From: Candidatus Eisenbacteria bacterium
GTDB lineage: Bacteria > Orphanbacterota > Orphanbacteria > Orphanbacterales > Orphanbacteraceae
DNA length: 64,000 nucleotides
Reading direction: 5' to 3'
NCBI GenBank assembly: GCA_016930695.1
Contig: JAFGGD010000034.1
Coordinates: forward strand, 261,375 to 325,374
Shown: piece by piece, positions 1 through 64,000 of the stretch
Numbering within the stretch: the first letter of the stretch is position 1
How the letters are laid out: each line of letters starts with the position of its first letter
Translations under genes and position numbers: made by a program
Notes under the pieces: model-generated
Seen by the model: only the letters and a program-made list of their open reading frames with translations
The model's database searches: none
Told to the model about the DNA's origin: nothing

Positions 1-273
1 CTGAACGCCCACGCCGAAGTGCTGATGCGCCATCCCGCCTGGACGGTTCGCATCGAGGGGCACTGCGACGAGCGGGGGACGGTCGAGTATAACCTCGCCC
101 TCGGCGAGAAGCGCGCGAACGCGGCGAAGGACTTCCTGGTCGGCTACGGCGTGGCCGCTTCCCGCGTCCGCACCGTGAGCTACGGAAAGGAACGGCCGAT
201 CGACGCCGGGCACGGCGAAGCGGCCTGGGCGAAGAACCGGAGAGGCGAGTTCCACGTTACCCGAACGGAGTAG
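1..273 (+). CDS. pal: Peptidoglycan-associated lipoprotein Pal, C-terminal part
   Basis: The window opens inside this gene; reading frame 1 is open from base 1 to a TAG at 271-273, giving the last 90 residues. They form an OmpA/Pal peptidoglycan-binding fold: the stretch [19 protein letters not shown] carries the Pal signature with the conserved Asp and Arg that contact diaminopimelate, and NRRGEF near the end matches the Pal NRRVEF motif. The signal peptide and lipobox lie upstream of the window. Pal tethers the outer membrane to peptidoglycan as part of the Tol-Pal system. The next gene, 4 nt downstream, is CpoB-like, the normal Tol-Pal partner, which supports Pal over a generic OmpA protein. 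Confidence 0.93.
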
Positions 274-277
274 AGCG

Positions 278-1051
278 ATGCGGAGGCGGAGCGGCGCGGC
301 GGCGCTCGCGGTTTTTCTCCCCTGGCTCCTGGCCGGTTGCTACGGCCGCCAGTTGGTGAGGGGGCCGATCACGACCGAGGAGAACGCGGAAGCGCTCGCC
401 GAGATTCAAGCGGAGCAGGCGCGCCAAGAAGAGAGAATCGAGGGTCTCGAGGAGCTGCTGGAGGAGCAGAACGGGCTTCTCCGTTCGATCCGAGCCGAGG
501 ACGCCGTCGGCAGGGAGCAGATCTTCGCCCGCCTGGACGAACTGGAGACCCGCTTCGGCGAGAACGAGAACCGACTCGATCGGGTGGCGGGGAAGGTGGA
601 CCGGGTCACCTACCAATTGTCGCGGGGGGGAGCCCCCGCCGCCGACGGGGAGGCGCCGGACGGCGACGCCGCGATGATCGACCCGAAGGCGCTTTACGAC
701 GCCGCCTATCTCGACCTGGTGCGCGGCAACTACGCCGCCGCCGTCTCCGGTTTCGAAGCGTACCTGCAGGCCTACCCACGGTCGGTGCTTTCCGACGACG
801 CGCGCTACTGGATCGGCGAGTGCCGCCTCGCCGAGGGGATGCCCGAGGAGGCGGCGGAGCATTTCCTTCTCGTGGAAAGGGATTTTCCCGATTCGGAACG
901 GGTCCCCGCCGCGCTACTCCGCCTCGCCGCCTGCCGGATCGAACTGGGAGACCGGGACGAGGCGCGTAAAACGCTGACGCGCATCCTGGACCGTTTCCCG
1001 CGATCCGTCGAGGCTCCCCTCGCCCGAGAGCGGTTGGGGGAGATCGAATAG
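278..1051 (+). CDS. cpoB: Tol-Pal system protein CpoB/YbgF (TPR lipoprotein)
   Basis: The product is 257 residues. A short hydrophobic signal ends in LLAGC, a lipobox, so it is probably lipid-anchored; E. coli CpoB is soluble, which makes this a variation. Residues about 30-110 are charged and heptad-like (coiled coil) and contain the QAEQARQEERIEGLEELLEE stretch. Residues about 135-255 hold three tetratricopeptide-like repeats beginning at KALYDAAYLDLVRGNY, the usual YbgF C-terminal layout. It starts 4 nt after pal, so the two are co-transcribed. In E. coli CpoB coordinates Tol-Pal constriction with peptidoglycan synthesis; the same role here is inferred from family and synteny. Confidence 0.88.
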   Translation: MRRRSGAAALAVFLPWLLAGCYGRQLVRGPITTEENAEALAEIQAEQARQEERIEGLEELLEEQNGLLRSIRAEDAVGREQIFARLDELETRFGENENRLDRVAGKVDRVTYQLSRGGAPAADGEAPDGDAAMIDPKALYDAAYLDLVRGNYAAAVSGFEAYLQAYPRSVLSDDARYWIGECRLAEGMPEEAAEHFLLVERDFPDSERVPAALLRLAACRIELGDRDEARKTLTRILDRFPRSVEAPLARERLGEIE

Positions 1052-1107
1052 GGCAAAGGGGACGGGCGGGCCGCACCCGCGCGGCGCACCCGAGCCGAGG
1101 ACGAGCC

Positions 1108-2037
1108 GTGATCGTTGTGGAGGATCTTTCCAAGCGCTTCGGCGCCTTTCACGCCCTCCGGGGCGTTTCTTTTCGCGTCCGTGCCGGTGAGGTGGTCGGA
1201 TTCCTCGGTCCCAACGGCGCGGGAAAGACCACCACGCTCCGGATCCTGACCGGTTGGCTCCGTCCCACCGCGGGACGGGTTCGCGTGGCGGGTCATGATC
1301 CGGGGGACGAGGGTGGGGAGGCGCGCCGCCGCATCGGCTACCTTCCCGAACGGGTTCCCCTCTACCCCGACATGCGCGTTCGCGGCTACCTGCGCTTCGT
1401 GGCGGAGATGAAGGGTTTCTCCGGACGGGAGGGGGAGCGCCTCGCGTCGGAGGCGCTGGAGAGATGCGGCGCGGACCCAGTGGCGGACCGCAGAACCGCG
1501 GCGATCTCCCACGGTTTCCGGCAGCGGGTCGGTCTCGCCCAGGCGCTTCTCGGCGACCCCGACGTGCTTCTCTTGGATGAGCCGACGATCGGTCTCGATC
1601 CGGAGCAGGCCGCCTCCTTCCGCGCCCTCATCCGCGAGCTGGCGGGGGAGAGGACGATCCTGCTCTCCACGCACATCCTCACCGAGGCGGCGCGGCTCTG
1701 CGGTCGCGTGATGATTCTGGACGAGGGGGAATTGTTGGCGGTCGACACGCCGGAGAACCTGGAGCGGGCGCTCCGGGGGAAAGGGAGGACGCGGGTTCTT
1801 TTCGCGGGGCCGATGGAGGATGTCCGCGGCGCTCTCGGACGGGTCCCCGGCGTGGTCGCAGTCGAGGAGGGGGGGCGCGAAGGAGAATACCATCGCGTTC
1901 TACTCGAGACGGACGGATCGGAAAAACCGGGCGCCTTCGCGCGGGCCGTCTTGGGCGCCGGCGGGGAGCCGGTCGAGCTGTTCCGGGAGCGGATGTCCCT
2001 GGAGGAGATCTACCTCCGGCTCACCAAGGAGGATTGA
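1108..2037 (+). CDS. ABC transporter ATP-binding protein, GldA-like
   Basis: A 309-residue ATPase with a GTG start. Walker A GPNGAGKTT is at residues 34-42, the signature region reads SHGFRQRVG at about 134-142 in place of LSGGQ, and Walker B LLLDEPTIGLDP is at about 153-164. The SHGFRQRVG form is characteristic of GldA/CcmA-type ATPases that pair with ABC-2 permeases. A roughly 90-residue extension after the H-loop is typical of the subfamily. The permease gene follows directly and a GldG-like gene after that, so this is probably the motor of a GldAFG-type exporter. The substrate is unknown. Although gldA was named for gliding in Flavobacterium, close homologues are widespread in non-gliders. 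Confidence 0.9.
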   Translation: MIVVEDLSKRFGAFHALRGVSFRVRAGEVVGFLGPNGAGKTTTLRILTGWLRPTAGRVRVAGHDPGDEGGEARRRIGYLPERVPLYPDMRVRGYLRFVAEMKGFSGREGERLASEALERCGADPVADRRTAAISHGFRQRVGLAQALLGDPDVLLLDEPTIGLDPEQAASFRALIRELAGERTILLSTHILTEAARLCGRVMILDEGELLAVDTPENLERALRGKGRTRVLFAGPMEDVRGALGRVPGVVAVEEGGREGEYHRVLLETDGSEKPGAFARAVLGAGGEPVELFRERMSLEEIYLRLTKED

Positions 2038-2038
2038 G

Positions 2039-2809
2039 GTGTCACGGGTCCGCGCATTGGCGAGGAAAGAGTCGGGGGACGCCTTCCGCTCGCCCGTAGC
2101 CTATGCGGTGGCCGCCTTTTTCCTGCTCCTCTCGGGTTTCTTCTTCCGGAATCACGCCACCTTCTACCACCTGCTCTCGATCCGGCGGGGCGCCGCCGGC
2201 GCCGCGCCGGTGGATCTCCGGATCACGCCGGGAATCCTTCAGCCCCTTTACGAGAGCATCAGTTTCCTTTTGATCTTAATCGTTCCGCTCCTGACCATGC
2301 GTCTCTTGGCGGAGGAGAAGAGAAACCGTTCCTTCGAGCTGCTGCTCGCCTATCCGGTGAAGATCGGCGAGGCGGTGGTGGGAAAGTTTCTCGGCGCCTT
2401 TTTCTTTTACGTGTTGCTCCTCCTGCCGACGCTCGCCTATCCCGTCTTTCTCGCCCGGGTGGCGGAAGTGGACCCGGGCGCCGTCGCCGGCGCGTATCTG
2501 GGGCTCCTGCTTCTGGGGGGCGCCTATCTCGCGCTGGGTCTCTTCGTCTCCTCGTTGACCGAGAGCCCCATCGTCGCCGCGGCGGGGACCTACGGCGCGC
2601 TCCTTCTTGCCTGGACCGTCGGCTACGCCGCGACGCTGGCTTCCCCTCCTGTGTCGCAGGTCATGGAACGGCTCTCCTTCCTGCACCGTTTCGGGCGGTT
2701 CACCGTCGGCCTGGTCGACACGGGGGACGTGGTCTTTTTCATCGCCTGGATCGTGATCGCCTTGGCCGGAACCGATCGGGTCCTCCGGTCACGCCGGTGG
2801 AGGGGATAG
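2039..2809 (+). CDS. ABC-2 type permease, GldF-like
   Basis: A 256-residue integral membrane protein with about six hydrophobic segments, starting near AYAVAAFFLLLSGFFF and including FLLILIVPLLTMRLLAEEK, the conserved ABC-2/GldF segment. The reading frame is open further upstream inside the ATPase gene. The GTG at 2039 is preferred because AAGGAGG lies just before it (2027-2033) and because it starts 1 nt past the ATPase stop. GldF-type permeases work with a GldA ATPase and a GldG protein, and here all three lie in order. The transported substrate cannot be read from the sequence. Confidence 0.87.
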   Translation: MSRVRALARKESGDAFRSPVAYAVAAFFLLLSGFFFRNHATFYHLLSIRRGAAGAAPVDLRITPGILQPLYESISFLLILIVPLLTMRLLAEEKRNRSFELLLAYPVKIGEAVVGKFLGAFFFYVLLLLPTLAYPVFLARVAEVDPGAVAGAYLGLLLLGGAYLALGLFVSSLTESPIVAAAGTYGALLLAWTVGYAATLASPPVSQVMERLSFLHRFGRFTVGLVDTGDVVFFIAWIVIALAGTDRVLRSRRWRG

Positions 2810-2811
2810 GG

Positions 2812-4131
2812 ATGCGCGGATCTCTCGGTCTCCTTCCGCTCGCTCTCCTTCTCGCCGTATTGGTGACGGCTGCGGACCGTTTCGGGCCTCGTTTCGATTG
2901 GACCGCCGAGTCCGAGCACACCCTCGCGCCCCGAACGGTCGAGGTACTCCGTTCCCTGCCGGAGCCCGTGGAGGCGACCGCCTTCTATCGCCCCGAGGAC
3001 CCGCGCACCGAGCCGATCCGCCGTCTCCTGGACCGGTGCGCCGCGTCGTCTCCCCGGTTCACTTTCCGCGTACTCGACCCGGACCGGAATCCGGGAGAGA
3101 CGAAAAGCCTGGGCGTGAACGTCTACGGCGCCACGGTGCTCCGGATGGGGGAGCGCCGGGAGACGATCTACAACCACGGCGAAAAGCAACTCACCGCGGC
3201 GCTTCTCCGCCTCACCGGCGGAGAGAGTACGATCCGCTTTCTCGTCGGTCAGGGGGAGAAGGAGCCGGGGGAGAGGAGCGATGGTGGACTCGGAGGCGTC
3301 TCCGCGGTTCTGGAGGCGGAGGGATTCCGCGTGGAGAGTCTTCTCCTCACCGCCGAGGAAGCGGTGCCGGGGGGAACCGACGAGGTGATCGCCGCCGGCC
3401 CGCTTCGTGATCCGCTTCCCGGAGTGTCGGACCGGCTCGAGGCGTACGTGCGCGGCGGCGGAGGCCTCTTCCTCCTTCTCGACCCGGAGAGCGGCGCGGG
3501 ATGGAACGAATTCCTGGGGCGCTTCGGTCTCGCGGCGGGATCCTCGGTTGTGGTGGACAGAGGAAGCCGCCTCTACGGCGTGGACATGCAGATGCCGGCG
3601 GCGAAGGACTACGACCGTCACGACGCGACCCGCGGGCTCCGGGGGGCGAGCTTCTTTCCCCGCGCGCGGCCGGTGGGAAGCGTTCGGAGCGACGACCCGA
3701 GCGAGGTTTTCCAATCCTTGGTGCGGAGCGGCGACGAGTCGTGGGCGGAAACGGACTCGGCGCTTCTCACCCGGGGGAAGGCGGTCTTCGACGAGGGAGT
3801 GGACGAGCCGGGACCGGTGACGATCGGCGGCGTCTTCTACGAGAAGGGAACAACCGATGGGGGAGTGATCGTCCTCTTCGGCGATTCCGACTTCGCCTCC
3901 AACCGCTTCCGCTCCCTCGGCGCCAACGGCGATCTCTTCCTCGCCGCGGCGCGTTGGATCGCCCGGCGGGGCGGGCCCCTCGGCGCCGACGCCGGCGGCG
4001 GGGAGGACCAACCCCTTCTCCTCACGCCGCGCCGGGCCGCGGCGCTCCTCTGGCTCTGTCTGATCCTGCCGCCGGCGCTTTTCGCGGCGATCGGCGTGGT
4101 GGTCGTTTTACGGTGGAGGCTGCGGGGATGA
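2812..4131 (+). CDS. GldG-like ABC auxiliary membrane protein
   Basis: The product is about 439 residues. There is one N-terminal transmembrane segment (GLLPLALLLAVLVTAADRFG), a large extracytoplasmic domain of the GldG ABC-2 type (TVEVLRSLPEPVEATAFYRP and FRVLDPDRNPGETKSLGV are typical), and a C-terminal transmembrane helix near AALLWLCLILPPALFAAIGVVV. The ATG at 2812 is chosen because GGAGGGG lies 7 nt upstream; an in-frame GTG at 2797 would add five residues and overlap the permease. The C-terminal domain contains the FGDSDFASN motif common to this family. It probably forms the third component of the GldA/F/G complex. Its stop overlaps the next start (ATGA). Confidence 0.86.
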   Translation: MRGSLGLLPLALLLAVLVTAADRFGPRFDWTAESEHTLAPRTVEVLRSLPEPVEATAFYRPEDPRTEPIRRLLDRCAASSPRFTFRVLDPDRNPGETKSLGVNVYGATVLRMGERRETIYNHGEKQLTAALLRLTGGESTIRFLVGQGEKEPGERSDGGLGGVSAVLEAEGFRVESLLLTAEEAVPGGTDEVIAAGPLRDPLPGVSDRLEAYVRGGGGLFLLLDPESGAGWNEFLGRFGLAAGSSVVVDRGSRLYGVDMQMPAAKDYDRHDATRGLRGASFFPRARPVGSVRSDDPSEVFQSLVRSGDESWAETDSALLTRGKAVFDEGVDEPGPVTIGGVFYEKGTTDGGVIVLFGDSDFASNRFRSLGANGDLFLAAARWIARRGGPLGADAGGGEDQPLLLTPRRAAALLWLCLILPPALFAAIGVVVVLRWRLRG

Positions 4132-5777
4132 AAGCGCGCTCCGCCGCGACCGCCGCCGCGACCATCCTTCTCCTCTTCCTGCTCATTTGGCTCGCCGCGC
4201 CGATTCTGCGCGTCCCCCGTCCGGGGGAGGAGATCGACCGGCTTCTCCCCGGTTTTCCCGCCGAGCCCGAGAGCCTCGCGCTTTCCAATGATTCCCTCGA
4301 CGCGGTGCTCGTTCCGCGTGACGGATCATGGATGATCATCCGCCCCATAAAGGATTGGGCCGACTCGGGGGAGGCGCACCGGATCCTTTCCCTTCTCGAG
4401 AAAGCCCCTGTGGTGCGTGTCGTCGACCCGGAACCCGAGTCCGGGGTCCCCTACGGCCTGGAACCTCCCCGCGCGACGGTGCGCGCCGGCGGCCGGATCC
4501 TCCGGATCGGCGACGGGAACCCGACCGGTGACGGCGTGTACGCCGCCGCTGCGCCGAGCCCGGCGGTTCTTCTGGCGGGGAAGCCCTTCGCCGAGTTCCC
4601 CCGGATCCGCCTGCATCACTTGCGGGATCGGCGGCCGCTCCACTACCCCTACCGGCTCGTCGAATCCCTCGCCTTCACCCGCCGCGGAAAGACCACGACG
4701 CTGCTTCGGGTCGGGAAGGAGAGCTGGACGGTGGAGGAGGCGGGGCTTCGGGCGAACGAGCGGGCGGCGTGGCGCATTCTGGCCCATCTGAAGGACGGCC
4801 GGGTTCACGATTGGGACCGGCGCGGGGCGTACCGGGCGGGTGACGATCCCTTCACCTTCCAAGTTCGTTGGGCGGAGGGGGAAGCGTCTCTGACCGTCGG
4901 GGCGGCCGTGCCGGAGACGGCGCTCCGGACCGCTCTCGCATCGGATCGAGAGGGGACGATCCTCCTCCCCCGCCGCCTGATCGACTCTCTGGAGACATGG
5001 TCCGGCTCGTTCCTCGACCCCCTGCTTTTCCGCGGGGATCTCACCGGGGAGGAGACCGTCGAAGTCGAGGGACCGGAGGGGGAATTCGTCATCGTTCGGG
5101 AGGAGAAGGGGTGGCGTCTCGGCGGCGAGGGCGGGCGCAAAGCGGACCCTTCGCGAACCCGCGCATTCCTGATCGCTCTCGGGCGGCTCAAGGCGCTTCG
5201 TTTCCTCGATCCGGCGGACGCCGTCGCGGAAGGGGACCGGGTCCTTCGCGTCAAAACGAAATCGGAGGAAGTCACCGTGGAGAGGGGCGTCGCCGGTATC
5301 CTCGTCGGTCGCCGCGCCGGCGAGCGGGGCGCGCTGATCCTGGAGCCGAACGCGGCGGGGGTGATCGGCGTCGGCGCGGAGGACCTCGTGAGCCGACTAC
5401 TCTTCCCGGAGAAGATCCGCGGCGCCGACAAGGTGCGGATCCTGTTCGAGGGATTCACCGTCGAGGCGACTCGCGAGGAAGGAGGATGGAGGCTACGGGA
5501 ACCTTTCCCGTCCGCGGCGCGGCCCGAGGCGTTCGAGACGCTTCTTTCCCGGCTCGCCGCGCTCCGTTGGGTCGGGCGCGCGCCGGGCGAACGGCTCGAC
5601 GAACCCCTCGTCCGTATCGAAGCGGAAGGAGGGGGCGAGAAATGGACGCTCCGTCTCGGCGGGCGACCGCTGCTGAACCTCGCCGAAACGGATGGAACCG
5701 CGGGTCTCCTCGAACTCCCCGCGGACGCTTCCGCCTGGGTTCCCGCCCGGCTCGATCATTGGCGGGTTTCCCCCTAA
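4128..5777 (+). CDS. DUF4340 domain-containing protein linked to Gld-type ABC system
   Basis: The product is 549 residues. An N-terminal membrane helix (residues about 8-25, ILLLFLLIWLAAPIL) is followed by a long extracytoplasmic part built from repeated DUF4340-like modules: a stretch resembling DGSWMIIRPIKDWADSGEAH recurs as EKGWRLGGEGGRKADPSRTR and EGGWRLREPFPSAARPEAFE. Each module pairs a beta-rich segment with a helical RILSLLEKAPVVRVV-type segment. DUF4340 proteins are commonly encoded after GldG-type genes, and the ATGA overlap at 4128-4131 shows translational coupling. The biochemical function is unknown; an accessory role in the ABC complex is inferred from synteny. The long open frame upstream of 4128 is only the shadow of the GldG-like gene. 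Confidence 0.82.
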   Translation: MKARSAATAAATILLLFLLIWLAAPILRVPRPGEEIDRLLPGFPAEPESLALSNDSLDAVLVPRDGSWMIIRPIKDWADSGEAHRILSLLEKAPVVRVVDPEPESGVPYGLEPPRATVRAGGRILRIGDGNPTGDGVYAAAAPSPAVLLAGKPFAEFPRIRLHHLRDRRPLHYPYRLVESLAFTRRGKTTTLLRVGKESWTVEEAGLRANERAAWRILAHLKDGRVHDWDRRGAYRAGDDPFTFQVRWAEGEASLTVGAAVPETALRTALASDREGTILLPRRLIDSLETWSGSFLDPLLFRGDLTGEETVEVEGPEGEFVIVREEKGWRLGGEGGRKADPSRTRAFLIALGRLKALRFLDPADAVAEGDRVLRVKTKSEEVTVERGVAGILVGRRAGERGALILEPNAAGVIGVGAEDLVSRLLFPEKIRGADKVRILFEGFTVEATREEGGWRLREPFPSAARPEAFETLLSRLAALRWVGRAPGERLDEPLVRIEAEGGGEKWTLRLGGRPLLNLAETDGTAGLLELPADASAWVPARLDHWRVSP

Positions 5778-5784
5778 TCCCGTT

Positions 5785-5827
5785 CGAAAAAAGAAAACCG
5801 GCCGGAGCGGATCCGCCCCGGCCGGTT
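5785..5827 (-). terminator. Rho-independent terminator of the HU gene
   Basis: Arms AACCGGCCGG (5796-5805) and CCGGCCGGTT (5818-5827) pair perfectly, and the inner GCGGATCCGC is itself palindromic. On the minus strand the hairpin is followed by TTTTCTTTTTTCG (5797 down to 5785), a U-rich tract. It lies 17 nt past the HU stop and also separates the convergent DUF4340 gene. Confidence 0.85.
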
Positions 5828-5843
5828 CATCTCTTCCCGAATC

Positions 5844-6113
5844 CTACAGAGAGGACTTGTAGGCCTTGCCGGCCTTGAACTTCACGTTCTTGCTGGCGTT
5901 GATCTTGATCGATTCGCCGGTCTGCGGGTTCCGGCCCATGCGCGCTTTCCGCTTGCTGACGGAGAAGGTGCCGAAGCCGGCCAGCTGGACGCCGCCTTTC
6001 TTCTTCGTGTTCTTCTTGATGGTATCGAAGGTGGCGTCGAGCACTTCGCGGGTCTGGCGCTTGGACAGGTTGGTCATCTGGGCGATGCGATCGATCAGTT
6101 CTCCCTTGTTCAC
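5844..6113 (-). CDS. HU family DNA-binding protein (copy 1)
   Basis: A canonical 89-residue HU/IHF-family protein: it begins MNKGELIDRIAQMTNLSKRQ and carries the FGTFSVSKRKARMGRNPQTG arm, in which the Asn-Pro pair intercalates DNA. It ends KFKAGKAYKSSL, close to the HU consensus. It binds and bends DNA non-specifically in the nucleoid. It is monocistronic, with its own promoter (6161-6189) and terminator, consistent with strong expression. A second, more divergent HU/IHF-like gene lies at 16921-17214 in this window, so the two probably have distinct roles. Confidence 0.97.
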   Translation of the reverse strand: MNKGELIDRIAQMTNLSKRQTREVLDATFDTIKKNTKKKGGVQLAGFGTFSVSKRKARMGRNPQTGESIKINASKNVKFKAGKAYKSSL

Positions 6114-6160
6114 GGTTCTCTCTCCCCTAGGTTAAAGGATCATTTATTGGAACCGGCCGG

Positions 6161-6189
6161 AATGTATTCCGCCAGGGAAAAGCTGTCAA
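6161..6189 (-). promoter_or_regulatory. Sigma-70-type promoter for HU (copy 1)
   Basis: Reading the minus strand, TTGACA (6189-6184) is followed by 17 nt and TACATT (6166-6161). The -10 element ends about 50 nt upstream of the HU start at 6113. The -35 is an exact consensus match and the spacer is optimal. Confidence 0.75.
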
Positions 6190-6191
6190 CG

Positions 6192-6219
6192 AAAAAAACG
6201 CGGAAACCCGCGTTTTTTT
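6192..6219 (-). terminator. Terminator downstream of the TPR gene
   Basis: A perfect stem of CGCGG (6199-6203) and CCGCG (6208-6212), loop AAAC, is flanked by seven A on the left and seven T on the right. It can therefore act in either direction. On the minus strand it lies about 115 nt past the TPR stop and immediately before the HU promoter, so it insulates HU from read-through. Confidence 0.8.
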
Positions 6220-6334
6220 CACGTTTTTTTAACCTCCCGGCCCGGTGCGCCGATCCGGAGGCGGGTTTCAGCGATGGGCCCCCTCTCGGGGTCAACGCCG
6301 GAGCGCCCGATCGGCCCGGCCGGGGAGGACGTTT

Positions 6335-7342
6335 CTACTGGGTTCCTTCCGCCTCCTTCACCTTCTGCAGATAGGTCTCGATCTGCTGCGCCTTCTCCCG
6401 CGCCGTCGACCGTTTGCTGAAATTGCGGTCCGCCGCGGCTGCCTTGTACTGCTCGATCGCTTCTTCATCCCGGTACTGCATCTGATAGATCGTGGCGAGT
6501 TGGAAGTGGGCGTCGCCGTAGCCGGGCTTCTTCTCCAGGCAGGACTTGAACTCCTCCTCCGCCTTGGCGAGGTTCTGGGTCTGCGCGTAGATCACGCCCC
6601 GGAAGAAGTCGTTGGTGTAATCCGTCGGATCGAGTTTTTTCGCCTCGCCGAAGTGGGTCATCGCTTTTTGATATTGCTTCGTGTAGTAATGGATGAGACC
6701 AAGACGGTTGTGGGCGATCGCCAGGTCTTCCTTCTCCTTTCCGCGCTCGAGGAAACGAGTGAGATAGTCCGTCGCCTTGTCGAATTTCTTGGTCTTCCTG
6801 TTGTTGTTGTATTCGTTCACGCCGACACGGAGGAGGGCGGTCGGATAGGCGCCGGGGTCGAGGGAGATCGCCTTCTCATACTCCGCGGAAGCCTGGTCGT
6901 ACCGCTTCATTTTGTAGTACATGTTTCCCAGGCCGTAGCGGGCGGCGCCGTTCTCCCCCTCCATCTCGATCACTTTCTCGAGACGGGCCTTCGCTTCTTC
7001 GAAGTCCGACGCTTTCACGAAATAGAGGCCGCTCCCGAGGATCGCCTCCACGTTCTCCTCGTCATACGTGAGAACGGTCAGGTACTGAGTTTTCACGGTC
7101 ACCCAGTCCGGAGGATCTTCCATCTCCGCGGCGCGGGCGGCGTTGATGCGGGCTTCCGAGAAGAAGCCGTCCGTTTCGACCGCCTCCAGGAATTTGGCTT
7201 TTGCTTCGGCGTATTTCCCCTGCTCCATCAGGGCGCGGCCCTCCTCGTTCAGACCGAAGGCGACTTCGTCCACGGCCAGGAGGGGGGCGGCGACGAGCAT
7301 CGGCAGGAGCAGCAAGAGAAAGCGAGAATATCTGTGGAACAT
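6335..7342 (-). CDS. Tetratricopeptide-repeat protein with signal peptide
   Basis: The product is 335 residues. Residues 1-23 form a signal peptide (SRFLLLLLPMLVAAPLLA), followed by at least seven TPR units; clear ones start at EEGRALMEQGKYAEAKAKFL, ENGAARYGLGNMYYKMKRYD and AHNRLGLIHYYTKQYQKAM. No catalytic domain is visible, so it is probably a periplasmic or outer-membrane-associated scaffold. It stands alone between its own promoter (7396-7425) and terminator (6192-6219). The specific role is unknown. Confidence 0.83.
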   Translation of the reverse strand: MFHRYSRFLLLLLPMLVAAPLLAVDEVAFGLNEEGRALMEQGKYAEAKAKFLEAVETDGFFSEARINAARAAEMEDPPDWVTVKTQYLTVLTYDEENVEAILGSGLYFVKASDFEEAKARLEKVIEMEGENGAARYGLGNMYYKMKRYDQASAEYEKAISLDPGAYPTALLRVGVNEYNNNRKTKKFDKATDYLTRFLERGKEKEDLAIAHNRLGLIHYYTKQYQKAMTHFGEAKKLDPTDYTNDFFRGVIYAQTQNLAKAEEEFKSCLEKKPGYGDAHFQLATIYQMQYRDEEAIEQYKAAAADRNFSKRSTAREKAQQIETYLQKVKEAEGTQ

Positions 7343-7395
7343 AAGGGATCACCTCCATCGGGAAGGACGAACGATCGTTTCTCGGAATCGGAAAG

Positions 7396-7425
7396 ACCCT
7401 AACAACCCCTTCCGGGAGCTGTCAA
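7396..7425 (-). promoter_or_regulatory. Sigma-70-type promoter for the TPR gene
   Basis: On the minus strand TTGACA (7425-7420) is followed by 18 nt and TAGGGT (7401-7396), 54 nt upstream of the TPR start. It is divergent from the PorV-like promoter at 7546-7574, so both genes share the 7343-7600 region. Confidence 0.6.
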
Positions 7426-7545
7426 GAGACCACCACCCGGTCGACGCAGGACGATGCGCCCCCACCGATTCCCGGGGCGTCCTTCCCGCATTGCACACCC
7501 CCCCTTCGGGAGGAGTTCCGGACCTTCCGGGGGCGCACGGCCCGG

Positions 7546-7574
7546 TTGACACCGTAACCGGGGAATGATATAGG
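7546..7574 (+). promoter_or_regulatory. Sigma-70-type promoter for the PorV-like gene
   Basis: TTGACA (7546-7551), 17-nt spacer, TATAGG (7569-7574). It lies 27 nt before the chosen TTG start at 7601, with the Shine-Dalgarno AAAGGAG at 7585-7591 between them. Confidence 0.78.
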
Positions 7575-7600
7575 GTTAGCGGGGAAAGGAGTTGCCTACT

Positions 7601-8554
7601 TTGAAGTTCCACTCCTTCCGCCGGACCGCCGCGCTGATCGCCCTTTTCGGGTTCGCGGCGGCGGCGGGCGCGAATGATCAAGCGGGGACCCGGGGATTCT
7701 CGTTCCTCAGGATCGGGCTCGGCGCGCGCGCCGCCGGCATGGGGGAGGCGTACACCGCGGTCGCCGACGGAGCGGAGGGACTCTTCTGGAATCCCGCCGG
7801 CGCCGGGCAGATCAACCATCCACAGATCGCGACCAACTACATCCACTACGTCGCCGACATGCACGCCGGGTCGATCGGGTTCGCCCAACCGGCGGGGCGC
7901 TTCGCCACGTGGAATCTCTCCCTTCGCTTTCTCTCCGCCGGAGACATCCCCCGGACCACGGTCGCCGATCCCACCGGCGCGGGGTCGGGTGAGTTTTCCG
8001 CTACCGATCTCGCCTTCGGCGCCGGACTCGCCGTCCGTGTCGGCGACCGATTTTTCCTCGGGGCGAACGGCGCCGTGATCAGCGGAGGCATAGACGGCGA
8101 GAGCGCCCTCGGATTCAGCGGCGACTTCGGCCTGCTCGTTCGGAACGCCTACCGCCGGCTTCGCCTGGGCGCGGCGGTCCGCAACGCGGGGACCATGACC
8201 TCCGGGTACCTGAACGAGAGTGATCCGCTCCCCACCGTCGTCTCCGCCGGCACGGCCTATCCCTTTTTCGACCGCCGTTTTCTCCTGTCGGCCGATTGGA
8301 GTTGGGCGGTGGATTGGGATTCGCGCTTCGCCGTCGGCGCGGAGTGGGAATTGGTGAACGACTTCTTCCTTCGAGGCGGATACCGGACTCACCTCGACGA
8401 CCTACGTGACGATTCCACCGGCGGAGATGGAACCGGCGCCAGTTTCGGCCTCGGATTCCGCCGCGTCCGGGAATACCAGATCGACTACGCCTACGCCTCG
8501 ATGGGCGATCTCGGGGGAACCCACCGGTTCTCCATCGCCTGGGTCTTCCGGTAG
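7601..8554 (+). CDS. PorV/PorQ-family outer membrane protein
   Basis: The product is 317 residues. A signal peptide (residues about 5-22, AALIALFGFAAAAGAN) is followed by GTRGFSFLRIGLGARAAGMG and AYTAVADGAEGLFWNPAG, the hallmark N-terminus of the PorV/PorQ (UPF0164) group, then alternating beta strands of an FadL-like barrel. TTG at 7601 is preferred over TTG at 7592 because AAAGGAG ends at 7591, giving 9 nt spacing to 7601 and none to 7592. In Bacteroidetes PorV takes part in type IX secretion, but many relatives occur without a known T9SS. A paralogue lies at 36572-37546. Confidence 0.87.
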   Translation: MKFHSFRRTAALIALFGFAAAAGANDQAGTRGFSFLRIGLGARAAGMGEAYTAVADGAEGLFWNPAGAGQINHPQIATNYIHYVADMHAGSIGFAQPAGRFATWNLSLRFLSAGDIPRTTVADPTGAGSGEFSATDLAFGAGLAVRVGDRFFLGANGAVISGGIDGESALGFSGDFGLLVRNAYRRLRLGAAVRNAGTMTSGYLNESDPLPTVVSAGTAYPFFDRRFLLSADWSWAVDWDSRFAVGAEWELVNDFFLRGGYRTHLDDLRDDSTGGDGTGASFGLGFRRVREYQIDYAYASMGDLGGTHRFSIAWVFR

Positions 8555-8596
8555 GCCCTTTCTGAACGGGCTTCCGTTTTCGAGGAGGGAATTCCC

Positions 8597-9865
8597 TTGC
8601 GTGTTCTGGTGGTCGGCAGCGGCGGCAGGGAGCACGCGCTGCTCCACGCGCTTTCCTCTTCTCCCGATTGTTCCGATCTGATGGTTTTCCCCGGGCGCGA
8701 CGGATTTGTTCCGCCGGCGCGGATCGTCCCGGGCGAGGGGTGGCGACCGGACCATCTGTTGGCGATGGCGAAAGACGAATCGGTCGATCTCACCCTGATC
8801 GGTCCCGAGGCGCCCCTCGTCGCCGGCGCGGCGGACCGCTTCTGCGGAACCAGGCACCTGCTTTTCGGTCCGAGCCGGGACGCGGCGCGTCTCGAGGGGA
8901 GCAAGGTTTTCACCAAGCGCGTGCTCGAGGAGGCCGGTGTACCGACGGCGAAAAGCCGGGCGATCCGGTGCGTCGCCGAGGTGCCCCACGCCCTCAAAGC
9001 GGTCGGCCTTCCGGTGGTGGTGAAGGCGGACGGGCTGGCCGCGGGGAAGGGGGTCTCCATTCGTGAGACCGCCCAGGCGGCGCTCGCCGAGGCGGAGCGC
9101 CTTCTGGAACGCCGGGAACTGGGCGAAGCGGGTGAGACGATTCTCTTCGAGGAGTGTCTCCGGGGGGACGAGCTTTCCGTGCTCGCGCTGGTGCGCGGCG
9201 AGGACCTGGTTCTCCTTCCCTCCTCGCGGGACTACAAGCGGATAGGCGAAAACGGAACCGGGCCGAACACGGGCGGTATGGGTGCGATCGCGCCCGCTCC
9301 CGGCGTGGACGAAACGGTCATGGAGATGGTGCGGGAAAAGATTTTCCGTCCCGTGCTTCATGTGATGGCGGAGAAGGGGAGCCCCTACCGGGGCATTCTC
9401 TACGCCGGGCTGATGCTGACCGATGAGGGGCCGAAGGTGCTCGAGTTCAACTGCCGCTTCGGCGATCCGGAGACGCAGGCCGTGTTGGAACTGGTGGAAG
9501 AGGACCTTCTCCCCCGGATGGCCGCGATCGCCCGCGGAGACTGGATCGATGGGCCGATTCGTTTCCGGCCCGGCGCCGCGGCCTGCCTGGTGCTCGCCGC
9601 CGAGGGATACCCGGGGAAGCCTCGCTTCGGCGATCCGATCGAAGGGCTGGATCGGGAGCCGCCCGAAGGGGTGCGCGTGTACCACGCCGGCACCGTTCGG
9701 CGGGGAAAGGATTGGACCGTCGCCGGCGGTCGTGTGGTGAACGTGGTCGCCCGCGGCTCGACTTTGGAGGAAGCGCTCGCCGCCGCCTACGCCTTCGCCG
9801 GCGGGATCCGCTTTCCGGGGATGCAGATGCGTCCCGACATCGGCCGGCCGGGGGTGCGCGGATGA
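8597..9865 (+). CDS. purD: Phosphoribosylamine-glycine ligase
   Basis: PurD joins glycine to 5-phosphoribosylamine using ATP, giving GAR in purine synthesis. The product is 422 residues, normal for the family. It starts VVGSGGREHALLHAL, contains the ATP-grasp segment LPVVVKADGLAAGKGVSI and the signature RFGDPETQ. The TTG start at 8597 has GAGGAGGG 7 nt upstream and gives the expected N-terminus. It overlaps purE by 4 nt (ATGA), so the two steps are translationally coupled. Confidence 0.97.
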   Translation: MRVLVVGSGGREHALLHALSSSPDCSDLMVFPGRDGFVPPARIVPGEGWRPDHLLAMAKDESVDLTLIGPEAPLVAGAADRFCGTRHLLFGPSRDAARLEGSKVFTKRVLEEAGVPTAKSRAIRCVAEVPHALKAVGLPVVVKADGLAAGKGVSIRETAQAALAEAERLLERRELGEAGETILFEECLRGDELSVLALVRGEDLVLLPSSRDYKRIGENGTGPNTGGMGAIAPAPGVDETVMEMVREKIFRPVLHVMAEKGSPYRGILYAGLMLTDEGPKVLEFNCRFGDPETQAVLELVEEDLLPRMAAIARGDWIDGPIRFRPGAAACLVLAAEGYPGKPRFGDPIEGLDREPPEGVRVYHAGTVRRGKDWTVAGGRVVNVVARGSTLEEALAAAYAFAGGIRFPGMQMRPDIGRPGVRG

Positions 9866-10341
9866 GCGCCCCGCGGGTCGGCGTCATCATGGGGAGCCGG
9901 AGCGACGAGGCGATCGCCGCCGCGGCGGTTCGGGTGCTCGACCGGCTCGGCGTCCCATCGGAATGCGTGGTCGCCTCCGCCCACCGGGATCCGGAGGAGG
10001 TGCGGCGCTACGCGGGGAGCGCCGAGAGGCGCGGTCTCGAGGCGATCATCGCCGTGGCGGGTCTCGCCGCGGCGCTCCCCGGCGTGCTGGCGAGCTACAC
10101 GCTTTTGCCGGTGATCGGCGTGCCCGCGCCGGCGGGGCCTCTCCGCGGGATGGACGCCCTTCTCTCCATGGTGCAAATGCCTCCCGGCGTTCCCGTCGGC
10201 ACCGTCGGCATCGGCGAGGCGGGGGGGAAGAACGGCGCGCTGCTCGCCGCCCGCATGCTCGCCCGCCGGGATCCCGCCCTCCGGCGGCGCCTTCGACGAT
10301 ATCAGAACTTGATACGATCCGAGAGAGACAAGGACGAATAA
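9862..10341 (+). CDS. purE: 5-(carboxyamino)imidazole / AIR carboxylase PurE
   Basis: The product is 159 residues. It has the PurE core: IMGSRSDEAIA, VASAHRDPEEV with the conserved active-site His, and LLSMVQMPPGVPVGTVGIGEAG. Two positions differ from class I enzymes: the AAHLPG His (His75 of E. coli) is Ala (AGLAAALPG), and the C-terminal part reads GGKNGALLAARML, with a Lys as in class II PurE (PKNAALLAAR). No purK is adjacent. Class I uses N5-CAIR made by PurK, while class II uses CO2 directly, so the substrate is uncertain. It overlaps purD upstream and shares one base with the next gene. Confidence 0.93.
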   Translation: MSAPRVGVIMGSRSDEAIAAAAVRVLDRLGVPSECVVASAHRDPEEVRRYAGSAERRGLEAIIAVAGLAAALPGVLASYTLLPVIGVPAPAGPLRGMDALLSMVQMPPGVPVGTVGIGEAGGKNGALLAARMLARRDPALRRRLRRYQNLIRSERDKDE

Positions 10342-10985
10342 TGTATAGAGCGAAAGTTGTTTCGCTCGATCTCTGCCGGGAAGGCGTGGGCGCCGCGGAG
10401 GTGGCGAGCGCCATCCGGGAGGGCGCCCTCATCGTCTACCCGGCGGAGACCATGTACGGTCTGGGCGGCGACGGGCTCGACCCGGCCGTATGGAGGAAGA
10501 TCCGGGCCGTGAAAGGGCGCGGGGCCGACAAGCCGTTCCTCCTCCTTCTCGACGAGCCGGAGCGCTGGCGTCTGGTCGCCTCCCGGTTCCCCGCCGCCGC
10601 CCGGAGGCTGGCGGACCGCTACTGGCCCGGCCCGCTCACCCTCGTCCTCCCCGCGATCTCCGGCTCCCCCGCCGCGGGACCGAGGGGAGGAGTGGCGGTA
10701 AGGGTGCCGGACCGGGACTGGCTCCGCGGCTGGGTTCGCCTCGCGGACCGCCCCCTCATCTCCACCTCCGCGAACCGGGATGGGGGGGAGCCGGAGGGTG
10801 ACCCGGACCGCCTAACGATACTCTTCGGGGAGGAAGCGGACCTGATCGTCGCCGGGCCGCGATTCGACCCGGTCGGTCCCCCCTCGGCGCTTGTGGACGC
10901 CACCTTCGACCCGCCACGGCTTTTGCGAGCGGGCCCCTTCCCGATCGAGGGATTCGAGGAAGGGGTGGAGGGGGGCTCTCCTTGA
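10341..10985 (+). CDS. L-threonylcarbamoyladenylate synthase (Sua5/YrdC/YwlC family)
   Basis: The product is 214 residues in the YrdC-like fold. The N-terminal half carries IVYPAETMYGLGGDGLDP (usual consensus YPTDTVYGLG) and KGRGADKPFLLLLDEP (usual K-R-x-x-KPL); further on is LISTSANRDGGEP (usual TSAN). The enzyme makes threonylcarbamoyl-AMP for the universal t6A37 tRNA modification. The length fits YrdC/YwlC without the long Sua5 C-terminal domain. The ATG overlaps the purE TAA by one base. Downstream come a YwlE-like phosphatase and an RpiB-GlyA fusion, the same order as ywlC-ywlE-ywlF-glyA in Bacillus. Confidence 0.9.
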   Translation: MYRAKVVSLDLCREGVGAAEVASAIREGALIVYPAETMYGLGGDGLDPAVWRKIRAVKGRGADKPFLLLLDEPERWRLVASRFPAAARRLADRYWPGPLTLVLPAISGSPAAGPRGGVAVRVPDRDWLRGWVRLADRPLISTSANRDGGEPEGDPDRLTILFGEEADLIVAGPRFDPVGPPSALVDATFDPPRLLRAGPFPIEGFEEGVEGGSP

Positions 10986-11105
10986 CGGCCCCCGGGGCGA
11001 TCCGTTAGCCTGGGTTGCGCGCGAAATTCCGCGACAGGAAATCCGTGGATCCATCAGGCTCGTCGGAGTCTTCGGCGGAACGCTCCGCCTCCGCCGGGAG
11101 ACGGA

Positions 11106-11618
11106 ATGAAACGGTTGGTCCTCTTCGTTTGCTCCGGAAACACCTGCCGCAGCCCGATGGCGGAGGGATTGTTCCGTTCCCTCCTCCCCGAATCGTGGAA
11201 GGACCGCGTGGAGGCGGTCTCCGCCGGCACGGGGGCGCTCCCGGGCGAACCTCCGAGCCCGGAGGCGCGACGAGCGGCGGAAGAGGGCGGGGTCGACATC
11301 GACGGGACCCGTTCCCGCCGGCTCACCGCGGACCTGGTGCGGCGGGCGGACCTGATCGTAGTGATGGCCCGCCATCACCGCAGGACGGTTCTGGATCTCG
11401 ACCCGGAAGCGGACGTCAAAACGGTGCTCCTCCACGACCTGGACGCGGAGGGGGGGAAGCGCTCCTTACGGGATGTGAGCGATCCCTTCGGATCCACGCT
11501 GGATGTGTACCGGGGGACTTTCGAGGAGATCCGCCGGGCGCTCCGGCGGGGATGGAAACAAATCGGGGAACGCCTTTTCGGGAGCGACGGCGGTCCGGAG
11601 GGGCGCTGGAAAGAATGA
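11106..11618 (+). CDS. Low-molecular-weight phosphatase, YwlE (protein-arginine phosphatase)-like
   Basis: The product is 170 residues. The P-loop CSGNTCRS (Cys9-Ser16) holds the nucleophile Cys9 and Arg15, and SDPFGS later carries the general-acid Asp. The residue three before the end of the loop is Thr13. In B. subtilis YwlE the equivalent Thr (CTGNTCRS) confers phosphoarginine specificity, whereas tyrosine-specific LMW-PTPs have Ile there. Synteny with ywlC and ywlF/glyA homologues also favours YwlE over Wzb. No McsB arginine kinase is in the window, so the substrate stays an inference. The C-terminus is about 15-20 residues longer than usual. Confidence 0.87.
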   Translation: MKRLVLFVCSGNTCRSPMAEGLFRSLLPESWKDRVEAVSAGTGALPGEPPSPEARRAAEEGGVDIDGTRSRRLTADLVRRADLIVVMARHHRRTVLDLDPEADVKTVLLHDLDAEGGKRSLRDVSDPFGSTLDVYRGTFEEIRRALRRGWKQIGERLFGSDGGPEGRWKE

Positions 11619-11720
11619 AGGCCGGACCCGGCGGAGGGTTCGGTTCGAGAACGGGGAGCCCGTCCGATTCGGGGCGGGAGCGAACCGGCCCGACGGCCGG
11701 TGGGCGCATAAGGTGACGGA

Positions 11721-13433
11721 ATGAAAATCGCAATTAGTTCGGATCACGCTGGTTTTGAACTCAAGAAAAAAATACTGGGCTGGTTGGTCGAGCTCGGCCA
11801 CGAAGGGATCGACGCGGGCCCCGACACGGGGGAATCCGCCGACTATCCGGGATACGCCTACCGCGTGGCGCGGATGGTGCGCCACCGCGTCGCGGAGAGG
11901 GGCGTCCTGATCTGCGGCACCGGCGTGGGAATGTCGATCACCGCCAACCGGCTACAGGGAGTGCGCGCCGCCCTCTGCATGGACGAGGAGACGGCCCGGC
12001 TCTCCCGCGCCCACAACGACGCGAACGTCCTCTGCCTGGCGGGCCGCTCCTTGAAGGACGCGGATGCGCGGGCGATTCTCGGGACCTGGCTCGACGAGGC
12101 ATTCGAGGGTGGGCGCCACGAGCGGCGGGTCGTCGCGGTGGACGAGCCCTTCGAGGAACCGGACGATCGCCCCGCCCCTCCCGGCGGCGGCCGCTTTCAC
12201 TATCTCTTCCGAGACGATCCGGAAATCGCCCATGCCGTGCTGAACGAACGCCGGCGACAGGAGACCAAGCTCGAGTTGATCGCATCCGAGAACTTCGCCA
12301 GCGAGGCGGTTTTGGAAGCCCTCGCGTCGACGATGAACAACAAGTACGCCGAGGGGTACCCGGGCAAGCGGTACTACGGCGGGTGCGAGTACGTGGACGT
12401 GGCGGAGGAACTCGCCCGGGAGCGATTGAAGGCGCTCTATGGGGCGGACCACGCCAACGTGCAGCCCCACTCCGGCGCCTCGGCGAACATCGCCGCCTAC
12501 TTCGCGCTCCTCGAATACGGCGATACCATTTTGGGAATGAACCTTTCTCATGGCGGTCATCTCACCCACGGCCACCCGGTCAACTTCTCGGGGCGCTTTT
12601 TCAAGGTCGCCCAGTACGAGGTGAACCGGGAGACGGAAACGCTGAACTTCGACGAGATCCGGGCCGTCGCCCGTGAGGCGAAGCCGAAGATGATCGTCGC
12701 CGGCTACTCCGCCTACTCAAGGACCATCGACTTCGCCGCCTTCCGGGAGATCGCCGACGAGGTGGGCGCCTACCTGATGGTGGACATGGCCCACATCGCC
12801 GGACTGATCGCCGCCGGCGTCCACCCGAACCCGGTCCCCTACGCGGACATCGTCACCAGCACCACCCACAAGACACTGCGTGGACCCCGGGGCGGGCTGA
12901 TCCTCTGCAAGGAGGAACACGCCGCCGCCATCGACAAGACCGTTTTCCCCGGCATGCAGGGAGGGCCGTTGGAGCACTGTATCGCCGCCAAGGCGGTCTG
13001 TTTCCGCGAGGCGGCCACCGAAGGATTCCGGGACTATCAGAAGCGAGTGGTGGCCAACGCCGCGGCGCTGGCCGGCGCGCTCCTGCAAAAGGGTTTCCGG
13101 CTCGTATCGGGGGGCACGGACAACCACCTGCTCATGATCAACCTCCGGGAGAGCGAGATCTCCGGCAAGAAGGCGGAAAGGGCGCTCGACACGGCGGGAA
13201 TCACGGCGAACAAGAACACCGTTCCCTTCGACGAACGATCCCCCTTCATCACCAGCGGCGTGCGGATCGGCACGCCCGCCGTGACCACCCGGGGGATGGG
13301 CCTGCCGGAGATGGAGCAAATCGCCGGTTTCATCGCCCGGGTTCTCGAGGATCCGAAGAACGAGGAGAACCTGGACGCGGTCCGCGCCGACGTGGAGACG
13401 CTCTGCCGGGAGTTCCCCCTTTACGGTCTATAG
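11721..13433 (+). CDS. Fusion: ribose-5-phosphate isomerase B - serine hydroxymethyltransferase
   Basis: One 570-residue frame holds two complete enzymes. Residues 1 to about 143 are Rpi[13 protein letters not shown], catalytic Cys65 in [13 protein letters not shown], and [12 protein letters not shown]. After a linker of about 20 residues ([11 protein letters not shown]), residues about 163-570 are Gly[34 protein letters not shown], and the PLP Lys384 in [13 protein letters not shown]. All catalytic motifs of both look intact. RpiB interconverts ribose-5-P and ribulose-5-P; GlyA converts serine and THF to glycine and methylene-THF. The junction (about 12150-12210) reads through with no stop. 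The neighbours match Bacillus ywlC-ywlE-ywlF(rpiB)-glyA, so fusion of neighbouring genes is a simple origin. Confidence 0.93.
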
Positions 13434-13445
13434 AAAGGCGCGCCG

Positions 13446-13895
13446 ATGCGGTGTCCATCCTGCGGGGTCGACGAGGACAAGGTGGTGGATTCCCGTTCCG
13501 TACGGGAGGGGCGGGCGGTCCGCCGCCGGCGCCTTTGCTCCGCCTGCGGCCACCGGTTCACGACATACGAATACGTGGAACCCTCGCACTTCCTGGTGGT
13601 GAAGAAGGACGGCCGGCGGGAGCCTTACCGGCGGGAGAAACTGGTCGGCGGTATCCTGACCGCCTGCGAGAAGCGTCCCGTGTCGCGGGAGGCGATCGAC
13701 GCGCTGGTGGACCGTGTGGAGACGGCGATCGCCGAAGCGGGGGATCGGGAGGTGTCGAGCCGGACCATCGGCGAGGCGGTGATGGCGGATCTGCGCGGCC
13801 TGGACGAAGTGGCCTACGTGCGGTTCGCCTCGGTCTACCGGCGCTTCAAGGACGCCGGCGAGTTCCTCGAGGAAATCCGTTCACTCTTAAAATGA
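13446..13895 (+). CDS. nrdR: Transcriptional repressor NrdR
   Basis: The product is 149 residues. An N-terminal zinc ribbon has Cys3/Cys6 and Cys31/Cys34 (MRCPSCG and [13 protein letters not shown]). The ATP-cone follows from about residue 49 ([20 protein letters not shown]). NrdR binds ATP/dATP and represses ribonucleotide reductase operons through NrdR boxes. It starts 12 nt after the rpiB-glyA fusion, and glyA-nrdR adjacency is common in bacteria. No ribonucleotide reductase gene or clear NrdR box pair was seen in the window. Confidence 0.97.
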
Positions 13896-13914
13896 ACGGG
13901 GGCGAGGGCCGGCC

Positions 13915-14703
13915 ATGGCTTCTGGGGAGCGACACCGGGACCGGGAGAGACGGATGTCCCTCCTGGAGCACCTGGAGGAGCTGCGGGGGGTACTGATTCA
14001 CTCCGGTCTCGCGGTGATTCTCCTCGCCGTCGGCGGCTGGTTCGTTTCGGAGCGGGCGGTGGACCTGCTCATTCGGCCGGCGGGAAAGCTCGTCTTCCTC
14101 GGTCCCGCCGAGGCGTTCACGCTCCGGCTCAAGACGGCGCTCCTGATCGGTCTTTTCGCCGCGCTCCCCTTCGTGCTCTATAAAGTCTGGGGCTTCGTGG
14201 CGCCCGGTCTCTTCACGCGGGAGAGGCGCGTTCTCACCGGCCTGGCATTTTCCTCGACGGTCCTCTTCTTCCTGGGCGCCCTATTCGGGTTTTTCGTTCT
14301 CGTGCCGATCGCCTTCGCTTTTCTCCTCGGCTTCGGCACCGAGAATCTGACCCCCATGATCTCGGCGGGGAATTACTTCGGTTTCGTCTCCAAGCTGGTG
14401 ATCGCCTTCGGCGTCGTCTTTCAGCTGCCGCTTGTGGTTTCCCTGCTCACCTGGGCGGGTGTGGTCGAGCCGCGCGGTCTGCTCCGGAGCTGGCGGCTCG
14501 CGGTGGTGGTGATCGCCGTCGCCTCCGCGGCGCTTACGCCGCCGGACGTGGCCTCCCAGATTCTCATGGGAGTGCCCGTTCTCGCCCTCTACTTCCTCTC
14601 CGTTCTTCTCTCCGCGGCGATCCACCGCCGTCGCCGGCGGGAAGACGAGGAGGGCGAGAGAGAAGAAGAGAAGGAGAAAGAAAAAGAAGGAGGGACCCCG
14701 TGA
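13915..14703 (+). CDS. tatC: Sec-independent protein translocase TatC
   Basis: The product is 262 residues with six predicted membrane helices. The cytoplasmic N-terminal motif MSLLEHLEELRGVLIHSGLA is the family hallmark and contains the conserved Glu residues that bind twin-arginine signals. FVAPGLFTRERR and the later FQLPLVVSLLTWAGVV are also conserved. The C-terminal tail from about residue 235 is strongly charged and repetitive (RRRREDEEGEREEEKEKEKE), which is unusual for TatC and probably disordered. The start at 13915 has no strong Shine-Dalgarno; Met at 13954, just before LLEHLEELRG, is an alternative. No tatA is in the window. The stop overlaps the next gene's GTG. Confidence 0.95.
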   Translation: MASGERHRDRERRMSLLEHLEELRGVLIHSGLAVILLAVGGWFVSERAVDLLIRPAGKLVFLGPAEAFTLRLKTALLIGLFAALPFVLYKVWGFVAPGLFTRERRVLTGLAFSSTVLFFLGALFGFFVLVPIAFAFLLGFGTENLTPMISAGNYFGFVSKLVIAFGVVFQLPLVVSLLTWAGVVEPRGLLRSWRLAVVVIAVASAALTPPDVASQILMGVPVLALYFLSVLLSAAIHRRRRREDEEGEREEEKEKEKEGGTP

Positions 14704-15506
14704 TCCGATTCGCCGAGGAGGCGGCCCGCGAGGCGGGGCGACTTCTTCTTCGACACTTCCGCGCCTTGGACCGCTCCACCGTGGTCTACAAGGGAGAGAA
14801 GGACATGGTGACCGTCGCGGATCGTGAGGCGCAGGAACTCCTGATCCGGAGGATCCGTGAGCGATTTCCCGACGACCGGATCCGGGCGGAAGAGGAGGGG
14901 GGGGAGATCGGGGGGACCGGCGGTGTTTGGTACGTGGACCCGCTCGACGGCACGACCAATTTCCTTCATGGGTTTCCTTTCTTTTCCGTTTCCGTCGCCC
15001 GCGCCGAGAAGGGGCGGTTTCTCGCCGGCGTGGTGCACGCGCCGTCTCTACGCGAAACTTTCGCCGCCGAGGCGGAAGGAGGGGCGCGCTTGAACGGTGA
15101 ACCGATTCGGGTGAGCGCGGTCGACGATCCCCTCCGGGCGCTGGTGGCCACCGGCTTCGCGTGCGTCCGCTCCAACAGAATCCCGGACGGTGTTCCCGTG
15201 TTCGACAGGGTGGTGCATCGCGTCGAGGGGGTGAGGCGGGCCGGCTCGGCCGCGCTCGATCTCGCCTCCGTCGCCGCCGGGCGATTCGACGGTTTTTGGG
15301 AAATGAACCTGAATGTCTGGGACGTGGCGGCGGGGATCCTGCTGGTGCGCGAGTCGGGGGGCGTAGTGACGGATTTTCTCGGCGGCGATGCAATGGTGGA
15401 GCGTAAGGAACTGGTCGCCGGCAACCCGGCGATTCACGCTTTCCTCCTCGATCAAATCGCTGAAACGGCGGAGGCGAAGGGTTGGGCGCTGCGGGACGAA
15501 GCGTAG
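14700..15506 (+). CDS. Inositol-1-monophosphatase family protein (SuhB-like)
   Basis: The product is 268 residues with the complete metal site of the family: the EEEGGEIGG Glu, the WYVDPLDGTTNFLHGFPFF motif (consensus D-P-L/I-D-G-T), and the C-terminal WDVAAGILLVRESGG. It is a Mg2+/Li+-sensitive phosphatase; family members hydrolyse inositol-1-phosphate, fructose-1,6-bisphosphate, NADP or PAP, and the substrate here cannot be told from motifs. It overlaps tatC by 4 nt and the following gene by 25 nt, showing tight coupling. Confidence 0.9.
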   Translation: MIRFAEEAAREAGRLLLRHFRALDRSTVVYKGEKDMVTVADREAQELLIRRIRERFPDDRIRAEEEGGEIGGTGGVWYVDPLDGTTNFLHGFPFFSVSVARAEKGRFLAGVVHAPSLRETFAAEAEGGARLNGEPIRVSAVDDPLRALVATGFACVRSNRIPDGVPVFDRVVHRVEGVRRAGSAALDLASVAAGRFDGFWEMNLNVWDVAAGILLVRESGGVVTDFLGGDAMVERKELVAGNPAIHAFLLDQIAETAEAKGWALRDEA

Positions 15507-16795
15507 GGGAGCCGCTGCGCAAGGCGGTTCATCTGGGTACCCTCCTCGGGCTTCCGGTTCTGCGGGCGCTTCCGCCGGACCGGGCCGCCGCGGCCGCCTT
15601 TCTCTTCACTCTCGCGCTCCTCCCCCTCGGCCCCACGCTCTTCCGCCGGATCGCGAGACTGGGGGAGAGCTGGTTTCGTTTCACCGCGGCGGTCGCCGCG
15701 TTCCCGGCGGGGACCGCACTCTTCCTTTTTCTCTTTCCCGAGAGGCCGGAGATCGCCGCGGGGGCTTGGGCGATTCTGGCGGCGGGGGACTCCGCGGCCT
15801 GGTTGGCCGGGCGGTTCCTCCCGCGCCCCGCCCTCCCCTGGAACCGGCGAAAGAGCGTGGCCGGGACGGCCGCCTTCCTCCTCGCCGCGCTCCCCGCGGG
15901 CGCGCTCGCCGCCGCGTGGATCGGCGATCTTCCACTCTCGAACGCCTTCGCGCTCCTCGCCGGGCCGGCGCTTCTCGGCGCGCTCGTCGAGAGCCTGCCG
16001 GTTCGAGGGGGAGACAACCTTACCGTTATCCTCTCCTCCGGGGCGCTTCTCGGAGTTCTCGCGCCGGGTTCGGTTATCGGCCCGGGCGAGATCGGCGCGC
16101 GCGTTCCGGCGGCGGCGGCCGTTCTCTTCCTGTCGTCGTTGGTGGGCTTACGCGCCCGCGCTTTCGACCGCGCCGGCGCGATCGCCGGATCGGGGCTCGC
16201 CATCGTCCCATGGCTTTTCCTCGGCTGGCGCGGTTTTCTCCCGTTCCTTCTCTTCATCGTTCTCGGTTCCGCGGCGGGCTTGATCCGCCGCGCCGGACCC
16301 CCGGAGCGCTCCGCCCGCCACGCCGCGGCAAACCTGGGACCCGCTTCCCTTCTCGCGCTTCTCGCCGGCCTCTCCGGATCGGCCACGCTCCGGGCCGCCT
16401 TTCTCGCCGCCGTCGCCGCGCCGCTTGCGGACACTCTGGAGAGCGAGATCGGCCTTCTCTCCCGGCGGCCGCCCCGCCTGATCACCGGCGGCCGCCCGGT
16501 CGCACCGGGAACGAACGGCGCCGTCACCCCGCTCGGGAGCATTGCCGGCGCCGCCGGAGCGCTTCTGATCGCCGCCGTCGGCTCGGCCGTCGGATTGGTC
16601 GATCCCTCCGTCGCCGCGATCGCCGCCGCGGCCGGCTTCGCGGGCTCCCTCGGGGACAGCGTTCTCGGCGCGACGGCGGAGCGCGCGGGCCGCCTCACCA
16701 ACGGCGAGGTGAACTTCTTCGCCGCTCTCGCGGCGGCGCTCATCGTTCTTCTCGTTCTTTCCGTGACGGGCGCCGGAAGAACGCCTCCGACCTGA
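15482..16795 (+). CDS. Fusion: dolichol/phytol kinase-like (CTP:polyprenol kinase) - DUF92 (VTE6-like)
   Basis: The product is 437 residues, almost all hydrophobic, with a dozen or more predicted membrane helices. Residues 1 to about 200 resemble CTP-dependent prenol kinases: RKAVHLG at the start, then WAILAAGDSAAWLAGR and NRRKSVAGTAAF (usual G-D-A and K-S-x-x-G motifs). Residues about 275-437 match DUF92: AANLGPASLLALLAG, ADTLESEIGLLS, PGTNGAVTPLGSIAG and GDSVLGATAERAG. In plants VTE5 phosphorylates phytol and the DUF92 protein VTE6 phosphorylates phytyl-phosphate, so a two-step prenol kinase is plausible. The substrate is unknown. TTG at 15482 lies inside the preceding gene with GCGGAGG about 8 nt upstream. 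Confidence 0.82.
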   Translation: MGAAGRSVGEPLRKAVHLGTLLGLPVLRALPPDRAAAAAFLFTLALLPLGPTLFRRIARLGESWFRFTAAVAAFPAGTALFLFLFPERPEIAAGAWAILAAGDSAAWLAGRFLPRPALPWNRRKSVAGTAAFLLAALPAGALAAAWIGDLPLSNAFALLAGPALLGALVESLPVRGGDNLTVILSSGALLGVLAPGSVIGPGEIGARVPAAAAVLFLSSLVGLRARAFDRAGAIAGSGLAIVPWLFLGWRGFLPFLLFIVLGSAAGLIRRAGPPERSARHAAANLGPASLLALLAGLSGSATLRAAFLAAVAAPLADTLESEIGLLSRRPPRLITGGRPVAPGTNGAVTPLGSIAGAAGALLIAAVGSAVGLVDPSVAAIAAAAGFAGSLGDSVLGATAERAGRLTNGEVNFFAALAAALIVLLVLSVTGAGRTPPT

Positions 16796-16829
16796 TCGTG
16801 GAACCGGTTGAAAAACCAAGCGGTTTGGC

Positions 16830-16858
16830 TTGACAGGGTGGAATCCCTGCTGTATCAA
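16830..16858 (+). promoter_or_regulatory. Sigma-70-type promoter for HU/IHF copy 2
   Basis: TTGACA (16830-16835), 17-nt spacer, TATCAA (16853-16858). It lies 35 nt downstream of the DUF92-fusion stop and about 62 nt upstream of the HU start, so the second HU begins a new transcription unit. Confidence 0.65.
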
Positions 16859-16920
16859 TTCTACAGGCGCGGTCCAAGTCCCCGCCGGACGGGCCGCGCG
16901 TGGAAGAAAGGAGGGAAGAT

Positions 16921-17214
16921 ATGACGAAGGCGGACCTGGTCGAACAGATCGCAGGCAATACCGGCCTGACAAAAAAGGACACGGCGGAAGCCGTCGACGA
17001 GTTCCTCCGCGCGATCAAGGACGCGCTCCGCAGCGGCAACCACATCGAGATTCGCGGGTTCGGCACGTTCAAGGTCAAGGAGCGCAAGGCGCGGACGGCG
17101 CGGAATCCGCGGACCGGCGATCCCGTGCCTCTTCCCGCCCGCCGGGTGCCGGTGTTCAAGGTCTCGAAGGAGCTGAAAAACCGGATCAACCAGAGGAACG
17201 AAAGCGGATCGTAG
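16921..17214 (+). CDS. HU/IHF-family DNA-binding protein (copy 2)
   Basis: The product is 97 residues with the HU/IHF fold: MTKADLVEQIAGNTGLTKKD, IEIRGFGTFKVKERKARTAR and RNPRTGDPV, whose Asn-Pro sits at the intercalating tip. ATG at 16921 is chosen over an in-frame GTG at 16900 because AAAGGAGGG (about 16908-16916) lies just before it and the N-terminus then matches the family. It differs clearly from the 5844-6113 copy and resembles IHF-like members in the RGFGTF and VPLPARR segments. It has its own promoter and leads into tmk 82 nt later. Confidence 0.95.
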   Translation: MTKADLVEQIAGNTGLTKKDTAEAVDEFLRAIKDALRSGNHIEIRGFGTFKVKERKARTARNPRTGDPVPLPARRVPVFKVSKELKNRINQRNESGS

Positions 17215-17296
17215 TTACTCCCCGGAGGGCGGGCGGCCCCGGGAATCGGTCCACGCCGATCGGGGCGGCAAGACGCGCCGCGGGAAGGAGGTGTGG

Positions 17297-18031
17297 ATGG
17301 GTCTCTTCATCGCCTTCGAGGGATTGGACGGGGCGGGAACGACGACACAGGCGCGGCTCCTGGCCGACCGGCTGGATGAAGAGGGACTGCCCGTTCACCT
17401 GACGAAAGAACCCTCCGAGGGACCGGTGGGGAACCTGATTTCCCTGGTCCTCAAGAGGCGTCTCGTTTCTCCCCGCGCGGGGCGTCCCCTCGATCCGTTT
17501 CCCGACGATCTTCTGGCGCTCCTCTTCGCCGCGGACCGGATCGATCACCTGCACGCCGAGATCCTGCCCAAACTGCGGGAGGGGGTAACGGTCATTACCG
17601 ACCGCTACCTGCTCTCCTCTTACGCCTACCAATCCCTCGGCTGCGATCTTCGCTGGGTACGCGAGGTGAACGTCCAAGCGATCCTTCCGGACGTCACCTT
17701 TCTAATCGACGTCCCCGCTCCGGTCTGCCTGAGGCGGATCGAGCGGGAGCGATGGGAGACGGAACTGTTCGAGGGGCTGGATAAACTGGCCGTGGTGCGG
17801 AAGAACTACCTGCGCCTCGCCGCCAGCTCCATCGGCGAGGCGATGAACATGCACCGGCTCGACGGCGAAAAAGAGATCCGTTCCCTTCACAGGGAGATCT
17901 GGAATCTGCTCCGTGACCAGGAGGAGATTCGCCGGCGGGAGGGAGGCGCGGCCCCGGAGGATCGTTCCCAACTCCGGTTGACTCTGGGCGGTGCGGAGGA
18001 GGGCCCGCTTTCCGAATGGGGAGAGGAGTAG
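17297..18031 (+). CDS. tmk: Thymidylate kinase with variant P-loop
   Basis: The product is 244 residues. It phosphorylates dTMP to dTDP with ATP. Family features are FIAFEGLDGAGTTTQARLL at the N-terminus, TKEPSEGPVG (usual REPGGT region), VITDRYLLSSYAYQ (DRY motif) and a late RIERERWETELFE. The Walker A Lys is replaced: GLDGAGTTT has Thr15 where most enzymes have Lys. Such GTTT forms are known in some bacterial Tmk lineages, so it may still be active. About 30 extra charged residues follow the last helix. ATG at 17297 is preferred because AAGGAGG (17285-17291) overlaps the alternative GTG at 17291. Confidence 0.9.
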   Translation: MGLFIAFEGLDGAGTTTQARLLADRLDEEGLPVHLTKEPSEGPVGNLISLVLKRRLVSPRAGRPLDPFPDDLLALLFAADRIDHLHAEILPKLREGVTVITDRYLLSSYAYQSLGCDLRWVREVNVQAILPDVTFLIDVPAPVCLRRIERERWETELFEGLDKLAVVRKNYLRLAASSIGEAMNMHRLDGEKEIRSLHREIWNLLRDQEEIRRREGGAAPEDRSQLRLTLGGAEEGPLSEWGEE

Positions 18032-18277
18032 ATGGAGAAAAAAACGGAATCCACCTTCACCCGATCCGTACCCAAAGTGGACAACATTTATGAAATGGTC
18101 GTTGTCGCCGCTCTGCGCGCCCGCCAGTTGAACGACGTGCAGCGGTTTCGCGACCCGGATCAGTCCCGGAAGATCATCGACCGCGCCCTGAACGAAGCCT
18201 TCGACGACGCCATCGAGTACGACGGCTCCAAGCCCCCGGACGGTGATGAATCGGCGGAGGAACCGAAGGGAGAGTGA
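18032..18277 (+). CDS. rpoZ: DNA-directed RNA polymerase omega subunit (RpoZ-like)
   Basis: An 81-residue protein starting directly after the tmk stop. VDNIYEMVVVAALRARQLND matches the omega/Rpb6 signature (usual NKYELVLVAAKRARQL), and the later KIIDRALNEAFDDAIEYD fits the conserved helix before the acidic tail. Omega assists assembly of the beta-prime subunit. The identification rests on this one motif and the size, and small sequences are easily over-called, but the match is close. It overlaps the next start. Confidence 0.82.
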   Translation: MEKKTESTFTRSVPKVDNIYEMVVVAALRARQLNDVQRFRDPDQSRKIIDRALNEAFDDAIEYDGSKPPDGDESAEEPKGE

Positions 18278-19206
18278 TGCTGTCCGGACGGTTTTCCCGA
18301 TTCGTCGTCGGTGTCGACCTCGGCGCCACGCATTGCCGCGCCGCCCTCTTCTCTCCCCGGGGGGAGATGGGGAACCGGCTGGAAAAGCAGCTTCCCCACG
18401 GCGACGCGGACGAGCAGGTCCGCTTCTTTCTCGTCCTTCTGGAGGATCTCCTCGCCGGCGAGGAACTCTCCGGCCTTCTCGGAATCGGTATCGGATCCTG
18501 CGGTCCCATCGACCGGGAGAGAGAAACCGTATTGGAGGCGCCCAACCGGCCGGGGTGGAACAACGTGCCCCTCCGCCGGCGCGTAGAGGAACGTTTCTCC
18601 GTCCCCGTCTCTCTCGAGAACGACGCCAACGTCGCCGCCTTCGGTGAGCACCGCCGGGGGGCGGGCCGTGGCGTGCGGAGCCTCCTCGGTCTCACCCTCG
18701 GCACCGGCGTGGGGGGAGGGTTCATACAGGACGGCCGCATCCTGGTCGGCGCCGGCGGCATGGCAGGCGAGGTGGGCCATATCTATATCGGCGGCGAGGG
18801 GATCCGATGCCGCTGCGGCGCCGTCGACTGTCTCGAGGTCTACGCATCCGCCGAGGGGATCAAAAGGACCTACCAGAGACGGCTTGGCGAACCGAAGGAG
18901 ATCTCCTGCCACGCCATCTTCCACCTCGCCCGGGAGGGGGACCGCCTCGCATCGGAGGTGATCCGTGAAGCCTCCGTTCTTCTGGGTCGCGGAATCGCTT
19001 CACTGCAAAAGGTTCTCGATCCGGACCGGATCGTAATCGGCGGCGGTCTCGCCCGCGAATGGGACCTTCTCGTGGAGCCGGCGATTCGCGAAGCCCGTGA
19101 CTCCATCTTCGTCTCGCAGAGGGATCGATTCGAGGTGCTCCCCGCGTCGCTCGGCACCGATGCCGGATTGGTGGGCGCCGCCGAACTGGTGATCTCCCGA
19201 CTCTGA
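18277..19206 (+). CDS. ROK family sugar kinase (glucokinase-like)
   Basis: The product is about 309 residues. The phosphate-binding motif VVGVDLGATHCRAALF is near the N-terminus. SLENDANVAAFGEH carries the catalytic Asp, GLTLGTGVGGGFIQDG is the second phosphate loop, and GHIYIGG plus CRCGAVDCLE is the ROK zinc-binding cluster with His and three Cys. No N-terminal helix-turn-helix is present, so it is a kinase and not a ROK repressor. Glucose is the likeliest substrate, but N-acetylmannosamine or fructose kinases share these motifs. ATG at 18277 overlaps the rpoZ TGA; GTG at 18274 is an alternative. Confidence 0.9.
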   Translation: MLSGRFSRFVVGVDLGATHCRAALFSPRGEMGNRLEKQLPHGDADEQVRFFLVLLEDLLAGEELSGLLGIGIGSCGPIDRERETVLEAPNRPGWNNVPLRRRVEERFSVPVSLENDANVAAFGEHRRGAGRGVRSLLGLTLGTGVGGGFIQDGRILVGAGGMAGEVGHIYIGGEGIRCRCGAVDCLEVYASAEGIKRTYQRRLGEPKEISCHAIFHLAREGDRLASEVIREASVLLGRGIASLQKVLDPDRIVIGGGLAREWDLLVEPAIREARDSIFVSQRDRFEVLPASLGTDAGLVGAAELVISRL

Positions 19207-19335
19207 CATCCCGTCCCCCCTTTCCAAGAAACGACCTACTTTGTTCTCTTTGTCCCACCGGGGGGCGTCCCTTTCGGCACGCGGATCTCACGGTTCGAGG
19301 GGTTCCGGCCGATCATTGGTATGGAAAGGAACGCT

Positions 19336-19824
19336 ATGGCCGGGAAGATGGAAAACCTGCTTCTGCTGGAAGCCCGTTTCTCGCACCTGGAGAAGCGGGA
19401 GGCGGGCCGATCCCGCTCATTCCGCCGGGACGGCCGCGAGCTTTTCCGCGTCGAGGACTCGGAGAGGGTGAGGCTCCCCCTGCGGGGCGGCGACGGAAAA
19501 GAGCTGCTCGGCGGCTTTCCCTACCGCGTCGAAACGGAAGCGGACGGACTGGTGGTCTCTCTCGCCGAAGTGAAGGAGATGGACCGGGTCTACGCGCTCA
19601 TCGAATCGGTCGCGGCCCGGGTTCGGGAGGAGAGCGACGCCGGCGTCGCTTTTCGCGCCCCGAAACGGCGGCTCCGTTTTCCCTCGTCCCGTTTCCTGAA
19701 AGCGGTCCTCTTCCTCTCCGCGCTCCTGCTCGTCGCTTCCTTCCTGATCCTATCCTACGCGCTCTCCCGAGAGGCGATCCTGAGCGACCGAGAACTCTCC
19801 GTCGAGACGCTGCTGAACCGCTGA
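19336..19824 (+). CDS. Hypothetical protein with one C-terminal membrane helix
   Basis: The product is 162 residues and unrecognised. The N-terminal two-thirds are charged and probably cytosolic. A basic stretch (APKRRLRFPSSRFLK) precedes a single helix (AVLFLSALLLVASFLILSYAL) and a short tail, suggesting a tail-anchored topology. The in-frame ATG at 19336 has AAAGGA 5 nt upstream and is preferred over ATG at 19321. Codon use and GC-rich third positions match its neighbours, so it is likely real. It stands alone between the ROK kinase and the thiolase promoter. Confidence 0.65.
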   Translation: MAGKMENLLLLEARFSHLEKREAGRSRSFRRDGRELFRVEDSERVRLPLRGGDGKELLGGFPYRVETEADGLVVSLAEVKEMDRVYALIESVAARVREESDAGVAFRAPKRRLRFPSSRFLKAVLFLSALLLVASFLILSYALSREAILSDRELSVETLLNR

Positions 19825-19852
19825 TTCTCCCCGCGCGCTTCCCCGCCGCCGG

Positions 19853-19881
19853 TTGACACCCCGGTGACGAGACACTATTCT
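19853..19881 (+). promoter_or_regulatory. Sigma-70-type promoter for the thiolase operon
   Basis: TTGACA (19853-19858), 17-nt spacer, TATTCT (19876-19881). If used, the transcript would carry a leader of about 265 nt before the thiolase GTG at 20155. Confidence 0.7.
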
Positions 19882-19887
19882 CCAAGC

Positions 19888-20154
19888 GAACTTCGCGAAT
19901 CGCAGCCGGTTATCCTTTCGCGTCCGGATGGGCGGCGGTCCGTTTCGGGGGCGGGCGCCGTGGGCTCGTTCCTCCGAAATGACGGGAGATTCCCCTCTCT
20001 CGTACGGAGGAGTGCGTGCGGGTAGACGTTCCTCGGCGGCCTCGACGGCGGGGTCCGGTGCGCCCGGCGCTGATCCGGCTGGGCGATCGTTCCGGATCGA
20101 CGGACCCGGTCGACGGTCCGCCCCGTCCGGAACGAATGATGATGAGGAGGAGTC
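19888..20154 (+). other. Long untranslated leader before thiolase, no recognised element
   Basis: About 265 nt lie between the predicted start of transcription and the thiolase start. No convincing gene, tRNA or known riboswitch core was recognised. Several GC-rich inverted segments occur (for example GGATCGACGGACCCGGTCGACGG near 20093-20120), but nothing diagnostic. The last bases, ATGATGATGAGGAGGAG, supply the Shine-Dalgarno. Confidence 0.4.
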
Positions 20155-21345
20155 GTGGCGGAGAGGCGGGAGGTCTGGATAGCCGGCGCGGCGCGCACCG
20201 CGATCGGTCGATACCTAAAGGGACTCGCCGGCGTCTCCGTTGTCGAACTGGGCGCCGCCGCGGTCCGGGAAGCGGTCGGGCGTTCCGGGATTCCACCGGA
20301 GTCGATCGATGAGGTCGTCTTGGGAAACGTGCTCGGCGCGGGCGCGGGCCAGGGACCGGCGCGGGCGGCGGCGCTCCGGGCGGGGCTCCCGGCGGAGACG
20401 GACGCGTATCTGGTGAACCAGGTGTGCGGCTCCGGGTTGCGCGCGGTGATGCTCGGCGCGGGACGGATCGCCCTCGGCGAGGCGGATGCCGTCGTCGCGG
20501 GCGGGATGGAGAGCCTCTCACGGGCGCCCCACTATCTCGAGGGGGCGCGCTCCGGCGTCCGGTCCGGGGACCTGCATCTCGCCGACGCCGTGAACCGGGA
20601 CGGTCTTTTCTGCGCTTTCAGCGGCGAAGCGATGGGGCGGATCATGGATCGCGTCGCCGCGGAGGCGGGGATCGGCCGAGAGGAGCAGGAGAAGCTCGCT
20701 CTGGAGAGCCACCGGCGGGCGGCGGCGGCCCGAGAGGGGGGGCGATTCCGCGCGGAGATCGTCCCGGTGGACACCCCCCTCCCGAACGGAGGATCCCGCG
20801 TCTTCGACGCCGACGAGGGACCGCGTGCCGGCATGACGGCGGAGGGGCTCGCCAAGATGGAGCCCTGCTTCACGGAGGGGGGAACGGTGACCGCCGGGAC
20901 CTCCTCGGGTCTGGCGGACGGCGCGGCGGCGGTGGTTCTCGTCGGCGCCGGCGCGGCCGAGCGGGCGGGGATCGAGCCGCTCGCCCGGATCGAGGGTTAC
21001 GCCTCGGCGGCGGCCGAGCCGAGCAGGGTTTTCGAGACGCCGGTTCGGGCGATCCATCGCCTGATGGAGAGAACCGGCCGTTCGATCGGCGATTATGATT
21101 GGATCGAGATGAGCGAGGCTTTCGCCGCGCAGATGATCCTGGACGGGCGGACGCTCCGCTGGGATCCGGAGCGGGTGAACCCCGAGGGGGGCGCCGTCGC
21201 CCTCGGCCATCCGCTCGGAGCGAGCGGCGCGCGAATCCTGGTCACGCTCCTTCACACGCTCGGCATACGGGGCGGCCGGCGGGGTCTCGCGTCGATCTGC
21301 CTCGGCGGAGGCGTCGGCCTGGCGCTCTCCGTGGAAAAGGCCTAG
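20155..21345 (+). CDS. Acetyl-CoA acetyltransferase (thiolase)
   Basis: The product is 396 residues, full length for thiolase II. The acyl-enzyme nucleophile is Cys91 in NQVCGSGLRAV, the His motif is GGAVALGHPLGASGARI, and the second Cys is in ASICLGGGVGLAL. It condenses two acetyl-CoA to acetoacetyl-CoA or works in the thiolytic direction. It is followed 14 nt later by a 3-hydroxyacyl-CoA dehydrogenase, so the pair could run short-chain beta-oxidation or butyrate/hydroxybutyrate synthesis; direction cannot be judged. The GTG at 20155 has GAGGAGGAG immediately before it. Confidence 0.94.
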   Translation: MAERREVWIAGAARTAIGRYLKGLAGVSVVELGAAAVREAVGRSGIPPESIDEVVLGNVLGAGAGQGPARAAALRAGLPAETDAYLVNQVCGSGLRAVMLGAGRIALGEADAVVAGGMESLSRAPHYLEGARSGVRSGDLHLADAVNRDGLFCAFSGEAMGRIMDRVAAEAGIGREEQEKLALESHRRAAAAREGGRFRAEIVPVDTPLPNGGSRVFDADEGPRAGMTAEGLAKMEPCFTEGGTVTAGTSSGLADGAAAVVLVGAGAAERAGIEPLARIEGYASAAAEPSRVFETPVRAIHRLMERTGRSIGDYDWIEMSEAFAAQMILDGRTLRWDPERVNPEGGAVALGHPLGASGARILVTLLHTLGIRGGRRGLASICLGGGVGLALSVEKA

Positions 21346-21359
21346 GAGGGAGGGGGAAG

Positions 21360-22214
21360 TTGGAACAGGATCACGTCACCGTCGTCGGCGCCGGCACCAT
21401 GGGAGCAGGTATCGCCCAGGTTTTCGCGCAGGTCGGCTACCGGGTCGACCTGGTGGACCTGGATGACGAGATCCTCGCCGGTTCCCGGGACCGGATCGAG
21501 AGAAGCGTGAAGAAGCTCGCCTCCCGCGGGGCGATCGATCCCTCCCGCATGGACGGCATCCTGGAGAGGATTCACACGGTTCGGGGCCTGCCGAACATTC
21601 TCCCCTCTTTTCTCGTCGTCGAAGCGGTGACGGAAAGTTTTGACGTCAAGAGCGACGTCTTCCGCCGGCTCGACCTCGCCGCGCCCCGCGAGGCGATTCT
21701 CACCACCAACACGTCGTCCCTCTCGGTGACCGGCCTCGCCTCCCTCACCGGCCGGCCGGAGCGGGTGATGGGGACGCATTTCATGAACCCGCCGCCGCTG
21801 ATCGATCTCGTGGAGCTGGTGCGGGGAGACATGACCGGCGACGATATCTACGCCCGGATGGACGTGCTCGTCCGGCGGCTCGGCAAGCAACCGGTGGAGG
21901 TACAGGATTTTCCCGGCCTCGTCTCCAACCGGATTCTGATGCCGATGATCAACGAGGCGATCTACGCGGTCATGGAGGGCGTGGCGAGCGCCGAGGCGAT
22001 CGACATGGTCATGCGCGCTGGCCTGAACCATCTCATGGGCCCGCTCCACCTCGCCGATTTCATCGGCCTGGACGTGACGCTTCAGGTGTTGGAGAACCTG
22101 TACGACGGTTTCTCCGACCCCAAGTACCGTCCCTGTCCGCTGCTCCGGAGGATGGTGGAGGCGGGCTACCTGGGCCGCAAGAGCGGGCGGGGATTCTTCG
22201 AGTATGAAGACTGA
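21360..22214 (+). CDS. 3-hydroxybutyryl-CoA dehydrogenase
   Basis: The product is 284 residues. The Rossmann motif is [19 protein letters not shown] with an acidic residue (VDLVDLDDE) that favours NAD+. [18 protein letters not shown] is the family signature carrying the catalytic His, and [18 protein letters not shown] is the conserved hinge. Its size and single-domain build match Hbd/PaaH-type enzymes and not the fused FadB. TTG at 21360 is chosen because AGGAGGGAGGGGG lies just upstream and the Rossmann strand then starts at residue 5. It overlaps uvrA by 11 nt. Confidence 0.94.
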
Positions 22215-25098
22215 GCGCGGGGGCCCGCGCCGCCGAAAGGCCGCGGGCGGGGAGAGGAAAACGGTGATCCGCGTACGCGGCGCTTCGGAGCACAACCTCA
22301 AGTCGATCGACGTCGACCTTCCCCGGGACCGCCTGGTGGTGATCACCGGCCTCTCCGGGAGCGGCAAGTCGTCGCTCGCGTTCGACACGATCTACGCCGA
22401 AGGGCAGCGGCGGTACGTGGAGTCCCTTTCCGCCTACGCCCGTCAGTTCCTCGGCCAGATGGACAAGCCGGAGGTGGAGTCCATCGAGGGGCTCTCACCG
22501 GCCATCGCCATCGAGCAGAGGAGCGCCTCCCGGAACCCGCGTTCCACCGTGGGCACGGTGACCGAGATCTATGACCACCTGCGTCTTCTTTTCGCGCGGG
22601 TCGGCGTCCCCCATTGCCCCGACTGCGGGGTGCCGATCGAGAATCAAACGGTGCAACAGATGGTGGACCGGATCGAGCGATTCCCCGCCGGCGAGCGGCT
22701 GCGGATCCTGGCGCCGGTGGTGCGCGGCAAGAAAGGGGAGCACCGGGAGATCTTCCGGCGCCTCCGCGGCGAGGGCTTCGCCCGGGTGATGGTGGACGGC
22801 GCGGAGAGAGAGCTGGAGGAGGAGATCCGCCTCGTGAAGACGAAGAAACACGACATCTCCGTCGTGGTGGATCGGATCCGCGTGAAGCCGGAGGTGCTCG
22901 GCCGCCTCGCCGACAGCCTAGCCACGGCGCTCGCCGCCGGTGAAGGTCTGGTGGAGGTGCTCCGCGAGAACGGCCGGACGGAGGTCTTCTCCGAGAAACT
23001 CGCCTGCGCGCGCTGCGGCTTCTCTTTCTCCGAGATCAGCCCGCGTCTCTTCTCCTTTAACTCCCCCTACGGCGCCTGTCCCGCCTGCGGCGGCCTCGGC
23101 ACGCATCGGGAGATCGACCAAGCGCTGGTGGTCCCCGATCCGGACGTCTCCGTCGCCGAGGGAGGGGTCGTCCCCTGGGGACCGACGCGCGGGAAATGGA
23201 ACCAGGCGATCCTGGAAGCCCTCGCCCGCTCCCTCGGTTTCTCGCTGGACGCGCCCTTCCGCCGGCTGCCGAAGCCGGCGCGGGAGACGCTTCTGCGCGG
23301 GCGCGGCGAGGAGCGCGTCACCGTCGACTGGAGCAGGCCGAGCGGAACCGGACGGCTGAAGGTCCCCTTCGAGGGAGTGATCCCCTGGCTCGAACGGCGT
23401 TACCGGGAGACCGGATCGGAGCATGTCCGGCGCTGGATCGAGGGGTTCATGACCGCCGGTTCCTGCCGCGTGTGCGGCGGAGCCCGGCTTCGGCCCGAGG
23501 CGCTCGCCATCCGGATCCACGGCCGCCGCATCGACGAGCTGACCGCTCTTTCGATCCGCGATCTCGGCGACGCGATCGACGGCGTCCCCTGGACCGAGCG
23601 GGAGGGGACCATCGCCCGGCAGGTGCTCAAGGAGATACGAGAACGGCTCCGCTTCTTGAACGACGTGGGACTCTCCTATCTCACCCTCGCCCGGAGCTCG
23701 GGAACGCTCAGCGGCGGCGAGGCGCAGAGAATCCGTCTCGCCACCCAGATCGGATCGGGGCTGACCGGAGTCCTTTATGTGTTGGACGAGCCCTCCATCG
23801 GTCTGCACGCGCGGGACAACAAGAGGCTCCTCGAAACGCTTTTCCGGCTCCGCGACCTGGGGAACACGGTGCTCGTGGTGGAGCACGACCGGGAGACGAT
23901 CGAGGCGGCGGACTGGGTGGTCGATCTCGGCCCCGGCGCCGGCATCCACGGCGGCGAGGTGATCGCGGAAGGGACGCCGGCGGAGGTGGCCGCGAATGAG
24001 CGCTCCCTCACCGGCGCCTATCTGCGCGGCGACCGCGCCGTTCCGATTCCCGCCCGCCGCCGGCCCGGCAACGGCGGGACCGTCGAGATCGTCGGCGCCC
24101 GCGAGAACAACCTGAAGAAAATCCGGGTTCGTTTTCCCCTCGGCAAGCTGATCTGCGTCACCGGCGTCTCCGGTTCGGGGAAGAGCACCCTCGTCACCGA
24201 GATCCTATACAAGGGGCTCGCGCGGAAGCTCTACGGCGCCCGCGCCGTCCCCGGCGCCCACACACGGATCAACGGGCTCCGGCACATCGACAAGGTGGTC
24301 GAGATCGATCAATCGCCGATCGGGAGGACCCCGCGTTCCAACCCGGCCACCTACACGGGCGCCTTCACGCCGATCCGCGAGGTCTTCTCGCTCCTCCCGG
24401 AGTCGCGGATGCGCGGCTACGCGCCGGGGCGCTTCAGCTTCAACGTGAGGGGGGGGCGGTGCGAGGCGTGCCGGGGGGACGGCACGATCAAGATCGAGAT
24501 GCACTTCCTGCCGGACGTGTACGTCAAGTGCGACGTCTGCAAGGGGAAGCGCTACAACAGAGAAACCTTGGAGATTCGCTACAAGGGGTATACCATTGCG
24601 GACGTGCTCGACCTGACGGTGGACGAAGCGGCGGAGTTGATGGAGAATATTCCCGCGGTCCGCCGCAAACTGGAACTCCTCTCCCAGGTGGGACTCGGCT
24701 ACATCCATCTCGGACAGCCGGCGCCCACCCTCTCCGGCGGAGAGGCGCAGCGCATCAAGCTCTCGACCGAGCTTTCCAAGCGCGCCACCGGACGAACGGT
24801 GTACATCCTCGACGAGCCCACCACGGGTCTCCACTTCGAGGACGTGCGCCTGCTTCTGGACGTGCTGGGGCGTTTGGCGGACGCGGGAAACACGGTGATC
24901 GTGATCGAGCACAATCTGGACGTCGTCAAAACCGCCGACGAGGTGATCGACCTCGGCCCGGAAGGGGGAGACGACGGCGGCCGCATCATCGCCCGCGGCA
25001 CCCCCGAGGAGGTGGCCCGGGTGGAGGGATCTTTCACGGGCCGGGAACTCCGGTCCCTGTTCGAACGGGAAGGGAGGCGCAAGGCCGGTGTCGCTTGA
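22204..25098 (+). CDS. uvrA: UvrABC excinuclease subunit A
   Basis: The product is 964 residues, full length. Two ABC modules are present: Walker [10 protein letters not shown] near residue 51 and GVSGSGKST near residue 658, with signatures [17 protein letters not shown] and [17 protein letters not shown]. Zinc ligands appear as CPDCG, CARCG/CPACG and [14 protein letters not shown]. UvrA dimers find bulky DNA lesions and load UvrB in nucleotide excision repair. Its start lies within the 3-hydroxyacyl-CoA dehydrogenase gene and its end overlaps gcvT by 11 nt, so this repair gene sits inside a metabolic operon. Confidence 0.98.
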
Positions 25099-26218
25099 TT
25101 CCGAACAGCAGATGTATCGTACCGCCCTTTACGATAGGCACGCGGCGGCGGGGGCGAAGATGGTCCCCTTCGCCGGTTGGGAAATGCCGATCCAGTACGC
25201 CTCCATCCTGGAGGAGCACACGGCGGTGCGCGAGAAGGCGGGCCTCTTCGACGTGAGCCACATGGGAGAGGTCATCCTCTCCGGCCCGGACCGGGAGCGC
25301 GTCGCCGACCGGATCACGACGGCGCGGATCGAGGGGACCGAGAAGGGGGAGGTACAGTACGCACTGCTCATGAACGAGCAGGGGGGCATCGTGGACGATA
25401 TCCTCGTCTACAACCTCCCCGAGGCGGTGCTCCTTGTGGTGAACGGCGCCAACTGGAAGAAGGACCTGGATTGGATCCGCCGGCAGGCGGGCAACGACGC
25501 CGAGGTGCGGGACGACAGCCTCGCCACCAGCCAGGTCGCCCTGCAGGGGCCGCGGTCGACGGAGATCCTCGGGAAGGTGGCGGACCGTTCCCTTTTCCGG
25601 CTTCCCTACTACCGCGCGGCGCGCGGGAAGGTGGCGGGGGTGGACGCGCTCGTGTCGCGCACCGGTTACACCGGCGAGCGGGGCTACGAGGTGTACGTCA
25701 AATGGGACGACGGCCCGGCGGTGTGGGACGCCCTCCTGGAGGCCGGGCGGGACGCCGGCATCCGGCCGATCGGCCTCGGCGCCCGGGATTCGCTTCGAAT
25801 GGAAATGCGATACTGTTTATACGGAAACGATATTTCCGACACCACCAGTCCCCTCGACGCCGGGCTCCGCTGGGTGGTCCGCGCGAAAGAGGGGGATTGG
25901 ATCGGCCGGCGGGCTTGGGAGGCGGCGCTCGCCGCCGGGCCGAAGCGGAAGCTGCTCGCCTTCCGCCTCGGGCCGCGGGACCTCCCGCGCCACGGCTACC
26001 CCATCCTGCGGGAGGGGAAAACGGTGGGGACCGTCACCAGCGGCGGTTTCTCCCCCACACTGAAAACCGGCATCGCCCTCGGCTACGTGGACGCCGCGGC
26101 GGCCAAGGCGAAGGACGGCTTCACCATCGAAATACGGAACCGGGAGGCGGAAGCGATCCCGGTCAAGGGTTCGTTCGTTCCGTCGTCGGTGAAGGACGAC
26201 GAGGAGGAGGGGCAGTGA
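25088..26218 (+). CDS. gcvT: Glycine cleavage system T protein (aminomethyltransferase)
   Basis: The product is 376 residues. [20 protein letters not shown] and [12 protein letters not shown] are the family hallmarks, and [13 protein letters not shown] with the ARDSLRMEM segment bind folate. It releases ammonia from the aminomethyl-lipoyl arm of GcvH and passes the methylene group to THF. It begins at GTG 25088 inside uvrA; an in-frame ATG at 25118 is also possible. It leads a tight gcvT-gcvH-gcvPA-gcvPB run. No glycine riboswitch is possible directly upstream, as that region is uvrA coding sequence. Confidence 0.97.
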
Positions 26219-26595
26219 ACATTCCAGAAGATCTCCGCTATTCCCATGAGCACGAGTGGGTCCGCGTCGAGGGGGATACCGCGACTGTGGGGATCACCGA
26301 TTACGCTCAGAACGAGCTGGGGGACATCGTCTTCGTCGAGTTTCCCGACGTGGGCGACGACGTGGAGACCGGCGGACCCGCCGGGACCATCGAGGCGGTG
26401 AAGACGGTGGCGGACCTGTTCGCTCCGGTGAGCGGCCGCATCGTCGCCGTCAACGAAGATCTGGCGGACAACCCGGACCGGGTCAACAAGGACCCGTACG
26501 GCGAGGGCTGGATGATCCGGATCAGCCTCTCCAAACCGGTCGAGCTGGAGGACCTCCTGAACGCGGAGGACTACGGCAAGCTGCTCGAGGAATAA
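26215..26595 (+). CDS. gcvH: Glycine cleavage system H protein
   Basis: The product is 126 residues. It begins [20 protein letters not shown], and the lipoylation site is Lys63 in GTIEAVKTVADLF. GcvH shuttles the aminomethyl group on its lipoyl arm among the P, T and L proteins. The GTG at 26215 overlaps the gcvT TGA (GTGA), giving the normal N-terminus. Lipoyl synthase and the L protein are not in the window. Confidence 0.97.
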   Translation: MNIPEDLRYSHEHEWVRVEGDTATVGITDYAQNELGDIVFVEFPDVGDDVETGGPAGTIEAVKTVADLFAPVSGRIVAVNEDLADNPDRVNKDPYGEGWMIRISLSKPVELEDLLNAEDYGKLLEE

Positions 26596-26635
26596 AGAAG
26601 AAAGGGGGCGCGTGCGGCCTGCGCGCGGAGCCGTC

Positions 26636-28018
26636 ATGAGCTATCTACCGCACACCGATCGGGACCGGAGGGAGATGCTCGCGGCGATCGGAGCCGAGAG
26701 TTTCGAGGATCTCCTCGCCGAGATCCCGGAGTCGATCCGTTTCCGGGGCGACCTGCACCTCCCGCCCCCCCTCTCCCAGCAGGAGGTGGAGGAGGAGTTC
26801 GACCGTCTCGCCGCGGAGAACCGGCGGGCGGCGGAGAAGGACGCCTTTCTCGGCGGGGGCGTGTACGATCACTACGTCCCGTCCATCGTGGGCGCCACCC
26901 TCGCCCGCCCCGAGTTCTATTCCGCCTACACGCCCTATCAGGCGGAGGTGAGCCAGGGGACTCTCCAGACCGTGTTCGAGTTCCAGAGCCTTCTCTCCCG
27001 CCTCACCGGGATGCCCCTCGCCAACGCCTCCCTCTACGACGGCGCCACGGCGCTGGTGGAAGGGGTCTGGATGGCTCGGGCGGAGGGGAAGGGGCGGACG
27101 GAGATCGTTCTCCCGCGGTCGCTCAGCCCGCGGTACCGGGCGGTGCTCCGGACCCACCTGGCCGCCGCCGCGGCGGACATTCGAGAGATCGACTTCGGTG
27201 AAGACGGTTTCGTGGACGCCGCCGCCCTGGACGGCGCACTCTCCGATAAGACGGCGGTGGTGGTCGTCCAGAGTCCCAACTACTTCGGGCTGATCGAGGA
27301 GACGGACCGGATCGCCGAGAGGGCGCATCGGGCGGGCGCCCTTTTCCTGCAGGTTTTCGATCCCATCAGTCTCGCTCTGATCCGCACCCCCGGCGAAGCG
27401 GGCGCGGATATCGCCGTCGGCGAAGGGCAGTCCCTCGGCGGCGCCATCGGCTTCGGCGGGCCGCTGCTCGGCCTCTTTACCGCGCAGGAACGCTTTTTAC
27501 GTAAAATGCCCGGCCGTCTCGTCGGGATGACCGAGGACCTGGACGGAGAACGCGCCTTCACGCTCACCCTCCAGACCCGGGAACAGCACATCCGGCGCGA
27601 GAAGGCGACCTCCAACATCTGCACCAATCAAGGATTGATGGCGCTCGGCGCGATGGTCTATCTGGCCGCACTCGGCCAGAAGGGGCTTCGCCGGGCGGCG
27701 CTCCTCTCCCAGGAACGCGCCCTCGAACTCCGGAAGGAACTCGCCGCGGCGGGCGCCTCCTTCCCCTTCGACGGTCCCTTCTTCCGCGAATTCCCCGTCG
27801 TCTTTCCCGACCGCGCGGTTCGCCTCGGATTGCTCCCCTATCTTTTCCGCGAGGGGATCGTCCCCGGCCTGCCGCTCCAGGGGCACTACCCCGCCCTCGG
27901 CGACGCCTACCTGACGGCGGTGACCGAGCGCCGGAGCCGCGAATCGATACGCCGCTTCGGGGAAACGGTGGCCCGCTTCCTGCGCGGCATCCGGGAGGAG
28001 GAGGACGGCCATGCGTAA
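26636..28018 (+). CDS. gcvPA: Glycine dehydrogenase (decarboxylating) subunit 1
   Basis: The product is 460 residues and is the N-terminal half of the split two-subunit P protein. MSYLPHTDRDRREMLAAIG is the typical start, and FLGGGVYDHYVPSIV and YTPYQAEVSQGTLQ are family motifs. ATG at 26636 is preferred over GTG 26612 because it matches the family N-terminus and has CGGAG nearby. With subunit 2 it decarboxylates glycine using PLP bound by that subunit. It overlaps gcvPB by 8 nt. Confidence 0.96.
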   Translation: MSYLPHTDRDRREMLAAIGAESFEDLLAEIPESIRFRGDLHLPPPLSQQEVEEEFDRLAAENRRAAEKDAFLGGGVYDHYVPSIVGATLARPEFYSAYTPYQAEVSQGTLQTVFEFQSLLSRLTGMPLANASLYDGATALVEGVWMARAEGKGRTEIVLPRSLSPRYRAVLRTHLAAAAADIREIDFGEDGFVDAAALDGALSDKTAVVVVQSPNYFGLIEETDRIAERAHRAGALFLQVFDPISLALIRTPGEAGADIAVGEGQSLGGAIGFGGPLLGLFTAQERFLRKMPGRLVGMTEDLDGERAFTLTLQTREQHIRREKATSNICTNQGLMALGAMVYLAALGQKGLRRAALLSQERALELRKELAAAGASFPFDGPFFREFPVVFPDRAVRLGLLPYLFREGIVPGLPLQGHYPALGDAYLTAVTERRSRESIRRFGETVARFLRGIREEEDGHA

Positions 28019-29486
28019 GGGAACCATCTTCGAGATCGGCCACGAGGGCTGCTGCTCCGAACACCTCCCGGCCTTGGCGATGCCGGAGGAGGAGATCCTG
28101 GCGAGCATTCCCGCGGACCGGCGCCGCGCTTCGGAGCCGGACATCCCCGAGGTGCCGGAGCTGGAGCTCGCCCGTCACCTGAACCGTCTGGCGATCATGA
28201 ATCACCACGTGGAGAAGGACGTCTATCCTCTCGGCTCGTGCACCATGAAGTACAACCCGAAGCTGCACGAAAAGCTGTCGGTCCTCCCCCTCTTCGCGCG
28301 GCTTCATCCTCTCCTCCCGTCGTCGATCACGCAGGGGGCGCTCCGCATGCTCGCCGGGCTCGAAGAGGCGCTCATGGCGATCACCGGCATGGACGCCTTC
28401 ACGCTCCAACCGGCCGCGGGGGCGCACGGCGAGTTCACCGGCCTCCATGTCGTCGGGGCCTACTTCGAGAAGAAAGGGGAGGAGCGCCGCAAGGTGATCC
28501 TGCCCGACTCGGCGCACGGCACCAACCCGGCGTCGGTGGCGCGTCTCGGTTTCCGGCCGGTGGAGGTGAAGAGCGACGAGCGGGGCGAAACCGACCTGGA
28601 GCGCCTGGCGCAGTTGGTGGACGGGTCCACCGCCGCGCTCATGCTCACCCTGCCGAACACGCTCGGGCTCTTCGAGAGCCGGCTCCCACGGATCGTGGAG
28701 ATCGTCCACGGCGCGGGCGCGCAGATCTATATGGACGGCGCCAACCTGAACGCGCTGATGGGGGTGGTGCGTCCGGGCGACGCGGGCGTCGACGTGATGC
28801 ACACCAACCTGCACAAGACCTTCTCCACTCCCCACGGCGGCGGCGGCCCCGGCGCCGGACCGGTCGGCGTGAAGGAGCACCTCCGCCCCTTCCTCCCGGT
28901 CCCGCGGATCCGCAGGGAAGGGGACCATTTCGTCTGGAGCCACGACTATCCGGACACGATCGGCCCCGTGCACTCCTACCACGGCAACTTCGGCGTGCTC
29001 CTCCGGGCGTACGCCTACATCCGCCACCTCGGCGCGAAGGGGCTGCGGGAGGCCACCCTCCACGCGATCCTGAACGCCAACTATCTGAGGCGAAAGGTCG
29101 AACACGCCTACCCGGTCCCCTACGACCGCGTCGGTATGCACGAGTTCGTCGCCTCCGCTTCCGTGTTCCGCGACAAGGGCGTGCACGCCATGGACGTGGG
29201 GAAGCGACTGCTCGATTTCGGCTTCTACGCGCCGACCATCTCCTTCCCGCTCATTGTGAAGGAGGCGCTCATGATCGAGCCGACCGAGACGGAGAGCCGG
29301 GACGCGCTCGACCGATTCGCCGAGGCGCTTCTGGAGATCGCCCGGGAGATCGAGGAGGATCCGGAGCGGGTCCGCACGGCCCCGCACACCGCGCCGATCC
29401 GGCGGGTGAACGAGAGTCTCGCCTCCCGCCGACCCCGGCTCCGCTGGGAGGACCCGGACGATGGAGGGGCCGCTGCTCGCGATTGA
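28011..29486 (+). CDS. gcvPB: Glycine dehydrogenase (decarboxylating) subunit 2
   Basis: The product is 491 residues and is the PLP-carrying half of the split P protein. The PLP Lys is in HTNLHKTFSTPHGGGGPG, and EKDVYPLGSCTMKYNPK is a conserved substrate-side motif. PDSAHGTNPASVA and GFYAPTISFPL also match. It completes gcvT-H-PA-PB; only dihydrolipoamide dehydrogenase is missing locally and is probably encoded elsewhere. Its last 26 nt overlap an Opp-type ATPase gene, an odd partner. Confidence 0.97.
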   Translation: MRKGTIFEIGHEGCCSEHLPALAMPEEEILASIPADRRRASEPDIPEVPELELARHLNRLAIMNHHVEKDVYPLGSCTMKYNPKLHEKLSVLPLFARLHPLLPSSITQGALRMLAGLEEALMAITGMDAFTLQPAAGAHGEFTGLHVVGAYFEKKGEERRKVILPDSAHGTNPASVARLGFRPVEVKSDERGETDLERLAQLVDGSTAALMLTLPNTLGLFESRLPRIVEIVHGAGAQIYMDGANLNALMGVVRPGDAGVDVMHTNLHKTFSTPHGGGGPGAGPVGVKEHLRPFLPVPRIRREGDHFVWSHDYPDTIGPVHSYHGNFGVLLRAYAYIRHLGAKGLREATLHAILNANYLRRKVEHAYPVPYDRVGMHEFVASASVFRDKGVHAMDVGKRLLDFGFYAPTISFPLIVKEALMIEPTETESRDALDRFAEALLEIAREIEEDPERVRTAPHTAPIRRVNESLASRRPRLRWEDPDDGGAAARD

Positions 29487-30432
29487 GGACCTGCGGACCT
29501 GTTTCTTTTTACGTGAAGGAACGGTGCGCGCCGTGGACCGTCTCTCCCTGACCGTGCGCCGGGGGGAGGCGGTCGGGCTTGTCGGCGAGTCGGGGTGCGG
29601 CAAGAGCGTCGCCGCCCTCTCCGTCCTCCGCCTCGTGCCGCCGCCGGGGAAAATCACCGGCGGCGCGATCCGTTTCGACGGGCAAGATCTCCTCGCGCTC
29701 CCGGAACGGGAGATGCGGCGGGTGCGCGGCCGGCGGATCTCCATGGTCTTCCAGGAGCCGATGACCTCCCTGAACCCGGTCCTCACCTGCGGCTACCAGG
29801 TGGAGGAGACCCTTCGGAGACACGAGGGACTCTCCGGGCGGGAGGCCGCTCGCCGCGCCGTGGAGATTCTCGGCCTGGTCGGGATCACCGACCCGGAGAG
29901 GCGCGCCCGCGACTATCCCCACCGGCTCTCCGGCGGGATGCGCCAGAGGGTGCTCCTCGCCGTCGCCCTCGCCTGCGGCCCCGCACTCCTCATCGCCGAC
30001 GAGCCGACAACGGCGTTGGACGTGACGATCCAGGCGCAGATCCTCGACCTCCTCGACGGCCTCCGGGAGAAACTGGGACTCGCCGTGCTTCTGATCACCC
30101 ACGACCTCGCCGTGGTCGCCGAGCTGGCGGATCGAACGGCGGTGATGTACGCCGGGGAGATCGTCGAGGAGGCGCCGACGGCGGACCTCTTCCGCCGGCC
30201 CCTCCATCCCTACACGCAGGCACTTCTCGGCTCCATCCCCCGGTTGGACGACGAACCGCGCCCCCTCCGCCCGGTGGAGGGGAACGTCCCCGATCCTCTC
30301 CGCCCGCCGGAGGGATGCCGCTTCCACCCGCGCTGCCCCATCGCCGAACCGCGCTGCCGTCTCGAACACCCGGATCTGGAGGGCCGGCCCGCCCGATGCC
30401 TCCTCGTCGGCGAAGGGGAGGAGAGGCGATGA
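29461..30432 (+). CDS. Oligopeptide/dipeptide ABC transporter ATP-binding protein (OppD/DppD-like)
   Basis: The product is 323 residues. Walker A GESGCGKS is at 42-49, the signature LSGGMRQRVLLAVAL and Walker B ALLIADEPTTALDVTIQAQ follow. The C-terminal extension FHPRCPIAEPRCRLEHP carries the Cys cluster of OppD/DppD proteins, which binds an Fe-S cluster in some members. The ATG is inside gcvPB by 26 nt, so it is translationally linked to the glycine cleavage genes. No permease or binding protein is nearby. Confidence 0.93.
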   Translation: MEGPLLAIEDLRTCFFLREGTVRAVDRLSLTVRRGEAVGLVGESGCGKSVAALSVLRLVPPPGKITGGAIRFDGQDLLALPEREMRRVRGRRISMVFQEPMTSLNPVLTCGYQVEETLRRHEGLSGREAARRAVEILGLVGITDPERRARDYPHRLSGGMRQRVLLAVALACGPALLIADEPTTALDVTIQAQILDLLDGLREKLGLAVLLITHDLAVVAELADRTAVMYAGEIVEEAPTADLFRRPLHPYTQALLGSIPRLDDEPRPLRPVEGNVPDPLRPPEGCRFHPRCPIAEPRCRLEHPDLEGRPARCLLVGEGEERR

Positions 30433-31421
30433 ACGGGAACGGCGCGCTGCTCAGGGTGGAGAGCCTGGTCAAATGCTATCCGGTCCGGCGCGGGCTTTTC
30501 GCGCGCGCCCGGGAGAAACTGCGCGCCGTCGACGAAGTCTCTTTTTACATAAACGAACGGGAGACCTACGCCCTGGTCGGGGAGAGCGGTTCCGGGAAGA
30601 GCACGCTCGGCCGCGTTCTCCTCCGTTTGGAGGAACCGACGTCTGGGCGCGTTTTCTTGCGGGACGAGGAGGTGACCGCGGCCGACGCCGGGCGGCTCCG
30701 GGCGCTCCGCCGGGAGATGCAGATCGTCTTCCAGGATCCCTTCGGATCGTTGAATCCGAGGATCCCCGTCGGCGCGGCGCTCGCCGAGGCGCTCCGTGTC
30801 CACCGGATCGCCCCCCCGCGGGAGATCGACGGGGAGGTGGACCGCCTCCTCGACACGGTCGGCATAGCCGCGGCGCACGCGGACCGTTTCCCCCACGAGT
30901 TCAGCGGGGGGCAGAGGCAGAGGATCTGCATCGCGCGGGCGCTCGCCCTCCGGCCGAGCTTTCTCGTGGCGGACGAGCCGGTCAGCGCCCTCGACGTCTC
31001 CATTCAGGCGCAGATCGTCAATCTGCTCCTTCGCCTGCGGGAGGATCTCGGCCTCTCCTATCTTCTCGTTTCCCATAACCTGGCGCTCGTCCGGCACGCG
31101 GCGGACCGCGTCGGCGTTCTCTACCTCGGCCGGCTCGTGGAGGAGGGAGCCGTCGAGGCGATCTTCCGGGAGCCGCTCCATCCCTACACGCGCGCGCTCC
31201 TCGCGGCGGTCCCCCGGGCGGCGCCGGGGCGCCCCGCCCGCCGGATCCTTCTCGGCGGCGAAATCCCCTCGGCGATCCACCCTCCCGCCGGCTGCCCCTT
31301 CCATCCGCGCTGCCCCGAGGCGATGCCGGTCTGCCGGACGACACCCCCCGCGTGGACCGTTCCGGAGCGGGGAAGGGGGGCTTCCTGCCACCTGCTCCGG
31401 GCGGGCGATGGAAACGGCTAG
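30429..31421 (+). CDS. Oligopeptide/dipeptide ABC transporter ATP-binding protein (OppF/DppF-like)
   Basis: The product is 330 residues. Walker A GESGSGKST is at 51-59, the signature is FSGGQRQRICIARAL and Walker B is FLVADEPVSALDVSIQAQI. The C-terminal FHPRCPEAMPVCRTTPP Cys cluster matches OppF/DppF. It overlaps the OppD-like gene by 4 nt (ATGA). The pair would energise a heteromeric peptide or metal-ligand importer, but the membrane and binding subunits must lie elsewhere. It is the last gene before the 31448 promoter. Confidence 0.93.
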   Translation: MNGNGALLRVESLVKCYPVRRGLFARAREKLRAVDEVSFYINERETYALVGESGSGKSTLGRVLLRLEEPTSGRVFLRDEEVTAADAGRLRALRREMQIVFQDPFGSLNPRIPVGAALAEALRVHRIAPPREIDGEVDRLLDTVGIAAAHADRFPHEFSGGQRQRICIARALALRPSFLVADEPVSALDVSIQAQIVNLLLRLREDLGLSYLLVSHNLALVRHAADRVGVLYLGRLVEEGAVEAIFREPLHPYTRALLAAVPRAAPGRPARRILLGGEIPSAIHPPAGCPFHPRCPEAMPVCRTTPPAWTVPERGRGASCHLLRAGDGNG

Positions 31422-31447
31422 CCTCAAGATTTGTCGCGGGTTAGGGC

Positions 31448-31476
31448 TTGACACCCGGAAAGCCCTTGTGTAGATT
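31448..31476 (+). promoter_or_regulatory. Sigma-70-type promoter for the TonB-dependent receptor
   Basis: TTGACA (31448-31453), 17-nt spacer, TAGATT (31471-31476). It lies 27 nt after the OppF-like stop and about 65 nt before the receptor ATG. No Fur-box-like 19-bp palindrome was noticed across it. Confidence 0.7.
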
Positions 31477-31541
31477 CGCCGTAGTCTTTAGGATGCCAGC
31501 TTTCGGGCCACTCTATGGCGTACCGAGGAGGAGTGATAATC

Positions 31542-34259
31542 ATGGCGGGAAGGAGCCGGAGGAGCGCGTTGCGTTCCCTCGTTCTGGTCCTCTTGCTGGC
31601 CGCTGCCCTTTATCCCCCCACCGATACTTTCGGGCAGGACCCAGCAACCGGCACCTTGGTCGGTAGCGTTCGGAGCGCGGAAACGGGGAAACCGGTCCCC
31701 TGGGCGGACGTGGTGATCGTGGGGACGGGGAAGGGCGGAATCGTCCAGCAGAACGGTAGTTTCACCATCCAGGGCGTACCGCCCGGAACGTACACCGTTG
31801 AAGTGAAAATGCAGGGCTTCGGCATCGCGACCTTCGAAGGGGTCGCGGTCGTGGGCGGGCAGATCACCACGATCCACGCCGAACTCCAGGAGTCGGCGAC
31901 GCGGATGGAGGCCATTCAGGTCACCACCGACGCGGGGGAGATCGACACCAAATCCTCCGTCACCGAATACAAGGTCGACAAAGACGAGTTCAAGATTCGA
32001 TCCATCGATAATGTGACCGACGCCCTCGCCAAACAGCCGGGCGTGACCGTCGACGGCCAGGGGAACCTGCACGTGCGGGGCGGCCGTTCCTCCGAGGTCC
32101 AGTACCTGGTGGACGGCATGCCGGTGACCGACCCCTTCGTCGGCGCGAACACGCTGGAGGTCTCTTTCGCGTCGCTCACCAACATCCAGCTCCTCTCGGG
32201 CGGTTTTGACGCCGAGTACGGGAACGCCCAGTCCGGCATCGTCAACATCCAGACCCAGGAGGGCGGGCGGAAGTTCTCGGGCCTCGTCAAGTACATGACC
32301 GACGACTACGGCGCGCCGGACAAGACCTACTACAACATGGACAACATCGTGTTCGCCCTCGGCGGACCGCTGATGTCCAAGGATCTGCGGTTCCACGTCT
32401 CCGGCGAGGGGAGCTGGAGCGACACGTACCTGCCGCCGGACAAGGAATACACCAAGCGCGAGGTTCTCGGCATCAAGCTGCAGGACCGGATGTTCAACGA
32501 GTATCGGGCGCAGGGGAACCTGTACTACTACTTCACGCCCGAAAAGAAACTGGGCGGGGAAGCCCTCTTCTCCAAGGTGCTGAGCGACGACTACTATCAC
32601 GTCTTCAGCCGCGTCGGCTGGTGGTCCGAAGAGAACAACGAGTGGTGGTACGAACCGCTCGACACCACCTTCGTCTACTTCTCCGGTCCGGAGCACATGC
32701 CCCGCGAGATCAGCGAGAACCTGCAGCTGAAGGGCTCCTGGACGCACACGCTCTCGCCGGAGACGTATTACACCGTGAAGGCGAGCCGGTTCTCCACCAA
32801 GTATCTGCAGCGCGTGGGGAACAAGAGAACGACGGATTACATCCCCTTCTACGGGAACGACACCCAGATCGACCCGCTGAACCGCTACTTCGCGGTGGAG
32901 GGGGACTATCCCCAATACACCGATTACCAGACCATCCGCTACACGATGAAGACGGACCTGACGAGCCAGCTCACCGAGCGGCACCAGTCCAAGTTCGGTC
33001 TCCAGCTCGACTACTACAACATGCGGATGTTCAGCGCCTCCTTCCCGGATTCGCTCAATCCGGAGGGGCCCTGGCCGGACAAGTACCACGTCTACTCCTG
33101 GGGAGGCGCCGCCTACGCTCAGGACCGCCTCGAGTACGAGGGGATGGTGCTGAACGCCGGTCTCCGGCTCGACTTCTACGACCCCGGCCTCCAGTCGGTG
33201 CGGCTCGGGAACGAGTGGAACGCCTCCACCTTCCAGGAGACGGAGGACCACTCGCTCCTCTCCCGGATGAAGACCCAGCTCAGCCCGCGGATCGGGATGG
33301 CTTATCCGATCTCGGACCGGGACGTGCTTCACTTCCACTACGGCCGGTTCTACCAGCTGCCCCTCTTCGAGCGCATGTACAAGGGGCTCGGGCAGGCGAT
33401 CGAGCAGGACGGCGGGCTCTACGGGAACATCTTCCTGCAGCCGGAGCAGACCATCAGCTACGAGTTCGGCGTGGACCACCAGCTGACGGACGTCCTCAAC
33501 CTGGACATGACCATCTTCTTCAAGGACATCTTCGGCCTGATCGACACCGACGAGATCACCAACGGCAGCCTGGCGAGCTTCGGCAATCAGGCGCCGGTCG
33601 GCTACGTCAACCAGGCCTACGGCACCGTCAAGGGGCTCGAGTTCAAGCTGAACCGCCGGCTGAAGAACAAGTTCGGCGGGAGCATCGTCTACACCCTCTC
33701 CCGGGCGAAGGGGACCCAGTCCGAGGAGAACAGCCAGGTCCTCGTCGGAACCGGCGTGCTCGACCGCAAGCCCCTCTCCGAATCCCCGCTCAACTGGGAC
33801 CACACCCACACGCTGGTGCTCAACCTGCTGCTCACCGATCCCGGCGTTTGGCAGATCTCGATGGACTACACCTTCGAGAGCGGGTCGCCCTACACCCCCC
33901 GCCGCTACCAGCAGCGGAGCGCGCGCGCCGATGAGCTGAACAGCCTGCGGCTCCCCGACGAAGCCCGCCTGGACATTCGGGCGAACAAGCTGTACAGCAT
34001 TTACGGGCAGGAGTTCCGGCTTTTCGTGGACGGTTCGAACCTGCTGAACAAGGAAAACATCCGTACCCTGAATCCGGGCGACTGGCCCTCCAACGAAGGG
34101 CTGCATACGGTGTACTACACCGAGACGGGCCAGCTCGGCGGCGCGTATAACCTGAATGAAGTGAACTCGTCCGCCGGAAACCAGTTCATCCCGTTGAACG
34201 ATCCCCGCGTGCTCGACCCCATGCGCCGAGTGAAGGTGGGGATCATGTTCGACTGGTAG
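31542..34259 (+). CDS. TonB-dependent outer membrane receptor with carboxypeptidase-like regulatory domain
   Basis: The product is 905 residues. A signal peptide (about 1-35, ending near TDTFGQD) is followed by a CarboxypepD_reg-like beta-sandwich at about 40-120 (TGTLVGSVRSAETGKPVPWA). The plug domain contains VTDALAKQPGVTVDGQGNLH and VRGGRSSEVQYLVDGMPVTD, and a 22-strand-type barrel rich in Tyr/Trp follows. This is the SusC/CarboxypepD-type layout common in FCB bacteria. ATG 31542 is chosen because GAGGAGGAG lies 8 nt upstream. The cognate TonB/ExbBD genes follow at 37927-40338. No SusD partner is present and the ligand is unknown. Confidence 0.92.
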   Translation: MAGRSRRSALRSLVLVLLLAAALYPPTDTFGQDPATGTLVGSVRSAETGKPVPWADVVIVGTGKGGIVQQNGSFTIQGVPPGTYTVEVKMQGFGIATFEGVAVVGGQITTIHAELQESATRMEAIQVTTDAGEIDTKSSVTEYKVDKDEFKIRSIDNVTDALAKQPGVTVDGQGNLHVRGGRSSEVQYLVDGMPVTDPFVGANTLEVSFASLTNIQLLSGGFDAEYGNAQSGIVNIQTQEGGRKFSGLVKYMTDDYGAPDKTYYNMDNIVFALGGPLMSKDLRFHVSGEGSWSDTYLPPDKEYTKREVLGIKLQDRMFNEYRAQGNLYYYFTPEKKLGGEALFSKVLSDDYYHVFSRVGWWSEENNEWWYEPLDTTFVYFSGPEHMPREISENLQLKGSWTHTLSPETYYTVKASRFSTKYLQRVGNKRTTDYIPFYGNDTQIDPLNRYFAVEGDYPQYTDYQTIRYTMKTDLTSQLTERHQSKFGLQLDYYNMRMFSASFPDSLNPEGPWPDKYHVYSWGGAAYAQDRLEYEGMVLNAGLRLDFYDPGLQSVRLGNEWNASTFQETEDHSLLSRMKTQLSPRIGMAYPISDRDVLHFHYGRFYQLPLFERMYKGLGQAIEQDGGLYGNIFLQPEQTISYEFGVDHQLTDVLNLDMTIFFKDIFGLIDTDEITNGSLASFGNQAPVGYVNQAYGTVKGLEFKLNRRLKNKFGGSIVYTLSRAKGTQSEENSQVLVGTGVLDRKPLSESPLNWDHTHTLVLNLLLTDPGVWQISMDYTFESGSPYTPRRYQQRSARADELNSLRLPDEARLDIRANKLYSIYGQEFRLFVDGSNLLNKENIRTLNPGDWPSNEGLHTVYYTETGQLGGAYNLNEVNSSAGNQFIPLNDPRVLDPMRRVKVGIMFDW

Positions 34260-34298
34260 GAACGACGAGCGAGACGCGTACCGAAGGAGAGACGAGCC

Positions 34299-36497
34299 AT
34301 GGGGCTTAGGCAGAGGGAATGCGTTATCCTCCCGGGAAGGGGAGGCCCGTCCGGAAGGTCGGGCAAGGGGGCGATTCTTTTCGTCGTCCTACTCGGTCTC
34401 CTCATGACGGCCGGAACGGTCGGGGCGAGAATGACACCCGAGCAACAGGAGGCGACCCGCTCCGGTCCCGACGGATCGCTGGTTCCCAACTTCGGGGCGA
34501 CCTGGCACAACGTCGGCAAGCTAATCCTTCACGTCTCTAACTTCGGCGTCTTCGGCACGCGTGGACAGTTCTCCTACAGCACCGCCCCGTCCGCCGAATG
34601 GCCTCCGGGGAGTTCGCACGATTACCTCTGGGCCGCCGGGCTCTGGGTGGGCGGCACCGGAATCGAGTACGAGCAGCTCTTGGGCACGCCGGACACGCTC
34701 GTCTCGACGGGAATCTATTTCTGGGAGTACCGCCCGGACACCTTCGATCCGGTGGAGACGATCTATCAGACCTGGGAGGGCCGGCCCGGCGGCGCCCGCG
34801 GCGAGGACGACGACGGCGACGGCGACATCGACGAGGACCCGCTGGACGGGCGCAACAACGATCCCTGGAACGACACGCGGATCGACGAAGACCACTACGC
34901 CATCAGCCAGCAGATGTACCGCTGCGTGTATTACGACACCTCCCAGATCCGGAACCAGTTCTACGCGGATCCCAACTTCTTCCACTGGCCGCTTCACCTC
35001 AAGGTCACGCAGGAGAGCTACCAGTGGGTGGGAAAGAACTGGGACGACTTCGTGGGAATCGAGTTTCGGATCGAGAACATCGGCAACATCCCGATCACCG
35101 ACGCCTACGTGGGTTTCATGGTCGACTCCGATGTGGGGAACGGGCGGATCACCGACGATATCTACCTGGACGATCTCTCCAACTTCATCCACCGGGACAC
35201 GACGCTCGTGGTCCCCGGACGCCCGGACGAGGATCTCTCCATCGACGTGGCGTATATGCGAGACGCGCCTGGAGGCGACGACGGCGACGAGGCGGACGGC
35301 CTCTTCGGCGTGATGTTCCTCGGCCACACCATCGATTCCAGCGGAGTGACCGCGCCGGAGCGCGTGGAGATTCACGCCTATAAGAGCTGGTCCGGCGGCG
35401 ACGAGGACCCGGATCAAGACAGGGACCGCTACCGTTATCTCCGCGGGAGCAACCGGTGCGGCAACCGTTGGTGCCAGGACATCGACCCCGCCGAGGAGCG
35501 CGCCGACGACTATCGAATGCTCCTCTCCGCCGGGCCCTTCATCGAAATCATGCCCGGCGACGAGCTCGTCTTCCAGTCCGCCTTCGTGATGCTCGATCCG
35601 AGGGGGCGCGACCGGGACAATCCGACCGAGGTCGGTTTCTACATGATGGAGAACGCCATCGCCGCCCAGCGGATCTTCAACCGGGGATGGACCGCCGCGT
35701 CCGCGCCTCCGCCGCCGAACCAACGCCTCATCCCCGGCGATCACCGGGTCACCGTGGAATGGGATGATTTCTCCGAACTGACGCCGGATCCGCTCAGCGG
35801 CAAATTCGACTTCCAGGGCTACCAGGTCTGGAAGGCCGAAGGTTGGCGGCGCGAATCCGCCGAGCCGCAGGACGACCAGTGGTTCCTTCTGATGGATATC
35901 GACCGGAGCGATCTCTCCAACTACGACACCGGCGGACAGGGGGTCGGCAAGTACCGTTTCGTGGACACGGACGTGAAGAACGGCTTCGCCTACTGGTACG
36001 CGATCACGGCCTACGACAAGGGAGACCCGGAGGAGGGGATCGAGGCCGAATACGGAAAGTTCTCCCAGGCCAAAAACCTGGTCTTCCCCCGCTTCAACCC
36101 GACCCGGTCCCTGGACGACGCGGTGGACGTCTACGAAGTGGACGGGAGCGGCGAGGTTACGAAACGGAGAACGCGCACCGACGTGAACGATGTGCATGTG
36201 GTTCCGAACCCGTACAAGGAACGCGCCGCGTGGGACGAGGAGACTTCGAACCTGAACGCCACGGGACGGAAGATCTACTTCGTGAATCTCCCCGAGCGCG
36301 CCACCATCACCATCTACACGATGGCCGGGGACCTTGTACAGACCGTCTATCACGATTACAATGACAATCCCGAAGAGGACTTCACCTACTGGAATCTGGT
36401 TTCCCGGAACAACCAGGAGGTGGTGAGCGGGGTGTACATCTACCACATCGATTCCGATGTGGGCGAGAAAGTCGGGCGGTTCGTGATCATCCGCTAG
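34299..36497 (+). CDS. Large secreted surface protein with Asp-rich repeat and Ig-like C-terminal tail
   Basis: The product is 732 residues. An N-terminal hydrophobic stretch (ILFVVLLGLLMTAGTVGA) is the likely signal. Residues about 169-185 read EDDDGDGDIDEDPLDG, a calcium-binding-like Asp repeat. About 470-620 looks like a fibronectin-type segment (DHRVTVEWDDFSELTPDP, FQGYQVWKAEGW). The last 90 residues resemble the FlgD Ig-like/sorting domain: VHVVPNPYKERAAWD, ATITIYTMAGDLVQTVYHD, VSGVYIYHI and ending GRFVIIR. Such tails direct secretion in T9SS-bearing relatives. It lies between a TonB receptor and a PorV-like gene, so surface display is likely. No enzyme motif was seen. Confidence 0.8.
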   Translation: MGLRQRECVILPGRGGPSGRSGKGAILFVVLLGLLMTAGTVGARMTPEQQEATRSGPDGSLVPNFGATWHNVGKLILHVSNFGVFGTRGQFSYSTAPSAEWPPGSSHDYLWAAGLWVGGTGIEYEQLLGTPDTLVSTGIYFWEYRPDTFDPVETIYQTWEGRPGGARGEDDDGDGDIDEDPLDGRNNDPWNDTRIDEDHYAISQQMYRCVYYDTSQIRNQFYADPNFFHWPLHLKVTQESYQWVGKNWDDFVGIEFRIENIGNIPITDAYVGFMVDSDVGNGRITDDIYLDDLSNFIHRDTTLVVPGRPDEDLSIDVAYMRDAPGGDDGDEADGLFGVMFLGHTIDSSGVTAPERVEIHAYKSWSGGDEDPDQDRDRYRYLRGSNRCGNRWCQDIDPAEERADDYRMLLSAGPFIEIMPGDELVFQSAFVMLDPRGRDRDNPTEVGFYMMENAIAAQRIFNRGWTAASAPPPPNQRLIPGDHRVTVEWDDFSELTPDPLSGKFDFQGYQVWKAEGWRRESAEPQDDQWFLLMDIDRSDLSNYDTGGQGVGKYRFVDTDVKNGFAYWYAITAYDKGDPEEGIEAEYGKFSQAKNLVFPRFNPTRSLDDAVDVYEVDGSGEVTKRRTRTDVNDVHVVPNPYKERAAWDEETSNLNATGRKIYFVNLPERATITIYTMAGDLVQTVYHDYNDNPEEDFTYWNLVSRNNQEVVSGVYIYHIDSDVGEKVGRFVIIR

Positions 36498-36571
36498 ACG
36501 ATCGGGAAGGAAGCGTTCCGTTGCATACGATTGGTCAACATATAAGGGAAGGAAGGGAGGAGCGAACCTTG

Positions 36572-37546
36572 ATGCGGAAAGCCCTCGCAGGTCTGCTGCT
36601 CGGCCTGCTACTTCTGCATGCTCCGGCTGAAGGAAGCGAGATTTTCGAGAAGGTCGGAACAGTGGGCGCCCAGTTTCTCAAGCTCGGCGTCGGTGGGCGG
36701 GGTGTCGCCATGGGTGAGGCCTTCGTCGCCGTCGCCGACGATGCTTCCGCGCTGTACTGGAATCCCGCCGGGATCGCCATGCTCGAGGGAAAGAGCCACG
36801 TCTTCCTCTCCCACTCCACCTGGCCCGCCGACATAGGCCACGAGTTCGCCGGCTATGTGTTCACCTACGGCGGTATTCCGGGGGTGTTGGGCGTCAGCCT
36901 GAACGTGCTCCAGATGGACCCGATGATCCGGACCACCGAATTCCATCCGGATGGGATCAACAGGGCCGGATCGGACGAACTCGAGCAATTCGACGCCGGC
37001 GATATGGCGATCGGCGTGAGTTACGCTCAGTTCCTGACGGACAAGTTTTCCTTCGGCGGCACGGCCAAGTGGATCCACCAGGGGTTGGAGGACGAGTTCG
37101 CCGAAGGGATGAACTTCGACTTCGGCACCCTGTACAACACCGGCTGGCGCACCGTCACCATCGGTATGACGATCCAGAACTTCGGGCAGGAGATGACCTT
37201 CATCGATCAGGAGTTCGCGGCGCCCACGACCTTCAAGGTAGGCGTGGGAATGCACGCGTACAAGAGCGAGAGACATGATGTGTTGGCCTCCGCGGAGTTC
37301 AACCACCCCAGCGACAACGCCGAGCGGGCCAACATGGGCGCCGAGTACGTCTACGCGCCCATGGAGCGCATTCAGCTGGCGCTGCGGGGCGGGTACATGT
37401 TCAACAGGGACACCCAGAGCTACGCCTTCGGTTTCGGCGTTCATTTCCCGACCAGCGCGAACGCCATGGCGAACGTGAATTATTCCTTTTCGGACCTGGA
37501 CGTGCTGGGCAGCGCGCATCAGGTGAGCGTGGTTCTGTCCTACTGA
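36572..37546 (+). CDS. PorV/PorQ-family outer membrane protein (paralogue)
   Basis: The product is 324 residues. A signal peptide (MRKALAGLLLGLLLLHAPAEG) precedes VGTVGAQFLKLGVGGRGVAM and EAFVAVADDASALYWNPAGI, the PorV-type signature, then FadL-like strands. ATG 36572 is favoured over TTG 36569 or upstream starts because GGGAGGAG lies 5-12 nt before. It follows the large surface protein by about 75 nt. In T9SS bacteria PorV captures cargo with C-terminal sorting domains at the outer membrane, so a working link with the preceding gene is possible but unproven. Confidence 0.88.
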   Translation: MRKALAGLLLGLLLLHAPAEGSEIFEKVGTVGAQFLKLGVGGRGVAMGEAFVAVADDASALYWNPAGIAMLEGKSHVFLSHSTWPADIGHEFAGYVFTYGGIPGVLGVSLNVLQMDPMIRTTEFHPDGINRAGSDELEQFDAGDMAIGVSYAQFLTDKFSFGGTAKWIHQGLEDEFAEGMNFDFGTLYNTGWRTVTIGMTIQNFGQEMTFIDQEFAAPTTFKVGVGMHAYKSERHDVLASAEFNHPSDNAERANMGAEYVYAPMERIQLALRGGYMFNRDTQSYAFGFGVHFPTSANAMANVNYSFSDLDVLGSAHQVSVVLSY

Positions 37547-37771
37547 TCCGACGGCGGCCCGGTCCGGACCGTTTCCCGAAAGGGGGGACGCCTCCCGGGC
37601 GCGAACGAGACCGACCCGGGCCGCCTCTTCTCTCTCGCCCCGGATGGCCGGTCCGGCGGCGACCAACCGTTCCACGCGGACACGGACGGAGAAGAGGAAC
37701 GGGATCTCCGGCATGGGAAGGAGAGGGTGACCGAAACCACGGACCGCGAGGAGCGGCAACCGACAAAACGG
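37547..37771. other. Intergenic stretch with no recognised gene
   Basis: The full gap between the PorV-like gene and exbB is 380 nt; the first 225 nt before the exbB promoter hold no ORF with family similarity and no clear terminator. A short palindrome CGGTCCGGACCG occurs at about 37560-37571. Nothing else was identified. Confidence 0.5.
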
Positions 37772-37800
37772 TTGACAACGGGGGGTGTCGGTCGTAGAGT
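37772..37800 (+). promoter_or_regulatory. Sigma-70-type promoter for exbB-exbD-exbD-tonB
   Basis: TTGACA (37772-37777), 17-nt spacer, TAGAGT (37795-37800). It is about 127 nt upstream of exbB. Confidence 0.72.
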
Positions 37801-37926
37801 GTAACTCTTGAAATTGCTAGCGGTTGGCAACTGTAGGCGGAACCGGTCCGCCGGACCGCGAGACCGCCTTCCGTATCTGTTCACTTACCGTCCAACCGGA
37901 TCGACCGGTATCGGAGGAAATCGTTG

Positions 37927-38823
37927 ATGACGCTTGTGGGCAACAACAAGTGGATCGCTGTGTTGGGATGCGTGCTCCTGGCGGGGATGCTCACCTTCGT
38001 TTCCGCGATCGCCCAAGACACACCGACCCCGAATGCGACCGCCGAGAACCCGGCGGAGATGGCGGATGAAGCCATCGGCGGCATGACCGACTCGATGGGC
38101 CTTTCGGACAGCCTGGGTGAGATGGGCGACACGGTCGCCGCGGGCGCCGGTTTCACGGACATCGAGGAGGAAGGCGGCATTCTGGACAAGATGGCCCAGA
38201 GTGGCTTCGTGGAGCTGTTCCACAAGGGCGGCCGGTTCATGTGGGCCCTGCTCTTCCTGACCGTGCTCGGACTCGCCGTGATTCTGGAGCGCTTCTACAC
38301 GCTCGCCAAGTCCCGCACCAACGTACGCAAGCTGACGGCGGAGATCGCCGAGGCGCTGCGCCACGAGGGGATCGAAGGGGCGAAGCGGGTTTGCGAGAGA
38401 ACCCGCGGTCCGATCGCCGCGATCCTCCACGCGGGCCTCTCCAAGGCGAACCGCGGCCCGGAGGAGATCGAGAAGGCGATCCAGAGCGCCGGCACGATCG
38501 AGATGTCTTTCCTGGAGCGCGGCCTCGTGGTGATCTCGTCGGTCGCCACCATCGGCCCGTTGCTCGGATTCCTCGGCACCGCGTCCGGTATGATCAACGC
38601 GTTCGAGACCATCGCCGCCGCAGAGCAGGTGAACGCCAAGCTGGTGGCGAGCGGTATCTCCGAGGCGCTGATCACCACCGCCGCGGGCCTCTCCATCGCC
38701 ATCCCGGCGCAGGCGGCTTATAACTTCTTCGTCGCCCAGGTGGATCGGTTCATCATCGAGATGGAGCAGGCTTCCACGGAGATGATCGATACGCTGATCT
38801 CCCTGGAAGAAGGCAAGGCATGA
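37927..38823 (+). CDS. exbB: ExbB/TolQ-family proton channel with secreted N-terminal extension
   Basis: The product is 298 residues. The C-terminal 200 are the MotA/TolQ/ExbB channel: FMWALLFLTVLGLAVILERF, then ISSVATIGPLLGFLGTASGM with the conserved Gly-rich helix, and SGISEALITTAAGLSIAIPA with the pore-lining Thr residues. The first about 95 residues are an added region: a signal-like helix (WIAVLGCVLLAGMLTFVSAIA) and an acidic stretch likely on the periplasmic side. Such extensions are common in FCB-type ExbB. GGAGGA lies 8 nt before ATG 37927. The gene couples by ATGA to exbD. Confidence 0.93.
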   Translation: MTLVGNNKWIAVLGCVLLAGMLTFVSAIAQDTPTPNATAENPAEMADEAIGGMTDSMGLSDSLGEMGDTVAAGAGFTDIEEEGGILDKMAQSGFVELFHKGGRFMWALLFLTVLGLAVILERFYTLAKSRTNVRKLTAEIAEALRHEGIEGAKRVCERTRGPIAAILHAGLSKANRGPEEIEKAIQSAGTIEMSFLERGLVVISSVATIGPLLGFLGTASGMINAFETIAAAEQVNAKLVASGISEALITTAAGLSIAIPAQAAYNFFVAQVDRFIIEMEQASTEMIDTLISLEEGKA

Positions 38824-39227
38824 AATTCCGGAAGCTGAGGACATCGACGGAGATCCCGAGCGCGTCCATGTCGGATATCGCGTTCCTGCTCTTGATCTTC
38901 TTCCTCGTGACGACGATCTTCAACACGGAGAAGGGGATCCAGTTGATGCTCCCGAACGCCAACACGTCGGCGGTGAGGATCAACAAGCAGAACATCCTCG
39001 AGATCAAGGCGGATGCCGCCGGCCGTGTGACGTTGGACGATCAGCCGATCGCGATCAAGCAGATCCGGGACGTGGTGCGCCAGCGGCAGTTCGATAACGA
39101 CAAGCTGATTTGCGTGATCGAAACGCACCCGCGCGCGTACTACGGGATCATGGTGGACATCCTCGACGAGCTGAAGATCGCCGAAGCGAGGAAGATCACC
39201 CTGAGGACCGCGAAAACCTCGGGGTAG
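38820..39227 (+). CDS. exbD: ExbD/TolR-family protein (first copy)
   Basis: The product is 135 residues. One membrane helix (SMSDIAFLLLIFFLVTTIF) carries the conserved Asp24-type proton-binding residue in MSDIAFLL, followed by a periplasmic domain. ExbD and ExbB convert proton motive force into TonB motion. It overlaps exbB by 4 nt. A second exbD follows 13 nt later, so two different ExbD subunits may occupy one complex. Confidence 0.93.
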   Translation: MKFRKLRTSTEIPSASMSDIAFLLLIFFLVTTIFNTEKGIQLMLPNANTSAVRINKQNILEIKADAAGRVTLDDQPIAIKQIRDVVRQRQFDNDKLICVIETHPRAYYGIMVDILDELKIAEARKITLRTAKTSG

Positions 39228-39240
39228 GAACGGGGAATCC

Positions 39241-39657
39241 ATGCCGGGACGTTTTAAAAAGAAAGCGAAGATGGATGCGCAGGTGCCGACCTCTTCGATG
39301 GCGGACCTCGCCTTTCTTCTCCTGGTATTCTTCATGGTGACGACCATTTTCCGTCTGGAGGACGGTCTGCCGATCGAGTTGCCGAAAGCGGCGGCCGCCC
39401 AGCAGATCCCCCGGGAGAAATTGGTTCACATCTGGGTCAACCAGAGACGCCAGGTTTCGATCAACGATAATCTGGTCCCGGTCGCGGGGATCCAGACGAT
39501 CATCCTGAGCAAGCTCCAGCAGAATCCGGCCCTGATCGTGGCGTTCAACGCGGACAAGCGCGCGCCCTACGATCTGATGTCCGACATCATGGAGGAGCTG
39601 AAACAGGTGAACGCCACCAAGGTCTCCTTCACCGCCGACTACGAGCGGTTACGATAG
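39241..39657 (+). CDS. exbD: ExbD/TolR-family protein (second copy)
   Basis: The product is 138 residues. The helix SMADLAFLLLVFFMVTTIF again contains the conserved Asp. The N-terminus is basic (MPGRFKKKAKMDAQVP), consistent with cytoplasmic orientation, and the periplasmic domain differs from copy 1 (KLVHIWVNQRRQVSINDNLV). Paired divergent exbD genes are typical of FCB-group TonB clusters, and a heteromeric ExbD dimer is a plausible consequence. It lies 9 nt before tonB. Confidence 0.93.
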   Translation: MPGRFKKKAKMDAQVPTSSMADLAFLLLVFFMVTTIFRLEDGLPIELPKAAAAQQIPREKLVHIWVNQRRQVSINDNLVPVAGIQTIILSKLQQNPALIVAFNADKRAPYDLMSDIMEELKQVNATKVSFTADYERLR

Positions 39658-39666
39658 GAGTACCCC

Positions 39667-40338
39667 ATGGCCGAACAACAACAAGTCATGAGCGCGAATC
39701 TCCAGTTCAAGCTCGGTTTCCACAAGTATTTCGACGTGGCGATGATCGGGTCGGTGTTGATTCATCTGCTCGGTTTTCTGATCGCCCCGAACTACGAACC
39801 GGAGCCCTACGAGCTTGCGGAGGAAGAGATCGTCGTCATCGAGGCGCCGGAGGAGGTCACCGTGCCTCTCCCGCCGGTGGCGGTGGCCCGGCCCTCCATT
39901 CCGATTTCCGCCGAGTTCGCCGACGTGGAGATCTCGGAGGAGGCGGATCCGGAGGAGACGATTCTCGATACCGACGTGGACATCAACAGCCCCACCGCGG
40001 CCCGATTGAATTACGTCGATCCCAGTTCCTTGGGAGACGAAGGGGCGTTCCTCTCCTACAGCGACCCGCCGATGGAGAAGAGGATCTACAAACCGGACTA
40101 CCCCGAACTCGCCCGGCAGGCCGGGATCGAGGGGACGGTGGTGTCCAAGGTGTATATCGACGAGACGGGCAAGGTGATCAAGGTGGAGGTGGTCCAATCG
40201 CCGTCGGAGATTTTCATCGAACCGGTGATGCAGGCTCTCTATAAGAGCACCTTCTATCCGGCCAAGCAGAGGGATATTCCGGTAAAGAGCCGGATCATCG
40301 TCCCCTTTGATTTTTACATCAATCCCGCGGGACGGTAG
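39667..40338 (+). CDS. tonB: Energy transducer TonB
   Basis: The product is 223 residues. One N-terminal helix (about 22-40, FDVAMIGSVLIHLLGFLIA) is followed by an acidic, Pro-poor linker (YEPEPYELAEEEIVVIEAPE) and a TonB C-terminal domain from about residue 140: YPELARQAGIEGTVVSKVYI and TGKVIKVEVVQS. The linker lacks the usual Pro-Lys/Pro-Glu repeats, so the periplasmic reach is short. It completes exbB-exbD-exbD-tonB, which would energise the receptor at 31542. A strong terminator follows. Confidence 0.92.
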   Translation: MAEQQQVMSANLQFKLGFHKYFDVAMIGSVLIHLLGFLIAPNYEPEPYELAEEEIVVIEAPEEVTVPLPPVAVARPSIPISAEFADVEISEEADPEETILDTDVDINSPTAARLNYVDPSSLGDEGAFLSYSDPPMEKRIYKPDYPELARQAGIEGTVVSKVYIDETGKVIKVEVVQSPSEIFIEPVMQALYKSTFYPAKQRDIPVKSRIIVPFDFYINPAGR

Positions 40339-40346
40339 CCGCGACG

Positions 40347-40383
40347 GCGCCCCGCCCGGTCGTCGGGCGGGGCGCTTTTTTTT
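40347..40383 (+). terminator. Rho-independent terminator after tonB
   Basis: Arms GCGCCCCGCCCG (40347-40358) and CGGGCGGGGCGC (40364-40375) pair perfectly over 12 bp around a 5-nt loop, followed by eight T (40376-40383). It starts 8 nt after the tonB stop. Confidence 0.95.
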
Positions 40384-40434
40384 GCCCCGGCGGAGAGTCT
40401 TCTCTTCGAAGGGGGCGGAAAGGAGTGCCGGGCC

Positions 40435-41097
40435 ATGTCGTTCGGGAAGGATCTGATCGCCCTTTTCCTCACGCCCGTCCGCCTCTACGAGTCGGTTCGG
40501 GAGCATCCCCGCTGCCGCTGGGCGGTAATCCTCATTCTCGTCGTTCTCTTTCTCGCCACCTTTCTCACCCTGGATATTCTGATTCAGGAGGGGATGAGGC
40601 GGGGCGCCGAGCAGGCGGCGGAGAGGGGGATGGACGCGGCCCGGATGGCCGAGATGGCCGACCATCCCGCTGCGAAGATCTCCATTCTTCTCGCGACCCC
40701 CGTCGGACTGATCGTCTTTCTCCTCGGTTTCTCCGCCGCGGCGTGGCTCTTTCTCGCCCTCACCGGCGGGGCGCCGGAGCCGAAGCCCTTCGCCGCGCTC
40801 TTCCGCGCCGCCGCATGGGCCAAGCTGGTGGAGATCCCCCGCATGATCCTCTGGACCCCGCTCACCCTCGCCAAGGGGACGCCGATGGTCTTCTTCGGCC
40901 CCGCGGCGCTTCTGAGGGGCGCGCCGGAGGGGAAGCTCTTCACCGCCCTCGCGGCGCTGGACCTCTTTTCCATCTGGTATCTGGTTCTCTTCACGGTCGG
41001 CGCGCGGACCCTCCTCCGGATCTCGACCGGAAGGGCCGCGGTCGTGGTGATCCTCCCTTGGGCGCTCTGGCAGGGGGTTCGTGTTTTTCTGGCCTGA
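40435..41097 (+). CDS. YIP1-family integral membrane protein
   Basis: The product is 220 residues with about five membrane helices, such as WAVILILVVLFLATFLTLDI and ISILLATPVGLIVFLLGFSAAAWLFLAL. The N-terminal LIALFLTPVRLYESVREHPR (family pattern: L-x-P-x-x-x-f) and overall plan fit the bacterial Yip1-domain group. Function is unknown. It follows the tonB terminator and is separated by 180 nt from the tolC-like gene, so it may be its own unit. Confidence 0.72.
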   Translation: MSFGKDLIALFLTPVRLYESVREHPRCRWAVILILVVLFLATFLTLDILIQEGMRRGAEQAAERGMDAARMAEMADHPAAKISILLATPVGLIVFLLGFSAAAWLFLALTGGAPEPKPFAALFRAAAWAKLVEIPRMILWTPLTLAKGTPMVFFGPAALLRGAPEGKLFTALAALDLFSIWYLVLFTVGARTLLRISTGRAAVVVILPWALWQGVRVFLA

Positions 41098-41279
41098 GAG
41101 GGGCCCGGAAATGATCGAACCGGGACGGACGCTCGTCTATCTCTCGGGAGCGGCGGCCGAATTCCGTGCTGGACTTTAGGAAACCGCTCTTTTTAACCTG
41201 TCGTAGTACGAGGCAGGTGGATCAGCCGATGTCCCGGGGGGGCGACGAACGCCCCCTCGTCACGGGAAGGAGTTTTTGC

Positions 41280-42620
41280 ATGACCGTGAAGAGAACCTCC
41301 GTCTTCCTCGTAGCCGTCCTTCTGCTTCTCCCGATGGCGGCGCCGGCGCGGGCCGCCGCGACGGGAACCGAAGATCTTCTCCGCCGGATCCGGGAGGAAA
41401 AGCCGATCCGGATCGAAGAGTGCGTCCGCGTCGCGCTGGAGACGAATCCCGGTCTCCGCTCGGGCCGCGAGTCGGTGCGTTCCACGGAGAGGGCCGTGTG
41501 GGAGTCCTATTCCACCTTTCTCCCGAACCTCTCTTTCGGCCTGAGCGGATCGAGAACCAAGCAGGCGAGCTATACCCTCTATCGTCCCGGCATCGACGAA
41601 GACAAGTACAACTTTTACTCATCCAGCATTCAGCTCAGTCAGACGCTTTTCAGCTGGTCCGGCATCAAGGGGATCCATCAGGCGCGCAACATGCGCGACG
41701 CGGACCGGGCGGGATTCGAGGCGGACCGCCAGAGTCTGGTCTACCAGGTGCGGACGGGATGTCACAACCTGCTCAAGATGGAGGATCTTCTCGACGTGGC
41801 GCTGGAAAACCTCCAGGTCGGCCAGGAGCAGCTGAAACTGGCGGAGAAGATGAAGGAGGTCGGCGCCGGCGTGATCGCCGACGTGCTCAAGGCGAGCGCC
41901 CAGGTGGAATCGAACCGGCTGGACGTCATCACGGCGGAGAAGAACCTCGCCGTCGCCCGCGCCGCGTTGCTCGGCTACATGGGACTGGACGTGACGTTGC
42001 CGATCCACGTGGAGCGGGTCGACGAGGTGAACCCGGAAATCCCCGACTTCGGGACCAGCCTAAAGCGCGCGATGGAGAATCGACCCGATCTCCGCGAGAT
42101 GGAGGAGAATCTCCAGGCGTCCAAGGACGGCGTCGGCGCCGCTTGGGGGAGCCACCTCCCCTCTCTGAACGGCAGCTTCCGATACGGCTGGAACAACGAC
42201 GAACTGAGCGCCGATCTGTTCGATGAGGAGAGAAACAACTGGACCGCCAGCATCTCCCTCTCCGTCCCCCTCTTCGACGTGGGGACCTATTCCCGGATCG
42301 GACAGAGGAAGGCGGGCGTGGAATCGGCCCGTTGGGGCTTGGAGGCGACCCGGCAGAATGTGGCGTTGGAGATCCAGAACGCGATCCTCGTGATCGAGGA
42401 GAGCGCCAAGAAGATGGAAGTGGCGGAGCGGAACGTGGCCGCCGCCGACGAGGACCTCCGGGTCTCGGAGGGGAAGTACAAACACGGGCTGGTGGCGATC
42501 CTCGACCTGATCCAGGCGAAGGCGTCGCTCGCCGAGGCGAAGGCGGGGCGGGTCGAGGCCCGCTACAACTACCTCTCCGCACGCGCGGAGCTGATGAGGG
42601 CGATCGGCGAGGGGGAATAG
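41280..42620 (+). CDS. TolC-family outer membrane efflux protein
   Basis: The product is 446 residues. A signal peptide ([20 protein letters not shown]) is followed by two repeated OEP units: [20 protein letters not shown] starts the first, and [20 protein letters not shown] the second. Coiled-coil stretches and Tyr-rich strands fit the trimeric tunnel-barrel fold. ATG 41280 has AAGGAG 8 nt upstream; the frame is open further upstream but without a better start. A MacB/LolD-type ATPase gene begins 1 nt after its stop, but no membrane-fusion protein or permease is adjacent. Confidence 0.92.
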
Positions 42621-42621
42621 A

Positions 42622-43329
42622 TTGGCGTCGAAGGGAGACACGCTCATCGAGGCGCGGGACCTCGTGAAAACCTACCGGCTCGGTTCGCTTACGGTGCCCG
42701 CGCTCCGGGGCGTTTCGTTCCACATCCTGAGGAACGATTACATCGCCATCATGGGCCCCTCGGGATCGGGGAAATCGACCCTGATGAACCTCCTCGGCTG
42801 TCTCGATACGCCCACGTCGGGGGAGTACCATCTGGACGGCACGCTCGTTTCCATCCTTTCGGACGATGAGCTGGCGGCGATCCGTAACCGCCGGATCGGT
42901 TTCGTCTTCCAGACCTTCAATCTGCTGCCGCGGGCGACGGGATTCCAGAACGTGGAGCTGCCGCTGATCTACGCCGGCATCTCCAAGGAGGAGCGGCGCC
43001 GGCGGGTGTCGGAAGCGATCGACGCGGTGGGCCTGACGGACCGGGCGCACCACAGGCCGAGCGAGCTTTCGGGCGGACAGCGCCAGAGGGTCGCCATCGC
43101 CCGGGCGCTGGTCAACAACCCGTCCATCATCCTCGCCGACGAGCCGACGGGGAACCTGGACACCGCTACCGGCGATGAAATCATGAGTGTGTTCGAGTCG
43201 ATACGGGCCGCCGGCAACACGGTGATTCTGGTGACGCACGAAGAGGAGATCGCGGCGAAAGCGGACCGGATCATCCGCCTCAGGGACGGCCGGATCGAGG
43301 AGGACCGAGTCCGGGAAGGCGTCTCCTGA
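42622..43329 (+). CDS. ABC transporter ATP-binding protein, MacB/LolD-type
   Basis: The product is 235 residues. Walker [10 protein letters not shown] is at 45-53, [19 protein letters not shown] and [19 protein letters not shown] follow, as in MacB and LolD ATPases. It starts at TTG 42622 immediately after the TolC-like gene. Normal partners are an FtsX-like permease (MacB/LolCE) and, for efflux, a periplasmic adaptor; neither is adjacent and the next gene is a cell-wall hydrolase. It could serve a permease elsewhere or an export pump whose other genes have moved. Confidence 0.93.
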
Positions 43330-43397
43330 CCGGGACGCGGCGACGGCATTCCCCGGCGGGGGAGGGGGACCGCCCTCCTCGGGAGGAGGAGGGGCGT

Positions 43398-44441
43398 TTG
43401 GACCACCCGAGGGCTCTGGAGCTGGCGGAAAGGGAGATCGGACGGGCCCGGGGCTCCCTGGACCTCCGTTTCGATCTCTGGGAGGTCCGGGCGGCGGCAC
43501 GGGGCGACGGAATCGCCCTGGAGGGGCGTACCACCTCCTCGAAAGCGCTCGACCTTCTCCGGGAGGCGCTCGGAGCCTCGGCGGTCCCCGCCCGGGACGG
43601 GATCCGGCTTCTCCCCCGAGAGGGGACCGCGGCTTGGGTCGTTTCCGCCCCCGTGGCCGGCCTTCACGATCGCCCCGATTTTCACTCCCCCCTCGTCACC
43701 CAGGCGATCCTCGGCGAGCGACTGACCCTCCTGGACGACGACGGCGCGGATTGGCTCCCCGTTCGTGTCGAAGACGGCTACGTCGGTTTCGCCCACCGGG
43801 GCACTCTTGCCGAGGCGAGGCAGGATCGGAGAACCGATCGGGAGCCTTCCCCCCTGATCCGGATCGAAACCAGGCGCGCCCTCATTCACGCCGTCCCCTC
43901 CGAAACGTCCCTTCCCGTCCGCGAGGCGGTGTTCGGGTCGATCCTCCTCTCCCGCGCGCGCCGGGGTGGATGGACCGGGGTGGAGCTGCCGGACGGGGCG
44001 GTCGGCTGGGTGCGGAACGAGGAGTGCGCCCCCACGGACGGATCGAAGGGGAAGCCGGCGCCGCGCCGGATCGTGGAAACCGCGCGGATTTTCCTCGGAG
44101 TTCCCTATCTGTGGGGAGGGACATCCACATTCGGGATCGACTGCTCGGGGCTCGTCCAGAGGGTGTTCGGCGCCTGGGGGATCCGACTCCCTCGGGACGC
44201 GGACCTGCAGTGCCGGGTGGCGGCCCCTCTGCGGGAAGGAGCCCGGCGCCGGGAAGGGGACCTGCTCTTCTTCGGCGGCGACCGGGTCACCCACGTCGCC
44301 GTCAGCCTCGGGGGAGCCCAGCTCATCCACGCCTCCGGCTGGGTGCGCGTGCAATCTCTGCGCCCCGACTCGCCCTCCTACCGCAAGGATCTCCGGGAGA
44401 GCTACCGGGGCGCGGGGCGGATCCCCGGTCTGGACGCGTGA
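43398..44441 (+). CDS. NlpC/P60 cell-wall hydrolase with SH3-like domains
   Basis: The product is 347 residues. Residues about 75-220 contain two SH3b-like modules (VSAPVAGLHDRPDFHSPLVT and ALIHAVPSETSLPVREAVFG). The NlpC/P60 domain is at about 225-347: PYLWGGTSTFGIDCSGLVQR holds the catalytic Cys, DRVTHVAVSLGGAQLIHASG the His. It resembles gamma-D-glutamyl-diamino-acid endopeptidases such as YkfC. No signal peptide is visible after the TTG at 43398, so export is uncertain; YkfC-type enzymes are cytoplasmic peptide recyclers. Neighbouring Opp-like ATPases are distant (12 kb). Confidence 0.86.
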   Translation: MDHPRALELAEREIGRARGSLDLRFDLWEVRAAARGDGIALEGRTTSSKALDLLREALGASAVPARDGIRLLPREGTAAWVVSAPVAGLHDRPDFHSPLVTQAILGERLTLLDDDGADWLPVRVEDGYVGFAHRGTLAEARQDRRTDREPSPLIRIETRRALIHAVPSETSLPVREAVFGSILLSRARRGGWTGVELPDGAVGWVRNEECAPTDGSKGKPAPRRIVETARIFLGVPYLWGGTSTFGIDCSGLVQRVFGAWGIRLPRDADLQCRVAAPLREGARRREGDLLFFGGDRVTHVAVSLGGAQLIHASGWVRVQSLRPDSPSYRKDLRESYRGAGRIPGLDA

Positions 44442-44461
44442 CGCGGGAGGGCCCGTGCCGG

Positions 44462-44490
44462 TTTAACCGAACGGGAAGGGGCGTTATACT
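44462..44490 (+). promoter_or_regulatory. Possible promoter before the small membrane protein
   Basis: A strong -10, TATACT (44485-44490), has only a weak -35 (TTTAAC, 44462-44467) at 17-nt spacing. It is 79 nt upstream of the 44569 start. Confidence 0.4.
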
Positions 44491-44568
44491 GGACCGGAAG
44501 GAGGCGGGCGCGGCCGTCGGCGAAGCGGCCGGCGCCGGAAACGAGGAACGACGAACGATGGTGCCGCG

Positions 44569-44760
44569 ATGCCGCTTTTGATCCTACGCTTGTTTCTGCT
44601 GGCGATCGTCCTTCGGCTTTTACTGGGGATTTACCGGTATTTCCGCCGGTCCAGGCCTCCGGCGCCTCCGCAATTCCGCGACCAGTACGATCGGAAGGAG
44701 CCGGAGATCGAGGACGCGGACTACGAGGAGATCGATCGGAAACCGGGGAATTCCGGTTGA
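44569..44760 (+). CDS. Small single-helix membrane protein
   Basis: A 63-residue protein. The first 22 residues are a membrane helix (LLILRLFLLAIVLRLLLGIY), followed by a basic patch (RYFRRSRPP) and an acidic tail (EPEIEDADYEEIDRKPG). No family was recognised. The upstream Shine-Dalgarno is weak, but the helix-plus-charged-tail plan and clean stop argue that it is real. It ends where the promoter of the pseudopilin-like gene begins. Confidence 0.55.
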   Translation: MPLLILRLFLLAIVLRLLLGIYRYFRRSRPPAPPQFRDQYDRKEPEIEDADYEEIDRKPGNSG

Positions 44761-44786
44761 CGGACCGCGGCGGGGCCGCCTATAGT
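44757..44786 (+). promoter_or_regulatory. Sigma-70-type promoter for the pseudopilin-like gene
   Basis: TTGACG (44757-44762), 18-nt spacer, TATAGT (44781-44786), 30 nt before the ATG at 44817. The -35 overlaps the stop codon of the preceding small gene. Confidence 0.65.
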
Positions 44787-44816
44787 ATGGTGACTCGTGA
44801 GGGAGATTGTACAACG

Positions 44817-45185
44817 ATGAAGATTCGACTGCGACGCGCCGGATTCATGTTGCTCGACTTGGCGGTGGTTCTCGCCATTCTCTTGTTGATCTTCTTGATT
44901 CAGATCTCGATCGTGCATCGGAATCGGGTCTTCAAGGAGCAGAAACAGGCGCGGCAACAGATGAAGTGGATCGCCCAGGCCGAGGAGCTGTACTACCACG
45001 ACAACGGCCGTTACACGGACCGTTTGGACAAGCTCTCTTTCTATGTGCGGGACAAAAACACCTTCGTCTGCCCCACCACGCGGGAGTTGTACCGCCTCTG
45101 GATGGATGACGTGGGTCGTTACACGCTCGAGAGCCCCGGCGGCCACGGCTCGATTCTGTCCGGCGATCCGGACTGGAGCGAGTAA
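44817..45185 (+). CDS. Pseudopilin-like membrane protein
   Basis: The product is 122 residues. A basic N-terminus (MKIRLRRAG) is followed by FMLLDLAVVLAILLLIFLIQ, the layout of class III/IV prepilins: Gly, then a hydrophobic helix starting with Phe. The residue five after the Gly is Asp (FMLLD) where Glu5 is nearly invariant. The C-terminal part (residues about 40-122) has a pseudopilin-style globular region with EELYYHDNGRYTDRLDKL. No prepilin peptidase or other type II/IV gene is nearby, so it may be a non-assembling relative or an ordinary anchored protein. Confidence 0.6.
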   Translation: MKIRLRRAGFMLLDLAVVLAILLLIFLIQISIVHRNRVFKEQKQARQQMKWIAQAEELYYHDNGRYTDRLDKLSFYVRDKNTFVCPTTRELYRLWMDDVGRYTLESPGGHGSILSGDPDWSE

Positions 45186-45207
45186 CGTCGCCTCGGTGCG
45201 TCCGCCC

Positions 45208-45645
45208 TTATTCCTTCCAGTGCTTTTGTTCCACTTCGCGGAGGATGCTGTCGATCTGTTCCTTGACGCGCACCTCCGCGCTCGGCTCGAAGAGCACCTT
45301 CTGGATCCTTCCGTGGGAATCCTTCTTGGCGTAGCGGATCGACTGGAGCACCTCGATCGGCGCGAGGATGTCCCGGGAGACGCGGACCTCGATCGGGTCT
45401 CCGTCCACGTTTTCGGCCGGGCTGTTGAAGGGGGACATGCCGAGAGCCCAGCCGTGGGCCAACATTCCGCAGAGGGCGATCCGGAGGCGGTTCCACCCCT
45501 CTTCGGTGGAGAGGTCCAGGTTCCCCTTCAGCCTCTGCATCAGCCCGTCCACGACGGGGGTGATCCTCTCGATGATCTCCGGCTCCAGGCGGAGCTTGGC
45601 GAGGTTGATGAACATCTGCTGCACGATGTCGCTGGTCGGCGTCAT
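45208..45645 (-). CDS. Conserved-looking hypothetical protein, cytosolic
   Basis: The product is 145 residues with no signal peptide or membrane helix. It is rich in amphipathic helices at both ends (IVQQMFINLAKLRLEPEIIE and VRVKEQIDSILREVEQKHWK), and a middle strand-rich region (IEVRVSRDILAPIEVLQSIR). AAGGAG stands 8 nt before the ATG at 45645. It is the only minus-strand gene between 7343 and the right end of the window. No family or function was recognised. Confidence 0.65.
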   Translation of the reverse strand: MTPTSDIVQQMFINLAKLRLEPEIIERITPVVDGLMQRLKGNLDLSTEEGWNRLRIALCGMLAHGWALGMSPFNSPAENVDGDPIEVRVSRDILAPIEVLQSIRYAKKDSHGRIQKVLFEPSAEVRVKEQIDSILREVEQKHWKE

Positions 45646-45734
45646 CCCCTGATCTCCTTAACGATGAATGGGCTGCGAGCGTGTCTCTGTACCGATCATC
45701 GGCCCGATCGCGCCCGGGGTTTACGCCTTTTCTA

Positions 45735-45764
45735 TTGACGGAAACTCCGGACGCTGCATATTGT
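45735..45764 (+). promoter_or_regulatory. Sigma-70-type promoter for the nested TonB-domain gene
   Basis: TTGACG (45735-45740), 18-nt spacer, TATTGT (45759-45764), 51 nt before the ATG at 45815. It lies in the divergent region shared with the 45645 minus-strand start. Confidence 0.6.
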
Positions 45765-45814
45765 TAGGTTCAAATCGGTTGAACCGGAACCCCGTCAGGA
45801 GGCCCGAGAAGCTC

Positions 45815-46906
45815 ATGAAACGAATTGCCGGAACACTCGCCGTTTTCGCTCTCGTCCTGCCGCTCCTCCGGGGAGTCGCCGTCGCCGGCGGCCCTCCGGA
45901 CGGCTCGATACTGAGCAACGTCGAGTTCATGCAGCTGGCCGTTCGGGGTTCCGTTCTGGAAGCGTTCCGAAACCTCCCCTTGGACGGGACGGAACCGATC
46001 CGCCTCCACTCCGAGTCCCCATCGGAAATCGACTGGTTCGTGGAGAACGAGGTCGCCGGGGCTCTCGGGAAGCTGGGTTTCGGATTGGAACTCGACTCGT
46101 CGCCGAGGGCGACGTTTCGCAGGCATAGCCCGGGTAAACGCGCCGCTACGGGTCCCGTTGTGGGCCAGTACGACAAGGCGCCCGTCCAGACAGTGGGCGG
46201 GGGGATTCCTTACCCGGGCAAGGCGTGCCGGAAAGGATTGGAAGGAACGGTCACCGTCATGCTTCTGTTGAACGAAGTGGGAGCGGTGGCCAACGTGGTC
46301 GTGGAGGAGAGCACCGACCAGGCGTTTGAAAGCGTCGTGGTCGAGGGCGTGGAAGCGTACCGTTTCACGCCCGCCGAGAAGGACGGCGAGCCGATCAACG
46401 CGGCGCTCCGGATGCGGTTCGATTTTCCGGAAGCGGGCGATGACTGCAGCGAAGCGACCGTCGAGGGCGTGCTGCTCGATGGGAACGAGGAAGATGCCGA
46501 GGAGCCGGAGGAGGAGACCGTCGCCGGGAGTGAAGAGATCGTGGACGAAGCGGAGCCCGGATCCGGCGCGGTGCTCCACTACCGGGTTTCGGAGATGGAG
46601 CTTCGCTATCCGCAGGTCTCCCGGCGCTTGTGGTTCGGTCCGAAGAGGGTGGACCGGCTCGCCCGCACCCGAATCGACTTCCGGTTGATGGACGGGTCCA
46701 CTTTGCTCTGGGCCGAATCGTCGGAGCACCTCGTCACCGATCGAGTCCCCTTCGGGGCAATCCGTTTTCTCGAAACCGACCAGTTCCCCTTCGCCAGACC
46801 CGAGATGCCCGAGAGCGGAGGCGGCCGGATCATCGAGCCGCTGGCCGTCGCCGGGGTCATCGGCGGGCTGATCGTCCTTTTCTACGCCAATCAAGCCGGT
46901 AACTGA
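45815..46906 (+). CDS. Periplasmic protein with a TonB C-terminal domain inserted in another domain
   Basis: The product is 363 residues. An N-terminal signal peptide (GTLAVFALVLPLLRGVAVAG) is followed by a region without a known family (about 30-105), then a TonB C-terminal domain at about 130-210: IPYPGKACRKGLEGTVTVML and VEGVEAYRFTPAEKDGEPIN. An acidic linker (EEDAEEPEEETVAGSEE) leads to about 100 further residues (VSEMELRYPQVSRRLWFGPK and WAESSEHLVTDRV) and a final membrane helix (IIEPLAVAGVIGGLIVLFYA). TonB proteins normally have the helix first and the domain last, so the order is reversed here. The stretches flanking the TonB domain may be one split domain. Function is unknown. Confidence 0.75.
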   Translation: MKRIAGTLAVFALVLPLLRGVAVAGGPPDGSILSNVEFMQLAVRGSVLEAFRNLPLDGTEPIRLHSESPSEIDWFVENEVAGALGKLGFGLELDSSPRATFRRHSPGKRAATGPVVGQYDKAPVQTVGGGIPYPGKACRKGLEGTVTVMLLLNEVGAVANVVVEESTDQAFESVVVEGVEAYRFTPAEKDGEPINAALRMRFDFPEAGDDCSEATVEGVLLDGNEEDAEEPEEETVAGSEEIVDEAEPGSGAVLHYRVSEMELRYPQVSRRLWFGPKRVDRLARTRIDFRLMDGSTLLWAESSEHLVTDRVPFGAIRFLETDQFPFARPEMPESGGGRIIEPLAVAGVIGGLIVLFYANQAGN

Positions 46907-46935
46907 CGGGAATCCCCGAGCAAAACGGAGAAAGC

Positions 46936-47709
46936 ATGCGAAGAGCGAAGCTGTTCCTCTTCGTTCTCCTTTCGATCGGCGCCGGGTGCGGCGGCGGGTC
47001 CATCCCGCCGGTCACCGATCCGACGGCGCGGATCGAAAAGGCGGACGACTATTTGCGTCGAGGCAAGGAGCGGGAAGCCCTCGAGACCTATCGGATCATC
47101 GTGGGCGCCTACCCGGGAACGGAGTGGGAGGAGAGGGCGCGGCTCGGCATCGCCCGCTCCTATCGCTCGCAGGGGGATTATCCGGCGGCGGTCCTGGAGT
47201 ATCAGGATTTTCAGAGGCGCCACCCCCGCTCCGAGTTCGTGGACGACGCCGCCTACGAAATCGGACTCTGCTACGCCGAGCAACGAAAGAAGCCGCAGCT
47301 GGACCAGGAGTGGAACGAGAAAGCGTTGGAGCAATTCAACTCCTTCCTGGCCCGTTTCCCGGACAGTGATCTCGCGGAACAGGCCCGGGAAAAGCGTCTC
47401 GAGGCGCGCACGCAGTTCGCGCGCAAGACGATCCAAAACGGCGTCACCTACCGTAAGCTCCGGCGCTTCACCGCGGCGCGTTTCTATTTTCAGATCGTTC
47501 TGGATGAGTACCCGGACACCCCGCTGGTCCCCGAGGCGATCTACGAGATCGCCCGGAGCCACGAGGGGCAGAAGGATTACGCCGCCGCCTCGGAGGCGTA
47601 CCGAAAGCTGGCGGAGGAGTATCCCGGTTCGGATTGGGCGGAGAAGGGGGAAAAGCGGCTGAAGGAGATCGGGCGTCGCCTGGAGGAGGAAGCGGAGGAG
47701 GATTCGTGA
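46936..47709 (+). CDS. bamD: Outer membrane protein assembly factor BamD-like lipoprotein
   Basis: The product is 257 residues. A short signal ends in SIGAGC, a lipobox. Five TPR-like repeats follow, e.g. [40 protein letters not shown] and [20 protein letters not shown], the last being the conserved BamD region. BamD helps BamA insert barrel proteins. Length and repeat spacing match BamD rather than YbgF. The downstream neighbour nadD overlaps by 4 nt. Confidence 0.88.
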
Positions 47710-48323
47710 CGGGACGGACGGTCATCTTCGGGGGGACTTTCGACCCGATCCATATCGCCCACCTCGCCCTGGCGGAGGGAGCGGCGGATGAACTGGGCGC
47801 GGAGAGAGTTCTCTTCGTTCCCGCCGGAACGCCGCCGCACAAGGGGGGGGCGCGTCTCTCCGCCGCGAAGCAGAGGCTCCGCATGGTGGAGTTGGCGGTT
47901 CTCGGAAACGATCGATTCGCCGTCTCGCGGGTCGAGATCGACCGGGAGGGGCGATCCTACGCCGTCGACACGATCCGGCAGATCGCCCGGGAAGAAAACG
48001 GGGGGCGCCCGCTCTATCTGATCGGCGCGGACAGCTTGGCCGATCTGGGTTCCTGGCGGGAGCCGGATGCGATTCTCGAGGAAGCGGAGGTGGTCGTGGC
48101 GCCGCGCCCCGGTTTCGATCCGGAACGCGCCCCGGGCGACCGCCGCGGGAGGGTGCGCGTGCTCGCGACTCCTCGGCTCGATCTCTCCGCGACGGCGATC
48201 CGTGAAAAGGTTCGTCGCGGCGAATCGATACGCTATCTGGTCCCGGACGCGGTTCGCGATTACATTGAGCGGCACGGTCTTTACGTCGAGAGGAAGGAGC
48301 GGGGTGATGGCGCGGCGGGATGA
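47706..48323 (+). CDS. nadD: Nicotinate-nucleotide adenylyltransferase
   Basis: The product is 205 residues. The nucleotidyltransferase motif [12 protein letters not shown] is at the N-terminus, [10 protein letters not shown] is the substrate loop, and [20 protein letters not shown] is the ISSTxIR-type C-terminal motif. It converts NaMN and ATP to deamido-NAD. GTG at 47706 overlaps the bamD stop (GTGA). The usual rsfS neighbour is absent. It overlaps the ribonuclease G gene by 17 nt. Confidence 0.96.
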
Positions 48324-49869
48324 CGGGATCTATACCGAGATCATCGTGAACGTCAATCCGAACGAAACGCGCGTGGCGATTCTGGAGGACCACGAGTTGG
48401 TGGAGTTTCTCCCCGAGCGGGCCGAATCGGCGCGACAGGTGGGCGACGTGTACAAAGGGCGGGTCAACGCCGTGTTGCCCGGCATGCAGGCCGCCTTCAT
48501 CGACATCGGCCACGAGAAGACCGCTTTCCTTCACGTCTCCGACATGGTCATGCCCGATCCCGAGAGCATGGAGGCGGAGGGGGGCGGCGTCGCCGAACGG
48601 CACGAATCGCGGACGCGCAAGGTTCCCCGGGACGTCTCCATCGAGGGACTCCTCAAGAAGGGGCAGGAGATCGTGGTCCAGGTGACCAAGGAACCGATCG
48701 GCACCAAGGGTCCGCGGGTCACCACGCAGATCAGCCTCGCGGGGCGGTACGTGGTTCTCATGCCCGGCATTCCCCAAATCGGTGTTTCCAGAAAGATCGA
48801 GGACGCGGAGGAGCGGGCGCGACTGAGGGGGTTGGTGCAGGAGCTCACGCCGGCGGGGATGGGCGTCATCGTTCGAACAGTGGGGGCGGGGAAGGACAAG
48901 CGCCAGTTCGCCGCGGACATCCGCTATCTGGCCAACGTGTGGAAGAAGGTTCGGAAGGCGGAGCAGAAGCTCCCCTGCCCGTCGGTCTTGCACAAGGAGT
49001 TGGGGCTCACCACCGGGCTTATTCGCGACCTGTTCAACGAGGAAGTGGATCGTCTGATCATCGATTCCAAGAAGGAATACCGGCAGATTCTGCAATACCT
49101 CGGTTCCACGGCGCCGGAACTCAAGGAGAGGGTGCACCTCTACCAGGAAGAGACGCCGATTTTCGACGCCTACGAGATCGAAAACGAGGTGGAGAAAACG
49201 CTTCTTTCCAAAATCTGGCTGAAGCAGGGAGGCTACATCATCCTGGAGCAGACCGAGGCGCTGGTCACCATCGACGTGAATACGGGGCGTTACATCGGCG
49301 AACGGGACCAGGAAGAGACGATATTCCGAACCAACATGGAAGCGGTGAAGGAGATCGCGAGGCAGCTTCGTCTCCGCGACGTGGGCGGCATCATCGTGAT
49401 CGATTTTATTGATATGGAAAAGGAATCGAACCGGGAAAGGGTGGTCGAGACGCTCCGGGACGCCCTCCGGCGGGACCGTTCCCGGACGAAGGCTTTTCGG
49501 GTGAGCGAACTCGGCCTCGTGGAGATGACGCGCCAGAGGGTTCGCCCCAGCCTGTTGCACTATTTCAGCGCCCCGTGCCCGCACTGCGGCGGAACCGGAA
49601 AGCGGCTCTCTCTCCCCTCGCTGGCGATGAAGGTGGAGAGGACGCTTCGCCGCGTTTCCACCTATTGCCGGGAGAGGCATGTGCGGGTCCGTCTTCATCC
49701 GGACGTCGCGGTCGCGTTTCTGCAGGAGAACGCCGGTCGTCTCGAGGCGATCGAGAAGCGATTCCGGATCCGCGCGGAAATCGCGGACGACCCGTCGCTG
49801 GATCGGGAGGAGATCCGCGTGTTCGGGGTGAAGTCGGGGAAGGACCTGTCGGAACAGGTCACCTTCTGA
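48307..49869 (+). CDS. rng: Ribonuclease G/E family endoribonuclease
   Basis: The product is 520 residues. The N-terminal S1 domain is [20 protein letters not shown]; the catalytic core has [13 protein letters not shown] and [11 protein letters not shown] with the Asp residues that bind Mg2+; [10 protein letters not shown] is the Zn-link Cys pair. No long C-terminal degradosome scaffold exists, so it is RNase G-like in size. It processes rRNA and decays mRNA. The ATG lies within nadD, and its TGA stop (49867-49869) is the first codon of a 183-bp palindrome. Confidence 0.95.
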
Positions 49870-50049
49870 CCCGCGGGCCGAGGAGGAATCCTACTGCGGT
49901 TTCAATAAAAGGGCCGGTGAGGACGTCCTTCCTTCACCCGCTTCCTCATCGTAGCTTTGGCTACGACTCCGGGAGCGGGCTTGTCCAGGACGACCTCACC
50001 GGTCCTTCCTTGAGACCTCGCGACGGATTCTTCCTCGGCCCGCGGGTCA
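49867..50049. repeat. 183-bp imperfect palindrome after rng, nested hairpin
   Basis: The outer arms pair over 25 nt: 49867-49891 (TGACCCGCGGGCCGAGGAGG plus five bases) with 50025-50049, with one G-U-type difference. Inside, 49911-49929 (GGGCCGGTGAGGACGTCCT) pairs with 49987-50005 with two differences, the intervening 49892-49910 and 50006-50024 show partial complementarity, and the innermost stem GTAGC/GCTAC (loop TTTG, 49956-49959) is flanked by CCCGCT arms. Both tips read TGACCCGCGGG inward. No T-run follows, so it is not a simple terminator. It also supplies the rng stop codon. Confidence 0.88.
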
Positions 50050-50052
50050 ATG

Positions 50053-50098
50053 CAAGAGAGAGAGCAAGAGAGAGAACAAGAATAAGAGAGAGAAAGAG
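50053..50098 (+). repeat. GA-rich tract with a 12-nt period
   Basis: Units start at 50053 (CAAGAGAGAGAG), 50065 (CAAGAGAGAGAA) and 50077 (CAAGAATAAGAGAG...), ending around 50098. The tract is almost pure purine and directly follows the palindrome. About 60 bp of lower-GC sequence then leads to the rplU promoter region. Confidence 0.75.
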
Positions 50099-50227
50099 CC
50101 TGTCCACCGAATTCAAAAGAACGAATCAGTGTAAACCGCATAATAACAACAAGATAGGGTTTGTTTGCCCGTCGGCGGAGCGGTGCGATTGGGGGGAGGG
50201 AGAATGCCCGCGGGAACGATCGAGGGC

Positions 50228-50256
50228 TTGACAGGAAGGGACGCGGGTGATATAAA
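50228..50256 (+). promoter_or_regulatory. Near-consensus sigma-70-type promoter for rplU-rpmA
   Basis: TTGACA (50228-50233), 17-nt spacer, TATAAA (50251-50256): the best promoter match in the window, as expected for ribosomal protein genes. It lies about 97 nt upstream of the rplU GTG. Confidence 0.88.
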
Positions 50257-50262
50257 TTTCAG

Positions 50263-50352
50263 GTTCATTTGGGTGCGGCCTGTGTCGCGGCTGCGAGCGC
50301 CGCACCGATCCCCATCGACACCCGAGAAGCTCGGACGGAGAGGAGTCGGAAC
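50263..50352 (+). other. rplU leader, possible autoregulatory structure
   Basis: About 90 nt of leader contain a GC-rich inverted pair (GTGCGGC at about 50275-50281 against GCCGCAC at about 50302-50308) and the GGAGAGGAG ribosome site. L21 leaders are autoregulatory in some bacteria, but no known motif was recognised here. Confidence 0.3.
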
Positions 50353-50691
50353 GTGTACGCGATTGTGGAAACCGGGGGCTTCCAGTTTCGGGTCGAGCCG
50401 GGCGCCGAGATCGAAGTTCCGAAGCGCATCGAGGACGTGGGGGAGAAAGTAACACTCTCCCGGGTCCTTTATTGGGAAGACGAGGAAGGTTCCCGCCACG
50501 TGGGAACCCCGACGATCGAGAGCGTCCGCGCCGAGGCGGAAGTGGTCGGCCACGGACGGGGCGAGAAAGTCCTTGTGTATAAATTCAAGAGGCGTAAAAA
50601 ATATCGCCGCTTGATCGGGTCCCGGAGCCATAACACCCGTCTTCGTATCTTGGCGATCGAGCGGGGCGGTTCCGAGGAGCCCGCCGAATAG
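50353..50691 (+). CDS. rplU: 50S ribosomal protein L21
   Basis: The product is 112 residues. [20 protein letters not shown] matches the L21 N-terminus, [20 protein letters not shown] is the conserved C-terminal part. The GTG at 50353 is preferred over upstream starts because GGAGAGGAG lies 9 nt before it and gives the family N-terminus; an extra eight or nine residues at the C-terminus (RGGSEEPAE) are lineage-specific. It pairs with rpmA, as nearly everywhere in bacteria. Confidence 0.97.
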
Positions 50692-50713
50692 AGATCCGGA
50701 AGAGGAGTACATC

Positions 50714-50980
50714 ATGGCGCATAAAAAGGGAGTGGGAAGCTCCAGAAACGGCCGGGACAGTAATTCCCAGCGCCTCGGCGTGAAGCGTTTCGGCGGCCAG
50801 AGGGTCCATGCCGGCGAAATCCTCGTCCGGCAGCACGGCACCCGCATCTACCCGGGCCGGAACGTCGGTCTCGGAGGCGACTACACGCTTTTCGCCAAGG
50901 AGAGCGGCGTGGTTGAATACGTCCGTCAGGGCCGGGACCGGAAGGTGGTCCACATCGTCGTTTCCGAACCGAACGAGTAG
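50714..50980 (+). CDS. rpmA: 50S ribosomal protein L27
   Basis: The product is 88 residues. [20 protein letters not shown] and [20 protein letters not shown] are nearly invariant in L27, whose N-terminal tail reaches the peptidyl-transferase centre. There is no cleavable N-terminal extension of the Firmicutes type. It follows rplU by 22 nt and is followed by a terminator. The usual next gene, obgE, is not here. Confidence 0.98.
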
Positions 50981-51037
50981 GGGAGGGGATGACCGGATCG
51001 TCCGTCGGCCGATGCGAGGAAACGATCCCGAATACGG

Positions 51038-51069
51038 GGAGGGGATTTCTGTCCCCTCCTTTTCTTTTT
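51038..51069 (+). terminator. Rho-independent terminator after rpmA
   Basis: GGAGGGGA (51038-51045) pairs with TCCCCTCC (51052-51059) over a 6-nt loop, followed by TTTTCTTTTT (51060-51069). Confidence 0.9.
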
Positions 51070-51083
51070 AAGGGAAAAACATC

Positions 51084-51869
51084 ATGAGCACCGAGCGCAG
51101 AGCCGTGGCGATCATACCGGCCCGGATCGGGTCCACGCGTCTTCCGCGGAAGCCGCTCCAAAAGATCGGCGGCCGGGAGGTGGTGCTCCGGGTTTGCGAC
51201 CGCGCCGCCTCTTCCCGGTTGATCGACCGGGTCGTGGTCGCCACCGATGACGAGGAGATCCGCGCTCTCGTGGAAGGGGCGGGATACGATGCGCGGATGA
51301 CGTCGCCGGACCATCCCACCGGGACCGATCGGGTGGCGGAAGCGGCGGCGCGCGTGGACGCCGAGGTGATCGCCAACATCCAGGGGGACGAGCCTTTCCT
51401 GCCGACGGAGGCGCTCGACCGGGCGGTCCGCCCGATGTTGGAGGATCCCGGAAAGCCGATGCACACGCTGGTGGTTCCCCTGGAGAAGGACGAGGAGTTC
51501 GCCGACCCGAACGTCGTCAAGGTGACGGTGGACCGGGAGGGCCGGGCCCTTTACTTCTCGCGGTCGCCGATTCCGCACCGTTGGCGCGGCGGCGGCGCGC
51601 CGGTCTGGAAACACGTGGGGGTTTACATCTTTCAGAGGGAAGCCCTTTTCCGTTTCGTCTCCCTCCCCCGGTCGCCTCTCGAAGAAGGGGAGGGGTTGGA
51701 GCAGCTCAGGGCGCTCGAGAACGGCATGGCGATCTATGTCGGTTTTCATCCCGACCCGTTTCACGGGATCGAAACCGAAGAGGATCTGCGGGCCGCCGGG
51801 GAACGGATCGCCCGCGAGGAGGGTCGGTCGCCGGACAGGACCGGAAGCGCCCGAGGGTCGGGATCGTAA
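51084..51869 (+). CDS. kdsB: 3-deoxy-manno-octulosonate cytidylyltransferase
   Basis: The product is 261 residues. VAIIPARIGSTRLPRKPLQK is the CMP-Kdo synthetase N-terminal signature; VVVATDDEEI, IQGDEPFLP and KHVGVYIFQREALF are conserved. It activates Kdo with CTP for lipopolysaccharide. It is the first gene of a kdsB-pyrG-kdsA-kdsD run, and pyrG makes the CTP it uses. The start lies 15 nt after the rpmA terminator, and no promoter of its own was found between them. Confidence 0.96.
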   Translation: MSTERRAVAIIPARIGSTRLPRKPLQKIGGREVVLRVCDRAASSRLIDRVVVATDDEEIRALVEGAGYDARMTSPDHPTGTDRVAEAAARVDAEVIANIQGDEPFLPTEALDRAVRPMLEDPGKPMHTLVVPLEKDEEFADPNVVKVTVDREGRALYFSRSPIPHRWRGGGAPVWKHVGVYIFQREALFRFVSLPRSPLEEGEGLEQLRALENGMAIYVGFHPDPFHGIETEEDLRAAGERIAREEGRSPDRTGSARGSGS

Positions 51870-51877
51870 GGCAATAG

Positions 51878-54365
<2,488 letters not shown>

Positions 54366-54369
<4 letters not shown>

Positions 54370-55397
54370 GAGAGAAGGACGACCGGGAGCGGTTCTGTAT
54401 CGAGAGGGCGCGGGCGGTCTGCCGGCGTGAGGCGGAGGCGATCCGGGAGGCGGAGGAGAGGATCGACGGCGCCTTCGCGCGAGCGGTGGAGATCCTGCAT
54501 CGTGCCGTCGTGCGGCCCGAGGACCCGGAGGGGACGGGGCTCGGCAAGATCGTAGTGACCGGGCTCGGCAAATCCGGATTGGTGGCGCGGAAGATCGCCG
54601 CCACATTCAATTCCACCGGCGCCGCCGCCTACTACCTTCATCCCGTCGAGGCGATCCACGGCGACCTGGGGATGGTCCGTTCCGAAGACGTGGTGGTGGC
54701 GATCTCCCGTTCCGGCGGGAACGAGGAATTGCTCCGGCTCATCCCTTCGCTCCGCCTGTTGGGGGTTCCGATCATCCTGATCACGGCGAATCCGGATTCG
54801 GAGCTTGCCCGTTTCGCGACAGAAGTCCTGAGGATCGGCGACGGTCCGGAGGCGTGCAGCCTGAATCTGGCGCCGACGGCGAGCGTCGTGGCGAGCCTGG
54901 CCGTCGGGGACGCCCTGGCCGTCACGCTTTTCGACCTTAGAGGTCTAAAATGTGATGACTTCGCCCGATTTCATCCGGGCGGCGTGCTTGGAAGAAGGCT
55001 CCTCCTTCGCGTGGAGGACCTGATGCTCCACGGAGACGGCGTCCCCCTGGTGCGGGAAAACGCGGACATGCGCGCCGTGCTCATGGAGATCGTGGAGAAA
55101 CGGGTCGGGGCGACGGGGGTGGTGGACGACGAGGGAACCCTGACCGGCATCATCACCGACGGCGATCTGAAACGGATCCTTCTCCGCCACGAGGAGACGG
55201 GAGGACTGCGGGCCCGGGACATGATGACCCGAAACCCGAAGACCATCGGTCCCGACTCACTCGTCGCGGAAGCCCTCAAGAAAATGACCGACGACCCGAA
55301 AAGTATTTTACCGTGCTTACTGGTTACGGATCAATCCGGTAGACCGATCGGGTTCTTGCATCACTACGCTTGTCTGCAGAGCGGCGTGACCGAGTAA
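54366..55397 (+). CDS. kdsD: Arabinose-5-phosphate isomerase (KdsD/KpsF)
   Basis: The product is 343 residues. The SIS domain at about 45-190 has GKIVVTGLGKSGLVARKIAA and VVVAISRSGGNEELLRLIPS. Two CBS domains follow at about 215-340 (EDLMLHGDGVPLVRENADMR and ARDMMTRNPKTIGPDSLVAE). It makes arabinose-5-P, the KdsA substrate, from ribulose-5-P. The TTG at 54366 overlaps kdsA by 4 nt and yields the family N-terminus IERARAVCRREAEAI. A candidate promoter pair begins about 7 nt after its stop. Confidence 0.94.
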
Positions 55398-55403
55398 TTC
55401 CAT

Positions 55404-55420
55404 TTGGCATAAGCCTTGCT
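55404..55420 (+). promoter_or_regulatory. Candidate sigma-54 (-24/-12) promoter before the lpx/lpt/rpoN operon
   Basis: TTGGCATAAGCCTTGCT (55404-55420) fits the TTGGCAC-N5-TTGCT consensus: GG at 55406-55407 and GC at 55418-55419 are exactly 10 nt apart. It lies 7 nt after kdsD and overlaps the first base of a TTGACA at 55420. rpoN itself is the fourth gene downstream. Confidence 0.45.
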
Positions 55421-55449
55421 TGACACGCGTCGCCCACCCCTTGTATCTT
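55420..55449 (+). promoter_or_regulatory. Sigma-70-type promoter before the lpxL-like gene
   Basis: TTGACA (55420-55425), 18-nt spacer, TATCTT (55444-55449), about 67 nt upstream of the TTG at 55516. Confidence 0.65.
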
Positions 55450-55515
55450 GATCGTGCGGGGAGAGGAACGAACCGAGAGGGATTCTTCCACGAGGCATAC
55501 CGCAAGGAGGATGCG

Positions 55516-56397
55516 TTGGCGATCCGGACAAGAATCGCTTCCGAGGCGATCCGGACGGCCATGGGTTTGGGTCGGGCTTTGCCCCGTTCCGTGGCGCTCC
55601 GTCTATTCACAGTGGGCGGAGCGTTGTTTCAAATGGCGGAGAGGGGAGGGAGCGCGAGAACAAGAAGGAACCTCCGACTGGTCTATGGGGATGTAGAAGA
55701 GGCGGACCGGATCGCGGGTCGGGTTTACCGCGAACTGGGACGGAACGCGGTCGATCTGGCGCGGCTCGACCGGCGTGGAGATGAGGATCCCCGAGAGATC
55801 GTGGAGTTCGCGGGAATCGAACGGGTCGACGAGGCGCTCCGCTTGGGGCGAGGCGTGATCGGCGTAACAGCCCACCTGGGGAACTGGGAACTCCTCTCCG
55901 CCTGCCTCGGCAGAAGAGGGATTCCTCTTACCGTGTTGGCGAGTTCCCTCTTCGACCCGCGCCTGGACAAGCGGCTGGTGCGGCTCCGGGAGCGGCACGG
56001 TGTTCACTCCCTGTTCCGTTCCGACCCGGGATGGGCGAGGGAGGCGATGCGCGTTCTCTATCGGGGGGAGATGATCGGCCTCCTGATGGACCTCCGCTCC
56101 GGAAGCGGCGGAGTGGAAACCCGTTTTCTCGGCAGGCCGGCGCTCACCGTCGCCGGGCCTGTGCGGCTCGCCGCCGCCTCCGGAGCGACTGTGCTCCCCA
56201 TGGCGTGCTGGCGCGTGAACGGGGACCGTTATCGGATCGAAGTGGACCGCCCCCTCGTTTTTCCGCGAAGGCGGCCGGTGGGGACGGAACTGGCGGAGTG
56301 GACCGAAGGCTGCTCCCGCGCACTGGAGGCTTACATCCTCCGGGCGCCGGCGCAGTGGGTGTGGATGCACGACCGATGGGGAATGGAAAACGCCTGA
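55516..56397 (+). CDS. Lipid A-type lauroyl/myristoyl acyltransferase (LpxL/HtrB family)
   Basis: The product is 293 residues. The HX4(D/E) active motif is GVTAHLGNWELLSACLG. LLMDLRSGSGGVETRFLGRP and MACWRVNGDRYRIEVDRP match later conserved blocks. It adds a secondary acyl chain to Kdo-lipid A. TTG at 55516 is chosen: AAGGAGG (55504-55510) precedes it by 5 nt, and the nearer ATG at 55511 is out of frame. It lies after the Kdo genes and before lptC/lptB, so the run follows the order of LPS synthesis and export. Confidence 0.88.
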   Translation: MAIRTRIASEAIRTAMGLGRALPRSVALRLFTVGGALFQMAERGGSARTRRNLRLVYGDVEEADRIAGRVYRELGRNAVDLARLDRRGDEDPREIVEFAGIERVDEALRLGRGVIGVTAHLGNWELLSACLGRRGIPLTVLASSLFDPRLDKRLVRLRERHGVHSLFRSDPGWAREAMRVLYRGEMIGLLMDLRSGSGGVETRFLGRPALTVAGPVRLAAASGATVLPMACWRVNGDRYRIEVDRPLVFPRRRPVGTELAEWTEGCSRALEAYILRAPAQWVWMHDRWGMENA

Positions 56398-56924
56398 TCG
56401 CGATCGTCCTCGCGTTGCTCCTTTCGACGCTCCGTTGCGGCGGCGGCGAGGAGGAGACGGTCGGTGAGACCGGGACGGCGCCTCTGCCCTCGCAGGAAAC
56501 CAAGGTCCGCAAGTGGGTCGAGTACCGGCTCGGACGGATGGCCTGGACCTTTCGCGGCGACACGATCCGATATTACGAAGAGCCGGAGAGGGTAGAAGCG
56601 GACGGCGTCATCGTCGACTTTTATGACGAAGAGGAGCGGTACGCTTCCACTCTCACCGCGGACTGGGGCACCATCGACCGGCGGACGAGCGACATGGAGT
56701 CGCGCGGTTCGGTGGTGATCGTGAACAAGGACGGCGTTCGTTTGGAGACGGACTGGGTTCGTTGGGAGAACAAGAAAGAGCGGATCTACACGGACGCTTT
56801 CGTGACTATTTTTCGGGGGAACCAGAGGATCACGGGTTACGGAATGGAGACCGATCCCGGGCTGGAGCATACGGAGATCCGGCGGGACGTGATCGCCCGG
56901 ACGGTCGAGGAGGAGGATGGGTAG
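56376..56924 (+). CDS. lptC: LPS export protein LptC-like
   Basis: The product is 182 residues. A hydrophobic start (LIAIVLALLLSTLRCGGGEE) could be a membrane anchor or lipoprotein signal (STLRC). The rest is a beta-jellyroll of the LptC/LptA fold: TIRYYEEPERVEADGVIVDF, SDMESRGSVVIVNKDGVRLE and TDAFVTIFRGNQRITGYGME are typical. It carries LPS from LptBFG to LptA across the periplasm. It overlaps the acyltransferase by 22 nt and lptB by 8 nt. LptA and LptFG are not in the window. Confidence 0.85.
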   Translation: MGNGKRLIAIVLALLLSTLRCGGGEEETVGETGTAPLPSQETKVRKWVEYRLGRMAWTFRGDTIRYYEEPERVEADGVIVDFYDEEERYASTLTADWGTIDRRTSDMESRGSVVIVNKDGVRLETDWVRWENKKERIYTDAFVTIFRGNQRITGYGMETDPGLEHTEIRRDVIARTVEEEDG

Positions 56925-57672
56925 CAGATCCGAAGAGAGGGGCCGGCGCTGGGAAACGCTCCGGACCGACAACCTGGTGAAGGCGTATCGCGGCCGTGAG
57001 GTGGTGCGCGGTGTTTCCATCGAGGTGCGCCGCGGCGAGGTGGTGGGCCTGTTGGGGCCCAACGGGGCGGGCAAAACCACCACCTTCTATATGATCGTCG
57101 GGATGATTCGGCCGAAGCGAGGCCACATCTTCTTGGATAACAAGGAGATAGGTGATCTCCCCATGTATCGCCGCGCCCGGCTCGGCATCGGATACCTCCC
57201 CCAGGAGTCGTCCATTTTCCGTAAGCTCACTGTGGAGCAGAACCTGCACGCCATACTGGAAACGCTCCCTCTAAACCGACAGGAACGGCATCGCCGGGCC
57301 GATCAGTTGATGGAGGAGCTGGGGATACGGAATCTCGCCCGGTCGAGAGCGTACACGCTCTCCGGAGGGGAGAGAAGGCGCGCCGAGATCAGCAGGGCGC
57401 TGACCACCGAGCCCTCCTTCCTCTTGCTGGATGAGCCCTTCGCCGGGATCGATCCGATCGCGGTACAGGACATCCAGGAGATCATCGCCGGGCTGCGCGA
57501 TCGAGGTTTGGGCGTGCTCATCACGGACCACAATGTTCGTGAAACGCTGTCGATCACGAATCGCGCCTACATCATGTATGAAGGACAGGTGCTCCTGTCG
57601 GGGAGCGCCCACGATTTGGCGGAGAGCCGCGAGGCCCGGGAGATTTATCTGGGCGAGCGGTTCCGTTTGTAG
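56917..57672 (+). CDS. lptB: LPS export ABC transporter ATP-binding protein LptB
   Basis: The product is 251 residues. Walker A GPNGAGKTT is at 47-55, IGYLPQESSIFRKLTVEQN is the LptB Q-loop signature, LSGGERRRAEISRAL and LLLDEPFAGIDPIAV follow, and ISITDH-type ITDHNVRETLSI is typical. It powers LPS extraction with LptFG. Position between lptC and rpoN is the classic lptB-rpoN-hpf order. Confidence 0.96.
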   Translation: MGSRSEERGRRWETLRTDNLVKAYRGREVVRGVSIEVRRGEVVGLLGPNGAGKTTTFYMIVGMIRPKRGHIFLDNKEIGDLPMYRRARLGIGYLPQESSIFRKLTVEQNLHAILETLPLNRQERHRRADQLMEELGIRNLARSRAYTLSGGERRRAEISRALTTEPSFLLLDEPFAGIDPIAVQDIQEIIAGLRDRGLGVLITDHNVRETLSITNRAYIMYEGQVLLSGSAHDLAESREAREIYLGERFRL

Positions 57673-57687
57673 CGGGAGACGGACCCA

Positions 57688-59139
57688 ATGGAAATGAAGG
57701 CGGGACTCCAGCTCCGGATGCTGCAGACGCAGAAGCTCGTCATGACGCCGCAGCTGCAACAGGCGCTCAAGCTCCTGCAGATGCCGTCGCTGGAACTCCA
57801 GCAGATCCTCAAAATGGAACTGATGATGAATCCGGTTCTGGAAGAGGTGGACGAGCTGGAGGAGACTCCCGAGGAGCGCCTCGCCGCCGAGGAGAAGGAA
57901 AAGGAGAAGGAGGAGAAGCCCGACGAGGACCGCGAGGCGGAGGCGGGCGACGAGAGCCGCGAGGAAATCGACTGGGACGAGTACTTTCACTCTCCACAGG
58001 AGTACGGCAATTACCGGCAGAACGAGGAACCCCTCTCCGACGATCACTACGAGCGAGTCCCCTCCACCACGGTTCATCTATCGGAGCACATGCTCTCCCA
58101 GCTCCGGATCGTCGCCGAGGACGAGGAGATCGTGCGGATCGGCGAATTCCTGATCGGGAGTCTCGACGACCGCGGTTACCTGACCCTCTCGGTGGAGGAG
58201 GCGGCGGAGAGCGTCGGCGCGTCCGTGGAGGAGGTCGAGAAGGCGCTCCGCCTTCTGCAGACCTTCGATCCCTCCGGCGTAGGAGCGCGGGACCTCCGGG
58301 AATGCCTTCTGATCCAGCTCGACCAGGACGGCAGGCGGGACACGCGGGTCTGGCGGATCGTGCACGATCACTTCGACGATCTGGTGCAGAACCGTTACAT
58401 GGATCTGGCGAAGAAGCTCAAGACGACGCCCAAGGAGATCCAGGCGGCGGCGGCGGAGATCGGCCGGTTGAACCCGCGGCCCGGCATGCTCTACAGCGCG
58501 GAAGACCCGCGCTACATCGCCCCCGACCTCGTGGTGGACCGGGTGGACGAAGAGTACGTGGTCTATCTGAATGACCACAACGTTCCCCGGCTCCGGGTCT
58601 CCCGCGCCTACGAGAGCATGCTTTCCGACGGCGGCCGATCCGACAACGAGACGCGGGACTACATTCGCAGCAAGCTGAACGCCGCCAACCAATTGATCAA
58701 CACGATCGAGAGAAGGCGAAGGACGATGGTGAAGGTGATGAACGCCATCGTGGAGAACCAGCGGGATTTCTTCGACCATGGGATCCGGCATCTGCGTCCC
58801 CTCACGCTCCAACAGGTGGCGGAGCAGATCGGCATGCACGAGTCCACCGTGAGCCGGGTCACCTCGGGCAAGTACGTCCAAACCCCGCGCGGCGTATTCG
58901 AACTGAAGTTCTTCTTCTCCTCCGGCATTCGCTCCGACTCCGGCGAGGACGTATCCGCCAAACGGGTCAAGGATCGGGTGCGGGAAATGGTCGAGAAGGA
59001 AGAGAAGAAGAAACCGCTGAGCGACCAGAAGATCGTGGATATCTTGAAAAAGGAGGGGCTCATCATCGCGCGCCGGACCGTGGCGAAATACCGCGAACAG
59101 ATGGGCATCCTTTCCGCCCGTTATCGCAAGGAGTTTTGA
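57688..59139 (+). CDS. rpoN: RNA polymerase sigma-54 factor
   Basis: The product is 483 residues. Region I is LQLRMLQTQKLVMTPQLQQA with LQQALKLLQMPSLELQQ; a very acidic region II (EKEKEEKPDEDREAEAGDE) follows; region III has the HTH LTLQQVAEQIGMHESTVSRV and the RpoN box ARRTVAKYREQMGI near the end. It directs transcription from -24/-12 promoters with an AAA+ activator. No such activator is in the window. A candidate -24/-12 promoter lies at 55404 ahead of this operon. Confidence 0.97.
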   Translation: MEMKAGLQLRMLQTQKLVMTPQLQQALKLLQMPSLELQQILKMELMMNPVLEEVDELEETPEERLAAEEKEKEKEEKPDEDREAEAGDESREEIDWDEYFHSPQEYGNYRQNEEPLSDDHYERVPSTTVHLSEHMLSQLRIVAEDEEIVRIGEFLIGSLDDRGYLTLSVEEAAESVGASVEEVEKALRLLQTFDPSGVGARDLRECLLIQLDQDGRRDTRVWRIVHDHFDDLVQNRYMDLAKKLKTTPKEIQAAAAEIGRLNPRPGMLYSAEDPRYIAPDLVVDRVDEEYVVYLNDHNVPRLRVSRAYESMLSDGGRSDNETRDYIRSKLNAANQLINTIERRRRTMVKVMNAIVENQRDFFDHGIRHLRPLTLQQVAEQIGMHESTVSRVTSGKYVQTPRGVFELKFFFSSGIRSDSGEDVSAKRVKDRVREMVEKEEKKKPLSDQKIVDILKKEGLIIARRTVAKYREQMGILSARYRKEF

Positions 59140-59169
59140 TCCAATCGTCGCCCGGAAAGGAGAGGACGG

Positions 59170-59700
59170 ATGCGGATCCTGATCACGGCACGCCATTTCG
59201 ATCTGACAGAGGGCCTGCGGGAGCACACCGAGGAGCGTTTGGAGAAGCTGAGCAAATACGGGGTGCAGATCCTCGAATCCCACGTCGTGCTGTCGGTGGA
59301 GAAGTATCGCCACATCGCCGAGATCTCTTTGAACGGGAGAGGGTTCACCTTGAACGGAAAGACCGAGTCGGACGACATGTATACCTCGGTGGACATGGTC
59401 ATCCAGAAGCTCGAGGTGCAACTCAGGCGGCAGAAGGACAAGGTCCGAAGCCGGAAGGGGATGGAGCGCGATCCCTTCGCCAGGGTGGACGTGGTTCGTC
59501 CCGGTGAGTCGGAGGACGGAGAGGCGCTGGAGGTGCTTCAGTCCGGCGAGGTGACCCCGGACGCCCTGTCTGTGGAGGAGGCGATACGGCTCCTCAAGGA
59601 GAGCGGAGAAGATTACATGCTCATCACCGATCCGACGACGGAACGGGTCACGGTGGTGCTCCGCCGGAACGACGGCAATTTCGGCGTCGTGGAAGTCTGA
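59170..59700 (+). CDS. hpf: Ribosome hibernation promoting factor, long form
   Basis: The product is 176 residues. The N-terminal domain (about 1-100) has LITARHFDLTEGLREHTEER and SVDMVIQKLEVQLRRQKDKV; the C-terminal domain (about 115-176) has VVRPGESEDGEALEVL and DYMLITDPTTERVTVVLRRN, as in long HPF that dimerises 70S ribosomes to 100S. It follows rpoN by 30 nt. It has GAAAGGAGAG before its ATG. Confidence 0.94.
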   Translation: MRILITARHFDLTEGLREHTEERLEKLSKYGVQILESHVVLSVEKYRHIAEISLNGRGFTLNGKTESDDMYTSVDMVIQKLEVQLRRQKDKVRSRKGMERDPFARVDVVRPGESEDGEALEVLQSGEVTPDALSVEEAIRLLKESGEDYMLITDPTTERVTVVLRRNDGNFGVVEV

Positions 59701-59782
59701 GGGATCCGGAAGGGATGGGCGGCGCCGTGATGCCGCGCCGGCGATCGGCCGGTGCGACCGGCGTTGCCGGGAAAGGGAACCG

Positions 59783-60745
59783 GTGCGAGGCATCTCCGTA
59801 GCCGAGTTGTTCGAAAGAACGAAGGACGAGTTTCAGTTCGAAGTGCTCACCGAGAGCGTCGAATCGGCCCGTCCGATCACGGTGAGCGACATCCACCGGC
59901 CCGCCTTCGTTTTGGCCGGGTTCATCAAGAATTTCCTCGCCGAGAGGATCCAGATCCTAGGCGAAACGGAGATGCTCTACCTGGAGAGCCTGGAGGAGAG
60001 GGAACGGCTGGAGGCGATCGACCGGCTTTTCCAACACAACATCCCCTGCGTGATCGTGGCGAAGGGGCTCCGGTTCCCCGAGTACCTGACCAAGCGGGGA
60101 AACAAGGGGGGCGTGCCCGTACTCCGGACGCCGCTCTCCACCACCCCTTTCATCCATCAGCTCACGCAGTACCTGGACGAGGCCTTCGCCCCCCGGACGC
60201 ACATCCACGGGAGCCTGATGGACGTCTACGGCGTCGGCCTGCTGATCACCGGACCCAGCGGGATCGGCAAGAGCGAGTGCGCGCTCGATCTGGTCGAGCG
60301 GGGACACCGCCTGGTGGCGGACGACCTGGTGATCGCCGTGCGGCGGCGGAAGGAGCTTCGGGGCGAGGCGAGCGAACCCCTCCGGAACCATATGGAGATC
60401 CGCGGCGTGGGAATCATCGACGTGCGCCGCATGTTCGGGGTGCGCGCCATCACCCGGGACAAGAGGATCAGCGTCGAGGTGCGCCTGCGAAAGTGGGGCG
60501 CCGACGTGGAGTACGACCGGCTCGGCCTCGAGGAGAGGATGACCACTATTTTGGGGCTCAAGATCCCCGTGGTCACCGTCCCGATCCTTCCGGGAAAGAA
60601 CATCTCGGTGATCGTGGAAGTGGTGGCGATGAACCATCTGCTCCGGCTGCACGGGCTCCGGCCGGCGGAGCAGCTGGACCGGAAGATCATCGGCAGAATG
60701 CGGGGCGACAGCAGCGAGTGGAAGCCGCCGGAGACGATTGGTTAA
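59783..60745 (+). CDS. hprK: HPr kinase/phosphorylase
   Basis: The product is 320 residues, full length with an N-terminal domain. The P-loop GPSGIGKS is at 157-164, HRLVADDLVIAVRR carries the next motif, and IRGVGIIDVRRMFG is the HprK signature. It phosphorylates or dephosphorylates HPr on Ser46. The next genes encode HPr and EI. The GTG at 59783 has GGGAAAGGGAA before it. The C-terminus is normal. Confidence 0.96.
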   Translation: MRGISVAELFERTKDEFQFEVLTESVESARPITVSDIHRPAFVLAGFIKNFLAERIQILGETEMLYLESLEERERLEAIDRLFQHNIPCVIVAKGLRFPEYLTKRGNKGGVPVLRTPLSTTPFIHQLTQYLDEAFAPRTHIHGSLMDVYGVGLLITGPSGIGKSECALDLVERGHRLVADDLVIAVRRRKELRGEASEPLRNHMEIRGVGIIDVRRMFGVRAITRDKRISVEVRLRKWGADVEYDRLGLEERMTTILGLKIPVVTVPILPGKNISVIVEVVAMNHLLRLHGLRPAEQLDRKIIGRMRGDSSEWKPPETIG

Positions 60746-60772
60746 GGCCGCCGCCCGGCCGGGGACGCGAGC

Positions 60773-61057
60773 ATGATCGAAGAGACACTTGCGATACGCA
60801 ACAAGCTCGGCATCCACCTCCGCCCGGCGGAGAAGATCGCCCAGACGGCGAACGCCTTCGCCTCCGGCGTGTCCCTCCGGAACGGGTCGTGCCAGGTGAA
60901 CGGTAAGAGCATTCTCGGCATGCTCGCCTTGGAGGCGGGCTTCGGCTGCCGGGTGCACGTGATCGTCGAGGGACCGGACGAGGGGGAGGCGATGGCGGCG
61001 ATCCGCGCCCTCATCGAGGGTGGTTTCGGCGAGGAGATGGGGGACCCGGAGGCGTGA
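60773..61057 (+). CDS. ptsH: Phosphocarrier protein HPr
   Basis: The product is 94 residues. His15 lies in NKLGIHLRPAEKI, and Ser46 in VNGKSILGMLAL, so both the PEP-dependent and the HprK-dependent phosphorylation sites are kept. It is transcribed with hprK and ptsI, the pair that act on these sites. The last seven or so residues (EEMGDPEA) extend past the usual end. It overlaps ptsI by one base (TGATG). Confidence 0.95.
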   Translation: MIEETLAIRNKLGIHLRPAEKIAQTANAFASGVSLRNGSCQVNGKSILGMLALEAGFGCRVHVIVEGPDEGEAMAAIRALIEGGFGEEMGDPEA

Positions 61058-62856
61058 TGAGCGGCTCGAGGGAGAAACGGGAGGAGCGAGGGGAGGTCCT
61101 GCTCCGCGGCGTTTCCGTCTCCTCCGGCGTGGCGGTGGGGGAGGTCTTCATCATGGGGGAGGAAGAGCCCCCCGTCGAGGACCGGGAGATCGCCCCCGAG
61201 GAGATCCCCGCCGAGGAAGAACGTTTCCGCCGCGCCCTCGATCGAACCCGCGACGAGATCCGCAAGATCCGCACCCGCTACCGCTCCGTGATCGGCGAGG
61301 AGCTGGTGCGGATCTTCGACGCCCAGCTCATGATCCTCCAGGACGAGACCATGCTCGAGGGGACGTTCCGCCGGATCCGGGAGGAACGCCGGAACGCCTC
61401 CGCCGCCTTTCAAGCGATCCTCTCCGAGGCGATCGTCAACCTCTCCCGGATCGAGAACGAGTATCTCCGGGACCGGGTGGAGGATCTGAAGGACGTCCGC
61501 CGGCGGGTGCTGCACAATCTCGCCGGCCGCGGGAGCCGCTCCATCGCCCATATCCAGAAGGGCGTGATCGTGGTCGCCGAGGACCTCACCCCTTCCCAGA
61601 CCGTTCAACTCCCGCGCAGCAAGGTGAAAGGGATGGCCACTCTCGGAGGCGGCCGCACGTCGCACACCGCGATTATGGCGCGCTCGCTGCAGATCCCCGC
61701 GGTGGTCGGCGTGGAGGGTCTCCTGCGGGAAGTGAGAAACAAGGAGAGGGTCATCGTCGACGCCAGCGAGGGAATCGTGGTGGTTCGGCCCGGGCCGGAG
61801 CGTCTGAAACAGGCGCTGAGCCGGCAGCGCCGCTACAGGGAGATCTCCCGGGAGCGACTCCGGCTTCGCGATCTTCCCTCGGTGACGCGGGACGGCGTCA
61901 CCATCGATCTTTTCGCGAACGTGGACGTGCCCGAGGAGGTTCCCCTGGCGGTGGAGCACCGCGCCAAGGGGATCGGCCTCTTCCGCACCGAGTTCCTCTA
62001 TCTGCGGGACGCCGACATGGCCCGCGAGGAAGTGCAGACCAGCATCTACCGGAAGATCCTGCGGCGTCTCTCGCCGGGGGAGGTGGTGCTCCGCACGCTC
62101 GACGTGGGGGGGGACAAGGTGTTCGATCCGCTCGGCGGCGTTCTCGAGCAGAACCCGATGCTCGGCTGGAGAGGGATCCGGGTCTCTTTGGAGCTGAAGG
62201 ACCTTTTCCGTTCCCAGATCCGCGCGTTGCTCCGCGCCTCCAAGACCGGGAACCTCTCCATCCTCCTTCCGATGATCTCCACACTCGAGGAGGTACGGGA
62301 GGCGAAGCGCATCATCGCCGAAACCGGCGAAGAATTACGGATCGAGGGACACGACGTCACCGGTCCCTATCGACTCGGCGTGATGATCGAAACCCCCGCG
62401 GCGGTCCATCTGGCCCCCCACCTCGCCAAGGAAGCGGATTTCTTCAGCATCGGAACCAACGACCTGATCCAGTACGGCCTTGCGGTGGACCGGGACAACA
62501 TCAAAGTGGCTTATCTCTTCGATCCCTTCCATCCCGCCATTTCGGCGATGGTCCGCCGCGTGATCGACGTGGGGCGCGAGGCGGGGATTCCCGTCTCGAT
62601 CTGCGGCGAGATGGCCGGAGAGCCCCTCGGCGCGGTTCTGCTGGTCGGGCTCGGGGCTCGTATCCTTTCGGTTCATCCCTATCTCATCCCGGACCTGAAG
62701 AGAATCTTCTGTCTTCTCGACACGAAGGAGGCGAAAGAACTCGCCGATCGCGTGATCGACCTTCCCTCCGCCGCCGAGGCGCGGGAAGCGGTCGAAAGTT
62801 ACGTACACGAACTGGAGCTGCGATCCCAGGAGACGACCCGATGCGAGGGTGGATGA
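61057..62856 (+). CDS. ptsI: Phosphoenolpyruvate-protein phosphotransferase (Enzyme I)
   Basis: The product is 599 residues. The swivelling His203 is in GGGRTSHTAIMARSLQIPAV; the PEP-binding barrel has GIGLFRTEFLYLRD, NPMLGWRGIRVSLE and FSIGTNDLIQYGLAVDRDN, and ICGEMAGE carries the catalytic Cys region, although it reads ICGEMAG as usual. No GAF domain, so it is the PtsI and not the PtsP form. It transfers phosphate from PEP to HPr. No EII gene lies in the window. Confidence 0.96.
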   Translation: MSGSREKREERGEVLLRGVSVSSGVAVGEVFIMGEEEPPVEDREIAPEEIPAEEERFRRALDRTRDEIRKIRTRYRSVIGEELVRIFDAQLMILQDETMLEGTFRRIREERRNASAAFQAILSEAIVNLSRIENEYLRDRVEDLKDVRRRVLHNLAGRGSRSIAHIQKGVIVVAEDLTPSQTVQLPRSKVKGMATLGGGRTSHTAIMARSLQIPAVVGVEGLLREVRNKERVIVDASEGIVVVRPGPERLKQALSRQRRYREISRERLRLRDLPSVTRDGVTIDLFANVDVPEEVPLAVEHRAKGIGLFRTEFLYLRDADMAREEVQTSIYRKILRRLSPGEVVLRTLDVGGDKVFDPLGGVLEQNPMLGWRGIRVSLELKDLFRSQIRALLRASKTGNLSILLPMISTLEEVREAKRIIAETGEELRIEGHDVTGPYRLGVMIETPAAVHLAPHLAKEADFFSIGTNDLIQYGLAVDRDNIKVAYLFDPFHPAISAMVRRVIDVGREAGIPVSICGEMAGEPLGAVLLVGLGARILSVHPYLIPDLKRIFCLLDTKEAKELADRVIDLPSAAEAREAVESYVHELELRSQETTRCEGG

Positions 62857-63932
62857 AACTCCGCGACCGGCTCGACCGGGAGGGGATGTACGAGCGGATT
62901 CGCGATCTGCCGGACCAGATCGGCGACGCGCTCCGCGCCTTTCCGGACGGCGCCGTGCCGGAGGGACCCTTTCGGAACGCGGCGATTCTGGGCATGGGCG
63001 GCTCCGCCATCGGCGGCGAAATCGTTCGGGCCGCGGCCGGAAACGCCGCGGCGGTGCCGATCCAATCGATACGAGGGTACGCGGCGCCGGGTTGGTGCGG
63101 CCCGGGGACTCTCGCGGTCGCCGTCAGCTACTCGGGAAACACCGAGGAGACACTCTCCGCGGCGGCGGAGGCGGCGGACCGGGGAGCCGCGATCGCGGTG
63201 GTTTCCTCCGGCGGCGCGCTCGCCGAATACGCGGAGCGGCGCGGTTTCTTCCGCGTCGACGTGCCCGGGGGTTTCCCCCCGCGGGCGGCGATCGGCTGGC
63301 TGACCGTCGCTCCTCTGCTCCTTCTGGAGAAGGCGGGCATCCTCACCGGCGGCGCCCGTTCGATGGATGGAGCCCGCCGCGCGTTGGAGAAGCTCCGTCC
63401 GGGCTATGCCGGCGACGAAGGGGCGGAGCGCTGCGAGCCCGCCCGTTTGGCCGAGTCGCTTCTCGGAACCTTCCCGGTGATCTACCACGCGGCCGGCGAA
63501 ACGGAGCCGGCGGCGATCCGCTGGTGCGGCCAGTTCGCGGAAAACGCCAAGACCTTTTCCCATCGCGCCTCCTTTCCGGAGCTGAACCACAACGAGATCG
63601 TCGGCTGGTCCCGCCCGGAAGAGCTCTTTTCGCTGACCAGCCTGATCCTCTTTCGTGGAGACGGCGATCCCCCGCGGGTGAGGGAGGGGATGGAAGCGGC
63701 GGTTGAAATGATCCGGGGACGGGCGGCCCGTTTTCTTCCGGTGCGAATGTCCGGAGCGGACGCATTGGAGAGGATCTTCCGCGCAGTCTATTTGGGGGAT
63801 TTCGTCAGTTATTATCTGGCGCTCGCCGGCGGGGTGGACCCGACGCCGGTGGAGCGCATCGTAGCTTTAAAGGCGAAGTTATCCGGCAACGGGGGGCTTT
63901 CCCGATCCGCCGGTGAGGGGGGGGAGCGTTAG
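62841..63932 (+). CDS. Bifunctional phosphoglucose/phosphomannose isomerase
   Basis: The product is 363 residues. Two SIS domains are present: FRNAAILGMGGSAIGGEIVR and VAVSYSGNTEETLSAAAEA, then the second with AENAKTFSHRASFPELNHNE, the family signature containing the catalytic Glu and His. Such enzymes interconvert fructose-6-P, glucose-6-P and mannose-6-P, known from archaea and some bacteria. ATG 62841 has CCAGGAG 8 nt upstream and overlaps ptsI by 16 nt. Coupled with the nucleotidyltransferase that follows, it may feed sugar-nucleotide synthesis. Confidence 0.9.
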   Translation: MRGWMKLRDRLDREGMYERIRDLPDQIGDALRAFPDGAVPEGPFRNAAILGMGGSAIGGEIVRAAAGNAAAVPIQSIRGYAAPGWCGPGTLAVAVSYSGNTEETLSAAAEAADRGAAIAVVSSGGALAEYAERRGFFRVDVPGGFPPRAAIGWLTVAPLLLLEKAGILTGGARSMDGARRALEKLRPGYAGDEGAERCEPARLAESLLGTFPVIYHAAGETEPAAIRWCGQFAENAKTFSHRASFPELNHNEIVGWSRPEELFSLTSLILFRGDGDPPRVREGMEAAVEMIRGRAARFLPVRMSGADALERIFRAVYLGDFVSYYLALAGGVDPTPVERIVALKAKLSGNGGLSRSAGEGGER

Positions 63933-63934
63933 CC

Positions 63935-64000
63935 ATGAAGGCGATCATTCCGGTGGCCGGCGAGGGGCGGGGCTTGAAGCCGCACACCCAATCGACTCCG
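63935..64000 (+). CDS. Sugar-phosphate nucleotidyltransferase, N-terminal fragment
   Basis: Only the first 22 residues are in the window: MKAIIPVAGEGRGLKPHTQS and two more. They match the start of glucose-1-phosphate nucleotidyl- and thymidylyltransferases, whose consensus is G-x-G-T-R-L-x-P-x-T; the usual Arg next to the Leu is Gly here (GEGRGLKP). The gene runs off the right end. It starts 2 nt after the isomerase. Confidence 0.7.
   Translation, partial: MKAIIPVAGEGRGLKPHTQSTP

Follow-up and report, generated by a model that had tools for sequence, protein, structure and literature searches.

What is a long palindrome doing at the very end of a ribonuclease gene? In the window analysed here (the whole stretch of 64,000 nucleotides from a Candidatus Eisenbacteria genome), the gene rng for a ribonuclease of the Rne/Rng family occupies positions 48307–49869 of the + strand, and its product matches TIGR00757 with an E-value of 8e-153. 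The stop codon of rng, TGA at 49867–49869, is at the same time the first triplet of a palindrome. The first-pass annotation had offered two explanations: a non-autonomous hairpin that landed at a stop codon, or a structured RNA that controls rng or the following gene, rplU. The present analysis favours the former. With a probability of about 0.75, the palindrome is an old copy of a hairpin element of ~176 bp, dispersed, MITE-like, and non-autonomous, that was inserted at the end of rng. In the following, G000 denotes the genome that contains the window (3.78 Mb in 60 contigs), other G numbers denote compared genomes, and L numbers denote loci.

The whole palindrome, to which no strand is assigned, spans positions 49867–50049 and ends in ...GGGTCA at 50049. 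The coordinates proposed for it, from the TGA of rng to the mirror-image TCA, are correct according to both the sequence and the alignment of the arms, and the covariance-model match for this copy covers 49871–50047 (169.9 bits). On the + strand, the outer stem P1 is formed by a left arm at 49867–49891, whose sequence is private to the window copy, and a right arm at 50025–50049. These arms of 25 nt show 96% complementarity, and their single mismatch is a G-U pair on the + strand, as the first-pass annotation had noticed. The next part is the conserved loop A, with the 5' side TACTGCGG at 49892–49899 (opposite strand CCGCAGTA) and the 3' side CTCGCGAC(G) at 50017–50024 (opposite strand CGTCGCGAG). 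The middle stems (P2/P3 region) have arms of 21 nt at 49909–49929 and 49987–50007 with 90% complementarity, and they are followed by the conserved loop C (TCCTTCA at 49930–49936 and CTTGTCC at 49980–49986). Further inward lie the P4 arms CCCGCTTCC (49937–49945) and GGGAGCGGG (49971–49979) and, at 49949–49966, P5 with its apical loop, TCGTAGC-TTTG-GCTACGA, with the conserved loop D (TCA / CTCC) on either side. The apical TTTG loop had thus been read correctly. Of the three concentric stems described earlier, the outer stem of 25 nt and the middle stems were seen again; in fact, there are five stems and four conserved internal loops. The predicted RNA fold of the window palindrome has an energy of -133.9 kcal/mol (z = -14.7), which none of 200 shuffled sequences equalled.

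This structure is not confined to rng. Twenty matching places were found in G000 by a DNA search and 20 by a search with the loop pattern, and about 27 copies, partial ones included, were found with a covariance model (R1) built on an alignment of 22 copies (A1). All copies share one anatomy, in which the stems P1 to P5 have private sequences and conserved motifs lie between them. As read on the + strand of the window, these motifs are TACTGCGG / CTCGYNACG for loop A, GGGCTGCGAG / CTCTCGCCTC for loop B, CTCCTTCGCC / CTYGTCC for loop C, and TTCCTCAT / YTCCGG for loop D around the apical stem. The 3' side of loop C, CTYGTCC, is present in 22 of 24 G000 copies. The two sides of loop A are 133 nt apart in most copies (range 131–135), and the length of the element is fixed at about 174–179 bp. 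One element, L015, is nested in the apical loop of another, degenerate one. The outcome that would have spoken against a mobile hairpin, a single copy with no compensatory substitutions, is therefore not what was found: the copies are many, and their stems change in pairs.

Further repeats lie next to some copies. On the right flanks of seven loci (L007, L008, L012, L014, L017, L019, and L035), there are tandem direct repeats made up of the right half of the element and the downstream flank, whose units measure 75–77 bp at L035 and L007. Stem sequences differ in these additional right halves, the loops are the same, and left halves are missing. To the right of L003, L005, L006, L009, L011, L019, and L028 lies another dispersed repeat, made up of CCTTCGGGGCACGGTCCGGATGCTTCCGCATCC and adjacent sequence; it occurs at 18 sites in G000 and is absent from G001, G003, and G006. 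Roughly every second copy of the element is close to the end of a contig, and this end then lies almost always to its right. At L010:1362-1770, the element stands between a truncated 5' half of tRNA-Pro on its left and an intact tRNA-Pro(CGG) on its right.

The model was also applied to relatives of the window's genome. It found 26 copies in G003 and 45 in G006, two genomes from another genus of the same family, and one copy in G004. Most of the G003 and G006 copies look like classic MITEs, with ends CCTGGATTATGCA...TGCATAATCCAGG and CTAG or TTAA flanking both sides. Three of the features expected of a MITE, namely multiple copies with unrelated flanks, terminal inverted repeats, and an empty site in relatives, are seen in the element. 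The inverted repeats are of the CCTGGATTATGCA type in G003 and G006, whereas the paired ends of the window copy are a private sequence. In four loci (L064, L070:1855-2097, L124, and L125), about 65 bp that form an extended hairpin of their own are inserted in the apical loop, and this insert is nearly identical in L070, L124, and L125. At the rng–rplU locus itself, six relatives (G001–G006) have rng, a short spacer, rplU, and no hairpin. The hairpin at rng is therefore clearly an insertion. The palindrome belongs to a dispersed family of hairpins that is probably mobile. The proposal of a non-autonomous hairpin at a stop codon is supported by the many divergent copies (about 27 in G000, 26 and 45 in the two relatives) with their differing flanks, by the empty rng sites, and by the tetranucleotide YTAR found next to the element outside G000.

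Outside G000, YTAR (CTAG, TTAA, TTAG, or CTAA) is present on both sides of 33 of 84 copies and on one side only of 28 more. The two tetramers are identical in 25 of these 33 copies (CTAG 20, TTAA 4, CTAA 1), and since they differ between the sides in others, a true duplication is seen for part of the copies only. In G000, YTAR lies on both sides of 1 of 22 copies, and no target-site duplication is visible at rng. The window copy, flanked by CTGA and TCAA, has no intact YTAR and lacks the terminal repeat of the relatives. The stop codon of rng is TAG preceded by C or T in four of the six relatives, where the TAG of G005 was read from the sequence and an earlier in-frame TAA is also listed for it. 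The closest two, G003 and G006, have TGA and no element, so the rng site may not have been YTAR at the time of insertion.

In all groups, many copies also begin right at a stop codon, mostly in sense orientation. Of 24 copies in G000, 12 start no more than a few bases away from the stop of a sense gene upstream, and no copy adjoins the stop of an antisense gene. In G003, G006, and G004, together with one copy of G049, 29 copies adjoin a sense stop vs. 9 an antisense stop (p = 8e-4, overlaps removed). The abutted stops are mainly TAG and TAA in a CTAG, TTAG, or TTAA context, with CTGA in some copies. In distant copies, TTAG, CTAG, CTAA, and TTAA stops are likewise found one base from the element. 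Some copies follow tRNA genes, and those behind tRNA-Leu(GAG) and tRNA-Gln(CTG) recur at the same position in three genomes from two genera. From these observations, a mode of insertion can be proposed. The element would insert at YTAR, within which the stops TAG and TAA can be read, and a YTAR flank kept or duplicated on both sides would leave the gene its stop. Given the self-complementarity of CTAG and TTAA, the palindrome would run through the stop and its mirror image, which at rng read TGA...TCA. The ends may be recognised mainly by the fold and the loops, since the terminal sequences vary between lineages and the length and loops do not.

There are also indications of which strand matters. 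In the stems of the G000 copies, non-canonical cells of the + strand are A-C in 49 cases and G-U in 17 (55 vs. 19 when counted from the model alignment), and each A-C cell of the + strand is a G-U pair on the opposite strand. The minus strand, usually antisense to the gene, folds better in 20 of 22 G000 copies, by a mean of 11 kcal/mol, and the consensus energies are -127.5 kcal/mol for the minus and -107.7 kcal/mol for the plus strand. In the opposite-strand consensus, 57 of 64 pairs co-vary, and this strand is also the better folder in 13 of 15 distant copies. G000 has two exceptions, and the window copy is one of them (-133.9 kcal/mol for + and -129.0 kcal/mol for -). On the opposite strand, the loops read CGAG vs. 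CGCAG in A, CGCAG in B, and CGAAG in C, recurrent purine-rich internal loops that we take to be of the kind able to form tandem G-A pairs. The copies of G003 and G006 show no such bias (69 A-C and 66 G-U cells), and the surplus of A-C thus characterises the copies of G000. The strand recognised during movement would be the one opposite to the gene.

Can the palindrome serve transcription at this locus? A scan of both strands found no T-run terminator at the rng hairpin, which bears out the earlier remark that no T-run follows it, and the palindrome was for this reason rejected as an intrinsic terminator of rng. Its position immediately past the rng stop would suit such a role, and copy L009 has TTTTT after its outer stem and resembles a terminator that holds the element in its loop; with no T-run at rng, termination there is nevertheless the least probable of the readings considered. 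A probable rplU promoter, TTGACA-17-TATAAA, was read by eye at 50228–50256 on the + strand, 3' of the hairpin and ahead of rplU (ribosomal protein L21, 50353–50691, + strand). The promoter scan listed no match at 50228–50256; it missed TATAAA because it demands a second hexamer that ends in T. Similar promoter-like elements are present ahead of rplU in the relatives. Since this likely promoter is downstream of the palindrome, the palindrome was rejected as an rplU leader, and the hairpin forms part of the rng transcript, at its 3' end. It probably persists there as a passive structure of great stability, and a role in the protection of the mRNA 3' end is conceivable.

A further property of the family is the covariation of its stems. 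In alignment A1, both sides have changed in 53 of 63 stem pairs, the share of paired stem cells is 92.7% (68.6% in shuffles), and covariation scores 0.649 (0.198 in shuffles), a value that none of 500 shuffles reached. When the partners are slid by one column as a control, pairing falls to 42–52%. Some bias towards the structure is expected because A1 also served to derive it, but the effect is much too large to be explained in this way. Paired columns thus co-vary above both shuffles and slid controls, as is expected of a functional structured RNA. The compensatory changes proposed as a mark of such an RNA do exist, but they mark the fold of the family and not a regulator specific to rng. A local, rng-specific RNA is rejected by the many copies and the empty rng sites. 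The suggested control of rng or rplU is not supported: the same element stands behind many unrelated genes and tRNAs and is absent at rng in the relatives, it is followed, not preceded, by the likely rplU promoter, and its better-folding strand is usually the opposite one. A broader version holds that the element is a structured non-coding RNA or 3'-UTR element selected at gene ends, for 3'-end protection or processing, and that its spread is secondary. The covariation, the 12:0 sense orientation in G000, and the copies kept in place behind tRNA-Leu(GAG) and tRNA-Gln(CTG) all agree with it, as does the way in which orthologous tRNA-linked copies change in pairs (19 double vs. 8 single changes in L070/L082) and an orthologous MITE-type pair singly (0 vs. 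5 in L104/L113). We nevertheless consider this version unlikely: the strand that folds better is usually antisense to the upstream gene, no antisense promoter is shared by the copies (the mean score on the right flank shows no excess, although rng has one good match), the relatives have no element at rng, and Rfam contains no match to it.

How the arms change together is a separate matter. L070 and L082, the G003 and G006 orthologues behind tRNA-Leu(GAG), differ by 19 double Watson–Crick and 8 single changes, and L071 and L075, behind tRNA-Gln(CTG) in the same genomes, by 5 and 5. For the MITE-type orthologous pairs, the counts are 0 double vs. 5 single (L104/L113) and 1 vs. 7 (L086/L091). The elements of L070 and L082 are 70.7% identical, and their left flanks, including the tRNA, are 94% identical. 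This pair changes too fast for stepwise compensation, which points to copying between the arms or to replacement by another copy, the latter being conceivable because the right flanks next to the element are not homologous. Template switching has been described as a mechanism able to maintain hairpins and to account for multi-base compensatory changes (PMC8794818). Stem covariation might therefore be a product of replication template switching between the arms (quasi-palindrome correction) and not of selection for RNA structure, a reading that concerns arm change only and is compatible with the mobile element. It accords with the published mechanism, with the scarcity of G-U intermediates in G000 stems (17–19 G-U vs. 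49–55 A-C), with recent copies that co-vary out into the terminal inverted repeats, and with the mostly matched changes of the tRNA-Leu element. The two MITE-type pairs with mainly single changes, the internal loops, which have not been erased, and the possible replacement of the fast tRNA-Leu copy weigh against it, and we place it somewhat below an even chance. Between selection and arm copying in general, there is a slight preference for a mutational contribution.

The main reading, a dispersed MITE-like hairpin, raises the questions of how far the family extends and what moves it. Relatives of the element occur in several bacterial phyla. In a survey with the model, 16 of 386 genomes, from about a dozen families, match at E <= 1e-5, and the copies of the Planctomycetota MAG OFTM394 have E-values from 4.5e-8 to 2e-5. 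Terminal sequences vary by lineage (CCTGGATTATGCA, CCTGCATTTCTCACC, CTCTGTCTGAAAAG, and GAGCCTGTCGGAGTAA), and the length of 174–179 and the loops are constant, although loop conservation in distant matches is partly a selection effect because they were found with a model of this family. Against the 4227 models of Rfam, the element and its distant copies remain below every gathering threshold, with sub-threshold matches at chance level. The phages, plasmids, and viral contigs searched contain no match to the element, and an origin from them was rejected. Among organisms with the exact core pattern, a Clostridia MAG, a Deltaproteobacteria MAG, and a Spartobacteria MAG fell short of a model E-value of 1, and Sporomusa sp. 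KB1 reached only 0.018. The pattern matches of Clostridia, Sporomusa, and Deltaproteobacteria look by eye like similar long hairpins and are leads, not members. A contig of a Clostridia MAG carries a DUF3800-I RNA at L189:3835-3965 (RF02969, E 5.6e-8). In G041, the terminal repeat TARCCYGGATTATKCA is matched 81 times in forward and 78 times in reverse orientation, with several pairs about 180 bp apart; the model finds only 4 copies there, which indicates a large divergent subfamily.

Model searches for IS1380, IS1182, and IS1634 in the fragmented element-bearing genomes found no transposase with matching ends. An autonomous partner with such ends is not a strict requirement for a MITE, but it would fix the classification of the element. 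IS1380 and IS1182 gave weak or partial matches, none over the cut-off, and were rejected as mobilisers. An IS1634-family IS is present in G003 and G049; in G003, it has CTAG flanks and ends CCCGACTTCCGCAGTT (CCCGACTTCCGCA) that are loosely similar to those of the element, but they differ from them, and it was rejected as well. Could a single-strand REP-associated tyrosine transposase (RAYT) move the element as a REP-like sequence? Of 11 element-bearing genomes, 10 have a Y1 (RAYT-type) transposase, as against none of three family members without the element, and such an enzyme would be in keeping with structure-defined ends and a preferred strand. The single Y1 transposase of G000 (L250:641-1600 and 2684-2797, G000:C27, NF047646), however, lies amid its own, different REP copies (GTAACCAGATNC..., GTAACCAGAT...), it has no palindrome elements nearby as cognate repeats, and G072 carries the element without a Y1 match. 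RAYT was rejected as the mobiliser, and this route seems quite improbable.

A wider picture is offered tentatively, with somewhat less than even confidence: the element may represent a mobile family of several phyla, undescribed in the searched libraries, that colonises stop codons and leaves the genes intact, whose arms co-evolve base for base, and whose ends and mobility are defined by how a single strand folds (length, stems of any sequence, and recurrent CGAG/CGCAG purine loops) and not by terminal sequence. If this is true, it would amount to a harmless-landing strategy in which a target tetranucleotide that contains a stop lets the element enter gene ends while the stop is retained. Dozens of diverged copies with intact pairing would form a natural test set for selection on RNA structure vs. 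template switching. They also carry a warning, as very strong covariation does not imply a regulatory RNA of the neighbouring gene.

There are several known systems with which the element can be compared. Like bacterial MITEs, it is short and gene-free, with inverted ends, many copies, and, in relatives, 4-bp YTAR flanks, and the IS1634-family IS of G003 shares with it CTAG flanks and a loosely similar end. It differs from MITEs in its lineage-dependent terminal sequences, in the lack of a matching transposase in the searches, and in being one nested hairpin throughout, with conserved internal loops and a constant length. ERIC and NEMIS/Correia-type intergenic palindromic repeats are dispersed, co-transcribed with neighbouring genes, and form a stable hairpin, and in this respect they resemble the element. 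These repeats, however, keep their sequence and have the target TA, whereas in the element the stems turn over, the loops, length, and fold stay, and the target is YTAR. The attC site of integrons is an imperfect palindrome just past a stop codon in sense orientation, with an opposite strand that folds more stably and with a conserved structure and variable sequence, all of which recalls the element. The hosts of the element, in contrast, are ordinary chromosomal genes and tRNAs, and there are no end boxes: none of the attC boxes GTTRRRY / RYYYAAC was read by eye at the ends of the window copy, TGACCCGCGG...CCGCGGGTCA. REP, BIME, and REPIN sequences with their RAYT are also palindromic, extragenic, near gene ends, and structure-based, but REPs measure 20–40 bp (PMC3733652) vs. 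~176 bp for the element, and the cognate repeats of the G000 RAYT are different. Hairpins shaped by template switching (PMC8794818) share with the element the matched multi-base changes in both arms and the few wobble intermediates; there, the hairpins belong to RNA genes, whereas here they belong to a mobile-type repeat with conserved unpaired loops.
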